In this document: positions 1-64,000 of the stretch, piece after piece
Layout of the letters: every line of letters starts with the position of its first letter
Position numbering within the stretch: position 1 is the stretch's first letter
NCBI RefSeq assembly: GCF_001874625.1
Contig: NZ_CP017671.1
Coordinates: 1,240,001 to 1,304,000 of the forward strand
Origin: Providencia rettgeri
GTDB lineage: Bacteria > Pseudomonadota > Gammaproteobacteria > Enterobacterales > Enterobacteriaceae
Reading direction: 5' to 3'
DNA: 64,000 nucleotides
Translations under genes and position numbers: made by a program
Notes under the pieces: model-generated
Database searches by the model: none
Told to the model about the DNA's origin: nothing
What the model saw: the letters and a program-made list of their open reading frames with translations, nothing else

Positions 1-342
1 GGCAGGGAAAACATTACCTTGTGCATCCTTGACTTGGTATTCTTCCCCTGTAACCGATGATTTTGAAGCAACGTTATCGATAAATTGTTCAGTAGTATTG
101 AGGCGTTTCTCAGTTTTACGCAGTTTTAATCTCAAGTGAGATTCAGCATCAGTTGCAGAATGCTCCGTACCATTACGAGTAAAAGTCAGGTTTTGTTGTT
201 TACCGAGTTCTGCTAATAATGATTCAGTACGAATTTTTTCTTCAGGGCTTAATGCTAGAGCTTGAGTGGTGACAAAAACACTTAAAAAAAGCACTAAAGC
301 AGAGGAAAAGCGGTTTGATAGTTGGGCTGTAAGTGATTGCAC
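1..342 (-). CDS. DUF5329 family protein, C-terminus cut by window edge
   Basis: Reading leftwards from a GTG at 342 there is an uninterrupted frame of 114 codons to the window edge. GGAGA sits 8 bases before the GTG. The product starts with a signal peptide (hydrophobic run ending VTTQALA), followed by a soluble region. That region has LLAELGKQNLTFTRNGTEHS, then HLRLKLRK and a segment ending in ASKSSVTGEEY. This spacing of the RNG, HLR.KL and SKSS.sG.eY motifs is what I know from the DUF5329 family of small periplasmic proteins, whose function is unknown. The gene lies downstream of kdpE on the same strand, separated by 83 bases, but there is nothing to tie it to potassium transport. The family call is from memory of the motif pattern. 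Confidence 0.7.
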   Translation of the reverse strand, partial: MQSLTAQLSNRFSSALVLFLSVFVTTQALALSPEEKIRTESLLAELGKQQNLTFTRNGTEHSATDAESHLRLKLRKTEKRLNTTEQFIDNVASKSSVTGEEYQVKDAQGNVFPA

Positions 343-425
343 GAATTTCTCTCCATAGAAAAAAGGTGAGTGAATTATAAGCAGCCGTTTAATTTAAACT
401 ATCGGTAAGATTCCTAGAATTCAAT

Positions 426-1109
426 TTAAGGCATAAAGCGATAACCAATGCCTGTTTCTGTAAGTAAATGAATTGGGCGAGTTGGGTCATTTTCTAATTT
501 TTGCCGCAAATGGCCCATATAAATTCGCAAATAATGGTTATGCTCAATATAGCTCGGCCCCCATACTTGTAATAATAAATGGCGTTGGGTTAATACTTTG
601 CCGCTGTTAGCAACTAACTCGCTGAGCAAGCGGAATTCAATGGGAGTAAGGTGTAATTCTTCATTTTGCTTAGTGACAACCCGATTAATAAAATCGACCG
701 TAATATCACCAAATTGAAATTGTGAGTTTTCTTGTGCCGCTTTGCCAAAACGACGCAAGGCGACACGGACTCGTGCGAGTAATTCGCTGATACCAAAAGG
801 CTTAGTCAGATAATCATCAGCACCTGCATCAAGGGCGGCAACCTTTTGAGATTCGTCTTCTCGAGCGGATAAAACGATGATAGGAATACTGCTCCATTTG
901 CGTAAATCACGAATTAAATCAAGCCCATCGCCATCAGGCAACCCAAGGTCTAAGATAAGCAAGTCGGGTTGCCGTGTCCCAGATTCAATCAACCCGCGTT
1001 GGTAGTTTTCTGCTTCAAAAACTTTCCAGCCTTCACCTTCCAGCGCAAGGCGAACAAAGCGGCGGATCTCTTTTTCATCTTCAACGATCAGGATTTGATG
1101 AGTACTCAC
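426..1109 (-). CDS. kdpE: KdpE, response regulator of the kdp operon
   Basis: DNA-binding response regulator of 227 residues (E. coli KdpE has 225), partner of the sensor kinase KdpD. The receiver domain (about 5-120) has the acidic pair in VEDE, the phosphoacceptor Asp at about 54 in LILDLGLPDGDG and the Lys of LTKPF. An OmpR-type winged helix follows (about 130-225) with the family ending ETGIGYRF. A longer frame opens at a TTG at 1142 inside kdpD. I prefer the GTG at 1109 because AGGAG lies just downstream of the kdpD stop and the length then matches the family. It is last in the kdp operon, 16 bases after kdpD. Confidence 0.95.
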   Translation of the reverse strand: MSTHQILIVEDEKEIRRFVRLALEGEGWKVFEAENYQRGLIESGTRQPDLLILDLGLPDGDGLDLIRDLRKWSSIPIIVLSAREDESQKVAALDAGADDYLTKPFGISELLARVRVALRRFGKAAQENSQFQFGDITVDFINRVVTKQNEELHLTPIEFRLLSELVANSGKVLTQRHLLLQVWGPSYIEHNHYLRIYMGHLRQKLENDPTRPIHLLTETGIGYRFMP

Positions 1110-1125
1110 AATAGTGGTTGTGCTC

Positions 1126-3813
1126 CTAAATTTCGGTTTCAATATCAGGTAGTTGTTTTAAAGGTAAAACAAAGTGGAAGCTGGCTCCACCTTTATTATT
1201 GTTCTGAGCCCATATTTCCCCTTCATGTAATTGAATAATGGCACGACAAATAGCAAGGCCTAAGCCAACTCCGGGAATGGCTGATTCTTTTTGCGCTCGA
1301 GAGAATTTATCGAAAATAGTTTTTTCTTGTCCATCAGGGATTGCATTGCTGGCATCCCAAATTTCAATATGAATTTTTTGCCCTTCAACCCTCGCCTTAA
1401 TACCAATTGGGGTATCTTCATGGCTATATTTTACGGCATTTTCTAATAGGTTGATAAGCACCCGCTCTATCAAATTGGCATCACAATAGAGTAATAAATC
1501 AGCTGGGATATCAATATCTAAAGGATGACTATGTAAAGTATAGTCTAATGTTCTGACAGCGCTACTGGTAATTTCTTGTAGTGATTGCCACTCTAAATTA
1601 GGTTGAATGCCACCAGATTGCAGCCGTGCCATATCGAGTAAATTATTGACTAATCGCGAAGTACTCAGAACTTGTTGGCGCATTTTATTAACTTGCTCAG
1701 TAAGTGGCGAGTTTTCAGCAGACAAATTCAACATTAATATTTCAGTTTGCCCAAATAAAACGGTTAATGGTGTTTTTAGGTCGTGTGAAAGGGCCGCGAG
1801 TAATGAATTACGCAATTGCTCACGTTCAATATCTAATTTTGCGGATTCGGCTTGTTTGGTTAGCTCTAACCGAGCAAGGGCACTGGCAATTAACCCAGTG
1901 AAGGTTTGTAACATACGTTGTTGTTCTGGGATCAACAACTGGCGCATATTTCTAGGTTCAATCGCTAAGACGGCAAGTGTTTGATCTGCGGTTGTTATAG
2001 GTTGCAATTGATAGGGGACGCTGGGAAGAGTATCGGTGCCAGCTCCTGCGGGTTGGCGTTTATCAAAGCTCCATTTGGCAATTGCATTATCAATTTGCAT
2101 TGCACTGTGCCCCTCACATTTTAAGGGCAATAATTGCCCCTCAGCATTGGGTATTAATAAACAGCTTTTGGCTTGGAACGCGTTATTAAGGAAGTGATAG
2201 CCTGTTCTGCCGATGTCATCGGTGCTGAGTGCTTGCCCTAATTCTTTTGTCATTTCATATAAATGTCGCGTTCGTTGTTCACGATAACGGGCAATTCGGG
2301 CTTGATAGCGCATGCCAGCAGTTAAATTCCCCACAACGACGCCAACAATTAGCATAACCGTAAAGGTGACTAAATATTGCATATCCATGATAGCAAGGGA
2401 AAAATGGGGCTGAACAAAGAATAAATCAAAGCTAATAACATTAATTAGTGCCGCAAAGACAGAAGGGCGCCTGCCATAAAATAGCGCGATAAGTACCACG
2501 CCGAGTAGATAGAGCGTGACTAAGTTGGCTTTATCTAACGCTAACAAAAATGTGCGTGAGAACATGGTAATTGCAGCACACATCACAATCGCCATTAAAT
2601 AACCGTTCATGTCTGAACGCCATTTTTCAGAGAAAGGTTTTCTCTCTGGTTCTTTATCCCATTCGCTTTTTTCTTCTAGCGCGACGATCACCAAGTCAAG
2701 GTCTGGCCCTAATTTGCCAAGACGGTCAGCAAAGCCAGGGCGTAAATTAAATATGGGCCATTTACGTTGCTTATCGCGACGACCAATCAGTATTTTGCCC
2801 AAATTATGTTCTCGAGCATAACGTAATATGGCTTTTTCTTCAGAAGGGTCAGATAACGTGGCGGTTTCAGCGCCTAAATCTTGAGCAAGACGTAATGCCT
2901 TTAAAATGGCTCTGCGCCGAGCCTCGGGTAATTGATGGAGCGCAGGAGTTTCCACATATACAGCATGCCATACACTGCCAAACTTTGCGGCAAGGCGAGC
3001 CGCGGTGCGAACCAACTTTTCATTACCCATATTATGACCAATACATAATAGAAGGCCATCCCGGGTATGCCAGACAGGGGCTTGCCCCTTGCCATCACGA
3101 AATTCCCGCATCTGGTCATCAACGCGATCGGCAGTTCGACGTAGAGCCAGCTCACGTAGCGCGATGAGATTCCCTTTACGGAAAAAATGTTCGATTGCTC
3201 GCTCTGCTTGCCCAGAGATATAAACTTTGCCTTCTTTTAGGCGTTGCCGTAAGTCATCAGGAGGCAAGTCAACTAATACGACTTCATCTGCGGCATCAAA
3301 AATATGATCAGGAACCGTTTCACGCACTCGAATACCAGTAATGCTTCCGACGATATCATTTAAACTTTCAATATGTTGAACGTTAATGGTCGTAAGGACA
3401 TCAATACCAGCATTTAATAGCTCTTCGACATCCTGCCAGCGTTTAGGGTGTAGGCTGCCATTAGGATTACTAAATGCTAATTCATCCATTAAAATAATGG
3501 CTGGGTGCCTAGCAATTGCGGCGTCAATATCAAAAGCAGTTAAACGGCGTCCCCTATGTTGGATACGCTTTGGTGGTAACTGTGAGAGACCTTCAAGTAA
3601 CGCAGCTGTTTCTTCGCGTTCATGGGTTTCTACTACACCAATAAGCACATCTAATCCTTGTGACCTTAGTCTTTGGGCTTCTTGAAGCATGGCATAGGTT
3701 TTCCCGACGCCAGCACAGGCGCCGAAAAAAATTTTTAATTTGCCACGGCCTGTTTCATTGGCCTTTACCAATAAATCGTCGGGATTAGGGCGACTAGGTT
3801 CCTGATTTTTCAT
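1126..3813 (-). CDS. kdpD: KdpD, potassium/turgor sensor histidine kinase
   Basis: Membrane sensor kinase of 895 residues (E. coli 894) that phosphorylates KdpE when K+ is limiting. The N-terminal KdpD domain contains a Walker A motif, GACAGVGKTY, at residues 31-40. A universal-stress-protein-like domain follows (about 250-375). Four closely packed membrane segments lie at about 400-500 and a GAF-like region at 525-645. The dimerisation/phosphotransfer domain carries the H-box LSHDLKTPL, and the HATPase domain has LLENAVKYS and GVGLGLAICRAI. It starts 8 bases after the kdpC stop and is followed directly by kdpE, as in other enterobacteria. No truncation or frameshift is visible. Confidence 0.97.
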   Translation of the reverse strand: MKNQEPSRPNPDDLLVKANETGRGKLKIFFGACAGVGKTYAMLQEAQRLRSQGLDVLIGVVETHEREETAALLEGLSQLPPKRIQHRGRRLTAFDIDAAIARHPAIILMDELAFSNPNGSLHPKRWQDVEELLNAGIDVLTTINVQHIESLNDIVGSITGIRVRETVPDHIFDAADEVVLVDLPPDDLRQRLKEGKVYISGQAERAIEHFFRKGNLIALRELALRRTADRVDDQMREFRDGKGQAPVWHTRDGLLLCIGHNMGNEKLVRTAARLAAKFGSVWHAVYVETPALHQLPEARRRAILKALRLAQDLGAETATLSDPSEEKAILRYAREHNLGKILIGRRDKQRKWPIFNLRPGFADRLGKLGPDLDLVIVALEEKSEWDKEPERKPFSEKWRSDMNGYLMAIVMCAAITMFSRTFLLALDKANLVTLYLLGVVLIALFYGRRPSVFAALINVISFDLFFVQPHFSLAIMDMQYLVTFTVMLIVGVVVGNLTAGMRYQARIARYREQRTRHLYEMTKELGQALSTDDIGRTGYHFLNNAFQAKSCLLIPNAEGQLLPLKCEGHSAMQIDNAIAKWSFDKRQPAGAGTDTLPSVPYQLQPITTADQTLAVLAIEPRNMRQLLIPEQQRMLQTFTGLIASALARLELTKQAESAKLDIEREQLRNSLLAALSHDLKTPLTVLFGQTEILMLNLSAENSPLTEQVNKMRQQVLSTSRLVNNLLDMARLQSGGIQPNLEWQSLQEITSSAVRTLDYTLHSHPLDIDIPADLLLYCDANLIERVLINLLENAVKYSHEDTPIGIKARVEGQKIHIEIWDASNAIPDGQEKTIFDKFSRAQKESAIPGVGLGLAICRAIIQLHEGEIWAQNNNKGGASFHFVLPLKQLPDIETEI

Positions 3814-3821
3814 AATAGGCC

Positions 3822-4415
3822 TTAGTGAGTTTGGCTATTGGCTTGTTGCTGATATTCATCAAGAGCAAGGTTTAACTTTAAGACATTAATAACAGGCTCG
3901 CCTAAAAAAGCGAATACACTATTTTCAGTATGAGTATTAATTAATGATTTTACCTCTTCTAGTGGGATCTGTCTGTGTTTAGCAATTCGCGGGGCTTGAT
4001 ATAACGCCGCATCAACAGAAATATTGGGGTCTAATCCACTGGCAGAGGCTGTTAATAAATCAACAGGGATGCTCTTGTCAGCCGCTGGGTTTTCTGAGCG
4101 AAGTTGGGCACTTCGTTGTTCCATTGTTTGTAATAGTAATGGGTTGCTAACGGCTAAATTACTACCGCCAGATGCTAATGTATTATAAGGGGCTTCAGCG
4201 GTTGCAGAGGGCCGCCCATGAAAGTAATTTTCACTTTGTATATTTTGTCCAATCAGTTCAGAACCGATAACCTGATCATCTTGAGTGAGTAAGGAGCCAT
4301 GAGCTTGCCAAGGGAAAAAGACATTAGCAAGCCCTGTCACCATCAATGGGTAGGCGATCCCTGTGAATAAAGTGAGAATTATTAACATAATAATAGAAGA
4401 ACGGATCATGTTCAT
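3822..4415 (-). CDS. kdpC: KdpC, subunit of K+-transporting P-type ATPase
   Basis: Small subunit (197 residues; E. coli 190) of the high-affinity KdpFABC potassium pump. It has one N-terminal membrane helix (residues about 5-27) and a periplasmic domain with the family blocks FHGRPSATAEAPYNTLASGG, SNLAVSNP and LVTASASGLDPNIS-type (here LLTASASGLDPNISV). An upstream ATG at 4457 would add 14 residues. I chose 4415 because AAGGA lies 7 bases before it and the protein then begins like its homologues. It starts 10 bases after the kdpB stop. Confidence 0.95.
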   Translation of the reverse strand: MNMIRSSIIMLIILTLFTGIAYPLMVTGLANVFFPWQAHGSLLTQDDQVIGSELIGQNIQSENYFHGRPSATAEAPYNTLASGGSNLAVSNPLLLQTMEQRSAQLRSENPAADKSIPVDLLTASASGLDPNISVDAALYQAPRIAKHRQIPLEEVKSLINTHTENSVFAFLGEPVINVLKLNLALDEYQQQANSQTH

Positions 4416-4425
4416 TATCAATTCC

Positions 4426-6489
4426 TTATATCCCAAATAAGCGAATAAACATATCAATTAATTTAATCCCAACAAATGGCACTATTAACCCACCTAAACC
4501 ATAGAGGCTTAAGTTACGTTGCAACAATGATTGGGAGCTCATAGGGCGATAATTGACCCCTTTAATCGCCAATGGGATCAAGAAAATGATAATTAAAGCG
4601 TTAAAGATCACCGCTGAGAGAATCGCAGATGCAGGTGAATGTAACTGCATAATATTTAATGCATTAAGTTGAGGCCAAGTGACAGCAAAAGCGGCTGGAA
4701 TGATGGCAAAGTATTTTGCAATATCATTGGCTATACTAAAGGTTGTTAATGAGCCTCGTGTCATCAACATTTGTTTACCAATATGGACGACCTCAATTAA
4801 TTTGGTTGGGTTAGAGTCTAAATCAACCATGTTACCTGCTTCTTTGGCCGCTTGTGTCCCTGAGTTCATCGCTACAGCCACATCCGCTTGCGCTAATGCT
4901 GGGGCATCGTTGGTACCATCACCCGTCATGGCAACTAGTCGGCCTTCTGATTGATATTGGCGGATTAATGCGAGCTTGGCTTCGGGGGTTGCCTCAGCGA
5001 GGAAGTCATCGACACCGGCTTCTGCAGCAATAGCGGCGGCTGTTAAGTGGTTATCTCCGGTGATCATAACTGTTTTGATCCCCATGCTACGCATTTGAGC
5101 AAATCGTTCTTTCATTCCCCCTTTAACAATATCTTTTAATGCTACAACACCGAGTACTGTTTGGTCGTCCACAACAACAAGAGGGGTTCCCCCTAAATGA
5201 GCGACTTTTTCAACTAATTGGTCGGCTTCTATCGGGAATTTACTATGGTTTGCTTCAACGTAGCGGCGTATCGCATCCGCAGAACCTTTGCGGATCATTC
5301 TTTCTCCAATGTTGACACCGCTCATACGAGTCATTGCAGAGAACGGAACAAAGGTAGCATTCAGGCCATGAATATCTCTTTCACGTAAATTAAACTTTTG
5401 TTTCGCCAACACGACAATACTACGCCCTTCAGGGGTTTCATCGGCTAAAGAAGAAAGTTGAGCAGCATCTGCTAGTTGCTGTTCAGTCACACCCGTTAAA
5501 GGCAAAAACTCAGATGCTTGTCGGTTACCAAGGGTGATAGTACCGGTTTTATCGAGTAATAAGACGTCGACATCACCCGCAGCCTCCACTGCACGACCGC
5601 TGGTGGCAATCACATTTGCACCTAACATACGGCTCATCCCTGCCACACCAATAGAAGAGAGTAATCCGCCAATAGTGGTTGGAATTAAGCAAATTAATAA
5701 AGCAATAAGGACTAGAATAGAGACCGCACTACCTGCGCCTGCATAATCGGCAGCAAAAACCGTGAATGGATACAAGGTGGCGCACACCAACACGAAAATA
5801 ATCGTCAGGGCGGTTAACAGGATCGTTAAAGCGATTTCATTGGGGGTTTTACGACGTTGTGCGCCTTCAACCATTGAAATCATTCGGTCTAAGAATGTTT
5901 CACCGGGGTTTACGGTACATTCAACAATTAACCAATCAGAAAGAACGCGAGTCCCTCCGGTGACTGAGGAAAAGTCACCACCGGATTCACGGATCACAGG
6001 AGCTGACTCACCAGTAATTGCACTTTCATCGACAGATGCACCACCTTCAAGCACTTCACCATCGCAAGGGATTGTTTCTCCAGCATGGATAAGCACGATA
6101 TCCCCTTTACGTAACTGGCTTGAAACCACGATTTCTTGAGCCGCATCCATTGATGCAGAAGCCAAACGAGTTGCGTTACTTTGCTGTTTTACCCCTTTTA
6201 AACTTTGGGCTTGTGCCTTACTTCGCCCTTCAGCTAGCGCCTCGGCAAAATTAGCAAAGAGCAGTGTAAACCATAGCCATAGTGTCACCATTCCACTAAA
6301 CCAAGCGTTACCCTCAGTGTAATGAGTTACCATTGCTAACCATAAAAGGGTGGTGATAATACTGCCGATATACACCACGAACATTACGGGATTTCGCCAT
6401 TGTGCTTGCGGTGTGCATTTTTTGAATGCTTCAAAGATAGATTGTTTGATTAATTTATTATCAAATAATTTGATGTTATTACTTTTCAT
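4426..6489 (-). CDS. kdpB: KdpB, catalytic subunit of K+-transporting P-type ATPase
   Basis: P-type ATPase subunit, 687 residues from the chosen start (E. coli 682). The phosphorylated Asp is in DKTGTITLG at about residue 313. The actuator motif is ITGES at about 158-162, and the hinge motif [13 protein letters not shown] and MITGDN are present. Hydrophobic segments lie near 35-90, 220-290 and the C-terminus. It hydrolyses ATP to drive K+ import through KdpA. The frame extends upstream to 6537. The ATG at 6489 is preferred because GAGGGGAAG lies immediately upstream and matches the family N-terminus. It starts 13 bases after kdpA ends. Confidence 0.97.
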
Positions 6490-6502
6490 TTTCTTCCCCT
6501 CA

Positions 6503-8206
6503 TTATCCCGCGAAACCGATGTGTAGTTGCTCTGCAATTGGACCTAACGCAAGGGCAGGTACAAAGGTCAGCGCACCAATGAGAAGTACAGTGAATACAA
6601 GCAGACCAATAAATAACGGACCTGTTGTGGGTAATGTTGCATTACTTTGCGCTTGAGGTTTCTTGCTTGCCATCGAACCTGCAATGGCGAGAACTGGCAG
6701 AATGACGCCAAAACGTCCTAAGAACATGGTGACCGCCAATAGCAGGTTGTAAAACGGTGTATTTGCGCTAAGTCCAGCAAACGCGCTACCGTTATTATTC
6801 GCTGCGGAGGAAAAAGCGTATAACACTTCACTAAACCCGTGAGCGCCTGGGTTTAAGATCCCTGCACGCCCAGCTTCAGTCATTAATGAAAGTGTGGTAC
6901 CCAGTAGTACTAAAGTGGGAGTCACTAAAATAGCCAGTGCAACCATTTTCATTTCGCGCACCTCGATTTTTTTACCGAGATATTCAGGAGTACGACCAAT
7001 CATTAGCCCAGCAAGGAATACGGCGAGTAAAACAAATAGCAACATGCCATATAAGCCAGATCCCACACCGCCGAAAACCACTTCACCGATTTGCATTAAC
7101 CACATCGGCACCATGCCACCCATCGCAGTAAAGGAATCATGCATTGCATTAACAGCACCGCAAGAGGCAGCTGTTGTTACAACAGCGAATAATGCGGAGC
7201 CTAAGATACCAAAGCGGCTTTCTTTTCCTTCCATATTGGCAGTGGTAGTCGCATGGAATTCACTTAAAAATGGATTACCAACATACTCTGCTTTGATAAC
7301 CGCTATGGCAGCAACGACAAAAATAATCCCCATCACCCATATCAGAGTGTGACCTTGTTTGTTGTTGCCAACGACACGCCCAAAAGCAAAACATAACGCT
7401 GTTGGAATTAGAAAAATGGCTAACATTTGTACGAAATTGCTTAATGCCGTTGGGTTTTCAAATGGGTGTGAAGAATTAGCTCCAAAGAAACCGCCTCCGT
7501 TAGTACCGAGTAGCTTAATTGCTTCTTGAGAGGCGACAGGCCCCATTGGTAATAACTGGTTGCTATTATTTAGGTTATTAACTAATAGGTAATCTGAGAA
7601 GTTTTGGATAACACCTTGGCTAACAAAAAATAGAGCAAAAATAATCGCTAATGGGAAAAGTAGATACACAGTAATACGGTAGATATCCACCCATGCATTA
7701 CCAACCGTTTTACGACCATGGCGTGAAAATGCTCGGATAAGGGCGAAAACAACGGCAATCCCTGTTGCAGCGGAAAGGAAATTTTGTACCGTTAACCCAG
7801 ACATCTGGCTTAGATAACTTAATGTGTTTTCACCGCTGTAGGATTGCCAATTAGTATTTGTGACAAAGCTAATTGCGGTGTTAAAGGCTAAATCCCAACT
7901 CATTCCCGGAAATTGTTGTGGGTTAAGGGGCAAATGACCTTGGAATATTAATATAGAAAACAGCAATATAAAGCCTAAAATATTGAACAGTAAAATCGAT
8001 AAGGCATATTGTAGCCAAGTCATTTCCGCCATTTCTCGCCCTGGCTTTTTTACGCCGCCTAAGCGCCAAAGAAGGGCTTCGCTTTTTATTAGCGTACTCG
8101 GTATATCGCTATCAATTAACCGAGCAATACCATTGCCTAATGGTTTTGCCAAAATAAACAGCACGAGTAAAAAGCTACCGATAATTAAAATTGTGGTAGT
8201 GGTCAT
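6503..8206 (-). CDS. kdpA: KdpA, K+-binding channel-like subunit of the Kdp pump
   Basis: Polytopic inner-membrane protein of 567 residues (E. coli 557) that binds and conducts K+ in the KdpFABC complex. It has about ten hydrophobic segments and the four selectivity-loop regions typical of KdpA. These include [40 protein letters not shown], the Gly-rich [16 protein letters not shown] block and [13 protein letters not shown]. It begins 1 base after the kdpF stop, with a GGAGG-containing ribosome site inside the end of kdpF, so the two are translationally coupled. Confidence 0.97.
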
Positions 8207-8207
8207 A

Positions 8208-8297
8208 TTAAAAATCCTCCGCGCTTAGCAGGGCATAGACCAGATAAACCAGCAGTAACACAACGAGAACTGCCCCAATAATGGAAAGTAATGACAC
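8208..8297 (-). CDS. kdpF: KdpF, 29-residue accessory subunit of the Kdp pump
   Basis: Single-helix membrane peptide of 29 residues. It starts at a GTG (8297) preceded by AAGGAG and reads [20 protein letters not shown] followed by YALLSAEDF. It ends in the same way as E. coli KdpF (YALINAEAF). It stabilises the KdpFABC complex in the inner membrane. It is the first gene of the operon. Its position one base before kdpA, its length and its C-terminus make the call secure. Confidence 0.93.
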
Positions 8298-8376
8298 AGT
8301 ATTTTCTCCTTATTATTTCCATGCAATAAGGCTAAAACTTCCGTTGTAAAGAAGCTGATAAAAAATAGACCTTCGG

Positions 8377-8394
8377 TGTAAAAAAAGTATAAAA
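8377..8394 (-). promoter_or_regulatory. KdpE operator of the kdp promoter
   Basis: On the minus strand the sequence reads TTTTATACTTTTTTTACA, followed by CC. This is essentially identical to the T-rich KdpE-binding site I remember from the E. coli kdpFABC promoter. It lies 80 bases before kdpF, and a plausible -35 (TTTACA) follows it at about 8324-8329. The rest of the 8298-8719 interval is AT-rich and must also hold the ybfA promoter. I see no gene in it. Confidence 0.8.
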
Positions 8395-8719
8395 GTGTAT
8401 TTTTATACGAGGGAATAAAATAAAACAGAGATGGCGAGTTAAAGTGAATAATTGTTATGTAAATGTTGCTGATTTGTTTGTTTTTGACGCAATCAGGTTA
8501 AATAATGTAATAAAACAACGGAATTTATCATTTTATTATGTAAATTTTAATTTATAGTGGTCAGATGAGTAGTTTTATTACACAGTTTGCGCTATGATAT
8601 TGACAGTTAATTTTTATATTATCTGTTCGGTTTTAGTCGCTCTTCTAAACAGTCATTATTTGGGGTTTTAGAGCAATTCTGGAATCGACAAATAGAGTGG
8701 CAACTGAAGGAGGATACCG

Positions 8720-8926
8720 ATGTCCACATATCGCGAATATTCCCGTAATCAGGTACTTGCACGCCGCACTGCTGCTGTTACAGCTGGCATTATTGCGTTT
8801 CCGGTTATGGTTTTTCATCCGCAACGAGCAAAATTTTATAGCCATTTACACAAAGTATGGGCTAAAACCAGCGATAAGCCCGTTTGGTTAGAGCGTTCAG
8901 AAGCCACGTTTGAAAGCCATCATTAA
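8720..8926 (+). CDS. ybfA: YbfA family protein (DUF2517)
   Basis: Protein of 68 residues, similar along its whole length to E. coli YbfA. It has MSTYREYSRNQVLARRTAAV, then RAKFYSHLHKVWAKTSDKPV and a WLERSEA-type end. One hydrophobic helix lies at about 18-33. The function is unknown. In E. coli ybfA is likewise divergent from kdpF. The ATG at 8720 has GAAGGAGG upstream. A frame on the opposite strand covering the same bases is a shadow. Confidence 0.93.
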   Translation: MSTYREYSRNQVLARRTAAVTAGIIAFPVMVFHPQRAKFYSHLHKVWAKTSDKPVWLERSEATFESHH

Positions 8927-8955
8927 TAATTGCTTTGCTTTTAAGTGGTAATGCC

Positions 8956-8994
8956 ATATCCCTGCAATGACCTATTGTGGGGATATTGTTTTTT
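8956..8994 (+). terminator. Rho-independent terminator after ybfA
   Basis: ATATCCCTGCAAT pairs with ATTGTGGGGATAT (13 pairs, two of them G-U) around a GACCT loop. The hairpin is followed by TGTTTTTTAT. It lies 30 bases after the ybfA stop. Confidence 0.8.
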
Positions 8995-9181
8995 ATCCCT
9001 CATCCTGTTTTTCTTTTCCTTATTGCCTTTCTTTATTACCTTTCTTTTTGGTTAGCATCCTTATTTACAGCAAATAACACAGAAAAAAAGCATGTTTCCG
9101 TTTATGCTTATTGATTATCAGTAAATTACATTCAAAATGATGGGGTTGACCCTATAGCGGTGTAGTAAAAAGGACCACATA

Positions 9182-9925
9182 ATGCATAATTTAAGATTAG
9201 AAGAAATCATTAATGATGAGCTGAAAATTAGTGAATTCCAAGATTTTGCACCAAATGGATTGCAGGTTGAGGGGCGCCCTCATGTGCATAAAATCATCAC
9301 CGGTGTAACAGCCTGCCAAGCACTACTGGACGTGGCAGTTGAAAAGAAAGCGGATGCTGTGATTGTTCACCATGGCTATTTTTGGAAAAATGAGCCCGCA
9401 ATTATTAAAGGTATGAAAAAAAATCGCTTAAAAACATTATTAGCGAATGATATTAACCTTTATGGTTACCATCTTCCTTTAGATGCTCATCATCAATTAG
9501 GTAATAATACTCAGCTTGCGTATATCATGGGTGTGCAAGTAAATGGCCAAATTGATCCATTAATGCCATTCGGTTTCTTTGATCAACCGATTACACCACA
9601 GGAATTAACCCAGCGCTTAGAGTCCCGCCTTGGTCGCAAAGTGTTGCATTGTGGTGACAATGCTAAAGATGAAATTCGCCAAATTGCATGGTGCACAGGG
9701 GGCGGACAAGGCTTTATCTTACAAGCCGCCGAGTTTGGCGTAGATGCATTTGTGACAGGTGAAGTTTCAGAGCAAACAATCCATATAGCAAGAGAAATGG
9801 GTATCCATTTCTACAGTGCAGGGCATCATGCGACAGAGCGTTACGGGATTAAAGCGCTGACTAAGTGGCTAGTTGATCACCATGGGTTAGACGCAGAGTT
9901 TATCGATATCGATAACCCAGCCTAA
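9182..9925 (+). CDS. ybgI: YbgI, Nif3-like dinuclear metal-centre protein
   Basis: Protein of 247 residues (E. coli YbgI 247), NIF3/DUF34 family. Metal-binding motifs seen: VIVHHGYFWK (two adjacent His, about residues 61-69), GYHLPLDAH (about 94-102) and the C-terminal AGHHATER. The family forms hexameric rings with a two-metal site. In E. coli it has been linked to cell-envelope and electrophile-stress phenotypes, and its biochemical role is unsettled. The stop codon at 9923-9925 is immediately followed by an ERIC-like element. Confidence 0.95.
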   Translation: MHNLRLEEIINDELKISEFQDFAPNGLQVEGRPHVHKIITGVTACQALLDVAVEKKADAVIVHHGYFWKNEPAIIKGMKKNRLKTLLANDINLYGYHLPLDAHHQLGNNTQLAYIMGVQVNGQIDPLMPFGFFDQPITPQELTQRLESRLGRKVLHCGDNAKDEIRQIAWCTGGGQGFILQAAEFGVDAFVTGEVSEQTIHIAREMGIHFYSAGHHATERYGIKALTKWLVDHHGLDAEFIDIDNPA

Positions 9926-10048
9926 TTCTCGTCATATTTCGAGCTGTGGCGGTGTTGGCTACACTCGCGACCCCTAGTCACATACTTGTGTATGCTCCTA
10001 GGGAGTCGCTCATTTGCCGCCTAGCCACAACTCGAACTATTTAGAGAA
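9926..10048. repeat. ERIC-like (IRU) imperfect palindrome, 123 bp
   Basis: The termini are inverted: TTCTCGTCATATTTCGAGC at the left and CTCGAACTATTTAGAGAA at the right. The centre reads GACCCCTAGTCACATACTT then TGTATGCTCCTAGGGAGTC, the layout I know from the ERIC core (CACCCCAGTCACTTACTT / ATGTAAGCTCCTGGGGATTC). The distal part TTTGCCGCCTAGC also matches. ERICs are non-autonomous palindromic repeats of enterobacteria. This copy begins on the base after the ybgI stop codon and forms the left edge of a tandem array. Confidence 0.8.
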
Positions 10049-10710
10049 TTAAATTTTCAAGCTAATCTTCATTGATTTTATAAATCTAACCTCGGCGGTG
10101 TAGGCTATACTCTTAGAGAGTCGCTCATTTGCCGCCTAGCCACAACTCGAACTATTTAGAGAATTAAATTTTCAAGCTAATCTTCATTGATTTTCTAATT
10201 CTAACCTCGGCAGTGTTGGCTATGCTCTTAGGGAGTCGCTCATTTGCCGCCTAGCCACAACTCGAACTATTTAGAGAATTAAATTTTCAAGCTAATCTTC
10301 ATTGATTTTCTAAATCTAACCTCGGCGGTGTTGGCTATACTCTTAGGGAGTCGCTCATTTGCCGCCTAGCCACAACTCGAACTATTTAGAGAATTAAATT
10401 TTCAAGCTAATCTTCATTGATTTTCTAATTCTAACCTCGGCAGTGTTGGCTATGCTCTTAGGGAGTCGCTCATTTGCCGCCTAGCCACAACTCGAACTAT
10501 TTAGAGAATTAAATTTTCAAGCTAATCTTCATTGAGTTTCTAATTCTAACTTTGGCGGTGTTGGCTATGCTCTTAGGGAGTCGCTCATTTGCCGCCTAGC
10601 TACAACTCGAACTATTTAGAGAATTAAATTTTCAAGCTAATCTTCATTGATTTTCTAAATCTAACCTCGGCGGTGTTGGCTACACTCGCGACCCCTAGTC
10701 ACATACTTGT
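10049..10710. repeat. Tandem array of a 115-bp ERIC-derived unit, five full copies plus a partial
   Basis: The motif GAGTCGCTCATTTGCCGCC recurs at 10118, 10233, 10348, 10463 and 10578 (10003 in the flanking ERIC copy), exactly 115 bases apart. Each unit has a non-ERIC spacer (TTTTCAAGCTAATCTTCATT and neighbours) and a shortened ERIC. The shortened copy lacks the roughly 30-base central segment with the CACATACTT stem. The last, incomplete copy (from about 10624) has that centre again, then breaks off at 10710. Units 1 and 3 share CGGTGT/CTATACTC variants while 2 and 4 share CAGTGT/CTATGCTC, suggesting duplication of a dimer. The array fills the gap between the convergent ybgI and MFS genes. 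No credible gene lies inside it. Confidence 0.92.
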
Positions 10711-10756
10711 GATGTAAAATGCGTAGAAAATTATGTGTAATTAGTAAAATAAAAAG

Positions 10757-11890
10757 TTAACTCGTATAAATTCGATAGCGTAATGATGAAAGAACAAGAA
10801 CCAAACCCGAAATGGTTAATACCAAGCCTAAGTGCTGGCTCCAGCCTGCGACCATTAAACCAATGGCGAGTCCGATATAGTAAAACAAACCTAAAATAGC
10901 CCCAGCAGTACCTTTTCTATCACTATAGCGATTTAAAGCATGTGCAAGGATATTAGGAATAGCAATTCCATATCCAATAACTACACCAATCACCGGTAAA
11001 ATGAACCAAATAGAATCCATCAGAGCAAAAACCAAGCAACCACTTATCAAAGATATGATGCTAGAGAGCTTAACAAGTTGCTCAGATGTGTGTTTTTTAG
11101 CCAATAAATGACGATTAATGATTGACCCTAAGCCCACTCCAAGTGCTAATAAAATTCCAGTTAAACCAAATTGTTGCTGAGTGAGCATTAATCGTTCAAA
11201 ACTGAAAGGTGCCAGCTGATAATAGCTAAATAAATTAATGTTGAAAAATGCTATCAAGATCACATTTCTAACAATTTCTTTATCTGTGATCATTCGTAAA
11301 AATGTCGCCATAAATGGGACTTTGATCACATTTTCAGGGCGTGTTTCTGGTAAACGGCAAGTAGACCAAATAAAAAGCACGACCGCGAGAAATGCCAAGC
11401 CAGTAAAAACGGCGATATATCCGCCAAAACTAACTAACCCCGCACCGAATAACATCCCTAATGCAGGACTAATGGCTAGGGCAATACCCATAATTGAAAA
11501 AACTTTAGCTAATTCATGCCCTTGATAGCTATCACGCATTGCGGTTTGTGTTCCAATTGAACCGACGGCGGCACCAAATGCGGCAAGCATTCTCATTAAC
11601 AGTAATAAATAAAAGTGTGTGATAAACAACGCGCAGATAGAGGCGATACCGTAGATCAACAGACCTGCCAGAATAGTCGGGCGGCGGCCTAGCGTGTCAC
11701 ACATTCTTCCCCAAAATACGACACCTAGCGCAAAAGCAAAGAAATAGAATGATAATGTTTGTGATGCTTGTTCAGCATCGACATTAAATGCGCTAGCAAT
11801 GTTGGTCAATGCTGGGCTGTATATGGTTTCCACGATTTGTGGAAACATCATTAAGGCAACAGCAAGCCATAATGAAAGAGGGTGTTTCAT
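10757..11890 (-). CDS. MFS multidrug-type transporter (Bcr/CflA-like)
   Basis: Inner-membrane transporter of 377 residues with about twelve hydrophobic segments. The MFS loop 2-3 signature is GRMCDTLGRRPTILAG, and the N-terminal ETIYSPALTNIASAF resembles the drug/H+ antiporter branch (Bcr/CflA). The substrate cannot be told from sequence. The frame extends upstream to 11941. I chose the ATG at 11890 because AGGA lies 8 bases before it. The gene is divergent from an AraC-type regulator across 133 bases, the classic arrangement of a regulated efflux or uptake gene (compare nimT/nimR in E. coli). Confidence 0.85.
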   Translation of the reverse strand: MKHPLSLWLAVALMMFPQIVETIYSPALTNIASAFNVDAEQASQTLSFYFFAFALGVVFWGRMCDTLGRRPTILAGLLIYGIASICALFITHFYLLLLMRMLAAFGAAVGSIGTQTAMRDSYQGHELAKVFSIMGIALAISPALGMLFGAGLVSFGGYIAVFTGLAFLAVVLFIWSTCRLPETRPENVIKVPFMATFLRMITDKEIVRNVILIAFFNINLFSYYQLAPFSFERLMLTQQQFGLTGILLALGVGLGSIINRHLLAKKHTSEQLVKLSSIISLISGCLVFALMDSIWFILPVIGVVIGYGIAIPNILAHALNRYSDRKGTAGAILGLFYYIGLAIGLMVAGWSQHLGLVLTISGLVLVLSSLRYRIYTS

Positions 11891-12023
11891 ACCAATTATC
11901 CTGCTTATATTAATAAAAATAGATGGTGAAGATGAATACAACTATTCAATGACAAGTAGTTTAATGGTATTTTTAGTGTCTCATTACAAAAATAAAGACT
12001 ATAAATATCAAAAAAAGGACATT

Positions 12024-12782
12024 ATGGCTTGGCTAGAACAAACAGATGAATTTCAAACTCACTGGTATACAGCGCCAGTATTGGGAATAGCAGCTCAAAT
12101 GGGGCAACATGATTCTGGTTTACATAGCCATGAAATGGGGCAGCTTTTGTTTACACAACAAGGGTGTATACGAATTTCACTTGAGAACCGAATTTCTCTA
12201 TTACCTCCTGGAAGGGTGGCATGGATACCTCCATTTGTTTGTCACCGAGCACAAATGCGCGCATCTGTGGGCTATCGTTCGGTGTATTTAAGTGAACAAT
12301 ATGCTAAAAAAATAGCAAATGAAGTCGTCATTTTGAGCATTTCACCTCTGCTAAGAGAGGTACTTGAACGGATTGCAATTGCCCCGTTTGACAGTGATTG
12401 GCAACAAGGGCGCTTAGCAAATTTATTACCAGTATTTATCGATGAACTACAAAGTGCAACGACTGAGCCAACATTACTTGCACTTCCTCAAGATAGGCGC
12501 TTTAAAGACCTCGATATCGAGCAATTACCACCTAATTTAAACCAACTTGCTCAAACGATTGGCGCAAGTGAAAAAACCATTACACGGGTTTTCTTAAAAG
12601 AAACCGGAATGACTTATCAAACATGGCGGCAACAATGGCGGTTTATTAAAGCGATTGAGTTATTGGCACAAAATCACCCATATCACTTTATTACTCAAGA
12701 GCTTGGCTTAGCCAGTGATAGTGCTTTTATCAGTTTTTTTCGCAAAATGAGTGGGGTAACACCGCGGGAATATCAACAGTAA
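12024..12782 (+). CDS. AraC-family transcriptional regulator
   Basis: Protein of 252 residues. The N-terminal cupin region has HSHEMGQLLFTQQGCIRISL and LLPPGRVAWIPPFVCHRA. The C-terminal AraC domain has two helix-turn-helix segments, LNQLAQTIGASEKTITRVF and ITQELGLASDSAFISFFRKM, ending in GVTPREYQQ. This is the short-cupin branch that includes E. coli NimR. The start is the ATG at 12024, preceded by AAAAGGAC; a much longer frame reaches back into the divergent transporter gene and is not used. It probably controls the adjacent MFS gene and itself. Confidence 0.88.
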   Translation: MAWLEQTDEFQTHWYTAPVLGIAAQMGQHDSGLHSHEMGQLLFTQQGCIRISLENRISLLPPGRVAWIPPFVCHRAQMRASVGYRSVYLSEQYAKKIANEVVILSISPLLREVLERIAIAPFDSDWQQGRLANLLPVFIDELQSATTEPTLLALPQDRRFKDLDIEQLPPNLNQLAQTIGASEKTITRVFLKETGMTYQTWRQQWRFIKAIELLAQNHPYHFITQELGLASDSAFISFFRKMSGVTPREYQQ

Positions 12783-12783
12783 A

Positions 12784-12813
12784 AGAGAAAAAAGCCCCGA
12801 TAAACCGAGGCTT
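12784..12813 (-). terminator. Rho-independent terminator of gltA
   Basis: On the minus strand AAGCCTCG pairs with CGGGGCTT (one G-U pair) around GTTTAT, followed by TTTTTCTC. It lies about 35 bases after the gltA stop and overlaps the end of the convergent araC-type transcript. Confidence 0.8.
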
Positions 12814-12846
12814 GAGTATTTGTAGGGGGATAGATTTAATTGAATA

Positions 12847-14133
12847 TTATTTTTTTGCTAATCCAGAGTTGAATTTACGTTGGCTGTAACCCGTATACAG
12901 CTGACGAGGACGAGCAATTTTCAGACCGTCATCATGCATTTCATTCCAATGGGCTATCCAACCAATTGTACGTGCAATAGCAAAAATAACAGTAAACATT
13001 GAAGATGGAATTCCCATTGCCTTCAATATGATACCTGAATAGAAGTCAACGTTTGGATACAGTTTTTTCTCAATGAAGTACGGGTCATTCAGGGCAATAC
13101 GTTCTAGCTCCATAGCGACTTCGAGTAAGCTATCGTTTAAGCCCAACTCATTAAGTACTTCGTGGCAAGTTTCACGCATCACAGTTGCACGTGGGTCATG
13201 GTTTTTATAAACACGGTGACCAAAGCCCATTAAGCGGAAAGAGTCATTTTTGTCTTTCGCACGTTCGATAAATGCAGGGATATGCTCAACGGTTTGAATT
13301 TCTTCCAACATGCGTAAACAGGCTTCGTTAGCACCACCGTGAGCTGGCCCCCACAGAGACGCAATACCCGCAGCAATACAAGCAAATGGGTTTGCACCTG
13401 ATGACCCAGCAGTACGTACGGTTGATGTTGAAGCGTTCTGTTCGTGGTCAGCATGCAGGATTAAAATCCGATCCATTGCACGTTCAAGAACTGGATTTAC
13501 CACATATTCTTCACATGGTGTAGAGAACATCATATGCAAGAAGTTACCCGCGTACGACAGTTCATTACGTGGATAAACAAAAGGCTGGCCAATGGAGTAT
13601 TTATAACACATTGCCGCAACAGTTGGCATTTTTGACAGCAGACGATAAGCTGTAATTTCACGGTGGCGCGGGTTGTTCACGTCCAATGCATCATGGTAGA
13701 ACGCAGCCAGTGCACCTGTTACACCACATAACACTGCCATTGGGTGTGAGTCACGACGGAAGCCATTCAGCATGCGAGTGATTTGCTCGTGGATCATCGT
13801 GTGGCGAGTTACCGTATTTTTAAATGTGTCGTATTGCTCTTGAGTCGGTGCTTCGCCGTATAACAGGATATAACAAACTTCGAGGTAAGAAGCTTCGGTA
13901 GCGAGTTGATCGATCGGGAAACCACGATGCAGCAGAATGCCTTCATCACCATCGATATAGGTGATTTTTGATTCACAGGATGCAGTAGAAGTAAAACCAG
14001 GGTCATAGGTAAAGAACCCTTTTGAACCTAAAGTTCGGACATCGATAACGTCTTGACCAATGGTAGGGCTTAAAATATCGAGGTCAATATCACCCTTACT
14101 ACCAGTCGTTAGCTTAGCTTTGTTATCAGCCAT
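12847..14133 (-). CDS. gltA: GltA, type II citrate synthase
   Basis: Citrate synthase of 428 residues (E. coli 427). It condenses acetyl-CoA and oxaloacetate as the entry step of the TCA cycle in the cytoplasm. The N-terminal domain of the NADH-regulated hexameric Gram-negative type is present ([20 protein letters not shown]). Catalytic blocks [32 protein letters not shown] and [15 protein letters not shown] are intact. The start has AAGGAG 7 bases upstream. It is divergent from sdhC across 672 bases, as in E. coli. Confidence 0.98.
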
Positions 14134-14605
14134 TTACGGTCTCCTTAGCGCTTGATAATCGACACCCAACAACCCAGAAGCTCAGCGTTATACTGTTTCT
14201 TCGTGCATTGTTCTACCGGTATGATTAGAAAATCAGCTAGCTATCACATAAAACCTGAAATCTGACGACCGACGACAATGTAATTAGGTTGTTTATGAGT
14301 GTGTAGATGTTATGTTCTTTTTGTTGTTTTACTTACAATATCATTATTTGTGGTAAGAGGAACAACTTTCATAACTTTTGTTAGTAATACCTGTCACAGT
14401 TCAAATTGGAAGGTACTTAACATTGCAACATTCATGTTTTTTATTTTTCAGTGAGGGAACGCCCACACCTTAAGATAATTCTGCTAGACCTATATGTAAG
14501 ATAAATGTTGAATCATTGTCAAATAAGATAAGCACATTTATACAAAATGTTTAAATCGTGATCCTTCTCACTGTTCGGGCTAAATGTCCCCAAACATTTT
14601 GTGTG
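14134..14605. promoter_or_regulatory. gltA-sdhC divergent regulatory region
   Basis: AT-rich intergenic stretch holding the gltA promoter(s) and the upstream control region of sdh. A CRP-like site, CGTGATCCTTCTCACTG, lies at 14557-14573 (the TGTGA-N6-TCACA pattern with an altered outer base at each end). CRP control of sdh is established in E. coli; this particular site is a guess from pattern. I cannot single out the gltA start site. No gene is seen here. Confidence 0.5.
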
Positions 14606-14609
14606 GGAA

Positions 14610-14638
14610 TTGTAATGGCATTGTGAAGACTTTATACT
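14610..14638 (+). promoter_or_regulatory. Probable sigma-70 promoter of sdhCDAB-sucABCD
   Basis: TTGTAA at 14610-14615 and TATACT at 14633-14638 are separated by 17 bases. Transcription would start near 14645, leaving a leader of about 160 bases before sdhC, similar in kind to the long sdh leader of E. coli. Confidence 0.65.
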
Positions 14639-14805
14639 AGCGGCAGGTCTCCGGATTACCCTGTAGTAGGAGTTCCCAGCGTGATCAGTATGCAACTTTA
14701 TTTAAACATGATGGATTAGAGTTTGTGTTAAGTTGCATTTTGTACCCCCTGTCGCTGTCTGATTTCCACCCCAGGTCCGGAGGATGGAAAATAATAAAGA
14801 GCTGT

Positions 14806-15195
14806 GTGGGCAAAATTGTGAAAAAACAAAGACCTGTCAACCTTGATTTGCAGACGATTCATTTCCCGATCACTGCAATATCTTCGATCTTGCACCGTGT
14901 CTCTGGCGTCATTACTCTCATCGCAGTTGGTATTCTGCTTTGGTTGCTAGGGACATCTCTCTCCTCTCCAGAAGGTTTTCAATACGCGTCTGAAATAATG
15001 ACTGGCTTTTTTGCTAAGTTCATTCTTTGGGGCATTCTAACGGCATTGGCTTACCACATTTGTGGTGGTATTCGTCATATGCTGATGGATTTTGGCTGTG
15101 TTGATGAAACCCTTGCTGCTGGTAACTCATCTGCAAAAATTACATTTGTTATCACCGTAATTCTGGCAATTCTGGCGGGGATCTTAGTATGGTAA
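14806..15195 (+). CDS. sdhC: SdhC, succinate dehydrogenase cytochrome b556 subunit
   Basis: Membrane anchor of complex II, 129 residues from the GTG at 14806, the same length as E. coli SdhC. It reads [18 protein letters not shown] from there. Quinone/haem-region motifs HRVSGVIT and the haem-ligand His in [15 protein letters not shown] are present, with three membrane helices. The frame stays open back to a GTG at 14725, but those residues have no counterpart in the family. Its end overlaps sdhD by 7 bases. Confidence 0.93.
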
Positions 15196-15533
15196 GTAAT
15201 GCTTCTGCTTTAGGCCGTACTGGTATCCAGGACTGGCTGTTAATCCGTGCTTCTGCGATTATTATCGTATTATACGTAATTTACATTGTTGGTTTTGTTG
15301 CTATCAATGATATTACTTATGAAGTATGGCGTGGTTTCTTCGCTTCTTCTGTGACGAAAGTATTTACTATCCTCACATTGTTCTCGATTCTTGTGCATGC
15401 GTGGATTGGCATGTGGCAAGTGCTAACTGACTATGTCAAGCCGCTAGCAATTCGTTTAGTGCTGCAACTGGCTATCGTTGTTGGTCTGTTGGCTTATTTA
15501 ATTTACGGAACAATTGTTGTGTGGGGTGCATAA
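15189..15533 (+). CDS. sdhD: SdhD, succinate dehydrogenase membrane anchor
   Basis: Second membrane anchor of complex II, 114 residues (E. coli 115), with three hydrophobic helices. It has the [15 protein letters not shown]-terminal helix and the haem/quinone motif [16 protein letters not shown]. The ATG lies inside the end of sdhC, so the two are translationally coupled, and sdhA starts on the base after its stop codon. Confidence 0.96.
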
Positions 15534-17300
15534 ATGAATCTGCCAATCAGAGAGTTTGACGCTATCGTTATTGGTGCTGGTGGCGCAGGTATGCGTGCAG
15601 CACTTCAAATTTCACAGTTGGGCCTGTCTTGTGCTCTGCTGTCAAAAGTATTTCCAACCCGTTCTCATACAGTATCAGCGCAAGGTGGTATCACTGTTGC
15701 TTTAGGTAACACTCACCCTGATAACTGGGAATGGCATATGTATGATACCGTGAAAGGTTCCGACTATATCGGTGACCAAGATGCAATCGAATACATGTGT
15801 AAAACAGGGCCCGAGGCTATCCTAGAATTAGAGCATATGGGGTTACCTTTTTCTCGCTTAGACGATGGCAGTATTTATCAGCGTCCATTTGGTGGTCAGT
15901 CTAAGAATTTCGGTGGCGAGCAAGCGGCACGTACTGCGGCTGCGGCTGACCGGACTGGTCATGCACTGTTACATACTTTGTATCAGCAAAACTTAAAAAA
16001 TCACACAACCATCTTTTCAGAGTGGTATGCCCTTGATTTAGTTAAAAATCAAGACGGCGATGTGGTGGGCTGTACTGCAATTTGTATGGAAACTGGCGAA
16101 TTAGTTTACTTCAAAGCTAAAGCGACCATTTTAGCTACGGGTGGTGCAGGGCGTATTTATCAATCGACCACCAATGCGCATATCAATACCGGTGATGGTG
16201 TTGGGATGGCAGCTCGTGCTGGTGTTCCTTTACAAGATATGGAAATGTGGCAATTCCACCCGACGGGTATCGCTGGCGCAGGGGTTCTTGTGACAGAAGG
16301 TTGCCGTGGTGAAGGTGGCTATTTGCTGAATAAAGACGGTGAGCGCTTCATGGAACGTTATGCGCCAAATGCGAAAGATTTGGCAGGTCGTGATGTTGTT
16401 GCACGTTCAATCATGATTGAAATCCGTGAAGGCCGTGGCTGTGATGGTCCTTGGGGTCCACATGCCAAACTGAAATTGGATCATTTAGGGAAAGAAGTTC
16501 TCGAGTCTCGTTTACCGGGTATCCTTGAATTATCCCGTACCTTTGCTCACGTTGACCCAATCAAAGAGCCAATCCCAGTTATTCCAACTTGTCACTATAT
16601 GATGGGTGGTATTCCAACAAAAGTGACTGGCCAAGCGATTCGCTATAACGAAAAAGGCGAAGACGAAGTTATTCCAGGTCTGTTTGCTGTGGGTGAAATT
16701 GCGTGTGTATCTGTACACGGCGCTAACCGTTTAGGCGGTAACTCATTGCTCGACTTAGTCGTATTTGGTCGTTCTGCGGGTCTACACCTAAAAGAGTCCA
16801 TCATGGAACAAGGTTCAATGCGTGATGCTTCTGAATCCGATATTGATGCGGCGATGACACGCTTTAACCGTTGGGAAGGGGCTCGTACTGGCGAAGATCC
16901 AACTGAGATCCGCAAGGCACTGCAAACCTGTATGCAGCATAACTTCTCGGTATTCCGTGAAGGTGATGCGATGGCGAAAGGTCTGGAAGAGCTAAAAGTG
17001 ATCCGTGAACGCCTGCAAAATGCACGTCTTGATGATACCTCAACAGAGTTCAACACTCAGCGTATTGAGTGTTTAGAACTGGATAACCTGATGGAAACCG
17101 CTTATGCGACAGCACAAGCAGCGAACTTCCGTACAGAAAGTCGTGGGGCGCATAGCCGCTTTGACTATCCAGAGCGTGATGATGCGAATTGGTTATGTCA
17201 CTCATTATATTTACCGCAATCTGAAACGATGACGCGTCGTGAAGTCAACATGCAGCCAAAATTGCGTGAAGCCTTCCCACCGAAAATTCGTACCTACTAA
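15534..17300 (+). CDS. sdhA: SdhA, succinate dehydrogenase flavoprotein
   Basis: FAD-containing catalytic subunit, 588 residues (same as E. coli). It oxidises succinate to fumarate and passes electrons to SdhB. Motifs: dinucleotide fold [23 protein letters not shown], whose His carries the covalent FAD; the active-site blocks [20 protein letters not shown] and GRDVVARS; and [19 protein letters not shown]. The sequence is uninterrupted. Confidence 0.98.
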
Positions 17301-17335
17301 TGCGTGGTGTTAATCCAGTTGCGGAGAAATAAACT

Positions 17336-18052
17336 ATGAAACTACAATTTTCGATTTATCGTTATAATCCAGATGTGGACAACGCCCCACGCATGCAAGA
17401 TTACACCCTCGAAGTGCCAGAAGGGCGTGACATGATGCTGTTGGATGCGTTGATCCAAATTAAAGAACAGGACCCAACACTGTCATTCCGTCGTTCTTGT
17501 CGTGAAGGTGTCTGTGGTTCTGATGGTGTCAATATGAACGGTAAAAACGGGCTGGCGTGTATCACACCATTGTCCGCTTTAATCCGTGGTGGGAAAAAAA
17601 TTGTTATCCGTCCGTTACCAGGTTTGCCTGTTGTGCGCGACCTGATTATCGACATGACTCAGTTTTATACCCAATACGAAAAAATCCGCCCATATCTTAT
17701 TAATGATAATAAGAACCCACCTGCTCGTGAGAATTTACAAACTCCTGCACAACGTGAAAAACTTGATGGTTTATACGAGTGTATCTTATGTGCTTGTTGT
17801 TCGACTTCTTGCCCATCTTTCTGGTGGAATCCAGATAAGTTTATTGGGCCTGCGGGCTTGCTGGCAGCATACCGCTTCCTGATCGATAGCCGCGATACTG
17901 AAACGGATTCAAGATTAGATGATCTGAACGACGCTTTTAGTGTTTTCCGCTGTCATAGCATCATGAATTGTGTCAATGTATGCCCTAAAGGGCTAAATCC
18001 AACAAAAGCTATCGGTCATATTAAATCTATGTTGCTAAAACATACTGCCTGA
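17336..18052 (+). CDS. sdhB: SdhB, succinate dehydrogenase iron-sulfur subunit
   Basis: 238 residues, like E. coli SdhB. The N-terminal ferredoxin fold has the [2Fe-2S] cysteines SCREGVCGSD and GLAC. The C-terminal domain has CILCACCSTSCPSFWW and CHSIMNCVNVCPKGLNP for the [4Fe-4S] and [3Fe-4S] clusters. It relays electrons from SdhA to the quinone site in SdhCD. It starts 35 bases after sdhA. Confidence 0.98.
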   Translation: MKLQFSIYRYNPDVDNAPRMQDYTLEVPEGRDMMLLDALIQIKEQDPTLSFRRSCREGVCGSDGVNMNGKNGLACITPLSALIRGGKKIVIRPLPGLPVVRDLIIDMTQFYTQYEKIRPYLINDNKNPPARENLQTPAQREKLDGLYECILCACCSTSCPSFWWNPDKFIGPAGLLAAYRFLIDSRDTETDSRLDDLNDAFSVFRCHSIMNCVNVCPKGLNPTKAIGHIKSMLLKHTA

Positions 18053-18552
18053 TAGTGAATATTTAACCCGTAGTGCTTAAGTGCTACGGGTTAAAATGGG
18101 AATAGCACAAAATAAATACATAACTTAAAAATAGGGCGTAAAGTAAAGTAGGGTTTTTAATTTAAATAGCGCTTAAGGTCACAAAAGCGCGAAAACGAAA
18201 TACCCACAACGAGCATCAGAAAGTAACATTGTCATATATAAAATGTAGCACTTAATAAAACGTTGTCATAACAAAAGCGCAAAAAAGTGAAAGCAAAGAA
18301 AGTAACAGTAAAAAGTAGAAAAAATAGCCAACTGCAAAAAAAGATGAAGACGACAGCCCAAGCATAGGGGCCTTTAAAAACCGTAGCCAGTTTTTAAAGG
18401 TTCCTTAAAAGGGAAACCCTTACTGATAAAGGGCCTCCCAAAGAGAGAACATGCATAAAGCACGTCCAAGAGAACCTTTATCGAGGCCGCTTAAATGCGG
18501 TAATTAGTTAACCACGGCGAAAACTAAAGCTTTTAAAGCTTAAGGGATCACA
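18053..18552. promoter_or_regulatory. sdhB-sucA intergenic region with two strong hairpins
   Basis: 500 bases without a gene. A perfect 12-bp stem (TTTAACCCGTAG at 18062-18073 and its complement at 18084-18095) follows the sdhB stop but lacks a U-tract. A perfect 11-bp stem (CCTTTAAAAAC at 18371-18381, complement at 18390-18400) lies further on. The last bases, AAGGGATCACA, give the sucA ribosome site. In E. coli sucA has a weak internal promoter here. A similar promoter is possible, for example around TATATAAAAT at 18235-18244, but I cannot prove one. The first hairpin may attenuate sdh read-through. Confidence 0.6.
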
Positions 18553-21366
18553 ATGCAGAACGGCGTAATGAAGGACTGGCTGGATTCAAGCTTTCTGGCA
18601 GGCGCGAACCAGACATATATAGAACAGCTTTATGAAGATTATCTGACTGACCCTAACTCTGTAGATGCCGAGTGGAAAGCCATTTTTGAGCAACTTCCTG
18701 GTGCTACTTTAGGTACTAGTGGTGAACAATTCCACTCCCAAGCGCGCGATTACTTCCGCCGCTTAGCAAAAGACTCTACGCGTTATCACACTTCTGTTAG
18801 CGATCCAGCTATCGATGCAAAACAAGTCAAAGTTTTGCAGTTAATAAATGCATTCCGCTTCCGCGGGCACCAGAATGCGAATCTTGACCCGTTAGGGCTT
18901 TGGAAACGCGAATCTGTTCCAGATTTAGACCCAGCATTCCATAATCTGACGAAAGAAGATTTCGACGAAACCTTTAACGTGGGTTCATTTGCTATTGGCA
19001 AAGAAACCATGAAACTCAGTGAGCTATATGAGCACTTGAAACGCATTTATTGCGGTTCGATTGGTGCTGAATATATGCATATCACAAATACTGAAGAAAA
19101 ACGTTGGATTCAACAACGTCTTGAGTCAGTTGATGTTGCAAAAGTTTTCTCTAAAGAAGAAAAATTACGTTTCTTAGCGGAACTCACCGCCGCTGAAGGC
19201 CTTGAGCGCTATATCGGGGCTAAATTCCCAGGGGCTAAACGTTTCTCATTGGAAGGCGGTGATGCCCTGATCCCAATGCTGAAAGATTTAATTCACCACG
19301 CAGGCAAACAGGATACTCGTGAAGTTGTTTTGGGGATGGCTCACCGTGGTCGTTTAAACGTTCTTGTGAATATCCTAGGTAAAAAACCTGGTGAATTATT
19401 CGATGAATTCGCGGGTAAACATAAAGACCATTCAAGTGCGGGTGACGTTAAATATCACCAAGGTTTCTCGTCTGACTTTGAAACCGCCGGTTCTCGTGTT
19501 CACTTAGCGTTAGCATTTAACCCATCTCACCTTGAAATTGTTAGCCCTGTGGTAATTGGTTCAGTGCGTGCTCGTCGTGATCGCTTGGACGAAGGTCGCA
19601 GCAACATGGTGTTACCAATCACTATTCATGGTGACTCCGCAGTTACCGGTCAGGGTGTTGTTCAAGAAACACTGAACATGTCTCAGGCTCGTGGTTATGA
19701 AGTTGGCGGTACTGTACGTATCGTTATTAACAACCAAATTGGTTTTACTACTTCAAATCCGAAAGATACCCGTTCAACTGAATACTGTACTGATATCGTG
19801 AAAATGGTGCAGGCGCCTATTTTCCACGTGAATGCTGATGATCCTGAAGCCGTTTCATTTGTGACTCGCTTAGCGCTAGATTTCCGTAATACATTTAAAC
19901 GTGATGTGATGATCGATTTAGTGTGTTATCGCCGTCATGGTCATAACGAAGCGGATGAGCCAAGTGCAACTCAGCCTGTGATGTATCAAAAAATCAAACA
20001 GCATCCAACACCACGTAAAATTTATGCGGACCGTTTAATTGCAGAGAACGTGTTGAGTGCTAATGATGTGACTGAAATGGTCAATCTGTACCGTGATGCC
20101 TTAGATGCAGGTAATTGTGTGGTTGAAGAGTACCGTGAAATGGGACTCAATTCTTATACATGGGCTCCGTATTTGAACCATGAATGGGATGAATCATATA
20201 AATCGACCGTTGATATCAAACGTTTAACTGAATTGGCAACTAAAGTTAGCACTATTCCTGAAGGTGTTGTTGCTCAGTCTCGTGTTGAGAAAATTTATGC
20301 AGATCGCGCTGAAATGGCGAAAGGCGAAAAATTACTCGACTGGGGTGCGGCTGAAACTTTAGCTTATGCAACATTGGTTGATGAAGGTGTTCCTGTTCGT
20401 TTGTCAGGTGAAGATGCGGGTCGTGGTACATTCTTCCACCGCCATGCGGTTATTCATAACCAAACTAACGGTTCTGTCTATGTTCCATTACAAAATATTC
20501 ATAACGGTCAAGGCGTATTCAACGTTTGGGACTCTGTCCTAACAGAAAACGCAGTATTGGCATTTGAATATGGTTATGCGACGACTGAACCACGTGCTCT
20601 GACGATTTGGGAAGCGCAATTTGGTGACTTCGCAAACTGTGCTCAGGTTGTTATCGACCAATTCATTAGCTCTGGTGAGCAAAAATGGGGTCGTATGTGT
20701 GGCCTTGTAATGTTACTGCCACATGGATATGAAGGTCAGGGGCCAGAACACTCATCTGCACGTTTAGAGCGTTATCTCCAACTGTGTGCTGATCAAAACA
20801 TGCAAGTATGTGTTCCATCAACACCAGCTCAGGTTTACCACATGTTACGTCGTCAGGCCTTACGTGGCATGCGTCGTCCTCTGATTGTGATGTCACCGAA
20901 GTCTCTGCTCCGTCACCCATTAGCAGTATCTAGTATGGATGAACTGGCGAATGGCAAATTCGAACCAGTTATCGGTGAAATCGATGAAATCAATCCGAAA
21001 AATGTGAAACGCGTCGTTCTGTGTTCAGGGAAAGTCTATTACGATCTGTTAGAACAACGTCGTAAGAATGAACAAACTGACGTTGCTATCGTGCGTATTG
21101 AGCAGTTGTATCCGTTCCCACACGATGATATCCAAAAAGCGTTGGCGCAATTTACTGATGTTAAAGACTTTGTATGGTGTCAAGAAGAGCCATTAAACCA
21201 AGGTGCTTGGTATTGCAGTCAACATAATTTCCGTGAAGCTATCCCAGCAGGGGCTACTTTACGTTATGCAGGTCGAGCTGCTTCTTCATCACCAGCAGTT
21301 GGCTATACGTCCGTTCACCAGGAACAACAAAAAGCCCTGGTTAATGACGCTTTGAACATTGAATAA
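18553..21366 (+). CDS. sucA: SucA, 2-oxoglutarate dehydrogenase E1
   Basis: Thiamine-diphosphate-dependent E1 of the 2-oxoglutarate dehydrogenase complex, 937 residues (E. coli 933). It decarboxylates 2-oxoglutarate and succinylates the lipoyl group of SucB. Seen: the N-terminal E2-binding segment (DSSFLAGANQTYIEQLYEDY), GMAHRGRLNVLVN, the ThDP/Mg motif HGDSAVTGQG to NNQIGFTT, and the C-terminal transketolase-like block LPHGYEGQGPEHSSARLERY. Start ATG at 18553 with AAGGG upstream. It begins the suc half of the sdh-suc operon. Confidence 0.98.
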   Translation: MQNGVMKDWLDSSFLAGANQTYIEQLYEDYLTDPNSVDAEWKAIFEQLPGATLGTSGEQFHSQARDYFRRLAKDSTRYHTSVSDPAIDAKQVKVLQLINAFRFRGHQNANLDPLGLWKRESVPDLDPAFHNLTKEDFDETFNVGSFAIGKETMKLSELYEHLKRIYCGSIGAEYMHITNTEEKRWIQQRLESVDVAKVFSKEEKLRFLAELTAAEGLERYIGAKFPGAKRFSLEGGDALIPMLKDLIHHAGKQDTREVVLGMAHRGRLNVLVNILGKKPGELFDEFAGKHKDHSSAGDVKYHQGFSSDFETAGSRVHLALAFNPSHLEIVSPVVIGSVRARRDRLDEGRSNMVLPITIHGDSAVTGQGVVQETLNMSQARGYEVGGTVRIVINNQIGFTTSNPKDTRSTEYCTDIVKMVQAPIFHVNADDPEAVSFVTRLALDFRNTFKRDVMIDLVCYRRHGHNEADEPSATQPVMYQKIKQHPTPRKIYADRLIAENVLSANDVTEMVNLYRDALDAGNCVVEEYREMGLNSYTWAPYLNHEWDESYKSTVDIKRLTELATKVSTIPEGVVAQSRVEKIYADRAEMAKGEKLLDWGAAETLAYATLVDEGVPVRLSGEDAGRGTFFHRHAVIHNQTNGSVYVPLQNIHNGQGVFNVWDSVLTENAVLAFEYGYATTEPRALTIWEAQFGDFANCAQVVIDQFISSGEQKWGRMCGLVMLLPHGYEGQGPEHSSARLERYLQLCADQNMQVCVPSTPAQVYHMLRRQALRGMRRPLIVMSPKSLLRHPLAVSSMDELANGKFEPVIGEIDEINPKNVKRVVLCSGKVYYDLLEQRRKNEQTDVAIVRIEQLYPFPHDDIQKALAQFTDVKDFVWCQEEPLNQGAWYCSQHNFREAIPAGATLRYAGRAASSSPAVGYTSVHQEQQKALVNDALNIE

Positions 21367-21380
21367 TTAAAGGATAGAAA

Positions 21381-22592
21381 ATGAGTAGCGTAGAAATTCT
21401 TGTTCCCGATCTTCCTGAGTCCGTTGCAGATGCCACGGTTGCCACATGGCATAAAAAACCAGGTGATAGTGTTCAGCGTGACGAAGTCCTGGTTGAGATC
21501 GAAACAGATAAAGTGGTGTTAGAAGTGCCTGCAAGTGAAGCAGGTGTGTTAGAAGCTATCGTTGAAGAAGAAGGCGCGACGGTATTATCTAAACAACTGT
21601 TAGGTCGTATTCGTTTAGGTGATAGCTCAGGTATTCCTGCTGAAGTTAAAGATGCACAGGAAGCAACGCCAGCACAACGCCAAACTGCAAGCCTAGAGAC
21701 TGAAAGTAATGACGCTCTGAGCCCAGCTATTCGTCGCTTGATTGCAGAACATAGCCTGAACCCAGCTGACATTAAAGGGACGGGTGTTGGTGGTCGTTTG
21801 ACTCGTGAAGATGTTGAAAAACATTTAGCAGCAAATAAATCAGCAGCTCCAGCAGCAACAGCACCTGCTGCACCACAAGCGCCGTTAGCACACCGTAGCG
21901 AGAAACGTGTACCAATGACACGTTTACGTAAACGTATCGCAGAGCGCCTGTTAGAAGCGAAAAACACCACTGCAATGTTGACAACATTTAATGAAGTTAA
22001 CATGCAACCAATTAAAGACTTACGGAAACAATATGGCGAAGCATTCGAAAAACGCCACGGTGTACGTTTAGGCTTTATGTCCTTCTATGTTAAAGCTGCG
22101 GTAGAAGCACTGAAACGCTATCCAGAAGTTAACGCTTCTATTGATGGCAGCGATGTGGTTTACCACAACTATTTTGATATCAGCATTGCCGTCTCTACGC
22201 CTCGTGGTCTGGTAACTCCAGTTCTACGTGATGTTGATGCAATGAGCATGGCAGATATCGAGAAAAAAATTAAAGAACTGGCTGTTAAAGGTCGCGATGG
22301 TAAATTAACTGTTGAAGACTTAAGTGGTGGTAACTTCACTATCACTAACGGTGGCGTATTTGGTTCTCTGATGTCTACACCTATCATTAACCCACCACAG
22401 AGCGCAATTTTAGGCATGCATGCCATTAAAGACCGCCCTATGGCTGTAAATGGTAAGGTAGAGATTCTTCCTATGATGTATTTAGCGCTGTCTTATGACC
22501 ACCGTTTAATCGATGGTAGTGAGTCAGTGGGCTTCTTAGTCGCTATCAAAGATATGCTGGAAGATCCAACTCGTTTACTGCTGGACGTATAG
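21381..22592 (+). CDS. sucB: SucB, dihydrolipoamide succinyltransferase E2
   Basis: Core E2 of the 2-oxoglutarate dehydrogenase complex, 403 residues (E. coli 405). One lipoyl domain (lipoylated Lys in [12 protein letters not shown], about residue 43) is followed by an Ala/Pro linker and a peripheral-subunit-binding domain ([20 protein letters not shown]). After an Ala-rich linker comes the catalytic domain ending in the active-site block [12 protein letters not shown]. It starts 14 bases after sucA. Confidence 0.98.
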
Positions 22593-22723
22593 CAACATAA
22601 CAGGGTAGGAACAACCTGCCCGGTCTGAAGTAACCGATGCAACCCGCTTGCGGGTTGCTAAATCAGTAACAATTGCAGGAGGCGAATAAACGCCTCTTCA
22701 GACTCAATTATGGATAGAACATC
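22593..22723 (+). promoter_or_regulatory. sucB-sucC spacer with two hairpins
   Basis: The spacer contains a perfect hairpin at 22639-22658 (GCAACCCG / CGGGTTGC, CTTG loop) and a second at 22679-22696 (GAGGCG / CGCCTC, AATAAA loop). Neither has a run of U long enough for a standard terminator. They could set the ratio of 2-oxoglutarate dehydrogenase to succinyl-CoA synthetase by processing or partial termination; that is inference. Confidence 0.6.
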
Positions 22724-23890
22724 ATGAATTTACACGAGTACCAGGCAAAACAGTTGTTTGCACGTTATGGGATGCCTGCACCAACAGGTTATGCCTGTTC
22801 ATCAGTCGCTGAAACCGTAGACGCTGCTAAAAAAATTGGCAATGGCCCATGGGTAATTAAATGCCAAGTACATGCAGGCGGACGTGGTAAAGCAGGTGGC
22901 GTTAAAGTCACTAGCGATATTAACGAAGTTAAAGCATTTGCAGAAAACTGGTTAGGTAAAAACTTAGTGACTTATCAAACAGACGCTAACGGCCAACCAG
23001 TAAACCAGATTCTTGTTGAAACAGCGACTGACATTGATAAAGAGTTGTATTTAGGTGCGGTTGTTGACCGTAGCACTCGTCGTGTTGTTTTCATGGCATC
23101 GACTGAAGGTGGTGTGGAAATTGAAAAAGTTGCTGAAGAAACGCCTGAATTAATTCATAAAGCAATTATCGACCCACTGACTGGCCCAATGCCTTTCCAA
23201 GGCCGTGAATTGGCATTTAAATTAGGCTTAACAGGTAAACAAGTTAGTCAATTTGCTAAAATTTTTATGGGTCTAGCAACTTTATTCCTTGAGCGTGACT
23301 TAGCTTTAGCAGAAATTAACCCTCTGGTTATCAGTACTTCGGGTGATTTAGTTTGCTTAGATGGCAAATTAGGCATCGACAGTAATGCGCTATATCGTCA
23401 GCCAGAAATCCGTGAACTACGTGATGAATCTCAAGAAGATGCGCGCGAAGCTCAAGCAGCGCAGTGGGAACTCAACTATGTTGCATTAGATGGTAACATT
23501 GGTTGTATGGTTAACGGTGCAGGCTTAGCAATGGGAACTATGGACATTGTTAAACTTCACGGTGGCGCACCTGCAAACTTCTTAGATGTTGGTGGCGGCG
23601 CAACTAAAGAGCGTGTAACTGAAGCATTTAAAATCATTCTTTCTGATGAAAACGTGAAAGCCGTTTTTGTTAACATCTTTGGTGGTATCGTTCGTTGCGA
23701 CCTGATTGCAGACGGCATCATTGGTGCAGTTGAAGAAGTTGGCGTAAATGTACCAGTAGTTGTGCGTTTAGAAGGTAACAATGCTGAATTAGGTGCTAAG
23801 AAACTGGCAGACAGCGGCTTGAACATTATCGCTGCTAACAGCTTGACTGACGCAGCTAAAAAAGCAGTAGCAGCAGCGGAGGCTAAATAA
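22724..23890 (+). CDS. sucC: SucC, succinyl-CoA synthetase beta subunit
   Basis: ADP-forming succinate-CoA ligase beta chain, 388 residues (E. coli 388). The N-terminal ATP-grasp domain ([36 protein letters not shown]) precedes the CoA-ligase domain with [18 protein letters not shown] and [13 protein letters not shown]. It makes GTP/ATP from succinyl-CoA together with SucD. Its stop overlaps the sucD start by one base. Confidence 0.98.
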
Positions 23891-24762
23891 TGTCTATTTT
23901 AATCGATAAAAACACCAAAGTGATTTGCCAAGGTTTTACTGGTGGTCAAGGTACATTCCATTCAGAACAAGCGATTGCTTATGGTACAAAAATGGTCGGT
24001 GGTGTTACACCAGGCAAAGGTGGTACAACACACTTAGGTCTGCCGGTGTTCAATACAGTTCGCGAAGCGGTTGAAGCGACAGGTGCAACTGCGTCTGTTA
24101 TCTATGTGCCAGCGCCATTTTGTAAAGACTCTATCTTAGAAGCTATCGATGCAGGCATTAAACTGATTATCACCATCACTGAAGGTATTCCAACTCTGGA
24201 CATGCTGACTGTGAAAGTGAAGCTGGATGAAGCTGGCGTTCGCATGATCGGCCCTAACTGCCCAGGCGTTATCACTCCAGGTGAATGTAAGATTGGTATC
24301 CAACCTGGTCACATTCATATGCCAGGTAAAGTCGGTATCGTTTCACGTTCAGGTACGCTGACTTATGAAGCGGTAAAACAAACTACTGATGCAGGTTTAG
24401 GCCAATCAACTTGTGTTGGTATCGGTGGTGACCCAATCCCAGGTTCAAACTTTATTGATATCCTGAAAATGTTCCAAGCTGACCCACAAACTGAAGCGAT
24501 TGTCATGATCGGTGAAATTGGTGGTAACGCGGAAGAAGAAGCTGCGGCTTATATTAAAGAGCATGTAACTAAACCAGTAGTTGGTTATATCGCTGGTGTA
24601 ACGGCACCGAAAGGTAAACGTATGGGCCATGCTGGCGCAATCATTGCTGGCGGTAAAGGTACTGCGGATGAGAAATTTGCTGCATTAGAAGCTGCGGGCG
24701 TGAAAACCGTTCGTAGCCTTGCAGACATCGGCGATGCCGTGAAATCATTACTGAATAAGTAA
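23890..24762 (+). CDS. sucD: SucD, succinyl-CoA synthetase alpha subunit
   Basis: Alpha chain, 290 residues (E. coli 289). The N-terminal CoA-binding Rossmann domain begins [20 protein letters not shown]. The phosphorylated active-site His is in [18 protein letters not shown] near residue 247. It is the last gene of the sdhCDAB-sucABCD operon and is coupled to sucC. Confidence 0.98.
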
Positions 24763-24830
24763 ATGATCCGCTAGGTAACTAGCAGCCGTAAGAGACGAAA
24801 GCCCGTGCTTATTTGAGTACGGGTTTTTTT
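24763..24830 (+). ncRNA. sucD 3' UTR, possible SdhX-type sRNA with terminator
   Basis: Directly after the sucD stop come a small palindrome (GCTAGGTAACTAGC, 24770-24783) and a Rho-independent terminator. The terminator is CCCGTGCT pairing with AGTACGGG (one G-U), then TTTTTTT to 24830. In E. coli the 3' end of this operon is processed into the SdhX (RybD) sRNA. The compact structured 3' UTR here is compatible with that. The terminator is firm; the sRNA identity is inferred from position only. Confidence 0.45.
24798..24830 (+). terminator. Terminator of the sdh-suc operon
   Basis: AAGCCCGTGCT and AGTACGGG form the stem around TATTTG, followed by seven T residues, 36 bases after the sucD stop. 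Confidence 0.88.
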
Positions 24831-25602
24831 ATGGCTTTAAAAGCCGTTAGTGTAATTTCTGGAGAGAGGATAAGGATTTCTGGCAAAGAGTGTCTATACT
24901 TAAAAATATTAAAATATACGAGTACAGGTACGGCTATCTGTGAAAATGCTCCATAGCTTTGGTGGGCTACAAAGCCCATTTTAAGCAAAAAACGAGAAAG
25001 TTGTGTCAGGTCAATTTTATAATTATTGGGGAAAGTTAATTAACCGAATATATGATTTTAGTTGAGATAAGTTCGTATATTAATAAAATTCATAATAGCT
25101 TTGAAATAAGATACTATTAGAAATTAAATATTCTTTTTTAGACTTCTTAATAAAAAGGTTATATTTTTTTGTTAATCTTTAGAAAAAATAAGAACATTTA
25201 TATCAATACCAATAACAGTGTATTAACAAGTGAATAACTATTAATTGACTGGTATGCAAATCAATTAACAATAGGAAAAAAATTGACGTAAATCAATTTA
25301 TTACCTCTAGCTTTATTTGTCGAAATTGCTTAAATTGGTGCACGATCAAATACTCTATTTTCTATTAAAGGGTATAATTATTGATGTAAATTCAGAATTC
25401 AAATCTGAGTCACGTAAAAGAAGTTTATTGTATGTGAAGATAGGCGTACTATTATTATAGTATTGTTCTTTCTTTTGGTTTTGTTAATTATTTGTTGTTT
25501 TGAGGCATTTTTTGCTGGTAGTTAAGAGGCTTTCTTCGAAATTTAATCTGGAAGCTGGGTTGCCGCAAGTCGGTGTCTTCCTGCTAGGAGCAAGGAGTCA
25601 AG
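24831..25602 (+). promoter_or_regulatory. cydABX control region with FNR- and ArcA-like boxes
   Basis: This 770-base, very AT-rich interval has no gene I can support. An FNR-like site, TTGACGTAAATCAA, lies at 25283-25296 (one mismatch to TTGAT-N4-ATCAA). Boxes matching the ArcA consensus WGTTAATTAW exactly are AGTTAATTAA at 25034-25043 and TGTTAATTAT at 25482-25491; a near match reads leftwards at 25261-25270. In E. coli cydAB is activated by ArcA and repressed by FNR from a long upstream region. The same logic is likely here. The start site is not located; the ribosome site is AGGAGCAAGGAG just before 25603. Confidence 0.6.
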
Positions 25603-27171
25603 ATGTTTGATATTGTCGAACTGTCACGATTACAGTTTGCCTTAACTGCAATGTATCACTTCCTGTTCGTGCCATTAACGCTCGGTATGGCGTTTTTGCT
25701 TGCGATCATGGAAACGGTATATGTGCTGTCTGGCAAGCAAATTTATAAAGATATGACTAAGTTCTGGGGTAAGTTATTTGGTATTAACTTCGCCCTAGGT
25801 GTTGCAACGGGTCTGACCATGGAATTCCAATTCGGGACTAACTGGTCTTACTATGCTCATTACGTTGGAGATATCTTCGGTGCGCCTCTGGCAATCGAAG
25901 GTTTGATGGCGTTCTTCTTAGAATCTACTTTTGTTGGTTTATTCTTCTTTGGTTGGGATCGTTTAAGCAAAACTCAACACCTTGCTGTAACATGGTTAGT
26001 TGCTTTAGGTTCTAACTTCTCTGCTTTGTGGATTTTAGTGGCGAATGGTTGGATGCAAAACCCGATCGCAGCTGACTTCAACTTTGAAACAATGCGTATG
26101 GAAATGGTTAGCTTCTCTGAGCTAGTCTTAAACCCAGTTGCGCAAGTTAAGTTTGTCCACACAGTGGCTGCAGGTTATTGTACTGGTGCAATGTTTATCT
26201 TAGGTATCAGCTCTTACTACCTACTTAAAGGTCGTGATGTTGCTTTTGCTAAGCGTTCTTTTGCAATTGCTGCTAGTTTTGGTATTGCTGCGGTTCTATC
26301 TGTTATCGTTCTTGGTGATGAATCAGGTTACGAAATGGGTGACGTTCAGAAAACTAAACTCGCTGCGGTTGAAGCTGAGTGGGAAACCCATGCGCCTCCA
26401 GCTGCATTTAACTTAATCGCTTGGCCAGATACTGAGAAGCAAGAAAACAAGTTTGCTATCTCAATTCCTTGGGCGATGGGTATCATTGCAACTCGTTCTG
26501 TTGATACGCCAGTATTAGGTCTGAAAGATCTAATGAAACAACACGAAGTTCGTATCCGTAACGGTATGGTTGCATATGGTCAATTACAAGAACTGTTAGC
26601 TGGAAATAAAGATCCTGAATTGCGTGCTGCATTTGAAGCTAGCAAAAAAGATCTCGGTTATGGTCTTCTGTTAAAACAATACGCACCAAATGTTGTTGAT
26701 GCGACAGAAGCGCAAATTCAAAAAGCAGTAAAAGACAGTATTCCTAACGTAGGTCCTCTGTTCTGGGCATTCCGTATCATGGTTGGTGTTGGCTTCCTGT
26801 TGTTATTAATTATTGGCTGGGCATTCCTGTCAGTAGTCCGTAACAAAATTGGTCAAAGCAAACTGCTGTTACGTATTGCACTGTTTGGTATTCCACTACC
26901 ATGGATTGCAATTGAATCAGGTTGGTTCGTTGCAGAGTATGGTCGTCAGCCTTGGGCAATTGGTGAAGTATTACCGGTGTCGGTTGCTCATTCTAATTTA
27001 ACGACCCATGACCTGATCTTCTCTATGGTATTGATCTGTGGTCTGTACACACTGTTCTTAATTGCTGAAATGTTCTTAATGTTCAAATTCGCTCGTAAAG
27101 GGCCTAGTAGCCTGAAAACTGGTCGCTACCACTTTGAACAGAAAAACACTTCTGCACACGACGTTCAGTAA
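25603..27171 (+). CDS. cydA: CydA, cytochrome bd-I oxidase subunit I
   Basis: Subunit I of the high-affinity quinol oxidase, 522 residues as in E. coli, with nine or so membrane helices. His in [12 protein letters not shown] (the b595 region), the EFQFGTNW segment, the periplasmic Q-loop of the long type (about 240-380) and the family signature [13 protein letters not shown] are present. It reduces O2 to water at low oxygen in the inner membrane. First gene of cydABX-ybgE. Confidence 0.98.
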
Positions 27172-27184
27172 ATAGGAGCCACTT

Positions 27185-28324
27185 ATGTTTGATTATGAAG
27201 TTCTTCGGTTTGTGTGGTGGATCCTTATCGGTGTATTACTGATTGGGTTTGCTGTCACGGATGGCTTTGACATGGGCGTTGGCTTCTTATTACCTATTTT
27301 AGGTAAAACAGATACCGAACGCCGTATCATGATTAATGCCGTTGCACCGCACTGGGATGGTAACCAAGTTTGGTTAATCACTGCGGGTGGTGCGATGTTT
27401 GCTGCATGGCCACAAGTCTATGCGGCATCATTCTCCGGTTTCTATATCGCGATGATTTTAGTGTTAGCTGCTTTGTTCTTCCGTCCGGTGGGTTTCGACT
27501 ACCGTTCAAAACTGGAGAACCCAAAATGGCGTAACATGTGGGACTGGGGTCTGTTCATCGGTGGTTTCGTTCCACCATTAGTTATCGGTGTTGCATTTGG
27601 TAACCTATTATTAGGTGTCCCACTGCAAATTGATAACCAACAGTACTTAACCTATACAGGTAACCTGTTTGGTCTGCTGAACCCATATGGTCTGTTAGCG
27701 GGTGTGGTTGGTTTAATGATGATTGTTACCCAAGGTGCAACTTATCTGCAAATGCGTACCACTGGCGAGCTGTACCTACGTGTACGTAAAGCAACCTATA
27801 TCTGTGCGTTAGTCACACTGTTAGCGTTTGCGGGTGCTGGTGTTTGGTTAGTAATGGGTATCGATGGCTATGTTATCACTTCAGCGATTGATCACCATGC
27901 GGTATCAAACCCACTGAATAAAACCGTAGAGGTTGTTTCAGGGGCTTGGTTGACTAACTTCAATACTTACCCAATCCTGTGGGCTCTGCCTGCACTGGGT
28001 TTAGCGCTGCCACTACTGACTATGCTGTTCAGTAAAGCAGACAAAAATGGTTGGGCGTTTGTGAGTTCTTCATTAACTATCGCTTGTATCATTTTAACTT
28101 GTGGTGTAGCAATGTTCCCATTCATCATGCCTTCAAGCATTATGCCAAATGCAAGCTTGACCATGTGGGATGCAACATCTAGCTTGTTCACACTGCAAGT
28201 CATGACAGTTGTCGCGGCTATCTTTGTTCCAATCGTACTGGCATACACCGCATGGTGTTACTACAAAATGTTTGGTCGTCTGGACAAAAACTTCATCGAA
28301 GGCAACAAGCATTCACTGTATTAA
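27185..28324 (+). CDS. cydB: CydB, cytochrome bd-I oxidase subunit II
   Basis: 379 residues, the E. coli length, with about eight membrane helices. Family blocks VTDGFDMGVGFLLP and APHWDGNQVWLITAGGAMFA at the N-terminus and YTAWCYYKMFGRL near the end are conserved. It pairs with CydA to form the oxidase. It starts 13 bases after cydA with AGGAG in the gap. Confidence 0.98.
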   Translation: MFDYEVLRFVWWILIGVLLIGFAVTDGFDMGVGFLLPILGKTDTERRIMINAVAPHWDGNQVWLITAGGAMFAAWPQVYAASFSGFYIAMILVLAALFFRPVGFDYRSKLENPKWRNMWDWGLFIGGFVPPLVIGVAFGNLLLGVPLQIDNQQYLTYTGNLFGLLNPYGLLAGVVGLMMIVTQGATYLQMRTTGELYLRVRKATYICALVTLLAFAGAGVWLVMGIDGYVITSAIDHHAVSNPLNKTVEVVSGAWLTNFNTYPILWALPALGLALPLLTMLFSKADKNGWAFVSSSLTIACIILTCGVAMFPFIMPSSIMPNASLTMWDATSSLFTLQVMTVVAAIFVPIVLAYTAWCYYKMFGRLDKNFIEGNKHSLY

Positions 28325-28335
28325 GGAGCATAACT

Positions 28336-28449
28336 ATGTGGTATTTCGCCTGGATTCTCGGCACGCTGTTAGCTTGTAGTTTTGCAGTGATTGCAGCACT
28401 AGCATTAGAGCACTCTGAAGACTCTAAAGCAGCTAAAGATGGTGAGTAA
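28336..28449 (+). CDS. cydX: CydX, small subunit of cytochrome bd-I
   Basis: 37-residue single-helix protein beginning MWYFAWILGTLLACSFAVIA and ending in a charged tail. It matches E. coli CydX (YbgT), which is needed for stable, active oxidase. AAGGAG lies before the ATG at 28336. A longer frame from 28252 overlaps cydB and is not used. Confidence 0.95.
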   Translation: MWYFAWILGTLLACSFAVIAALALEHSEDSKAAKDGE

Positions 28450-28454
28450 ATAAA

Positions 28455-28742
28455 ATGCTGGTGGATAAAACCTATCAGCTATTGGATAAGGGGCCGTTAA
28501 GGGCCCTTATCCTTATTTTAGCTTTAGTTACAGCTGGTGCAGTGATGTGGGACCCATCTCTATTTGCTGCAAAAACCAGTTCATTCCAAATTTGGCAAGG
28601 GCTGTTATTAATTTGGGCAACTTGCAGTGCGATGATTTTTGGTGTTGGTTTCAAACCCCAAAAAGTCATTTGGCGTGCGATTTTCCATCCATTACCTGCT
28701 GCCATCATTCTTATTTGGGGACTTTTACAAGTCTTTAGATAA
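28455..28742 (+). CDS. ybgE: YbgE, cyd operon membrane protein
   Basis: 95 residues (E. coli YbgE 97), with three hydrophobic segments. Conserved stretches are LLDKGPLRALILILALVTAG, WDPSLFAAKTS, IWQGLLLIWA and GVGFKPQKVIWR. The role is not established; it is regularly the fourth gene of cyd operons. It starts 5 bases after cydX. Confidence 0.93.
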   Translation: MLVDKTYQLLDKGPLRALILILALVTAGAVMWDPSLFAAKTSSFQIWQGLLLIWATCSAMIFGVGFKPQKVIWRAIFHPLPAAIILIWGLLQVFR

Positions 28743-28876
28743 TTCTAATTGCTAATTGTGGGTCAATGGACCCATAATTATTTTTGATATCTTTACTTTC
28801 AAAGTGATTCCAAACTGGCACTGTCTTGCGTATAGTGGCACCGTTAGTTAATTTAACCTAAGACGGAGTGGTTGTT

Positions 28877-29272
28877 ATGTTATTTCGCTGGCCAGTTCGC
28901 GTGTACTATGAAGATACAGACGCGGGCGGTGTAGTTTATCATGCACGTTATTTAGCATTTTTTGAGCGAGCAAGAACCGAAATGTTGCGAAATAAAGGAA
29001 TCAACCAACAAAGTATGCTTGCTGATAACCTTGGTTTTGTTGTGCGTAGCATGACAATTGATTTTGTAAAAGGGGCAAAGCTAGATGATCTGTTGGAGGT
29101 TGAGACGCAAATTGTTGAAATGAAACGTGCCTCATTAACTTTTCATCAAAGGTTAGTTGATTCACAAGGTAACCTGCTTTGTGGGGCTAATGCCCTAATT
29201 GCTTGTGTGGACACATCAAAAATGAAGCCGATTGCGCTTCCTAAGTCTATTGTCGCGGAGTTTAAACAGTGA
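28877..29272 (+). CDS. ybgC: YbgC, acyl-CoA thioesterase of the tol-pal cluster
   Basis: Hot-dog thioesterase of 131 residues. The catalytic Asp is in [20 protein letters not shown], the 4-hydroxybenzoyl-CoA thioesterase signature. In E. coli YbgC acts on acyl-CoA/ACP and associates with phospholipid-synthesis enzymes. A GTG at 28868 is in frame but overlaps the GGAG ribosome site, so the ATG at 28877 is preferred. Its stop overlaps the tolQ start (GTGA). Confidence 0.94.
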
Positions 29273-29952
29273 CTGACATGAATATCCTGGATTTATTCCT
29301 TAAAGCGAGCCTTTTGGTTCAGCTCATTATGTTCGTTTTGATCGGTTTTTCTATTGCATCATGGGCCATTATTATTCAAAGAACGAAAATTTTAAATGCT
29401 GCAACCCGTGAGGCGGAGGCATTTGAGGATAAGTTTTGGTCAGGTATTGAGCTATCGCGCTTATATAAAGAAAGCCAAGCTCGCCGTGATGAATTGAGCG
29501 GAGCTGAACAAATTTTCCACTCCGGTTTTAAAGAGTTTGTTCGTTTACATCAGGCAAATATTCACGCACCAGATGCGGTGGTTACTGGTGCATCACGCGC
29601 GATGCGTATATCAATGAATCGTGAATTAGAGTCAGTAGAAGCACATATCCCATTTTTAGGTACTGTTGGTTCGATTAGCCCATATATTGGTTTATTCGGG
29701 ACAGTATGGGGAATTATGCATGCGTTTATTGCTTTGGGTGCGGTAAAACAAGCAACATTACAGATGGTTGCTCCGGGGATCGCCGAAGCACTTATCGCAA
29801 CCGCGATAGGTTTGTTTGCAGCGATTCCTGCGGTTATGGCTTTCAACCGCTTGAACTTACGAGTCAATAAGTTAGAGCAAACTTACGATAACTTTATGGA
29901 AGAATTTTTAGCCATCTTGCATCGTCAAGCATTCTCTGCTGATAAGAAATAA
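29269..29952 (+). CDS. tolQ: TolQ, inner-membrane motor subunit of Tol-Pal
   Basis: 227 residues (E. coli 230), ExbB/MotA family, with three membrane helices (about 15-38, 138-160, 172-195). The N-terminus [16 protein letters not shown] and the block [20 protein letters not shown] are conserved. With TolR it forms the proton-driven motor that energises TolA for outer-membrane constriction at division. It starts at a GTG overlapping ybgC by 4 bases. Confidence 0.97.
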
Positions 29953-29969
29953 GTTGAGGAGATAAGCGA

Positions 29970-30392
29970 ATGGCGCGCACTAGTCGCAGACGTGAGCTGA
30001 AATCCGAAATCAACATCGTTCCACTGCTGGACGTTTTGTTGGTGCTGTTACTGATATTTATGGCAACGGCACCCATTATTTCCCAGAGTGTGGAAGTTGA
30101 ATTACCGGATGCAACAGATACACAAACCGTATCATCAAGTGACAACCCACCTATAATTTTAGAGGTGTCGGGTGTTGGGCAGTATAATATGCGGCTCGAT
30201 GGTGAGGTATTAGAATTGCTTCCACCAGAACAGATTGCTGCTGAAGCGAAATCACAATTAGAGAAAAACCCAAAAGCGATTTTCTTAATTGGTGGTGCAA
30301 AAGAGGTGCCTTATGAAGAAGTTATTAAGGCTCTGAATATTTTGCACAGTGCAGGGATAAAATCTGTCGGCTTGATGACTCAGCCTATCTAG
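29970..30392 (+). CDS. tolR: TolR, proton-channel subunit of Tol-Pal
   Basis: 140 residues (E. coli 142), ExbD family. One N-terminal helix contains the essential Asp in NIVPLLDVLLVLLLIFM (residue about 23). The periplasmic domain ends LHSAGIKSVGLMTQPI. It starts 17 bases after tolQ with GAGGAG upstream. Confidence 0.97.
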   Translation: MARTSRRRELKSEINIVPLLDVLLVLLLIFMATAPIISQSVEVELPDATDTQTVSSSDNPPIILEVSGVGQYNMRLDGEVLELLPPEQIAAEAKSQLEKNPKAIFLIGGAKEVPYEEVIKALNILHSAGIKSVGLMTQPI

Positions 30393-30443
30393 GCTGGGTT
30401 GTTGTGGTTTGAATAAGTCACAATTCTTTTTTTGGATACCAGA

Positions 30444-31538
30444 GTGGGAAAGTCAAAAGAGAAAAAAGATAACCTAAACCGTTCATTAGTGATGTCTGTT
30501 GTATTGCACATCATATTGATTGGCTTGATTGTTATAGGCTCTTTAGTTTCCGTCGTCAAACTTGGTGGTGGCGGGGAAGAAGGGACTGTCATCGATGCGG
30601 TGATGGTCGACCCTGGCGTGGTTGTTGAGCAATATGAACAAATGCAAAAACAACAAAACATGGTCAGACAAGCAGCTAAAGAGCGTAAAGAGCAAGAACA
30701 AAAACAAGAGGCTGAGCTAAGAGAGCAGCAAGAAAAGGAACAAAAACGCCTGCAACAGCTTGAACAAGAGCGTATCAAAACTGAACGAGATACCGCTAAG
30801 CAACAAAAACAAGCTGAAGAGCAACAGAAAAAAGCATTAGAAGCCGCTAAAAAAGCCAAGGAAGAGCAAAAAATAGCGGAAGAAGCTGCCGCGAAAGCGA
30901 AAGCTGAAAAGGAAAAATTAGTTAAAGAGCAGGCAGCTGAAAAGGCGAAAGCTGAAGCTCAAGCTAAAAAAGAAGCCGAAGCGGCTAAAGCTAAAGCAGA
31001 GAAAGAAGCTCAAGAAAAAGCAGAAAAAGAAGCCAAAGAAAAGGCTGATAAAGAAGCTAAAATAAAAGCAGACAAGGAAGCTAAGGCTAAAGCGGATAAA
31101 GAAGCGAAAGCTAAAGCAGCGAAAGCGAAAGCAGAGGCGGCAAAAAATGCGGCTTCTGTAGATGATTTACTCGGCGATTTAACTGCATCTGGGCCAAGTA
31201 AACAGGGCGGCCAAGCTTCTGCTGGAACTGGTGGCGGTAAAAAATCAGGGGCCTCAAACGCAGATGTTGATAACTATGCAGGTAAGGTAAAAGCGGCAAT
31301 CCAAAGTAAGTTCTATGATTCAGATACTTATCGTGGGCGGACTTGCGAATTGCAATTGGTGCTCGCACGGGATGGCGCTTTGATGGGGATTAAACCTAAA
31401 AATAACCCGACGAACGACGCTGCGTTATGTGATGCGGCAATTCGAGCTGCGAAGTTAGCTTCGATGCCAAGACCCGATTCAGATAAAATTTTTGAAAGGG
31501 TTAAGAGGGAAGGTATCGTCGTCGATTTTAAACCTTGA
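30444..31538 (+). CDS. tolA: TolA, envelope-spanning protein of Tol-Pal
   Basis: About 364 residues (E. coli 421). Domain I is a single membrane helix (SVVLHIILIGLIVIGSLVSV, about 18-37). Domain II (about 70-235) is a long Ala/Lys/Glu helix made of degenerate KAEAKAK-type repeats. Domain III (about 260-364) has the conserved NYAGKVKAAIQSKFYD, a Cys pair and the terminal VDFKP. It links the TolQR motor to TolB/Pal. The frame also contains a TTG at 30432; I prefer the GTG at 30444 but the start is uncertain. The helical domain is shorter than in E. coli, as expected for this repeat-variable region. Confidence 0.94.
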   Translation: MGKSKEKKDNLNRSLVMSVVLHIILIGLIVIGSLVSVVKLGGGGEEGTVIDAVMVDPGVVVEQYEQMQKQQNMVRQAAKERKEQEQKQEAELREQQEKEQKRLQQLEQERIKTERDTAKQQKQAEEQQKKALEAAKKAKEEQKIAEEAAAKAKAEKEKLVKEQAAEKAKAEAQAKKEAEAAKAKAEKEAQEKAEKEAKEKADKEAKIKADKEAKAKADKEAKAKAAKAKAEAAKNAASVDDLLGDLTASGPSKQGGQASAGTGGGKKSGASNADVDNYAGKVKAAIQSKFYDSDTYRGRTCELQLVLARDGALMGIKPKNNPTNDAALCDAAIRAAKLASMPRPDSDKIFERVKREGIVVDFKP

Positions 31539-31683
31539 TTTAAGTAAGTCAGAGCTATCTGTATTGAAAAATCTACCGCATTAGAATAAATAGTTTGTGT
31601 GGTATCTAGTTTTGTTATTATACCTTTGTTAAAATTCAGCGAATTATTGCGGTGGTAAACAATCCGTAGTAAGGGAGACAAGA

Positions 31684-32976
31684 ATGAAGCAGGCTTTTAA
31701 AGTAGTTTTAGGGTTCCTAATGCTATGGGCGACAGTGGCTCAGGCTGAAATACGTATTGAGATCACTGAAGGTGTTAATTCAGCTCAACCGATTGGTGTC
31801 GTACCCTTTAAATGGACAGGTGCTGGAGCACCCCCACAGGAAGTAGGCCAAATCGTAGGTTCTGATTTACGTAATAGCGGGAAATTTAACCCTATTGAAC
31901 CAAGTCGTATGCCTCAGCAACCCGGTACAGCCTCTGAAGTAACTCCAGAAGCATGGACTGCATTGGGTATTAATGCAGTGGTTGTAGGGCAAGTGCAGCC
32001 AGCCGCAGATGGTAGCTTTGTTGTCAGCTATCAACTGGTTGATGTTGCAGCTAACCCAGGTGCTGTTTTATCTCAGAACCAATATAAAGTCACTAAAGAA
32101 TGGTTACGTTATGCAGCTCATACTGCAAGTGACGAAGTCTTTGAAAAACTAACCGGTATTCGTGGTGCATTCCGCACGCGTATTGCTTATATTGTGGTTA
32201 ACAAAGGCGGTCAGTATCCATATGAATTACGAGTTTCTGACTACGATGGGTTTAACCAGTTTACAGTTCATCGTTCACCAGAACCTTTAATGTCGCCAGC
32301 ATGGTCACCAGATGGCGAAAAACTCGCGTATGTCACTTTTGAAAGCGGTAGTTCAGCGCTTGTTATTCAAACTCTTTCTACAGGAGCAGTCCGTCAGGTT
32401 GCATCATTCCCACGTCACAATGGGGCACCTGCATTCTCTCCTGATGGGACAAAACTGGCATTCGCACTGTCTAAAACAGGCAGCTTGAATTTATATGTTA
32501 TGGACTTAGCGAGTGGGCAAATTCGTCAAGTAACAGATGGTCGTAGCAATAATACTGAACCAAGCTGGATGCCGGATAGCCAAACTTTAGTCTATACTTC
32601 AGATCAGGCGGGACGTCCGCAGATTTATAAAATGAATATTAATGGTGGCAGCCCTGAACGTGTTTCTTGGGAAGGAACACAAAATCAGGACGCTGATGTT
32701 AGTCCGGATGGTACTTTCTTAGTGATGGTCAGCTCCGGCGGCGGTCAGCAACATGTCGCCAAACAAGATCTGGCAACGAACAACGTTGAATTTTTAACGA
32801 AAACGTTCCTAGATGAAACGCCGAGTATCGCACCTAACGGCACTATGGTAATTTATAGCTCCTCTCAAGGCTTGGGGACTATATTGCAGCTAGTTTCGAC
32901 CGACGGGCGTTTCAAAGCGCGTCTTCCGGCTACCGATGGACAGGTAAAATTCCCTGCCTGGTCGCCGTATCTGTGA
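31684..32976 (+). CDS. tolB: TolB, periplasmic beta-propeller of Tol-Pal
   Basis: 430 residues, the E. coli length. The signal peptide ends VAQA (about residue 21). The N-terminal TolB domain is followed by a six-bladed propeller with repeated SPDG / [20 protein letters not shown] and SPDGTFLV motifs. It binds Pal and, via its N-terminus, TolA. The spacing of 145 bases from tolA suggests possible extra regulation. Confidence 0.97.
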
Positions 32977-33021
32977 TGCATAATAATAATGTGTGGCAAA
33001 AAAATATTAAGGATCAAAACG

Positions 33022-33519
33022 ATGCAACTGAATAAAGTGCTTAAAGGGCTGATGATCGCATTACCAATCATGGCAGTCGCAGCTTGTAGCTCTAACAAAA
33101 ACAATGACCAAGATGGCGTAGATACTTCTACTAACCAAACTAACACTGGTCTGTCTGCGGAAGAGCTGGCACGTCAGCAAATGGAACAGCTGCAACAAAA
33201 CAACACTGTTTACTTTGGTTTCGATAAATACAACGTATCTCCAGAGTATGCGGAAATGTTAGATGCGCATGCAGCATTCCTACGTAGCAACCCATCTGTA
33301 CGTGTTGTTGTTGAAGGTCATGCGGATGAGCGCGGTACTCCAGAATATAACATCGCGCTGGGCGAGCGTCGTGCTAATGCAGTTAAAATGTATCTGCAAA
33401 GCAAAGGTGTTTCTGGTGACCAAGTTTCACTGGTTTCTTACGGTAAAGAAAAACCAGCTGTGTTAGGTCACACTGAAGCAGACTACGCGAAAAACCGTCG
33501 TGCAGTCATTGCATACTAA
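33022..33519 (+). CDS. pal: Pal, peptidoglycan-associated lipoprotein
   Basis: 165 residues. The lipoprotein signal ends in the lipobox AVAAC (Cys at about 22). An Asn/Asp-rich linker follows, then an OmpA-C domain with [34 protein letters not shown] and [10 protein letters not shown]. It anchors the outer membrane to peptidoglycan. The frame extends upstream to 32989, but the ATG at 33022 has AAGGA upstream and a proper signal peptide. Confidence 0.97.
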
Positions 33520-33541
33520 TAGATAAGAGAAATTATCTATT

Positions 33542-34324
33542 ATGAACAGTAACTTCAGACATCTAATTGTAGGTCTGTCGTTATTGGTTGGCGTAGCGGC
33601 CCCTTGGGCCGCTATTGCCCAAGCGCCAATCAACAATGTCGGATCTGGTTCAACAACAGACCGTCTTACCCAACTTGAGACTGCGGTTAATTCTCAAGGC
33701 CAAATCATGTATCAAATCCAGCAACAGCTTGCCGATAACCAACGCGACATAGATATGTTACGTGGTCAGATTCAAGAAAGTGAATATAAATTGAATCAAG
33801 TTATTGAGCGTCAAAAAGATTTGTATATGCAATTAAATGGCTCGGGTGACGGCAATTCTGCCAATACAGGTGAAACACCTGACACTAGTGCATCAAATGC
33901 ATCTTCTTCAACTACACCTGCTGCATCAGCTAATACAGGTGGAAATGAGAAAGATGATTATAATGCGGCAGTTAAGCTTGCAATGGAAAGCAAATCAAAA
34001 GCCCAAATTGATGGGGCTATTAATGCGCTTCAAGGGTTTATCAAAACCTACCCTAAGTCTGGGTATCAATCTAACGCCAACTATTGGTTGGGGCAGTTAA
34101 ACTACAACAAAGGCAGCAAAGATGACGCGGCTTTTTACTTTGCAACTGTAGTTAAGCAATATCCTAAATCTCAGAAAAGCAGTGAAGCTTTATATAAAGT
34201 TGGGCTGATCATGCAAGACAAAGGGCAAAAGGATAAAGCAAAGGCTGTTTACCAACAGGTGTTAAAGCAATATCCAAACAGTGCAGGCTCAAAATTAGCA
34301 GAAAAAAAGTTGAGTACACTTTAA
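33542..34324 (+). CDS. cpoB: CpoB (YbgF), Tol-Pal coordinator of peptidoglycan synthesis
   Basis: 260 residues (E. coli 263). The signal peptide ends AAIAQA. An N-terminal coiled coil for trimerisation follows (TDRLTQLETAVNSQGQIMYQ to about 105). A Ser/Thr/Asn-rich linker leads to a C-terminal TPR domain with repeated YPKSGYQSNANYWLGQLNY and YPKSQKSSEALYKVG units. It couples Tol to PBP1B in the periplasm. Last gene of the operon. Confidence 0.95.
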   Translation: MNSNFRHLIVGLSLLVGVAAPWAAIAQAPINNVGSGSTTDRLTQLETAVNSQGQIMYQIQQQLADNQRDIDMLRGQIQESEYKLNQVIERQKDLYMQLNGSGDGNSANTGETPDTSASNASSSTTPAASANTGGNEKDDYNAAVKLAMESKSKAQIDGAINALQGFIKTYPKSGYQSNANYWLGQLNYNKGSKDDAAFYFATVVKQYPKSQKSSEALYKVGLIMQDKGQKDKAKAVYQQVLKQYPNSAGSKLAEKKLSTL

Positions 34325-34329
34325 TTACT

Positions 34330-34364
34330 AACCCCGAAGCAATATTGCCGAATATTTCGGGGTT
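34330..34364 (+). terminator. Hairpin after cpoB, probable terminator
   Basis: AACCCCGAA pairs with TTCGGGGTT around a 17-base loop, 6 bases after the stop. There is no U-tract after it, so it may protect a 3' end rather than terminate. Confidence 0.5.
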
Positions 34365-34410
34365 ATCAGTATGATAAGTGCGCATTCAATCTATTTTAGT
34401 AAAAAAAACA

Positions 34411-34439
34411 TTGCACCATCGTCAGAAATCAGTAATATA
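34411..34439 (+). promoter_or_regulatory. Probable promoter of the tRNA-Lys operon
   Basis: TTGCAC at 34411-34416 and AATATA at 34434-34439 (17-base spacer; TAATAT with 16) are followed by GCCGCCG near the expected start site. A GC-rich discriminator of this kind is typical of stringently controlled stable-RNA promoters. Confidence 0.55.
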
Positions 34440-34510
34440 AGCCGCCGTTGATACGAGAATACGGTTAGCCGAAAACCTCGAGATACAAAGAAGAAATATA
34501 GTTTTAGATG

Positions 34511-34570
34511 GGGTGTTAGCTCAGTCGGTAGATGATTGAGTTTTATTAAGATGGTTGCAGGTTCAACCCG
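34511..34570 (+). pseudogene. Decayed tRNA-Lys-like gene
   Basis: The D-arm block GTTAGCTCAGTCGGTAGA is intact and a T-arm-like GGTTGCAGGTTCAACCC follows. The anticodon arm is altered (TTGAGTTTTATTAAG in place of TTGACTTTTAATCAA) and no CCA-ending acceptor strand can be formed. It looks like a degraded copy of the tRNA-Lys genes just downstream, in the same transcript. Confidence 0.65.
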
Positions 34571-34611
34571 AAGGGTAAGAAGCTGTGATTAGTTAGAAAA
34601 GTTATATAGAT

Positions 34612-34687
34612 GGGTCGTTAGCTCAGTCGGTAGAGCAGTTGACTTTTAATCAATTGGTCGCAGGTTCGAATCCTGCACGACCCACCA
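34612..34687 (+). tRNA. tRNA-Lys (UUU), copy 1
   Basis: 76 bases. Acceptor GGGTCGT pairs with ACGACCC, followed by an encoded CCA. D-arm GCTC..GAGC, anticodon loop CTTTTAA with TTT, T-arm GCAGG/CCTGC with TTCGAAT loop. It corresponds to the lysT/lysW family genes at this position in E. coli. Confidence 0.96.
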
Positions 34688-34721
34688 TCTAAAAGAAACA
34701 AACAATTCAAGCAATTCAGAT

Positions 34722-34797
34722 GGGTCGTTAGCTCAGTCGGTAGAGCAGTTGACTTTTAATCAATTGGTCGCAGGTTCGAATCCTGCACGACCCACCA
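34722..34797 (+). tRNA. tRNA-Lys (UUU), copy 2
   Basis: Identical in sequence to the copy at 34612-34687, 34 bases downstream. It is the last intact tRNA before the 129-bp repeat array. The first array unit starts directly after its 3' end. Confidence 0.96.
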
Positions 34798-35510
34798 TCT
34801 CAACAGCAGTTCAAGCCAATTCACTACCCCGTAAATACTCAGTCGCCAATCCATACCTCGGCAAGCTGGTTGCAGGTTCAGGCCGCAGGCTAAATTCGCA
34901 GAATTTAAATCCTGCACGACCCACCATCTTAACAGCAGTTCAAGCCAATTCACTACCCCGTAAATACTCAGTCGGCTATCCATACCTCGGCAAGCTGGTT
35001 GCAGGTTCAGGCCGCAGGCTAAATTCGCAGAATTTAAATCCTGCACGACCCACCATCTCAACAGCAATTCAAGCCAATTCACTACCCCGTAAATACTCAG
35101 TCGGCAATCCATACCTCGGCAAGCTGGTTGCAGGTTCAGGCCGTAGGCTAAATTCGCAGAATTTAAATCCTGCACGACCCACCATCTTAACAGCAGTTCA
35201 AGCTAATTCACCGGCCCGTAAATACTCAGTCGGCAATCCATACCTCGGCAAGCTGGTTGCAGGTTCAGGCCGTAGGCTAAATTCGCAGAATTTAAATCCT
35301 GCACGACCCACCATCTCAACAGCAGTTCAAGCCAATTCACTACCCCGTAAATACTCAGTCGGCAATCCATACCTCGGCAAGCTGGTTGCAGGTTCAGGCC
35401 GTAGGCTAAATTCGCAGAATTTAAATCCTGCACGACCCACTATCTCAACAGCAATTCAAGCCAATTCACTACCCCGTAAATACTCAGTCACCAATCCATA
35501 CCTCGGCAAG
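34798..35510 (+). repeat. 129-bp tandem array built on the tRNA-Lys 3' end
   Basis: The motif CCTGCACGACCCACCATCT (3' end of tRNA-Lys plus 3 flanking bases) recurs at 34911, 35040, 35169, 35298 and 35427, each 129 bases apart, and the tRNA itself has it at 34782. Each unit also contains ACTCAGTCGG, like the tRNA D-arm, and GGTTGCAGGTTC, like the T-arm. A roughly 28-base insertion (AGGCCGCAGGCTAAATTCGC onward) splits the T-loop region from AATCCTGCACGACCC. There are five full units and a partial that ends near 35510. Because 129 is a multiple of 3, long open frames appear on both strands, including a 266-codon one from 34749. I do not call them genes. The layout resembles the repeat array downstream of tyrT in E. 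coli (rtT/tpr). Confidence 0.92.
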
Positions 35511-35599
35511 CGCGCAATGGTTCTAAGCATACCTTTAAAAAGTGCATGAATTAGTTAGTGACTTAAATATGACTGAGATAAACTGAAAAGTGACAAGAT

Positions 35600-35626
35600 A
35601 AAAAAATAGCCCCTGGTGTTGGGGCT
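35600..35626 (-). terminator. Terminator facing leftwards after the nucleotidyltransferase gene
   Basis: On the minus strand AGCCCC and GGGGCT pair around AACACCA and are followed by ATTTTTTTAT. It could serve rightward tRNA transcripts too, though the U-tract is on the minus-strand side. The rest of 35511-35777 shows no gene. Confidence 0.75.
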
Positions 35627-35777
35627 CAAAAGGGATGGTTTATTTAACTGAGGGTAACTCTTGTATACAGTTATACCGTTAAATGAGTCATCTTTTGAAA
35701 GTCAAAATAAAAGAACTCATTGTTTTGTAAAGATAGTCATTAAATCGCCTTTTTTCGCTGTACTCTACGCTAATTAA

Positions 35778-36647
35778 TTATAATCCTTCAGGTAGCAAGC
35801 CATTATCTTGTAAAAAGCCAATGACTAACATTTGCATTTTTTTTGCTAAATTATGCGCAGGAGAAAAGCCCTGTAACTTGGCAAGGTCGATACTCACCTC
35901 ATCAAAACAACGCATTAAACATTGCAATGACAAGGCAGCTTTTTCTGAGGTACTGCAATTAAAAATGATTTCTAGTGCCTGTATGTACTTTTGTGGCATC
36001 CATTCATGGTACTTACGGCCATTATACCAAACATGCTTACCTTGTATGGTTACAAGGTGCTCAAGTAGCGTTAAGAAATAGTGCTTCATATCGGTACTTC
36101 TTGACCATGCCACCCATAATTCTTCACGAGTTAATGCTATGGCGACTTGATGGGCTTCGTGCCAAAAGTCTGTAACGGTTTGTGAAAACTCAGTCTCTGT
36201 TAATGGTGTTGGTGCTAAAGATAGCAAATTGGCATCTTTTGGTAGCCCTTCAGTGATCCCAGTTTTATCTAACAAAACAATAAACCCGCGAGAGAATGTC
36301 GCATCTAACCCCTCACGTTTCATTTTATATAAGCGTTCAGGCTCAGCAAATGTGAAATCAACTTTGCGACCTTCCTCGTATATAACTAAACATGTCGGCC
36401 AATCTGGTGCGTCCTCTTCTTGATTGAGTAAATGTAGAACTGCTAAAGAGGAGCCAAAATGGTCAACCCAATGTTTTTGGTTAAATATTTCTGTCACACC
36501 GTGACCGATTAACTCAATGTCAATGTCGGAGTAATTATCAACATCTTGCTCTCTTCCTCGTGAGCCTGTGAGTACCACAGCTTCGATTCTTGGGTCGAGT
36601 AATGAAATGGATATAATTTTATTTATAATAGATACAGGTAATTCCAT
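35778..36647 (-). CDS. ANT(6)/AadE-like aminoglycoside nucleotidyltransferase
   Basis: 289 residues. The N-terminal nucleotidyltransferase fold has the signature GSRGREQDVDNYSDIDIEL with Gly28-Ser29 and the metal-binding Asp41 and Asp43. The following region (VDHFGSSLAVLHLL, then YEEGRKVDFTF) and the helical C-terminal half fit the streptomycin adenylyltransferase family (PF04439). Family members transfer AMP to streptomycin, but many chromosomal relatives are uncharacterised, so resistance is not implied. It stands alone between the tRNA-Lys array and an AT-rich orphan gene. Confidence 0.8.
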   Translation of the reverse strand: MELPVSIINKIISISLLDPRIEAVVLTGSRGREQDVDNYSDIDIELIGHGVTEIFNQKHWVDHFGSSLAVLHLLNQEEDAPDWPTCLVIYEEGRKVDFTFAEPERLYKMKREGLDATFSRGFIVLLDKTGITEGLPKDANLLSLAPTPLTETEFSQTVTDFWHEAHQVAIALTREELWVAWSRSTDMKHYFLTLLEHLVTIQGKHVWYNGRKYHEWMPQKYIQALEIIFNCSTSEKAALSLQCLMRCFDEVSIDLAKLQGFSPAHNLAKKMQMLVIGFLQDNGLLPEGL

Positions 36648-37050
36648 AACTGGCCTAATTAAATTTGATAAGAATGGCTACGATACCGATAAAATGAGTG
36701 AAAAGCTAAAGGACAAACGTAAAAAGTGTAGAAAAGGCACGAAAATGATTAAAGTCTCTGCTTAGTAAGTGAAAAACGAAGGTTATAGAGCAAAGTAGAG
36801 GAGACCTTATTGTATAGTCATCTCAAGTATTAACGTGGACTTGTTAAAAAAGTGATATGGTTTTTCTCGACTATTCGCATTTTTACGAGAAAAATTTACA
36901 TTAGGATAATGCATGACTTAAATTGAATTTAAGTCATGCATATAATTTAGAATTATTCTTCTTTATTTAACATAATAAAATAAAATTTGTATTTTATTTT
37001 AGGTTAATATAATTTAATCAGTATCATGTTTTTTTTCAAAAGGAATTGAA
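36648..37050. promoter_or_regulatory. Intergenic region with two consecutive inverted repeats
   Basis: No gene seen. TTTTTCTCG at 36861-36869 pairs with CGAGAAAAA at 36886-36894. Then ATGCATGACTTAAATT at 36909-36924 and its exact complement at 36926-36941 form a perfect 33-base palindrome with a one-base centre. It must hold the promoters of the flanking divergent genes; AAAAGGA gives the ribosome site of the rightward gene. Confidence 0.7.
36909..36941. repeat. Perfect 33-base palindrome upstream of orphan gene
   Basis: 16-base arms ATGCATGACTTAAATT / AATTTAAGTCATGCAT around a single G, 110 bases upstream of the ATG at 37051. It could be an operator, a cruciform or a terminator remnant; it lacks a clear U-tract. 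Confidence 0.85.
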
Positions 37051-37890
37051 ATGAATGCTATTTTTCAGGGGAGTAATACTCAGGAAGAGCGTAAAGAGGG
37101 TATTCGTGGAAGGAATAAAAGTTATTTAGAATTGAAGGAAAATTTTGAATATATCTATGAAAAAATACCAGCTTATTATAAAGAACTAAAATCATTAACT
37201 GAAGAAATATCAAATCTAAAAAAAACAATCGATAAACATGATGTAGCTAATGAATATATTGATAGGGTTAATGAATATATTGATAGAGTTAAGGGGGGAT
37301 TGGACACATATATGGAACTAAAAGGTAAGTTGGAACCTTATCTTGATGAACCAGTGAAAATAAAAAATATTCCATCAGAGATAACAGGAATCTATAGTAA
37401 TGTGGCATTAAGTATTCGTAATTATCCTACTATTAACTATTCTTTGTATAGGCTGCCATCTAAGTTTAAACAAAACTCCCCAAAAAAAACAAATCAAGCT
37501 AAAGGTTATACATTAGATTTCCATACCTCTTTGGCCAAAATAAGGGAGCCAGTAGCATTAATATCTAGAAAAATAAATGAAATAAAAGATTATGAAGAAA
37601 CAGGAGGGGAAGTTGGTGAGTTTGTTGAATATAAGCCTAAAATAATGACTGAAAATTTGGGTAATACTGATACGCCAAATGATAGTTTAAAAAAAGAATC
37701 ATTAAAACAAGACAAATCAATCAAAGATAAAGATATGGAGAATTTAGGTTTTTATAATGAAGGAATTAAATTGATAGAAAATATTGTTAGTTTATATAGC
37801 AGTGAACAAGCATTGTTAAATAAAATAAGTGATAATATAAATATTAGTAATGGTGCTAAAGTACTAATTTCATTTCTACCTACAATGTAA
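37051..37890 (+). CDS. Orphan AT-rich gene, coiled-coil protein of unknown function
   Basis: 279 residues with no family I recognise. It is Lys/Glu/Asn/Ile-rich, strongly helical, with coiled-coil-like heptads at about 25-90 and no signal peptide. The sequence contains an exact seven-residue duplication, NEYIDRV NEYIDRV, from a 21-base tandem repeat at 37243-37284. There is a charged, disordered-looking linker at about 195-230. The base composition is much richer in A+T than nearby conserved genes, with many AAA, ATA and AGA codons, which points to horizontal acquisition. Ribosome site AAAGGA before the ATG. A secreted (for example type III) protein is possible on composition and isolation only. 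Confidence 0.75.
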   Translation: MNAIFQGSNTQEERKEGIRGRNKSYLELKENFEYIYEKIPAYYKELKSLTEEISNLKKTIDKHDVANEYIDRVNEYIDRVKGGLDTYMELKGKLEPYLDEPVKIKNIPSEITGIYSNVALSIRNYPTINYSLYRLPSKFKQNSPKKTNQAKGYTLDFHTSLAKIREPVALISRKINEIKDYEETGGEVGEFVEYKPKIMTENLGNTDTPNDSLKKESLKQDKSIKDKDMENLGFYNEGIKLIENIVSLYSSEQALLNKISDNINISNGAKVLISFLPTM

Positions 37891-38564
37891 CTCGGCGGGT
37901 GGTGAAAATAAATTTTTACTCTACTTGTCGTGGTATTGAAGTCACATAGCTAATTTAGCCTCCTGAATAGAGGAGGTATTATACACCTAAGGGTTTATAG
38001 TAATATTATGGCAAAGTAAATTAAAACTTAAAGCCGCCTAACTAATCATTACCACAACTTTCTGCGGTTGATTTGCCTGTGCTCATAACATCAGCGTTGG
38101 TAAATCAATCACAGATAAATGGGGATGGCAGCCCTGAACCATTCTAGATATCCCAAAAATGCGTCAGTATCATCATATTAGAGTATCAAGTGAAGCAATG
38201 AGTTCTAGTTACTTCAATATAATGGCAGTTTAAAACTGATGAATCAGAACGATTATTTTGCGATATGCTAAAACTGTAGTCGAATTTTATAGTTCACTGC
38301 AATTCTTACCAAAAGTACAAGTGTAATGACCAATCAAGTAGGGCGTTATCGGCTTCTATCTAATTAAAGAATAATTTTCACTTTTATATCTTTTAAAGAA
38401 AAGCAACCGTAAGGGGAAAATGATGCTTGATAACTGAAAAAGGGTGGAGACTTCTTTCGTAAAGTGGGGTATCTTGTTTAGTATATAAAACAAAAAGCGG
38501 CTAATTTTGCGGTATTAACTTATTTGAAGCATTAAAATCGCTTTATGCTAAACAGAGGCAAGAA
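37891..38564. other. 674-base gap before nadA, no gene seen
   Basis: A weak hairpin (CCTCCT at 37959-37964, AGGAGG at 37971-37976) may end the upstream orphan transcript. The rest has stops in all frames at short intervals. Parts of 38000-38330 have a composition like decayed coding sequence, but I cannot identify it. The nadA promoter should lie near 38450-38550. Confidence 0.6.
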
Positions 38565-39605
38565 ATGAGCGTGTTTATCGATTTTGATCAGTCAGTATAT
38601 CCATTTCCAGCAAAACCGGCACTATTAAGCTCGGATGAAAAAGCATTTTATCGCCAACGGATCAAATCTCTTTTGGTTGAAAAAAATGCAGTTATTGTTG
38701 CGCACTACTATACAGACCCAGAAATCCAGGCGTTAGCGGAAGAAACGGGGGGCTGCGTTGCTGATTCATTAGAAATGGCTCGTTTTGGGGCTAAGCACCC
38801 AGCTTCAACTTTAGTCGTGGCTGGGGTAAAGTTTATGGGGGAAACCGCTAAAATACTCAGCCCTGAAAAACACGTATTAATGCCAACTCTAGATGCCCAA
38901 TGTTCTCTTGATATTGGCTGCCCAGAAGAGGAGTTTATTCGTTTTTGTGATGCACATCCGGACAGAACTGTTGTCGTTTATGCAAATACTTCAGCAGCGG
39001 TCAAAGCGCGTGCCGATTGGGTGGTTACATCCAGTATTGCGGTAGAATTGATTGAGCATCTTGATAGCTTAGGTGAAAAAATAATTTGGGCTCCAGATCG
39101 TCATTTAGGTCGCTATGTACAGCAACAAACAGGGGCTGATATTTTGTGCTGGCAAGGTGCGTGTATTGTTCATGATGAATTTAAAACACAGTCATTGGAA
39201 AAAATGAAAGCGCTTTACCCAGAAGCAGCAGTGTTAGTTCATCCTGAGTCCCCACAAGCTATTGTTGACCTTGCTGATGCTGTCGGGTCAACAAGTCAAT
39301 TAATCAAAGCGGCACAAGCACTACCTAACCCTTCAATGATTGTAGCGACGGATAAAGGCATTTTTTATAAAATGCAGCAAGCATGCCCTGATAAAGCGCT
39401 ATATATTGCTCCAACTGCTGGTGAAGGCGCAACATGTCGTACTTGTGCACACTGTCCATGGATGGCGATGAACGGGTTACAGGCAATTGCAGAGGCTCTA
39501 GAAGGCCATACTCAAAATCATCAAATTGAGGTAAGTGCAAGTTTACGCGAAAAAGCATTGCTGCCTTTGAATAAGATGCTAGAGTTTGCCGAGAGTCTAA
39601 AATAA
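38565..39605 (+). CDS. nadA: NadA, quinolinate synthase
   Basis: 346 residues (E. coli 347). It condenses iminoaspartate with dihydroxyacetone phosphate to quinolinate in NAD biosynthesis and needs a [4Fe-4S] cluster. Seen: [49 protein letters not shown] and the Cys-rich [13 protein letters not shown] near 291-303. Ribosome site GAGGCAAG. It is followed by pnuC, 85 bases away, as in E. coli. Confidence 0.97.
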
Positions 39606-39690
39606 AAATAAGTTAGCGTGATATGTTAGCTATATTCTAATTCAGTACTGAGCAATACAACATTAACTATCAATCATAAAGGGTTTTGGG

Positions 39691-40413
39691 ATGGATTTCT
39701 TTAGTACAGCCAATACATTAGTGCAAATCCCACTTTGGGGTTCTGTTTATGATTTGTCTTATATTGAAGCGGTGGGGACGGTTGCAGGGCTGCTCTGTAT
39801 CTTACTGGCTAGTTTTGAAAAAACGATTAACTATCTATTTGGTTTAATTAATGTTTCATTGTTTGCTGTCATATTTTTTCAAATCCAATTATATGCAAAC
39901 CTGCTCTTACAGATATTTTTCTTTGTTGCGAATATTTATGGTTGGTACGCATGGACCCGAGTGACCAGCTCACAACAAGCGGAGTTAAAAATTCGCTGGT
40001 TGAGCTTCCCAAAAGCCATGGTTACACTCGTGGTTTCTATTTTAGCTATCGTTTACTTAACATTTAATATTGATGCTGTATTTGGTGTGTTAGCGATATG
40101 GGCTGTTGAATTATTGAATTTATTTGGCGCAAACTTAGCAATGCCAGCCATAGAACCAGATGCATTTCCATTTTGGGATTCTGCAATGACAGTACTTTCG
40201 GTTGTAGCAATGATCTTGATGACGCGTAAGTATGTTGAAAACTGGTTATTGTGGGTCATTATTAACGTGATTAGTATCGTGATTTTCTTTATTCAGGGTG
40301 TTTATGCAATGTCTTTAGAATACTTAATTTTATTAGGTATCGCGGTTAATGGCTCTAGACTTTGGATAAAATCAGCCAAAGAGAACGGCTCCTCACCAAT
40401 ATCACGAACTTAA
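39691..40413 (+). CDS. pnuC: PnuC, nicotinamide riboside transporter
   Basis: 240 residues (E. coli 239), about seven membrane helices. The family motifs NLFGANLAMPAIEPDAFPFW and WLLWVIINVISI are present. It imports nicotinamide riboside, complementing the de novo route of NadA. The gene is in line with nadA and followed by a terminator. Confidence 0.93.
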   Translation: MDFFSTANTLVQIPLWGSVYDLSYIEAVGTVAGLLCILLASFEKTINYLFGLINVSLFAVIFFQIQLYANLLLQIFFFVANIYGWYAWTRVTSSQQAELKIRWLSFPKAMVTLVVSILAIVYLTFNIDAVFGVLAIWAVELLNLFGANLAMPAIEPDAFPFWDSAMTVLSVVAMILMTRKYVENWLLWVIINVISIVIFFIQGVYAMSLEYLILLGIAVNGSRLWIKSAKENGSSPISRT

Positions 40414-40433
40414 CCAGAAAAAATCGCTTAAAG

Positions 40434-40479
40434 CGGCTAAAGTGACATTATCGTCGTTTAGCCGTTTTAGTTATTTTTT
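40434..40479 (+). terminator. Terminator of nadA-pnuC
   Basis: CGGCTAAA pairs with TTTAGCCG, with inner GAC/GTC pairs around ATTATC. It is followed by TTTTAGTTATTTTTT. Confidence 0.85.
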
Positions 40480-40779
40480 GCTCTGTAAAATCGGTATTTA
40501 ACCTATTTATCGTGCTAAATATCAACATTAAACCTCATTTTATAATCAGCCCACGGTAAAACCATGGTTTTATCGTGCGTTTGCCTGTTTACAGACGTCG
40601 GTTGAACAGTTAGATTAAAAATTCGATGCTAATTATCTTTTCAATTTTCAGTTAACTTTTGAAGCGCAGTGAAGGCTTTCATCTGCTTGCTTAATGCTTT
40701 GCTCTAGCGCGGGTAACTTGAAGAAACTTGGCATGCAAATCAACGACAGTAAAAAATAATAAACATTGGATATACGGGT
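40480..40779 (+). promoter_or_regulatory. aroG upstream region
   Basis: A 16-base perfect palindrome, TAAAACCATGGTTTTA, lies at 40557-40572. Its half-sites are two bases too far apart to be a standard TyrR box (TGTAAA-N6-TTTACA), so I leave its ligand open. TGTTTACA at 40586-40593 is a possible half box. No gene in this stretch. Confidence 0.4.
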
Positions 40780-41835
40780 ATGAACTATCAGAACGATGAC
40801 GTCAGAATTAAACAAATAAAAGAATTATTACCACCAATTGCTTTACTTGAAAAATTTCCAGCAACTGATAAAGCTGCGTTTACCGTTCATGAAGCACGAC
40901 TTGCAATCCACAATATTTTAGCGGGTAAAGATGATCGTTTAGTGGTGGTGATTGGCCCTTGTTCTATTCATGATACTAAAGCGGCTTTAGAGTATGCAGA
41001 GCGTTTAGGTAAGCTACGCGAAGAATTAAAAGATTCACTTGAGATTGTCATGCGAGTGTATTTTGAAAAGCCGCGTACAACTGTGGGTTGGAAAGGGCTA
41101 ATTAATGACCCTAAAATGGACCATAGCTTTGATATTAACGAAGGTTTACGTATAGCTCGTGAATTATTATTAACGATCAATAACCAAGGTTTACCTACCG
41201 CAGGTGAATTTTTGGATGTGATTAGCCCTCAGTACGTTGCTGATTTAATGAGTTGGGGAGCGATTGGTGCTCGCACCACTGAATCACAAATTCACCGTGA
41301 ATTAGCATCAGGTTTATCCTGTCCTGTTGGCTTCAAAAACGGGACAGATGGGACGATTAAAATTGCGATTGATGCAATAAACTCTGCCCGTTCAGCCCAC
41401 TGTTTCTTATCAGTTACCAAATGGGGGCACTCTGCGATAGTCAATACGAGTGGTAACCCTGATTGCCATATTATTTTGCGTGGCGGGAAAGAACCCAACT
41501 ACAGTGCTAAGCATGTAAAAGAAGTCTGTGCAGGTTTAGAAAAAGCCGGCTTAGCACCCAGTATTATGATCGATTTTAGCCATGCGAATAGCTGTAAACA
41601 ATTTGAAAAACAGATGGAAGTGGCTACCAATGTAAGTGAACAAATTAGTCATGGTGACCGCTCAATTACAGGTGTTATGATTGAAAGTAACCTTGTAGAG
41701 GGTAATCAAAATTTAGAGTCCGGTGAGCCATTAATTTATGGTAAAAGTGTCACTGATGCTTGTATTGGATGGGATGATACAGAAAAAGTATTACGCCAAT
41801 TAGCAGATGCAGTGATTACCCGTCGTAACAAGTAA
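40780..41835 (+). CDS. aroG: AroG, DAHP synthase (Phe-sensitive type)
   Basis: 351 residues (E. coli AroG 350), class I DAHP synthase, joining phosphoenolpyruvate and erythrose 4-phosphate in the first step of the shikimate pathway. Seen: VIGPCSIHD, MRVYFEKPRTTVGWKG, WGAIGARTTESQIHRE, FKNGTDGT and DFSHANSCKQ (metal/phosphate ligands). The N-terminus MNYQNDDVRIKQIKELLPP is of the AroG rather than AroF/AroH type. Confidence 0.95.
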   Translation: MNYQNDDVRIKQIKELLPPIALLEKFPATDKAAFTVHEARLAIHNILAGKDDRLVVVIGPCSIHDTKAALEYAERLGKLREELKDSLEIVMRVYFEKPRTTVGWKGLINDPKMDHSFDINEGLRIARELLLTINNQGLPTAGEFLDVISPQYVADLMSWGAIGARTTESQIHRELASGLSCPVGFKNGTDGTIKIAIDAINSARSAHCFLSVTKWGHSAIVNTSGNPDCHIILRGGKEPNYSAKHVKEVCAGLEKAGLAPSIMIDFSHANSCKQFEKQMEVATNVSEQISHGDRSITGVMIESNLVEGNQNLESGEPLIYGKSVTDACIGWDDTEKVLRQLADAVITRRNK

Positions 41836-41862
41836 TCAAGACCACGTTCACTCAATAAAGTT

Positions 41863-41896
41863 AAAGCGAGTTTATTTATTAAACTCGCTTTTTTTA
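41863..41896 (+). terminator. Terminator of aroG
   Basis: AAAGCGAGTTTA pairs exactly with TAAACTCGCTTT around TTTAT; the T-run continues to 41896. Confidence 0.92.
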
Positions 41897-42196
41897 TGAT
41901 ATCAATCCATTTAAGTTGGGTTAGCACCTTAAATAAAAACTATCGGTTTTGCAGATAGAATCAAAGGGTTGTACCAAAAAACACCTTACCATTACAATAT
42001 AGATGTTTTTATTAATATAATTTTATATTAATTCATTGTTTAATATTTTTTTCCTTTTTTTAATTTTAAGTGATTTTTCTGTTGAATTCTTTTATTTATA
42101 TAAAATAAAAATTTGTTTTTTTTATAGTAAAGTAATAGCTTGTTATTTTATGGATGCAAGGATATCACCTGTAAAACTAACATAATGGAGTATGAA
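41897..42196 (+). other. Very AT-rich leader of orphan gene
   Basis: 300 bases dominated by A and T with no gene seen. It carries the promoter of the next gene (many TATAAT-like hexamers, so none can be singled out). GGAG at 42187-42190 is the ribosome site. Such AT-rich leaders are typical H-NS targets (inference). Confidence 0.5.
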
Positions 42197-43219
42197 ATGA
42201 TTATTAAGAAAGAAATTAGAGAAGAATTAAAATATCAAACGACTAAGTATAAAAAATCAGATGGTATCACGGTTGATCTTGGTTATTCTAATTCTAATAA
42301 TTTTATAGAGAAAGTAAATTATGAAATTAACTTAAATTATCAATTGTTAAGATCACTAAAAAAATCAGATTCACTCTATGAGTCCATTAAAGAAAGAAAA
42401 TATAAAATAGGGTTAATGATAAAAAAATATGAGATTAAAAATAAAAATCCTCAGGGTAATGCTAAAGAATTGGAATCAAAACTAAATACGTTAAAAGTTG
42501 TTTATAAACATATAGAGAAACTTAAATCGGCTCATGGGTATTATCAGAGTATGATTTATGCAATGAAGGAATATATTGTAGAAAAGGATAATAGAGTTGA
42601 TATGTATAAACAGTTAATGGAGGTCGATGAGATAATTAAAAAAGAGCCAATTTGTGTAGTTGATGAACTAGATAAAAATTTGGTTGGTGAGTTTAACTCA
42701 ACTCTACCTAATGAAAATATAAAAGGGTTAGAATATAGTGAAGTTAATTTATTAACTAATACATATAAAGAGCTAGTTGATAACTTAAATGAGTTTTTGA
42801 ATAATATTCAATCGTTTGAAGAAAATGAAATATATGATGGTGTTGATTTTATCAGTGACCTAGATGGCACCAGAAAAATGATTCAGAAATATAATAAATT
42901 AATCTCGAAAGAGAACGCGGTTTCACAGGGTAAAAAAAGAAATACAGAGAGTGAAAGTAAAATTAATGCCATGAAACAGGCTCGTGAAGATTTACAATAT
43001 AGAGTTGTTCATACTGAGAATGCTTTAAAAAGATATTCTATTGAAGCTCAATATATGTTTTTTGTAGAAAAATATTTTTCTAGTGATTCAATGAGCTTAG
43101 TTTGCGCTGTGGCTGTGTTTAATGCTACTAATACTATCTTGATGGAGGCGATGAATATAAATAATTTAGTTCCTAGATTATCAACGCTGACGCCCTTGAG
43201 CCCTATAAAAGTATTTTAA
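42197..43219 (+). CDS. Second orphan AT-rich gene, helical protein of unknown function
   Basis: 340 residues from the ATG at 42197 (GGAG 6 bases upstream); the frame is open back to 42140. I recognise no family. The protein is Lys/Glu/Asn-rich and predicted helical, with coiled-coil-like stretches at about 55-130 and 235-300. A more hydrophobic C-terminal part contains SMSLVCAVAVFNATNTILME. No signal peptide. In composition and codon use it resembles the orphan at 37051-37890 and differs from the flanking aroG and gpmA. Both could be secreted effectors or translocon-like proteins of a type III system encoded elsewhere. This is inference from composition and isolation. Confidence 0.75.
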   Translation: MIIKKEIREELKYQTTKYKKSDGITVDLGYSNSNNFIEKVNYEINLNYQLLRSLKKSDSLYESIKERKYKIGLMIKKYEIKNKNPQGNAKELESKLNTLKVVYKHIEKLKSAHGYYQSMIYAMKEYIVEKDNRVDMYKQLMEVDEIIKKEPICVVDELDKNLVGEFNSTLPNENIKGLEYSEVNLLTNTYKELVDNLNEFLNNIQSFEENEIYDGVDFISDLDGTRKMIQKYNKLISKENAVSQGKKRNTESESKINAMKQAREDLQYRVVHTENALKRYSIEAQYMFFVEKYFSSDSMSLVCAVAVFNATNTILMEAMNINNLVPRLSTLTPLSPIKVF

Positions 43220-43227
43220 GTCATTAT

Positions 43228-43261
43228 CCCCTTTACCTACATATTAAAGTAGGTAAAGGGG
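43228..43261. terminator. Bidirectional terminator hairpin
   Basis: CCCCTTTACCTAC pairs perfectly with GTAGGTAAAGGGG around ATATTAAA, between two convergent genes. The flanks are A/T-rich but without a long U-run. Confidence 0.7.
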
Positions 43262-43282
43262 ACGAATAAATTGCAGTCTCTT

Positions 43283-44023
43283 TTACTTTGGTATTTTGGC
43301 TAATAGTTCTTCTAGTTTCTTTTGCTCTTCAGGGGTTGCATTTGCTGGAGTAGCGGTTAGCTGCAATACCTCATTTGATGTTTGCACATTAAAATGCACT
43401 TTCCCTTTTTCACCCTTGGTATAAGTAACGTCTTTTAGTGGAATACGGTAACAATGAGCGAAAATATTTGGGCGAATATACAAGTGTGCATCTTTAATGG
43501 CTAAATAAACGCTATCAGCTGCTTTCTTGCCAAAATAACCAAGGAAAATGGTTAAGACGAATAGAAACATACCTAAACTTTGGCTAAGTAAGATAAAGGC
43601 AACACTGATAATACCTAGAGCAATGACAACAATACGATTATTACGTTTATTAAACTCGATTTTTGTTGCAAAGTCGATATTGATGGTGGTATCGAATGGC
43701 TCTAATTGGCGATAACGCCAGCGGATCGCAGAAAAAATCATCCCCATGACAAACACTATTGTGATAGGCATGAGTGCAACGCTACTGATGATAGCAAGGC
43801 CAATGGCGAGCCTTGGTTTATATTTCATGACCATCATGCTGACAATTTGAATAGGAAAGCTGATGCAAGCAATCGTCATCAAGGTTTTCATTAATTCATG
43901 GTTTGCTGCACCATTTGAACCATCAATGGCGAGCTCTCCTGCATTGATCATATAGAGGAGTGAGCCCAAAATACTCGCGCTAAGAACCAGCCCTACCCAC
44001 ACGTAAATATTAAATTTGTTCAT
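43283..44023 (-). CDS. Inner-membrane protein of unknown function
   Basis: 246 residues. Five or six hydrophobic segments lie in the first 165 residues (for example VWVGLVLSASILGSLLYMI and IVVIALGIISVAFILLSQSL). A soluble C-terminal domain of about 80 residues follows, with YIRPNIFAHCYRIPLKDVTY, a PH-like pattern, ending in a Glu/Lys helix. I do not recognise a named family. It lies between the orphan gene and gpmA with its own terminator region; base usage is like the backbone, so it is probably resident. Confidence 0.75.
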   Translation of the reverse strand: MNKFNIYVWVGLVLSASILGSLLYMINAGELAIDGSNGAANHELMKTLMTIACISFPIQIVSMMVMKYKPRLAIGLAIISSVALMPITIVFVMGMIFSAIRWRYRQLEPFDTTINIDFATKIEFNKRNNRIVVIALGIISVAFILLSQSLGMFLFVLTIFLGYFGKKAADSVYLAIKDAHLYIRPNIFAHCYRIPLKDVTYTKGEKGKVHFNVQTSNEVLQLTATPANATPEEQKKLEELLAKIPK

Positions 44024-44139
44024 TTCTTTGCTCTATGCACCTTTTTATGTGTATTTCCCTATGATAATCCGTTATTCCTATTTCTAACACTAACTGTTTG
44101 TATTTTTTATTTTTGATAGAGGGGGAAATGAAAGGTATT

Positions 44140-44178
44140 TTGAAAAGAAAAAGGGATAAGCAAACGGCTTAACCCTTT
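44140..44178 (-). terminator. Terminator of gpmA
   Basis: On the minus strand AAAGGGTTAAGC pairs with GCTTATCCCTTT (one mismatch) around CGTTT, then TTCTTTTC. Confidence 0.8.
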
Positions 44179-44201
44179 CGTACTATAGATAAAGTAAGTA
44201 A

Positions 44202-44954
44202 TTACTTCGCTTTACCTTGGTTCGCAACAGCTGCTTGTTTAGCCGCGATTTCGTCTTGGTTACCTAAGTAGTAACGTTTGATAGGTTTCATGTTCTCATC
44301 GAACTCATAAACCATTGGTACCGCAGTTGGGATATTCAAGTTCAGAATTTCATCTTCACCCATGTTATCCAAATATTTAACTAAGGCACGCAGAGAGTTA
44401 CCGTGAGCTGCGATGATCACTTTTTCACCGCCAGCAACGCGAGGTTTGATCACTTCTTCCCAATAAGGAACAACACGCTCGATAGTGGTTGCTAAGCTTT
44501 CAGTAACCGGTAATTCTTTTTCAGAAAGTTTTGCGTAACGTGGGTCATGGCCAGGATAACGTTCATCGTCTTTAGTTAAATCTGGTGGAGTGATGGCAAA
44601 ACCACGACGCCACAGTTTAACTTGCTCATCACCATATTTGGCCGCAGTTTCTGATTTGTCTAAGCCTTGGAGAGCACCATAATGACGCTCGTTTAATTTC
44701 CAGCTTTTTTCAACTGGCAGCCATTGCTGTTCAACTTGATCAAGGATGTTCCATAAAGTATGGATAGCGCGTTTTAGAACTGAGGTATAAGCGAAATCAA
44801 AAACAAAGCCTTCATCTTTTAGCAGTTGGCCTGCAATTTTTGCTTCTTCACGACCTTTATCAGACAGTTCTACATCAGTCCAACCTGTGAAGCGGTTCTC
44901 TTTGTTCCACTCACTTTCACCGTGTCTTACTAAAACCAGTTTAGTTACAGCCAT
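44202..44954 (-). CDS. gpmA: GpmA, 2,3-bisphosphoglycerate-dependent phosphoglycerate mutase
   Basis: 250 residues, the E. coli length. It interconverts 3- and 2-phosphoglycerate in glycolysis. The phosphorylated His is in [12 protein letters not shown]. Further motifs are [27 protein letters not shown] and the second catalytic His in [14 protein letters not shown]. The ATG at 44954 has AGGAG 8 bases upstream; the frame extends further to 44981. The galETKM genes that separate gpmA from modF in E. coli are absent here. Confidence 0.97.
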
Positions 44955-45135
44955 AGCTAAAACTCCTATCAGTACACTCAAATTAAAAATGAATTATTGC
45001 TGACCTACATTATAGGGATAGTCAACTCGAACGCTAGTAGCAACTTACGTTTTATCGAAACCAAATCAAAAAACGGATAAACAATGGAAATATTCAAGCC
45101 ATAATTTGGTTTGTAAGGGGAAAGTTGCCTTTTTA

Positions 45136-45963
45136 TTATCCAGTTACCATTTTTACAGGGTAGGTAAAAAATAACAGATGAACTAAATTTAACCCGAAGT
45201 GAATCGATACAGCAAGCCATAATTTTCCACTCCACATCCATGCTAAGCCATAAATTAAGCCTGCAATGGCCGCAAAGAGAATTAAGAGTGGGCCGCCGGC
45301 AAAATGCACCCCACCAAATAAGAGAGCTGTAAGTATTAAAGCAAGGTAAGGGGAACCGAACCATTGGGTGAGTCTTTGTTGTAAATAACCACGAAATAGC
45401 GCTTCTTCAGCTAGTGAAACAAAAAGTAGATTACAGAGCACAAAAACAGGTAACCAACTAGGAAAATGCCATTCAAAGGCTAATCCGCCAGCAGTAGTCG
45501 CGACCAGCAATAAAAGAGGCACAGAAATAACCAGCAGTACCCATTGAACTTTAGTTGCATGCTTGGCTGGATGGCAGACAAATAACGTTGGTAAGCAGGC
45601 GAGTAAAATAAAAGGGACTAATGCCTTATCAAAATTAAAATACATAGTAAAAGGGGCGCTATGTGTGCCTACGGTGACTTTATCGAGATATTTCAGGTTA
45701 TTAAACCCAGGAAATAAGTGAATAAATAGCCCTATAGCACAGGCAATTAACACAATCTCACTGCTTATTTTCAGCGCTAAATGGTGTTGGTAGTGTATGC
45801 GAATAAAAGAAACGGCTGCGACAACAATACAAAGTAAAAGGGCCGGCCAACTCATAATTCCAGACAATACTGCGGTAACAACCCCAAGCAATAACAGTAT
45901 GAATGAAATCAATCGATACGTAGCAAGTGTTGCAAGTGAAGAGGCTAATATTAACCAAGCCAT
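45136..45963 (-). CDS. CPBP-family intramembrane glutamic protease
   Basis: 275 residues, eight or so membrane helices. The Abi/CAAX-protease (PF02517) motifs are all present: Glu186-Glu187 in EEALFRG, His220 in FGGVHFAGG, and His255 and Asn259 in SIHFGLNLVH. Bacterial members are membrane proteases of mostly unknown substrate, some tied to bacteriocin immunity. It stands alone between gpmA and modF on the minus strand with no bacteriocin-like neighbour, so its target is open. Confidence 0.85.
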   Translation of the reverse strand: MAWLILASSLATLATYRLISFILLLLGVVTAVLSGIMSWPALLLCIVVAAVSFIRIHYQHHLALKISSEIVLIACAIGLFIHLFPGFNNLKYLDKVTVGTHSAPFTMYFNFDKALVPFILLACLPTLFVCHPAKHATKVQWVLLVISVPLLLLVATTAGGLAFEWHFPSWLPVFVLCNLLFVSLAEEALFRGYLQQRLTQWFGSPYLALILTALLFGGVHFAGGPLLILFAAIAGLIYGLAWMWSGKLWLAVSIHFGLNLVHLLFFTYPVKMVTG

Positions 45964-46121
45964 AAATAATACCTATATTAATCTTTAAACTATTATGGGC
46001 GGCAGAGTTTAATCATTTTTAATGAGTTTGCTAATCGTAAAGAATTAAAAATAAAAAATATTATTAATAATCAATTCATTATATTATTATTTTGGTAGTT
46101 GGTTGGTTAATCACTAGATTA

Positions 46122-46161
46122 ACTTCGCCAATAAATCCGAAATAGAGCTTATTGGCGAAGT
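46122..46161 (-). terminator. Hairpin downstream of modF
   Basis: ACTTCGCCAATAA and TTATTGGCGAAGT pair over 13 bases, 9 bases after the modF stop. The U-tract is weak on the minus-strand side. Confidence 0.65.
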
Positions 46162-46170
46162 GATCAAATT

Positions 46171-47640
46171 TTAAAGTTCATCAATTTCGTAGCGGTATTT
46201 TCCGCTATCAGGGACGAAGGTTAACCGGTGAGTAATACAGGCTGGAGCATCTTCTTGGTGGTGAGTGACAAACAGTAATTGTGTGTTGCCTTGGCTTAGC
46301 ATGACATCAATAAACCTAAGGACTAACAAGCGGTTCAACCCATCGAGCCCCTGTAATGGTTCGTCTAAAATTAGCATTGCAGGGTGTTTGACCAGAGCAC
46401 GCGCAATTAAGACTAAACGTTGCTGCCCCCAAGACAGGCTATGGAAAGGTTGCTGTGCAGTTTGGGCTGAAAAACCTAATAAGGTTAACCATTCATTAGC
46501 TAATTGAATTTGACGGTCAGACGGGGCTTGATATAAGCCGATGGAGTCATGAAAGCCAGATATAATGACATTTAGTACACTGGTTGCGACCCGGTACTCT
46601 TGATGGATACTGTTACTGACATAGCCTATATGGCGTTTGATATCCCAAATTGTTTCTCCTGTACCTCTGCGACGGCCAAATAAGGTGAGGTCATTACTAT
46701 AGCCTTGTGGGTGATCCCCTGTAATTAGGCTTAATAATGTGGATTTTCCCGCCCCATTTTCGCCAATAATCTGCCAATGTTCATTTGGGTTAACTTGCCA
46801 GTTTAGGCCATGCAAAATAGGTTGGTCGCTATAGCTAACAGTCCCATTCTTCAAAATGATACGAGGAACAGTATCATCTAGTTTTTCATCAGCAGTCGGA
46901 TCTTCCGTTTCGGGAATCGATAGTAATTTTATTTTTTCACTGTGCTGTAATTGGTTAATTAGCGTGTTAGCGAGTACTGACTCTTTATCTCCTGAAAGGG
47001 ACAGTTTGCAGTCCGCGACGACCCCCATTTTTTCAACAAACTCAGGGAGTTCGTCAAAACGGTTTAAAATTAAGATTAAAGTTAAGCCTTTTTCAGACAA
47101 ACTATAGAGTAATTCACTGAGGTTGCTTCTGGAATAGACATCCAGACCATCAAAGGGTTCATCAAGGATTAATAAGTCAGGATTACCCATTAATGTTTGA
47201 CATAACAATACCTTGCGGGTTTCCCCTGTTGAAAGGTATTTAAAGCGACGGGAGAGCAAGTCACTGATGCCAAAGCGAGCAGCAAGCTCTAGGCAATATT
47301 CATTATCTTTATGGTTAAATTGAATAATTTCAGCCGCAGTATATCCAGTGTCTTCTTCGTCTTCACTCAGCATATCCGTATTATTACGTTGCCACTCTTC
47401 AGTAATAATTTTCTGTAACTGTTCAAAGGAAAGGCGGACAGGGGAAAGAAAGGTATTGGTGACAATACCAGAAAGGGGTTTTAGTTCATTAGATAGCACG
47501 CGAGCTAAAGAGGATTTACCGCTGCCATTGGAACCAATAAAAGCCCAGTTTTCACCTTTTTCAATATTGAGTTGTTGAATTTCAAGTGTTTGTGTTTCAC
47601 TGAGCTTAAAGCTGCCATGTTGTATAGTTATTGAGCTCAT
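46171..47640 (-). CDS. modF: ModF, tandem ABC ATPase of the molybdate region
   Basis: 489 residues (E. coli 490). Two ABC domains are fused: Walker A GSNGSGKSSLARVL (about 37-46) with LDEPFDGLD, and GENGAGKSTLLSLI with LDEPLQGLDGLN. Signature motifs are LSTGETRKVLL and LSWGQQRLVLI. The role in molybdate physiology is not clear (it was once called phrA). It follows modE on the minus strand, with a terminator-like hairpin between them. Confidence 0.94.
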   Translation of the reverse strand: MSSITIQHGSFKLSETQTLEIQQLNIEKGENWAFIGSNGSGKSSLARVLSNELKPLSGIVTNTFLSPVRLSFEQLQKIITEEWQRNNTDMLSEDEEDTGYTAAEIIQFNHKDNEYCLELAARFGISDLLSRRFKYLSTGETRKVLLCQTLMGNPDLLILDEPFDGLDVYSRSNLSELLYSLSEKGLTLILILNRFDELPEFVEKMGVVADCKLSLSGDKESVLANTLINQLQHSEKIKLLSIPETEDPTADEKLDDTVPRIILKNGTVSYSDQPILHGLNWQVNPNEHWQIIGENGAGKSTLLSLITGDHPQGYSNDLTLFGRRRGTGETIWDIKRHIGYVSNSIHQEYRVATSVLNVIISGFHDSIGLYQAPSDRQIQLANEWLTLLGFSAQTAQQPFHSLSWGQQRLVLIARALVKHPAMLILDEPLQGLDGLNRLLVLRFIDVMLSQGNTQLLFVTHHQEDAPACITHRLTFVPDSGKYRYEIDEL

Positions 47641-47744
47641 TAAGCTTCCTTATCATCATTTATTTACCTTGTCATCTATCACAAATAATCAGGATTGAAG
47701 ATAAAGTCAACAACTGTAGGTGGGAGGATGAAAAAAAGGTAAAT

Positions 47745-47771
47745 GCTTACTTACTTATTTGGTAAGTAAGC
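47745..47771 (-). terminator. Hairpin between modE and modF
   Basis: GCTTACTTAC pairs with GTAAGTAAGC (10 bp). On the minus strand it is followed by ATTTACCTTTTTTTC, so part of modE transcription probably ends here before modF. Confidence 0.7.
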
Positions 47772-47779
47772 AGCGGTGG

Positions 47780-48568
47780 TTAGCACAGGGTGGCAACAAT
47801 AACTTGGTCTGCATTAAATAAGGCAGTGATAGCATCATTAACATTGAGTGACAGTGTATCAATCTCGCTATTTGGCAGGGTTGAGCAGAGTGTTTCCCCG
47901 CCAGTCAGGGTTACAATAACTTCACTATTATCTTTACCACGTTCTAACATGGTAATTTTACCTGCTAAACAGTTATCGAACTCGGTTGCTTGTGGTTGTT
48001 TGCTTAGTTTTACCCAAGGCGCTTTAATGAGAGCAAGTACTTCTTTGCCTTCAACTAACCCTAAACGGTTAGCACTTTGTTCGGTTAATGCTGCATTAAT
48101 CACGGTACTATTGTCCGCTAAACGAATTTGTACATGCTGTTGAACTTGCATGTGGTCGCGAGTGATAAGGGTGCCAAAAAATTGATTACGGGCGCTGGTT
48201 TGTAGTGAAAAGCGAGAAATCGCTGCCAGCAGGCTGTCTAAAGGTAGGTTATCTTCTTTTAAGACATCAAACGCTTTTTGTTGGATCTGAGCTAATAAGT
48301 CATATAACTGGAGCAGTCTTTCACCATAATGGGTTAATGTCGTACCGCCGCCTCCTTTGCCACCGGTTGCTCTGTCGACTAAAATATCATCGGTGAGTTG
48401 GTTCATCTCATTAATGGCATCCCAAGCACTTTTATAACTGATACCTGCAAGTTTGGCCCCTTGGCTGATAGAACCCGTCGCTTTAATTTGTTTGAGTAGC
48501 GCGATACGGCGTGGATCAGCGAATAAACTGCCTTGCAATTTAAGTGTGAGTAAGATTTCTGCCTGCAT
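47780..48568 (-). CDS. modE: ModE, molybdate-responsive regulator
   Basis: 262 residues, the E. coli length. The N-terminal winged helix is LLKQIKATGSISQGAKLAGI to about 110, including DRATGGKGGGGTTLTHYG. Two C-terminal Mop (molybdate-binding) domains have SARNQFFGTL and ALIKAPWVKLS. When molybdate is bound it represses modABC and activates molybdoenzyme genes. Divergent from acrZ. A matching operator is found upstream of modA. Confidence 0.96.
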   Translation of the reverse strand: MQAEILLTLKLQGSLFADPRRIALLKQIKATGSISQGAKLAGISYKSAWDAINEMNQLTDDILVDRATGGKGGGGTTLTHYGERLLQLYDLLAQIQQKAFDVLKEDNLPLDSLLAAISRFSLQTSARNQFFGTLITRDHMQVQQHVQIRLADNSTVINAALTEQSANRLGLVEGKEVLALIKAPWVKLSKQPQATEFDNCLAGKITMLERGKDNSEVIVTLTGGETLCSTLPNSEIDTLSLNVNDAITALFNADQVIVATLC

Positions 48569-48783
48569 ATTTTTCTCCCTTCCGGCTTAGTTGGTGGTGA
48601 CAGAGGTAAAAAGCACGTTTAGTATGTCGTTAGTATAATATTTTGTCTAAAATAGTCTCCATTATAACGCTATTATGCGTTATTATTTTGATTTGATTTA
48701 TAATCAAAAAATTGAGAGTCGAATTTCCCTCGTCAGCGTATCTTGTAGGCTGGTGGGTACAGTATCACTGAAGAGGCTTTTTT

Positions 48784-48936
48784 ATGTTAGAACTGATTAA
48801 AAGTTTAGGTTTCGCCCTGATGATGGTTCCTGTTGTGATGTTTTTAATCATGGGCCTGATTTATGGTCTTGGTGCATTTTTTAACTTGTTATCTAAAGCG
48901 CATGTGCCACATCACCACAATACAGAGAACAAGTAA
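48784..48936 (+). CDS. acrZ: AcrZ, small protein of the AcrAB-TolC pump
   Basis: 50 residues beginning [20 protein letters not shown], then [18 protein letters not shown]. It matches E. coli AcrZ (YbhT, 49 residues), a membrane helix that binds AcrB and broadens drug export. The tail here is His-rich ([11 protein letters not shown]) instead of KKDQPGQNH. In E. coli it also sits between modE and modA, under MarA/SoxS/Rob control. Confidence 0.92.
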
Positions 48937-48969
48937 CTTTTAGCGAGTTTCTTTTCTGACGGATTATAA

Positions 48970-49008
48970 AACTCCCTGATAACTCATTAAGCTATCAGGG
49001 AGTTTTTC
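48970..49008 (+). terminator. Terminator after acrZ
   Basis: AACTCCCTGATA pairs with TATCAGGGAGTT over 12 bases, then TTTCGTTT. It probably also serves the convergent protease gene. Confidence 0.88.
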
Positions 49009-49026
49009 GTTTAATCAAGTTCCCCT

Positions 49027-50058
49027 CTATGGATATAATGTATCATGGTAATTTCCATAGAGTTGTCTGCGGCTAGACTGGTTAAATTGTTGTTGTTCTG
49101 CTAAAGGTAACGCTAAAAAATTATTTTTGAAATTTTTCAGTGTTTCGACATAATTTTTTGTTGTAGTTTCAGCGAGTTGTTTAACGGCTTCAATGACAAA
49201 AAGGCCACAGCCATTTGGCACATTTTCTTGGATATTCCCTTCAATATATTCAATGTCGCTCTGTATTCCAGCTTCTTTAGCGCATTCTGTTATAGTTTGC
49301 TTAATTTCCGATGGTAATTGATGGTATGAATTAAAAACAAAGCTTTTAACTTTATTGTCAGTGACGTCGTGATAGAGCATAAATAGCACCCAATGAGCCC
49401 CTGTATTTATTGGAAATATTTCGGGCTTATTTAGAAAGTTGCTTTGTCTTTTTATTTCCTCAATAGTTGTTTTTAGCAAAGCCGCGTTGTCCTCGCTGAT
49501 ATCTAAAGGGTAGTTAACTGAAAATAAAGCTAAATAATCATCACTTATTAAGTTTGAATAAAGCTCATCACTTTGCTGCATTCGGTTATCACACCATAAA
49601 TTACTCTCCGCGAGTGGTTTCGGCGCTGCCGGTTTTATATTATCGGGTTCCATAAATAAACGCGTTAGGCTTAATTTATCTGCAATATTGTTTAATGCGG
49701 AGCCAATGATATACAGTAATTTCGATGGTTTAGACAATACGGCTTGGTGATGTGCTGATTGATATAAAACTTTGCTCGTTTCTTGTATTTCTTTATCTAC
49801 ACCTTTCTTCGCTGGCAATTTTCCGCTAAATAAATCAAACAAGATATTTTGTGCTTGTTTTCCTACACTGTCTTGTCGTAAAGCTAGGTTATGTAATAAA
49901 TCAATACTATTTAAGTTCCCTTCTCCAGACGATTTAGCTAAAGAATCTAAGGTTTCTTGGGGAATATCTTTGTCAAATAGCCCATAAAATTGTTGAGTGG
50001 TTAAGCTGCCTGAGTAATGAGCATTAGTTGGAGAATGTACTGTAGGTTGAATTGCCAT
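49027..50058 (-). CDS. CE-clan cysteine protease (SseL/ElaD-like), effector candidate
   Basis: 343 residues from the ATG at 50058 (GAGGAG upstream; the frame extends to 50115). The C-terminal half carries a Ulp1/CE-clan protease pattern: His222 in NTGAHWVLFMLYH, an acidic/Asn-bearing strand FVFNSYHQLP, and Cys284 in NVPNGCGLFVIEA, in the order His-(Asp/Asn)-Cys. LWCDNRMQQSDELYS before the catalytic part resembles the substrate-facing region of ElaD/SseL deubiquitinases. The first 25 residues are rich in Ser, Thr, Gln and Pro with no hydrophobic signal, as in type III secreted proteins. It interrupts the acrZ-modABC neighbourhood seen in E. coli. Function as a secreted deubiquitinase or deSUMOylase is inferred. 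Confidence 0.78.
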   Translation of the reverse strand: MAIQPTVHSPTNAHYSGSLTTQQFYGLFDKDIPQETLDSLAKSSGEGNLNSIDLLHNLALRQDSVGKQAQNILFDLFSGKLPAKKGVDKEIQETSKVLYQSAHHQAVLSKPSKLLYIIGSALNNIADKLSLTRLFMEPDNIKPAAPKPLAESNLWCDNRMQQSDELYSNLISDDYLALFSVNYPLDISEDNAALLKTTIEEIKRQSNFLNKPEIFPINTGAHWVLFMLYHDVTDNKVKSFVFNSYHQLPSEIKQTITECAKEAGIQSDIEYIEGNIQENVPNGCGLFVIEAVKQLAETTTKNYVETLKNFKNNFLALPLAEQQQFNQSSRRQLYGNYHDTLYP

Positions 50059-50283
50059 ATTATCTCCTCTGCTTTTATATACTTGTAAAAAGTTGAATGA
50101 AATATTCAAAGACACACGATTTGTGCCGATAAAGTTACAAGGGAAATAAGTTATAAACTATACAAAAACGATTCTTCGTAAACTAAAAACATGGCGTGTC
50201 TCTTTACCATTTAGGATAACATGCAGAAAAATTACATCATTTCTTGAGCCAGCACACTTTTATCACGAGTTTGACTTTAAGTT

Positions 50284-50311
50284 ATCGCTGTATCCTGATA
50301 TATATAGCGTG
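50284..50311 (+). promoter_or_regulatory. ModE operator upstream of modA
   Basis: ATCGCTGTATC and TATATAGCGTG are separated by 6 bases. They match the ModE half-sites (ATCGNTATATA-N6-TATATANCGAT) at 9 of 11 positions each. It lies 26 bases before the modA start, where binding of molybdate-ModE would block transcription. Confidence 0.85.
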
Positions 50312-50336
50312 TTGATTAATACTATGGTGAATAAAA

Positions 50337-51113
50337 ATGAAAAAAGGTTTGGTATCACTTCTCGCGGGTGCAACACTGACACTCACTATGGCTAGCCATA
50401 GTTTTGCTGCGGATAAAATAACGGTTTTCGCAGCTGCCTCATTAACTAACGCGCTGAATGAAATCTCTGAGCAATATAAGAAAGAGGCGAAAGTAGACGT
50501 TGTGGCATCTTATGCCTCTTCTTCAACATTGGCGCGTCAAATTGAGCAAGGAGCACCTGCTAATCTATTTATTTCTGCTGACCAGCAGTGGATGGATTAT
50601 GCAATTGATAAAAAATTGATGGTGGATGATACTCGTTATACATTATTAGGTAATGAATTAGTGTTGATTGCACCAAAAGATTCTAAATTGGATAAAGTGG
50701 AAATCAATAAGCAAACAGATTGGAAAAAATTATTAGATGGCGGTCGTTTAGCCGTTGGTGATCCTGACCATGTACCTGTTGGTATTTATGCTAAAGAAGC
50801 ATTGGGTAATTTAGGTGCATGGGAAACGGTTGATCCACTGTTAGCGCGTACTAACAATGTCCGCAGTGGTATGGCACTAGTTGAACGCCAAGAAGCACCT
50901 TTAGGCATTGTGTATGGTTCTGATGCGGTCGCTAGCCAAAAAGTAAAAGTGGTTGGTGTATTCCCTGCAGATACGCATAAACCTGTTGAATACCCAATGG
51001 CAATAGTTAAAGACCAAGATAATAAAGCGACTCGTGATTATTATGAGTATCTGAAAACTCCAGCAGCTTCTGAGGTTTTTAAACGTTATGGTTTCGAGCC
51101 ACGTACCAAATAA
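50337..51113 (+). CDS. modA: ModA, periplasmic molybdate-binding protein
   Basis: 258 residues (E. coli 257). The signal peptide ends ASHSFA (about residue 24). Ligand-site blocks VFAAASLTNAL, ASYASSSTLARQIEQGAPAN and VGDPDHVPVGIYAKEAL are intact. It delivers molybdate (and tungstate) to ModBC. First gene of modABC. Confidence 0.97.
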   Translation: MKKGLVSLLAGATLTLTMASHSFAADKITVFAAASLTNALNEISEQYKKEAKVDVVASYASSSTLARQIEQGAPANLFISADQQWMDYAIDKKLMVDDTRYTLLGNELVLIAPKDSKLDKVEINKQTDWKKLLDGGRLAVGDPDHVPVGIYAKEALGNLGAWETVDPLLARTNNVRSGMALVERQEAPLGIVYGSDAVASQKVKVVGVFPADTHKPVEYPMAIVKDQDNKATRDYYEYLKTPAASEVFKRYGFEPRTK

Positions 51114-51129
51114 ACATTAAGAGATTATA

Positions 51130-51828
51130 TTGTTGCAGATGTTAAGTCCTTATGAATGGGAAGCAATTTACTTAAGCCTAAAAGTATCAAGCGTAGCGGT
51201 ATTATTCAGCTTACCGCTTGGGATATTAGTTGCATGGGTATTAGTTCGCTGTAATTTTCCTGGCAAAACATTGCTCGATAGTATTATCCACCTACCACTG
51301 GTATTGCCACCAGTGGTAGTGGGTTATTTATTATTGATCAGTATGGGAAAACGCGGTTTTATTGGTGAATGGTTATATAACTGGTTTGGTTTTAGCTTCA
51401 CCTTTAGTTGGCGAGGGGCTGCGCTTGCTTCGGCCGTGGTCGCTTTTCCGTTGATGGTACGAGCAATTCGTTTAGCATTAGAAGCGGTAGATAGAAAGCT
51501 AGAGCAAGCGGCTAGAACATTAGGTGCCACGCCATTGCGCGTTTTTCTCACCATCACCATTCCGCTTTCTTTGCCGGGTATCATTGTAGGCACAGTGCTT
51601 GCTTTCGCCCGTTCTTTAGGGGAATTCGGTGCCACGATTACATTTGTATCAAATATACCTGGAGAAACTCAAACCATTCCATTAGCGATGTATACCTTAA
51701 TTGAGACGCCGGGTGCAGAGGTTGATGCTGCACGCTTATGTATTATCGCGATCGTTCTTGCATTAATTTCATTATTAATTTCAGAATGGCTGACCCGTTG
51801 GGGTAAAAAGCGTTTGGGGGTAGCCTGA
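51130..51828 (+). CDS. modB: ModB, molybdate ABC transporter permease
   Basis: 232 residues at most (E. coli 229), five or six membrane helices. The ATP-subunit contact loop is [20 protein letters not shown], and [16 protein letters not shown] follows. The start is either a TTG at 51130 or 51133 (AAGAG 6-9 bases upstream) or the ATG at 51139, which has a poor ribosome site; I cannot decide. Its stop is followed by the modC ATG after 1 base. Confidence 0.95.
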
Positions 51829-51829
51829 T

Positions 51830-52897
51830 ATGTTAGAACTCAACTTTTCCCAAAAGTTAGGGGACTTACAGCTGGAAGTGAATACACAATTACCAACAGA
51901 AAGCATTACTGCGGTTTTCGGGCTTTCTGGTGCAGGTAAAACCTCTTTAATCAATGTGATAGGCGGTTTAACTAAGCCAAATAAAGGGCGGATAGTGTTA
52001 AATGGTCGTACATTGGTTGATGTCGAAAAACGGATTTGTTTACCGCCAGAGCAGCGTCACATAGGTTATGTTTTTCAGGATGCGCGGTTATTTCCACATT
52101 ACCGTGTCAAAAGTAATTTACGTTATGGCATGGCGCCAAAAATGAAAACACGCTTTGATGATATCGTTGAGTTGCTGGGTATCGAAAAGTTACTCAACCG
52201 TTATCCAATAACATTATCTGGCGGTGAGAAACAACGCGTTGCGATTGGTCGTGCTTTATTAACTGCGCCAGAAATTCTGCTGATGGATGAACCCCTTGCT
52301 TCTTTGGATCTCCCCCGCAAACGTGAGTTATTACCTTATTTAGAAAAGCTTTCTCAAGATGTTAAAATCCCTATTTTATATGTCAGTCATAGTCTTGATG
52401 AAATATTGCGCCTAGCGGATAAAGTCATTGTAATGGCTCAAGGGAAAGTTAAAGCATTTGGCCCATTAGAAGACGTCTGGGCGAGCAGTGCATTACGTCC
52501 TTGGTTACAGCAAGAAACATTGAGCAGTGTGGTGAGTGCAAAGGTACATAGTCAACACCCTGATTACGATATGACAGCGGTAATTGTCGGCGGTCAAAAG
52601 TTATGGGTTCCGCGAGTTGAAATGCAGCAAGGGGCTGAAGTACGTATACGTATCGATGCTTCGGATGTTTCTTTGGTTTTAGAAAAGCCGCAAGTGAGTA
52701 GTATTCGTAATATTTTAGCGGCAGAAGTTATTGAATGGATTGAAGATGGTGAGCAAGTTGATGTGAAGCTAGATTTAGGTGAAGAACATTATCTATGGGC
52801 TCGCATCACCCGCTGGGCGAGGGATGAGCTTTCTATTCGTAAAGGAAGAAAGGTGTTTGCACAGGTGAAAAGTGTCTCGCTTTCTCGTCAGCTATAG
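51830..52897 (+). CDS. modC: ModC, molybdate ABC transporter ATPase
   Basis: 355 residues (E. coli 352). Walker [16 protein letters not shown] (about 30-40), signature [15 protein letters not shown], Walker [14 protein letters not shown] and switch His in YVSHSLDE. The C-terminal Mop/TOBE domain (about 290-355: [20 protein letters not shown]) binds molybdate for trans-inhibition. Last gene of modABC. Confidence 0.97.
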
Positions 52898-52911
52898 TGA
52901 GGCAAATATTA

Positions 52912-52947
52912 GAGATATAGCTATTTTGCGTCAGTTTGCTATATCTC
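52912..52947. terminator. Hairpin between convergent modC and oxidoreductase genes
   Basis: GAGATATAGC and GCTATATCTC pair over 10 bases around a 16-base loop, 15 bases after modC. No U-run, so a weak terminator at best. Confidence 0.5.
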
Positions 52948-52956
52948 ATCGATTTG

Positions 52957-54426
52957 TTACAAATAATATTTAACAGTTTTTTGAGCACCTAAGATGATGA
53001 GTTGCTGGTATGCAGCCTTGATTTTTTTAACTACTTGGTGGTTTCTCGAAAGTTGGGGTGGGAAAATAGCGCCTATTTTTAACAAGTTGTCGACAGTTTC
53101 AAGGCTAAAACCATATTTTTGGTAGATTTCCGCAAACTCGTTTCGTAATGGGTCCTGGATACTCACTGGGTTACCTTGTTCATTGACCCCGCTGACATAT
53201 TTCATCCATGCAGCAACACCCAGTGCTAGGAGCGTATAGTCTGAACCCTGTTGCTGATGCCACATAATAGAATCTAATAGGCGCTGGGGTAATTTTTGGC
53301 TGCCATCAATCGCTATTTGCGCTGTCTTATGTTTAATGGCGCGATTGCTAAAGCGTTTTAATAAATCTTGTGCATATTTTCTCAGGTTTGTATCACTTGG
53401 CATTGTCAGTGTTGGCGCTTGCTCATGAAGCATTAATTTGTGTACTGCTTGGCTAAAATCAGGGTTCTGCATAGTGTCAGAGATAAACTCATACCCTGCT
53501 AGATGACCTAGATAAGCTAGGAAAGAATGGCTCCCATTGAGCATTCTAAGTTTCATCATTTCATAAGGTGCAACATCAGGTACAAATTGTACGCCGACAC
53601 GTTGCCAATCTGGTCTGCCATTAGCAAAACAATCTTCAATAACCCATTGACTAAATGACTCACTGATCACTGCGCATGGGTCATCTTTCCCAATGAGTTG
53701 TTTAATTTCGGCGTATGAACTTTCAGTCATAGCAGGGACAATCCTATCAACCATGGTATTTGGAAAAGTGATATTTTTTTCAATCCATTGTGCTAGTTGA
53801 TTATCTTGTTGAATGGCTAAACCAATAATAGCCTGACGTGCTGTTTCTCCATTATTGCGGATATTATCGCAAGAAAGAATGGTGACAGGGGGCAGGTTTC
53901 TCTGAAAACGTAAACGAAGTGCGGCAACGATATAACCTAAAACAGATTGAGGTTCCATAGGGTTAGTGAGGTCATGTTGTATAAACGGATTAGCTAAATC
54001 CAGCTTATCCGTTGAGGGCGAAATACAATAGCCTTTCTCTGTCACGGTTAGTGAAATAATGGCAATTTCGGGGGCAGCCATTTTTTCAATAATCGCATTA
54101 ATACCATCAATACGCGGGTGCATAGCCTGCTTAATTGCCTTGATAGTCCTTAGTGTTGATTTTTCTTCATCTTTTTCTAGCAAAGTATAATTGCAATGCT
54201 GTTCGTTTAATTGGTTGATTAATATTGCACCACGCTCAGACATTAAATTAATTTCACAATAGCCCCAATTAGATTGGAACTTTTCAAGTAATAAATGTGT
54301 ATAAAGGGCTTGATGGGCGCGATGAAATGCACCACAGCCAAGATGTATCATTTGTGAGGTGACTTGTGATGTATTACGTCGAGCTGTGTTACGGAGCTTG
54401 TTTTTTGAACTAGACATAGGCGCCAT
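52957..54426 (-). CDS. Mannitol dehydrogenase-family oxidoreductase (UxuB/YeiQ-like)
   Basis: 489 residues, the size of fructuronate reductase UxuB (486) and E. coli YeiQ. Long-chain polyol dehydrogenase features: the N-terminal NAD-binding part (MIHLGCGAFHRAHQALYTHL), TEKGY, CDNIRNNG and the catalytic block KLRMLNGSHSFLAYLG with Lys, Asn and His. The family oxidises or reduces sugar acids and polyols (mannonate/fructuronate, mannitol, arabinitol). The exact substrate is not readable. It is divergent from a transporter operon with NagB- and NagA-like enzymes, so it probably works on a related sugar or sugar acid. ATGs at 54426 and 54417 are both possible. Confidence 0.8.
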   Translation of the reverse strand: MAPMSSSKNKLRNTARRNTSQVTSQMIHLGCGAFHRAHQALYTHLLLEKFQSNWGYCEINLMSERGAILINQLNEQHCNYTLLEKDEEKSTLRTIKAIKQAMHPRIDGINAIIEKMAAPEIAIISLTVTEKGYCISPSTDKLDLANPFIQHDLTNPMEPQSVLGYIVAALRLRFQRNLPPVTILSCDNIRNNGETARQAIIGLAIQQDNQLAQWIEKNITFPNTMVDRIVPAMTESSYAEIKQLIGKDDPCAVISESFSQWVIEDCFANGRPDWQRVGVQFVPDVAPYEMMKLRMLNGSHSFLAYLGHLAGYEFISDTMQNPDFSQAVHKLMLHEQAPTLTMPSDTNLRKYAQDLLKRFSNRAIKHKTAQIAIDGSQKLPQRLLDSIMWHQQQGSDYTLLALGVAAWMKYVSGVNEQGNPVSIQDPLRNEFAEIYQKYGFSLETVDNLLKIGAIFPPQLSRNHQVVKKIKAAYQQLIILGAQKTVKYYL

Positions 54427-54878
54427 AATCCCCCTGAGAATAACAGTAATTTAGGTTAGAGCTGCTTCGGTTTCTTTATAATTAAAAACAAAATGGTTTT
54501 TAATTTAGGTGAAAAATAGCAGTATTGTAGAGGAAAGTAAAATATTGGCTTAACAAACTATTTTTTACTGGATTATATAAATCAGAGATTACTTCAGTCA
54601 TGAATTTGTTTAGTTGATTGATTTTATTATTTTATTTATTTTTTCTGGCAGTGGTTTCTAATGAGAATTGTCTAGTTTAATAGGAGGTAAACAAACATAA
54701 TTCAAATTTCAAATTGTATTTTATCATTGAATTTTGATTGTGATCCCATTTTTAGATCATTTAAAAACAAACATGTTCTAAAATAATATTAACGGTGCTA
54801 GTTTCAATAGTGCGCGCTTTTTGTCCGTTTTTTATAAAACATACCTAAATAATGTATTCCTAAAATGTAGGGGGCAGT
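54427..54878. promoter_or_regulatory. Divergent promoter region of the sugar cluster
   Basis: 452 AT-rich bases between the oxidoreductase and the MHS transporter genes. I see no gene and no clear palindromic operator, though the ROK regulator downstream probably binds here. TAGGGGG at 54867-54873 is the ribosome site for the transporter. Confidence 0.5.
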
Positions 54879-56216
54879 ATGAGTGACACTATTTCAGAAC
54901 AATTAGCTACAGAAACTGTAAGCGAAACGCCTGCAGCTGATAAAAAAACAATTAGAAAAGTCATGATGGCAAGCGTATCAGGAACAGTAATCGAGTGGTA
55001 TGACTATTCGTTATATGGTGCAGCAGCTGGATTGGTTATTAATAAACTTTATTTTCCTAATCTATCGCCCACAATTGCAACGTTAGCAGCATTTCTTACT
55101 TTTGCTGTCGGTTTTATTTCACGTCCCTTAGGTGGGGTGATTATTGCCCATATTGGCGACCGATATGGGCGAAAACCAGCGCTTATCTTCGCAATTGTAT
55201 TAATGGGGATCGCAACATTAGCTCTGGGGTTATTACCAACTTATTATCATATCGGTATTTGGGCAACAATCGCTTTAGTTATCATACGGTTAATGCAAGG
55301 CTTTGGTTCAGGTGCTGAACTTGCAGGAGCGCAAACCTTTGTGGCGGAATATGTTCCGATGAAGCAGAGGGGGTTTTATACCTCGTTAATTAATGCATCA
55401 ACAGGAATTGCCATTTTATTATCTACAGCCGCTTTTTTTGCCGTATCACAATTACCTGATGAAGCATTTATGAGCTGGGGCTGGCGCGTCCCTTTCTTGT
55501 TATCTATCGTTTTATTTGTTGTAGCCATTTATATCCGTAAACAACTAGATGAAACGCCAGAATACGTTAAATCCGTTGAAAAGGCAGAGGTAGAGAAAAA
55601 AGAACAAAAAATTCCTATTAAGGAGCTCTTTATTCATAGTCGAAAAAACTTACTCTGTGGTTTTTTCAGTTTAGCTGGTCACCAAGCTAATGGTTATGTG
55701 TTGAGCGTATTCAGTATTAGTTATCTCACCAATACGTTGGGTATGGAAAAGTCAGATGGGTTGATGGCGTTAATGGTTGCCGTGCTTATTAATACGCTGA
55801 TGACCCCTGTCATGGGGCGGTTAACGGATAAATATGGCACTACTGCAATTTTCTCATTCGGGGCAATTTTCTTAGGCGTTTTTGCTTTTCCATTATTCTG
55901 GCTACTAGGTAGCGGCAGCTTAATGTTGGCAACGCTTGGAATGTGTATTGCTTATGGTATTGGGCATGGTGCAACATCAGGGGCTCAAGGCGCGTTCTTA
56001 GCTAATCTATTCCCAACGCAATATCGGTATTCAGGTATTGCGCTCTCTCGTGAACTAAACAGTGTCATTTTTGCAGGTTCAACACCTGTTATTGCTGCTG
56101 CATTGGTTTCTGTTGGTGATGGGAAACCCACCTATGTTGTTTATTACTTAATCTTTTGTTGTGTGCTGACGTTAACTGCTGTGCAAATGGCTAAGAAATT
56201 GAAGCAACACCAGTAA
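54879..56216 (+). CDS. MHS-family MFS transporter
   Basis: 445 residues, twelve membrane segments. Metabolite:H+ symporter (MHS) branch signatures: SGTVIEWYDYSLYGAAAGLV at the first helix, FISRPLGGVIIAHIGDRYGR in loop 2-3, LIRLMQGFGSGAE-type (here IIRLMQGFGSGAELAGA) and GWRVPFLLS. Known MHS members carry carboxylates or zwitterions (citrate, 2-oxoglutarate, shikimate, proline/betaine). That hints that the cluster's substrate is an acid such as an amino-sugar acid. First gene of an operon with NagB- and NagA-like genes (45 and 24 base gaps). Confidence 0.85.
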   Translation: MSDTISEQLATETVSETPAADKKTIRKVMMASVSGTVIEWYDYSLYGAAAGLVINKLYFPNLSPTIATLAAFLTFAVGFISRPLGGVIIAHIGDRYGRKPALIFAIVLMGIATLALGLLPTYYHIGIWATIALVIIRLMQGFGSGAELAGAQTFVAEYVPMKQRGFYTSLINASTGIAILLSTAAFFAVSQLPDEAFMSWGWRVPFLLSIVLFVVAIYIRKQLDETPEYVKSVEKAEVEKKEQKIPIKELFIHSRKNLLCGFFSLAGHQANGYVLSVFSISYLTNTLGMEKSDGLMALMVAVLINTLMTPVMGRLTDKYGTTAIFSFGAIFLGVFAFPLFWLLGSGSLMLATLGMCIAYGIGHGATSGAQGAFLANLFPTQYRYSGIALSRELNSVIFAGSTPVIAAALVSVGDGKPTYVVYYLIFCCVLTLTAVQMAKKLKQHQ

Positions 56217-56261
56217 GACACTTTGCTAAATAAACGGTTATTTATTAAGTATGAGGTTGGT

Positions 56262-57005
56262 ATGGATATTATTATTTCTGAAAATAAGCAGATTTTAGGT
56301 AAACAAGCCAGTCGAGCAGGAGCTTATGCTATTCAAAAAGCATTAAGTGAAAAATCAGAGATTGCGATTATTGTCGCCACTGGTGCGAGTCAGTTTGAAA
56401 TGTTGGAACACTTAATTGATGAGGATATTGATTGGTCACGAATTACCATTTTTCATTTGGATGAATATATCGGACTTGATGAAGGACACCCCGCAAGTTT
56501 TCGTCGATATTTACAAGAGCGCTTGGTGAATAAATTACCTTCGCTACATCAATTTATTGGTGTGAATGGTTCAGCCAAAAACATTGATGAGGAAATCCAA
56601 CGTTTGAACCAGGTTATTCGTCAATATGAAATCGATGTCTGTTTTGCTGGTATCGGGGAAAATGGACATTTAGCGTTCAATGATCCCCCCGCAGACTTCA
56701 GTATAAGTTCTCCTTATATTGTTGTGAACCTTGATGATGCCTGCAGAAAACAACAATTAGGAGAGAAATGGTTTTCTCAGTTGGAAGACGTCCCAAAACA
56801 AGCCATTTCGATGAGTATAATGCAAATTTTAAGGTCTAAAACGTTAATTCTCAGTGTACCTGACTTACGCAAGTCTATTGCAGTTAAAAACACGGTAGAA
56901 GGGGAAATAACGAACCAAGTACCTGCATCCATTGTGCAACAGCATAACAATTGCTACCTATTTTTGGATAAAGATTCCGCATCATTATTATCAGCGGTTG
57001 ATTAG
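56262..57005 (+). CDS. NagB-like sugar-phosphate isomerase/deaminase
   Basis: 247 residues, NagB/6-phosphogluconolactonase superfamily (COG0363), shorter than E. coli NagB (266). FHLDEYIGLDEGHPASFR and GIGENGHLAFNDPP are the substrate and catalytic motifs, with His136. The position of E. coli NagB Asp141 is Asn134 here, as in several Gram-positive NagBs, and Glu148 is replaced by Asp141. The family converts glucosamine 6-phosphate to fructose 6-phosphate and ammonia. The substitutions leave room for a different amino-sugar substrate. The ATG at 56262 follows GAGG; the frame is open from 56223. Confidence 0.8.
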   Translation: MDIIISENKQILGKQASRAGAYAIQKALSEKSEIAIIVATGASQFEMLEHLIDEDIDWSRITIFHLDEYIGLDEGHPASFRRYLQERLVNKLPSLHQFIGVNGSAKNIDEEIQRLNQVIRQYEIDVCFAGIGENGHLAFNDPPADFSISSPYIVVNLDDACRKQQLGEKWFSQLEDVPKQAISMSIMQILRSKTLILSVPDLRKSIAVKNTVEGEITNQVPASIVQQHNNCYLFLDKDSASLLSAVD

Positions 57006-57029
57006 GGAAAAGTATTGAAGGATTAAACT

Positions 57030-58052
57030 ATGACGATAACTGATGGTTTATTTGATATTCAGGTCAATGGGTTTGCAGGCATTGATTTTAATGATAAAAA
57101 TATTACTGCGGAAGCGGTTGATTATGCGCTAGAAGCAATGCTAAAAACAGGGGTGACTTCTTGTTTACCGACGTTAATTACAGCATCTGCGTCAGTATTG
57201 ACTGAGCGTTTTCAAGCGCTTGATAAGGCAGTATCAACAAGTCGTCTTGGTGAATTGATGGTTCCTGGCTACCATTTGGAGGGGCCATTTATTAACCCTA
57301 AGTGCGGTTATGCAGGGTGTCATCCCCCGAGTGATATAATTAAACCTGATATCCAGTTAGTTGCTAATTTAGAAAGTATGCTCACTAGACCAATATTGCT
57401 AGTGACTTATGCACCTGAATTTGACCAGAACTTTCAATTTGCCAAGCAGTTAGTTAACACGGGGAAATGCGTTGCTGTGGGGCACTCTAATATTAATTTT
57501 AGCCAAATGGATGAAGCTGCCAAAATTGGTATTTGTATGAGTACCCACTTAGGAAATGGCATTCCTCAGCAGTTACATAAGTTAGATAACACACTACAAG
57601 CCCAGTTAAGTTGTGATGCTATAGGCGCAAGCTTTATTGCTGATGGTATACATATTCCATTTCCAGCGTTGAAAAATCTATTAAGAGCGAAAACTATCAC
57701 TAGATCCATTTTAGTTACGGATGCTGTTAGTGCTGCCGGTAGTGTCAAAGCTGGGAATTATCAATTTGCTTCAATGTCAATTGAACGAACTGAAGATGGT
57801 ACGGTACGTGTTCCCGGTGAGGCTAATTTAGCAGGTTCAAGCCTGACATTGGACCAAGCGATACGTAACGTTGTACACAACCAGATAGTGAGTTTTGATG
57901 ATGCAATAAGAATGGCAACTGTTAATCCACGGCATTACTTGCAACCCGCTTTTGCGTTTCATGGCATAACATCGCCTATCACGACGATAACATGGGATGA
58001 GCAACTTAATGTTATTCATAGCGTAATCAACGAAGAACTTGTGTATGAATAA
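57030..58052 (+). CDS. NagA-like N-acetylated amino-sugar-phosphate deacetylase
   Basis: 340 residues, amidohydrolase fold of COG1820. Metal/catalytic residues are visible: Glu84 in YHLEGPFINP, His152 in VAVGHSN, His173 in STHLGNG, His208 in ADGIHIP and the catalytic Asp231 in VTDAVSAAG. The N-terminus starts directly at GLFDIQVNG, so the about 45-residue N-terminal beta-sandwich strands of E. coli NagA (382 residues) are missing. THLGNG replaces the THL(Y/F)NAM of true NagA. It should remove an acetyl group before the NagB-like step; the substrate is unproven. Confidence 0.8.
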   Translation: MTITDGLFDIQVNGFAGIDFNDKNITAEAVDYALEAMLKTGVTSCLPTLITASASVLTERFQALDKAVSTSRLGELMVPGYHLEGPFINPKCGYAGCHPPSDIIKPDIQLVANLESMLTRPILLVTYAPEFDQNFQFAKQLVNTGKCVAVGHSNINFSQMDEAAKIGICMSTHLGNGIPQQLHKLDNTLQAQLSCDAIGASFIADGIHIPFPALKNLLRAKTITRSILVTDAVSAAGSVKAGNYQFASMSIERTEDGTVRVPGEANLAGSSLTLDQAIRNVVHNQIVSFDDAIRMATVNPRHYLQPAFAFHGITSPITTITWDEQLNVIHSVINEELVYE

Positions 58053-58094
58053 ACGATTTAGTTATTTCAATTTATCGTTTTAATTAATAGAACT

Positions 58095-58134
58095 CCCCCA
58101 GTAATCGAGCAACTCATTACTGGGGGCTTTATTT
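58095..58134 (+). terminator. Terminator of the MHS-nagB-nagA-like operon
   Basis: CCCCCAGTAAT pairs with ATTACTGGGGG over 11 bases, then CTTTATTTG. A smaller inverted repeat (TAAGGAT / ATCCTTA, 58169-58195) lies ahead of the next gene. Confidence 0.85.
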
Positions 58135-58337
58135 GCCGGCTGCTTATGGCATTTTTTTCTACAATAAATAAGGATTGATTGAGTATCGATCCTTAAGGCA
58201 TACTTTATCGATAGTTATTTACCGTGTTTCTAACTAGAGAAGGGTTAGGCTGTATATAGGTAGCCTGTTTCAATATGTCATGCAGGTTTGATGAGTGTTG
58301 ATAGGGCCTAAAATAGACAGCTTTATGTCTACTTATT

Positions 58338-59513
58338 ATGATATTTAAACAAACGACAGGCTTTCTATCACATTTACCGATTACTCAACCTATTACTCAC
58401 GACAAAGAACGGATTTTCTTTGCGATTTTAAATGGGCAAATTACCACGCGCCGTGAAGCAGTAAAGCTGTTAAAGATCCGTTCAACTACTGTATCTGAGC
58501 AGGTCACACAGCTCTTAGATAGCCGATTATTAACCGAAACAATTAGCCAGCACTCAGGTCGAGGTCGACCCTCGATGGTATTGGTTGTTAATCCTAATCG
58601 GTTAGTGACTTTAGTATTTCAAGTCATTAGCTTGTCATTACATGTGTTTGCTATCAATTTAGTATCTAATGTCATCGCTCATGAACAACTTGAAGCTTCA
58701 CCAGAGTGCGATAATTCAGCTTTAGCGGACAAAATTCGCCAGCTTTATGACAACATTATTCAAAAAATACCCAAATCAGCCGAAGTTACAGGGTGTGTTT
58801 TTTCCTTAGGTGGGGTCTTTGATCGCCAGACCTACCATTGGATACACGCCTCTCGCTGGCCGAAAATGAATAATCTGAATATCAAAAGCATATTCCCTCC
58901 AGAGTATCGGGTTGTATTATCGAGAACACTGGACGATGAACTGATGTTGCATGTTCTTGAACGTAATAAAAGTACGTTATTGCTGCATTGGGGGTACGGG
59001 GTTGGGGTTGCATTTAGTACGGCAGATAATTATATCAATATCGGTGGGAATGCTTTTGGTGAGATAGGGCATTGGAATATTCCCAGCCAAACGAAGCCTT
59101 GTCAGTGTGGGCAAGTTGGGTGCCTAGAAACAGTCACTGCTTTATGGTCTATCGGTACGGATGTTCTTGCCGATAAATTTAAAGCGCATGATGATGAAGA
59201 AAATGTTGCCGAAATTTTAGCCTCCTCTGATTTAGCAAATAATTCGACAATGCAGCAAGCTATTTCACATATGGCACATGCAGCATCCAATATTTGTCGG
59301 GTATTTTTTCCTTCACGGCTGATTGTTTCAGGGCCATTTGTGAAAAACCCACAAATTTGGGCTGCATTTTGTGATAGTTTTCAACAGCAAAACCGTTTTT
59401 TTGGTCAGGCATTACCTGAACTTTCAATGAGCCAAATTAGCCGTAACTCACGGATTTATGGTGCGGCTTTACCTGTTTTGGAACAAACATTAATAGAGTT
59501 ACTTGCTCAATAG
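58338..59513 (+). CDS. ROK-family transcriptional regulator (NagC/Mlc-like)
   Basis: 391 residues. The N-terminal winged helix is RREAVKLLKIRSTTVSEQVT followed by a GRGRPS wing. The ROK sugar-binding domain has GEIGH (His245) and the zinc-binding CQCGQVGCLE (Cys255, 257, 262). The sequence GHWNIP at the active-site loop and the HTH argue for a regulator rather than a kinase. It is next to and probably controls the deacetylase/deaminase operon, with a sugar phosphate as inducer (inference). No clear ribosome site before the ATG at 58338. Confidence 0.87.
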   Translation: MIFKQTTGFLSHLPITQPITHDKERIFFAILNGQITTRREAVKLLKIRSTTVSEQVTQLLDSRLLTETISQHSGRGRPSMVLVVNPNRLVTLVFQVISLSLHVFAINLVSNVIAHEQLEASPECDNSALADKIRQLYDNIIQKIPKSAEVTGCVFSLGGVFDRQTYHWIHASRWPKMNNLNIKSIFPPEYRVVLSRTLDDELMLHVLERNKSTLLLHWGYGVGVAFSTADNYINIGGNAFGEIGHWNIPSQTKPCQCGQVGCLETVTALWSIGTDVLADKFKAHDDEENVAEILASSDLANNSTMQQAISHMAHAASNICRVFFPSRLIVSGPFVKNPQIWAAFCDSFQQQNRFFGQALPELSMSQISRNSRIYGAALPVLEQTLIELLAQ

Positions 59514-59531
59514 CCTAACGTATTATTAGCT

Positions 59532-59572
59532 AGCCGAATAAAAAGAGCCGGTGTGCCTCCTTTTATTCGGCT
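59532..59572. terminator. Bidirectional terminator between ROK regulator and ybhA
   Basis: AGCCGAATAAAA pairs exactly with TTTTATTCGGCT over 12 bases around a loop, between two convergent genes. It lies 18 bases after the ROK stop and 6 bases beyond the ybhA stop. Confidence 0.75.
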
Positions 59573-59578
59573 AATGGC

Positions 59579-60397
59579 TTATAAAACGTACTTACGGATC
59601 ACTTCGGCAATACCCGGTTCAGTGTTTACACGTGTCACCAGTTTTGCTTGTTGTTTGATTTCATCCACGGCATTGCCCATTGCTACACCTAAACCTGCGG
59701 TAGTAAGCATGCTTAAGTCATTGAAGTTATCGCCAAAAGCAACAACATCTTGCATTGTCATACCTTGAGATTCAACCCATTCTTTTAAACGTTGGCCTTT
59801 ACTATTACCTTTGAGACCAATGTCCACTTGGTCAACCCATGACCATTCGCAGTCTAAGCCAAAGTCCGTTTCAATTTCATGAACGACTTGTTTTAATCGT
59901 TCTGTATCTGGGTAGCTAACGGCGAATTTCCATATAGATTCATAGTCATGCATAACATCAGCAAAGTCTTCCACAAACTCAATAGTTGGTCGTTGTGCTA
60001 CAGGTAATGACTCCGCCCAATTTAAGGTACGTTTAATCCCTTCAGTTTGTGCGTTGTAGAGCATGGCATTATCGACATACATTAGATGTTGAATATCGGT
60101 TCCACGTAATTTATCGATCATTTGAGTGACAGAGTCGAGCGGCATCGGATCAGACTTTAACACTTTTTTACCCAAATAATCATATAGGTATGTACCGTTA
60201 CAACAAATCGCGGGGGTATCAAGGTCTAAGGCTTGGTAAAACGGGTGGATCGCAACATGGTGGCGACCTGTTACTATGATAACTTTAACGCCTTGGCGTC
60301 GAGCTTCCTGTAAGACAGCTAAAGATTCAGGTAGGATTTTTTTTTGGTGATCTAGCAATGTTCCATCAAGATCGAGCGCAATAACGCGGTATGACAT
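59579..60397 (-). CDS. ybhA: YbhA, HAD-superfamily phosphatase (pyridoxal phosphatase)
   Basis: 272 residues, the E. coli YbhA length. Cof-type HAD motifs: nucleophile ALDLDGTLLD (Asp at about 9 and 11), VTGRHH, Lys in GNSKGQRL and FGDNFNDLSML. YbhA dephosphorylates pyridoxal 5'-phosphate and some sugar phosphates. The start is the ATG at 60397 with GGAG upstream; the in-frame GTG at 60409 overlaps that site. Divergent from pgl, as in E. coli. Confidence 0.95.
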   Translation of the reverse strand: MSYRVIALDLDGTLLDHQKKILPESLAVLQEARRQGVKVIIVTGRHHVAIHPFYQALDLDTPAICCNGTYLYDYLGKKVLKSDPMPLDSVTQMIDKLRGTDIQHLMYVDNAMLYNAQTEGIKRTLNWAESLPVAQRPTIEFVEDFADVMHDYESIWKFAVSYPDTERLKQVVHEIETDFGLDCEWSWVDQVDIGLKGNSKGQRLKEWVESQGMTMQDVVAFGDNFNDLSMLTTAGLGVAMGNAVDEIKQQAKLVTRVNTEPGIAEVIRKYVL

Positions 60398-60684
60398 AAA
60401 CGGCTCCACGTGATTTTACAGGTTGCCTATCTTAATCAAGTATAAAGATAGGAGGGAAGATGAATTAATTACAGCTATAAATTATCCATTCGAAAATAAT
60501 TAGCTTAGTATGTTTTATCATCATAGCGTTAACTGAACCGTTTTAGTACCATTATTATCGATCCTTTTGGCTGAAACGGTGGTGCTATTTACTCGCAGCA
60601 ATTTACTTAATATAGGGTATAGTTAAGCCAATGTAGTGGACTATAGATGCTGTTTAGTATTTTGTCATGAATTAAGGAGTCAGA

Positions 60685-61671
60685 ATGAATCAGGTTGTTT
60701 ATATTGCCAGCCCCGAAAGCCAGCAGATCCACGTATGGTCGATGAACGAAGTTGGGGAACTCACGCTTTTACAGACAGTAAAAACACCGGGTCAGGTACA
60801 ACCAATGGTATTAAGCCATGATAAAAAACACCTTTATATCGGTGTTCGCCCAAATTTTCGTGTTGTGACCTATGAAATTGAGCCAAAGGGCACATTACGT
60901 TTAAAAGCGGAAACATCCATTCCAGGTACACCGGTTCATTTATCACTTGATAACAATGGCAAATATCTCTTTGTTCCTTCTTATCATCAACACAATTTAT
61001 CTGTATTGACGATCAATAAAGAGGGCATTCCAAGCCAAGTTGTTCAGGTTATTGAAGGGTTGCGTAACCCTCATTCATCTCATGTTGATACTGATAATCA
61101 ACAGCTTTGGGTGCCGTGCTTAGGGGAAGATCATATTCGCCTGTTTGATTTGCAAGAAAATGGCTATCTAACTGAAGCGACCGCGGATCAAATTACGACA
61201 GCACCGCAGTCAGGGCCTCGTCACCTTGCATTCCACCCTAGTGAGAAAGTGATCTACTGTATCAATGAGTTAGACTCAACCATTGGTGTTTACCGTAAGT
61301 TTACCCGTTATCGCACCATGCAAACATTAGCAAACTATCCTGCAGGAAATGAAAGCCAGCGTTGGGCCGCTGATATCCATGTGACGCCTGATGGCCGCCA
61401 TTTGTATGCCAGTGAACGGTCAGAAAGCTATATTAGCCACTATCTTATTTCTGATGATGGCTGCGAACTCACTTTGGAAGCGCGTTACCCGACAGAAGCC
61501 CACCCAAGAGGTTTTAATATTGATAACACCGGCCGCTTTTTAATTTCCAGTGGGCAAAAGTCAGACCATATTTCAGTTTCTGAAATTGACCCAATTACAG
61601 GGAAACTGACGCAAATAGGAAGGTATGCGGTTGGGAAAGGCCCTATGTGGGTTATTTCAGTCATCCTTTAA
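60685..61671 (+). CDS. pgl: Pgl, 6-phosphogluconolactonase (beta-propeller type)
   Basis: 328 residues (E. coli YbhE/Pgl 331), lactonase family seven-bladed propeller. Seen: IASPESQQIHVWSM, RNPHSSHVD, VPCLGEDHIRLFDL, GPRHLAFHPSEKVIYCINEL and HPRGFNIDNTGRFL. It hydrolyses 6-phosphogluconolactone in the pentose phosphate pathway. AAGGAG precedes the ATG. The ERIC-like element begins on the base after its stop codon. Confidence 0.96.
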   Translation: MNQVVYIASPESQQIHVWSMNEVGELTLLQTVKTPGQVQPMVLSHDKKHLYIGVRPNFRVVTYEIEPKGTLRLKAETSIPGTPVHLSLDNNGKYLFVPSYHQHNLSVLTINKEGIPSQVVQVIEGLRNPHSSHVDTDNQQLWVPCLGEDHIRLFDLQENGYLTEATADQITTAPQSGPRHLAFHPSEKVIYCINELDSTIGVYRKFTRYRTMQTLANYPAGNESQRWAADIHVTPDGRHLYASERSESYISHYLISDDGCELTLEARYPTEAHPRGFNIDNTGRFLISSGQKSDHISVSEIDPITGKLTQIGRYAVGKGPMWVISVIL

Positions 61672-61796
61672 TCTTCGTCATACTTCGAGCTATAGCGGTG
61701 TTGGCTTCACTCGGCTACTTTTGGGTCACATACTGATGTATGCTCCCCAAGATACCCTCGATTGCCGCCTTGCTATAACTCGAAGTATTTAGAAGA
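61672..61796. repeat. ERIC-like element, 125 bp, full length
   Basis: Inverted termini TCTTCGTCATACTTCGAGC and CTCGAAGTATTTAGAAGA enclose GCGGTGTTGGCTTCACTCGG, GGGTCACATACTGATGTATG and GATTGCCGCCTTGC. It has the same layout as the copy at 9926-10048, with a diverged centre. It fills the gap between the convergent pgl and bioA genes and may end both transcripts. Confidence 0.8.
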
Positions 61797-61851
61797 TTAT
61801 CTAATTAAAAACTCAGTAAGGATCACTTCGATTATCATTGAATTTATTGTG

Positions 61852-63120
61852 TTATCCCAACACTTTTGCCATCGTATTCGTCACTTTACTGAGTTGCTCG
61901 GGAGTGATGATATACGGTGGCATCACATAAATCAGTTTGCCGAACGGGCGAACCCAAACGCCATTTTCAACAAATACCTTTTGTAATGCCGCTGTATCCA
62001 CTGGCTGCTTCATTTCAATAACGCCGATGGCACCGAGGACGCGTATATCCGCGACGCTAGGGTGAGAGCGCAAAGGCATTAATTCAGCTTTGAGTTGTAG
62101 CTCAATATTGGCGATGGTTTGTTGCCACGGGCTATTGAGCAATAGTGATAGGCTTGCATCTGCAACCGCACAGGCAAGGGGGTTGCCCATAAATGTTGGT
62201 CCATGCATAAAACAACCAGCCTCGCCATTGCTTATGGTTTCGGCGACATGGCGAGTTGTCAGGGTTGCTGATAGCGTCATATAACCCCCAGTTAATGCTT
62301 TGCCGATACACATAATATCAGGTGAGATATTTGCGTGTTGACAGGCAAATAGTTTACCGGTGCGGCCAAATCCTGTCGCAATTTCATCTGCTATTAGTAA
62401 GAGGCCATAATGGTCGCATAAATCACGTACGCCTTTTAAATAGGCAGGGTGATAGATGCGCATTCCCCCAGCACCTTGAACAATGGGTTCTAGGATGATC
62501 GCAGCAATTTCATGGCTATTTTCTGCTAATTGTGCTTCGAGTGGATGTAAATCTGCGGGGTTCCATTCATCATTAAAACCACATTGTGGAGCTTCCACAA
62601 ACACGTGGGGGGGCAAATACCCCTTGTACAGTCCATGCATGGAATTATCTGGGTCACAAACGGCCATAGCACCAAAGGTATCACCGTGATATCCGTGGCG
62701 TAATGTCAAAATTCGCTGGCGTTTTTCGCCTTTGGCTTGCCAATATTGCAGTGCCATTTTTAGTGCCACTTCAACTGCGACAGAGCCTGAATCAGCGAGA
62801 AATATGCATTCCAGTGGTTCAGGAGTGATAGTCACTAATTGTTTGCATAGATTTACTGCTGGTGGGTGAGTGATCCCCCCAAACATGACATGAGACATTT
62901 TGCTCAACTGAGTGGTAACAGCTTGGTTGAGTTCAGGGTGATTATAGCCATGGATTGCAGCCCACCATGAAGACATGCCGTCAATCAATCTTTTTCCATC
63001 AGGCATCACGAGTTCGACTCCTTGCGCTTCCACAATGGGATAGGCTGGAATGGGTTGGCTCATTGATGTGTAAGGATGCCAAATATGTTTGGCATCAAAA
63101 GTAATATCAGCATTGTTCAT
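61852..63120 (-). CDS. bioA: BioA, adenosylmethionine-8-amino-7-oxononanoate aminotransferase
   Basis: 422 residues (E. coli 429). PLP-dependent class III aminotransferase making 7,8-diaminopelargonate for biotin. Seen: [51 protein letters not shown] and the PLP Lys in [11 protein letters not shown]. The ATG at 63120 matches the family N-terminus; the frame extends to a TTG at 63135 that lies inside the operator. Divergent from bioB. Confidence 0.96.
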
Positions 63121-63130
63121 TTTTATCTTC

Positions 63131-63159
63131 GTCAACTTTTTATGATCATTTTAGTTGAC
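63131..63159. promoter_or_regulatory. BirA operator of the bioA/bioB divergent promoters
   Basis: GTCAACT and AGTTGAC are inverted and separated by 15 bases between the two start codons. The spacing and position are those of the biotin operator (TTGTAAACC-N15/16-GGTTTACAA in E. coli), though the half-sites are variants. Binding of BirA-biotinyl-AMP here would repress both genes. Confidence 0.7.
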
Positions 63160-63212
63160 ATGATAATCGCAATATTTAAACTGGCAACAACTTTTTCAAC
63201 TGGAGAGTTCCC

Positions 63213-64000
63213 GTGAGCCAATTAAAACAGTGGACAATAAAACAAGCTAATGAACTGTTTTCAATGCCTTTTTTTGACTTGTTATTTCAAGCGCAGCAAA
63301 TTCATCGGCAAAATTTTGATCCCCAACAAGTGCAAGTGAGTACGCTTCTATCAATTAAAACAGGGGCTTGTCCCGAAGATTGTAAATATTGTGCTCAAAG
63401 TGCTCGTTATAAAACGGGGCTAGAAACTGAGCGTTTAATGGAAGTACAACAAGTTTTAGAATCAGCTAAGAAAGCGAAGCAAGCAGGTTCAACGCGTTTT
63501 TGTATGGGGGCTGCATGGCGTAACCCTAAAGAACGGGATATGCCTTATCTTGAAATGATGGTTAAAGAGGTTAAATCGTTAGGGATGGAAACCTGTATGA
63601 CACTTGGAATGATTGATAATACCCAAGCCCAGCGTTTAGCAGAAGCAGGCTTGGATTATTACAATCATAACCTTGATACTTCTCCTGAATATTACGGCAA
63701 TATTATTACAACACGTACATACCAAGACCGTTTAGATACTTTAGAAAATGTGCGTGATGCGGGTATCAAGGTGTGTTCAGGCGGGATTTTAGGGTTAGGG
63801 GAAAAAGTGAGTGATCGTGCTGCACTCTTAGTGCAACTTGCCAATTTACCAAAGCCCCCAGAAAGTGTTCCCATCAATATGCTGATGAAAGTCGAAGGGA
63901 CGCCGATGGCGGATAATGAAGATGTTGATGCCTTTGATTTTATACGCACGATCGCAGTGGCTCGGATCATGATGCCAACCTCCTATGTGAGGCTTTCTGC
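63213..64000 (+). CDS. bioB: BioB, biotin synthase, 3' end beyond window
   Basis: Open from a GTG at 63213 (GGAG upstream) to the window edge, 262 complete codons of about 345. Radical-SAM biotin synthase inserting sulfur into dethiobiotin. The radical-SAM cysteines are in [56 protein letters not shown] and [12 protein letters not shown] follow. A minus-strand frame at 63692-63970 is a shadow. Confidence 0.96.

Follow-up and report, generated by a model that had tools for sequence, protein, structure and literature searches.

What is a tandem array that follows a tRNA gene and repeats the 3′ end of that gene, and what might it do there? The question is raised by a locus of Providencia rettgeri, lying in a window of 64,000 nucleotides (the whole stretch of DNA that was analyzed), in which units of 129 bp stand behind two tRNA-Lys genes. 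A sequence-only reading of the window had proposed an analogy with the repeats behind tyrT of E. coli, which correspond to the RtT model of Rfam (RF00391) and on which Bosl and Kersten reportedly worked. To our knowledge, there is no agreed function for the tyrT repeats. We find that the units in the window are a new and shorter form of RtT element, beyond the reach of the Rfam model.

Architecture of the array

A tandem array with a period of 129, 5.7 copies and 96% matches is reported by TRF at 34779-35511. Its part from 34798 to 35511 comprises five complete units of 129 bp each, followed by a partial one of 69 bp, directly 3′ of the second tRNA-Lys(UUU), and both the TRF period and units measured from CCA to CCA bear out this arrangement as it had been proposed. 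The tRNA-Lys cluster is flanked by cpoB and nadA. Features of the region are listed with the evidence for each.

34507..34590 (3′ limit approximate), + strand: head-type pseudo-tRNA-Lys that retains its 5′ half, has a ACCCGAAGGGT hairpin interrupting the T-loop and lacks a tail (sequence; one of 24 such elements)
34612..34687, + strand: first tRNA-Lys(UUU) (ARAGORN; Rfam tRNA model, 79.2 bits)
34722..34797, + strand: second tRNA-Lys(UUU), the last intact tRNA, 3′ end identical to the unit tails (ARAGORN; Rfam tRNA model)
34798..34926, + strand: unit 1, type I, 129 bp (CCA-to-CCA distance; TRF; tail pattern)
34798..34867, + strand: leader of unit 1, C-rich and G-poor, with D-arm relic ACTCAGTCG; proposed Rho loading region (sequence; composition over 29 loci)
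34868..34879, + strand: T-arm 5′ strand of unit 1, GGTTGCAGGTTC (sequence; alignment of cores)
34880..34907, + strand: T-loop insert of unit 1, 28 nt, two mini-hairpins (covariation; insert-only profile that matches some RtT units)
34908..34926, + strand: tail of unit 1, the tRNA-Lys 3′ end copied through CCA (sequence; tail pattern)
34927..35055, + strand: unit 2 (TRF; tail pattern)
35056..35184, + strand: unit 3 (TRF; tail pattern)
35185..35313, + strand: unit 4 (TRF; tail pattern)
35314..35442, + strand: unit 5, tail ending in CACTA (TRF; tail pattern)
35443..35511, + strand: partial unit 6, which stops before the T-arm (TRF; tail pattern)
35778..36647, − strand: relative of AadS-like aminoglycoside nucleotidyltransferases, convergent and facing the array (score well below the curated cut-off)

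Each full unit runs from a C-rich leader with a D-arm relic through the T-arm 5′ strand and a 28-nt insert to the tRNA 3′ end (AATCCTGCACGACCCACCA). The 28-base insertion described earlier is exact, and in unit 1 it sits at 34880-34907, between GGTTC and AATCC. Two other details required correction. The tail CCCACCATCT, said to close every unit, is present in units 1 to 4, but the fifth tail reads CCCACTATCT; and the D-arm-like motif ACTCAGTCGG is exact in units 2 to 5, while its counterpart in unit 1 ends in GC and that in the partial unit in AC. The 18-nt tRNA 3′ end is found five more times within 650 bp, in four cases unaltered and in the fifth with a single change, which is far beyond chance.

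The origin from tRNA-Lys holds. Judged by its sequence, each unit is a copy in which the 3′ half is retained through CCA and the 5′ half has decayed, with two predicted mini-hairpins of the CGNAG type in place of the T-loop. A reading of the unit as a foldable tRNA was rejected: applying a tRNA covariance model had been suggested, and both the Rfam tRNA model (RF00005) and ARAGORN find the two tRNA-Lys genes and call no array unit a tRNA.

The pseudo-tRNA-Lys upstream of the two genes has a T-loop break of the same kind as the array units. Twenty-four such head-type elements occur between or before tRNA-Lys genes in the Providencia loci that we fetched (see below); some end in a common AAGAAACTGTGATTAGTTAG-like stretch and others retain the 3′ half. 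Further repeats in the window are a second tandem array at 9991-10682 (115 bp, 6.0 copies, 95% matches), with a GGTGTTGGCTACACTCGCGACCCCTAGTCACATACTTGTG stretch on either side, and a 21-bp direct repeat of 2.1 copies at 37248-37292, inside the open reading frame 37051-37890.

Distribution in Providencia

The unit is found 13 times in its own genome, as six full or partial copies in the window and seven at a second locus 1.7 Mb away (C1:2986022-2986845, − strand), where the array follows three tRNA-Val and three tRNA-Lys genes. Unit DNA matches 17 of 24 Providencia genomes. From these 24 genomes, 51 stretches around tRNA-Lys genes were fetched and searched on the tRNA strand for the tail pattern, with at most three mismatches and at most 400 nt between tails. 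This search yielded 91 units at tRNA-Lys clusters, in 36 stretches from 22 genomes, and no unit in the other two genomes.

The 91 units comprise 74 short units (type I), 16 RtT-like units (type II) and one deleted form, and unit length ranges from 86 to 173 bp with one unit at 365 bp. The latter, an RtT-like unit of G021 (locus L088, 1853-2217 in tRNA orientation), reaches this length by a long run of TTCAAG-type hexamers in its core. Three 123-bp units sit between tRNA-Lys and tRNA-Val and hence not behind the last tRNA. Copy number behind tRNA-Lys varies among relatives, as had been anticipated; for example, at the val locus G005 has one unit and G006 has four. An assembly artifact is unlikely, given related arrays of different sequence in many genomes and at two places in this one.

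The relatives also bear on whether the array encodes a Tpr-like repeat peptide, which the sequence-only reading had brought up. As with E. coli tpr, a frame passes through tRNA-linked repeats: one forward frame is open through the whole window array, with 266 codons from a TTG. Unlike tpr, this frame is not conserved among relatives. Unit lengths often are not multiples of three, a forward frame is open in 3 of 21 multi-unit arrays (and a reverse frame in 3 of 21), and no frame stays open through this genome's other array. We regard the peptide as extremely improbable and rejected it on these grounds.

Apparent kinship with RtT

The window array gives no match to the RtT model at E≤5, and no RF00391 match occurs anywhere in its genome (cut-off 45 bits). 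However, RtT is found in 10 of the 24 Providencia genomes, nine of them over the Rfam cut-off, and the type II units of these sister genomes reach 107 bits. They share with the window units the tRNA-Lys loci, the tails and the placement of hairpins, and differ in being 170-173 bp long, with a longer insert and a leading hairpin. The GAGAA before the T-arm that belongs to this leading hairpin is present in 16 of 16 type II units and in none of 74 type I units. In G014, the two types alternate within one array of 171, 102, 171 and 102 bp.

A profile of the insert, made without T-arm and tail and taking in the 123-bp intermediates from G002 and G003/G022, was run against 138 RtT-type sequences and matched 3 of them at E≤0.001, 8 at E≤0.1 and 21 at E≤1; not one of the 138 reversed sequences used as controls matched at E≤1. 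These matches are weak and lie just 5′ of the tail, and most RtT sequences have no clear match. In Pectobacterium zantedeschiae, G221 and G149, the unit retains tRNA-Lys from the anticodon stem to TTCGA and carries the RtT core in the T-loop, a layout that fits a tRNA copy with an insert at this place.

The proposed likeness to tyrT is upheld. Like RtT (rttR) at E. coli tyrT, the window array is tandem, on the same strand and behind a tRNA, with tails that repeat the host 3′ end and hairpins before the tail. It differs in its lysine tRNA, its 129-bp units (three spacings at tyrT are 178 bp by our measurement), the absence of the leading hairpin with its GAGAA loop, the D-arm relic that it keeps, and the missing match to the RtT model. 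In E. coli, where RtT is annotated as a small RNA, an RttR match occurs in 4680 of 5426 genomes at 1 to 9 places each, indicating that copy number is variable in the known system as well. With true RtT units at the same tRNA-Lys clusters of sister genomes, and with intermediates, the window units look homologous to RtT and not merely analogous, as far as comparison of sequences can tell. The proposal that this architecture arises repeatedly is better replaced by that of one element family behind several tRNAs. In the literature, the part of PMC4986893 consulted describes RtT RNAs that precede a gene for tRNA-Asn and one for tRNA-Lys and mentions many tRNA operons, and the part consulted of PMC2965389 lists rtT-like members among candidate attenuators in BIMEs.

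RtT units mostly match their host tRNA

Among 247 genomes sampled from the order, RtT is found in 52 at E≤0.001 and over the cut-off in 34, under stricter filters by which weak matches are lost. We analyzed 121 RtT matches, with about 13 dropped as tandem neighbors or at contig edges. A tRNA on the same strand lies within 600 nt upstream in 113 of the 121, corresponding to 82 loci; none of the matches ends at a genuine tRNA end, and 13 of 121 begin within the upstream tRNA. Over the 82 loci the tail agrees with its own tRNA at a mean of 16.6 of 18 positions, versus 11.2 for other classes. Agreement covers 17 or 18 of the last 18 nt in 66 loci and fewer than 15 in 15 loci, and in 74 loci none of the 25 tRNA variants compared agrees better than the one present at the locus, with four ties.

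Sixty-five loci whose tails are alike at 16 or more of 20 positions were used for the tests of class, T-arm, hairpin and pairing. Their tRNAs are Ser (21 loci), Lys (19), Tyr (11), Pro (7), Arg (5) and Glu (2). By these sequence comparisons the sampled RtT units form a family that accompanies tRNAs of six classes and generally reproduces the 3′ end of the host tRNA, and no description of this tracking was found in the open-access literature that we searched. A model, R1, run over the 247 genomes scored mostly 35.5 bits, the score of tRNA-Lys itself, and its tally of 82 genomes is not a unit count. Chimaeribacter coloradensis has units of approximately 49 bp behind tRNA-Lys (L098, 1-240), with little beyond the tail and no hairpin insert.

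The leading RtT hairpin also follows the host. Its motif is present in 49 of the 65 loci and missing in 16, including all five Arg loci, and the 49 were reduced to 26 genus-by-tRNA rows. Over these rows, the left arm agrees with the 5′ strand of the host T-stem at 4.38 of 5 positions (permuted 3.35) and the right arm with the 3′ strand at 4.04 of 5 (permuted 2.96), with none of 10,000 permutations as high in either case. In the Rfam model the left arm pairs with the tail, which biases its score, and the right arm alone is free of this bias. An anti-tail pairing score of 487 versus 362.5 (sd 10.1; 0 of 5000 permutations, 65 loci) carries the same bias, because the Rfam model pairs that stretch with the tail, and the Arg loci oppose it (4.7 versus 5.6). 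The right-arm test is cleaner than the pairing test, even if the motif it relies on was itself derived from these data. In a noisy comparison of T-arm 5′ strands, the own tRNA exceeded the mean of the other classes in 51 of 65 loci and frequently scored lower than the best of those classes.

These matches could mean that RtT is a general device of tRNA trailers, an RNA matched to its tRNA and acting as a tRNA-specific folding switch, which we consider speculative and quite improbable. In a full RtT unit, the two 5-nt arms of the leading hairpin (A and B) repeat the host T-stem around an AUGAGAA loop, followed by another T-stem 5′ strand (C) and the 3′-end copy (D). Since A resembles C, B resembles D, and all repeat strands of the real T-arm, the RNA could pair as A-B with C-D, as A-D with B-C, or in exchange with the tRNA itself. 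The short Providencia units would then be a reduced form in which C and D alone are present.

Compensatory changes in the T-loop insert

Alignment A1 covers 31 of 49 distinct type I cores (32 rows, one core typed twice). A structure of three helices is paired in 95.0% of its cells, compared with 85.8% in shuffles (0 of 500 as high) and 16-44% when the structure is slid along the alignment. Cells changed on both sides of a pair number 44, versus 12.2 in column shuffles (0 of 500 as high). Such double-sided changes affect two of four pairs of the first hairpin and five of six pairs of the second. They affect no pair of the T-stem, whose sequence is constrained by that of the tRNA. However, two of the five covariation measures do not rise above shuffles: seven pairs have double changes versus 5.2 in shuffles (53 of 500 as high), and the count of further pair types is equaled by 348 of 500.

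The predicted fold of a single unit is no more stable than those of its shuffled versions (z 0.05; −0.75 for the 75-nt core). In a fold of tRNA plus unit 1 (z −2.71), the 5′ acceptor strand of the tRNA pairs with the unit tail. The stability of this fold may derive mostly from the tRNA itself, and we do not rely on it.

The 3′ ends of tRNA genes are integrase targets, and such a 3′ segment serves as attB. The tails, being segments of this type, could each be an attR relic and the array a set of tandem attachment-site scars or decoys, a form to which the Chimaeribacter array, with little but its tail, would correspond. But hairpin covariation is not expected of att sites, no integrase is among the four neighboring proteins scanned, and the unit has no match at E≤0.01 among 50,697 records of phages and 72,556 of plasmids, so that a phage or plasmid origin of the unit was rejected. 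We judge attachment-site relics to be very unlikely.

Probable recombination between tails and tRNA genes

Recombination among the tails and with the tRNA would let an array grow and shrink while its tails stay equal to the tRNA. In G007 and G016, the 3′ end of tRNA-Lys reads CCCGCACGGCCC, and its changes appear in all four units seen, two of which have one extra change each. In both genomes (L056, L057, L075-L077) tRNA and unit also keep GCAGG on the opposite strand of the T-stem, leaving an A-C mismatch in the T-stem (GCAGG/CCCGC). Changes common to tRNA and units fit recombination between them. Exchange between the two array loci of a genome is less general: in only 3 of 11 genomes (G000, G012 and G020) do the arrays resemble each other more closely than they resemble the best match at the same locus in another genome, and plainly the reverse is true of G003 and G022.

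Such recombination might be all there is to the array, a pseudo-tRNA copy expanding by unequal exchange between tRNA 3′ ends, neutral or selfish and merely tolerated. The wide differences in copy number and unit length among relatives point this way, as do the near-alike arrays of one genome (0.973 in G000, where the closest arrays at the same loci of other genomes reach 0.79 and 0.80), the Chimaeribacter array, and the folding of single units, which does not exceed that of shuffles. A merely tolerated array is argued against by the compensatory changes within the insert, by the presence of RtT units in 52 of 247 genomes of the order and by a leading hairpin that tracks the host T-stem; we consider such an array unlikely but a serious alternative.

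Proposed termination and processing of the tRNA-Lys trailer

The reading that we prefer, tentatively and with somewhat less than even confidence, is that the array forms the 3′ trailer of the tRNA-Lys operon, made of short RtT relatives and acting as a zone of Rho-dependent termination that is cut at the tails. The array would be co-transcribed with the tRNA-Lys genes, and its C-rich, G-poor leaders would load Rho, ending transcription inside the array and before the convergent gene. The nucleases responsible for trimming the 3′ ends of tRNAs would then cut at the tails and release unit-length RNAs, as with the RtT RNA from E. coli tyrT. Termination at tyrT is Rho-dependent.

This trailer reading draws on leader composition, a terminator scan, the convergent gene and cutting by RNase E. 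The spread of units through Providencia, the RtT units of sister genomes and the array of mixed types, the compensatory changes and profile matches of the insert, and the tails that follow the tRNA also favor it. Counting against it are the folding of single units, the missing RtT-model match of the window units and the missing GAGAA of type I units, the two covariation measures at the level of shuffles, and the two genomes in which the tail pattern gave no unit. Type I leaders contain C and G at fractions of 0.268 and 0.126 (C exceeds G in 26 of 29 loci), and type II leaders at 0.244 and 0.082 (9 of 9). The spacers between tRNAs are at 0.137 and 0.128 (14 of 38) and the 100 nt upstream of the first tRNA at 0.186 and 0.178 (26 of 47). 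RtT leaders across the order are less clear, at 0.265 and 0.188 (47 of 65). Richness in C is a weak signal for Rho.

Scanning 32 arrays, all of them behind the last tRNA, revealed no intrinsic terminator, and 3 of 50 loci have one within 1.5 kb behind. The same scan reported 20 on both strands of the window, including a terminator-like site at 35626-35608 on the strand of the convergent AadS-like gene. Relatives of this gene occur in 22 of the 51 fetched stretches. In 17 loci they are convergent and end 54-339 nt behind the array, in one more they lie far off, and in four loci they are present without an array. According to the part of PMC5222698 consulted, RNase E cuts close to the 3′ ends of tRNAs and generates the leuZ 3′ETS. 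The consulted part of PMC4986893 describes two RtT RNAs with Northern signals in A. pleuropneumoniae, but also putative Rho-independent terminators for all of its candidates, RtT included, which speaks against Rho for these RtTs. Their position upstream of tRNA genes in that report likewise counts against a trailer. This report and the same-genome likeness in 3 of 11 genomes slightly lowered our estimate for a Rho-dependent trailer and raised that for a neutral array.

Trailer RNAs may instead act in trans, as small RNAs or sponges. RtT is annotated as an sRNA, and tRNA trailers can be sponges (PMC10455298 and PMC5222698, in the parts consulted). For example, the E. coli glyW-cysT-leuZ 3′ETS is an sRNA sponge that, as the window array would, yields RNA from the trailer of a tRNA operon; in the parts of its description consulted, it is not presented as tandem or as carrying copies of tRNA 3′ ends. 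Leader length and sequence differ between species, which argues against a trans-acting RNA, and we hold this role to be rather improbable.

Implications

The tyrT repeats now appear as one case of a family that, in our sample, stands behind Tyr, Lys, Pro, Ser, Glu and Arg tRNAs. A natural minimal form, consisting of T-arm, two hairpins and tail, and an array of nearly nothing but tails exist alongside full RtT. If the folding switch were true, it could couple the folding or maturation of tRNA 3′ ends to termination. Comparing the different forms of RtT lets roles in termination, processing and recombination be tested apart from one another.
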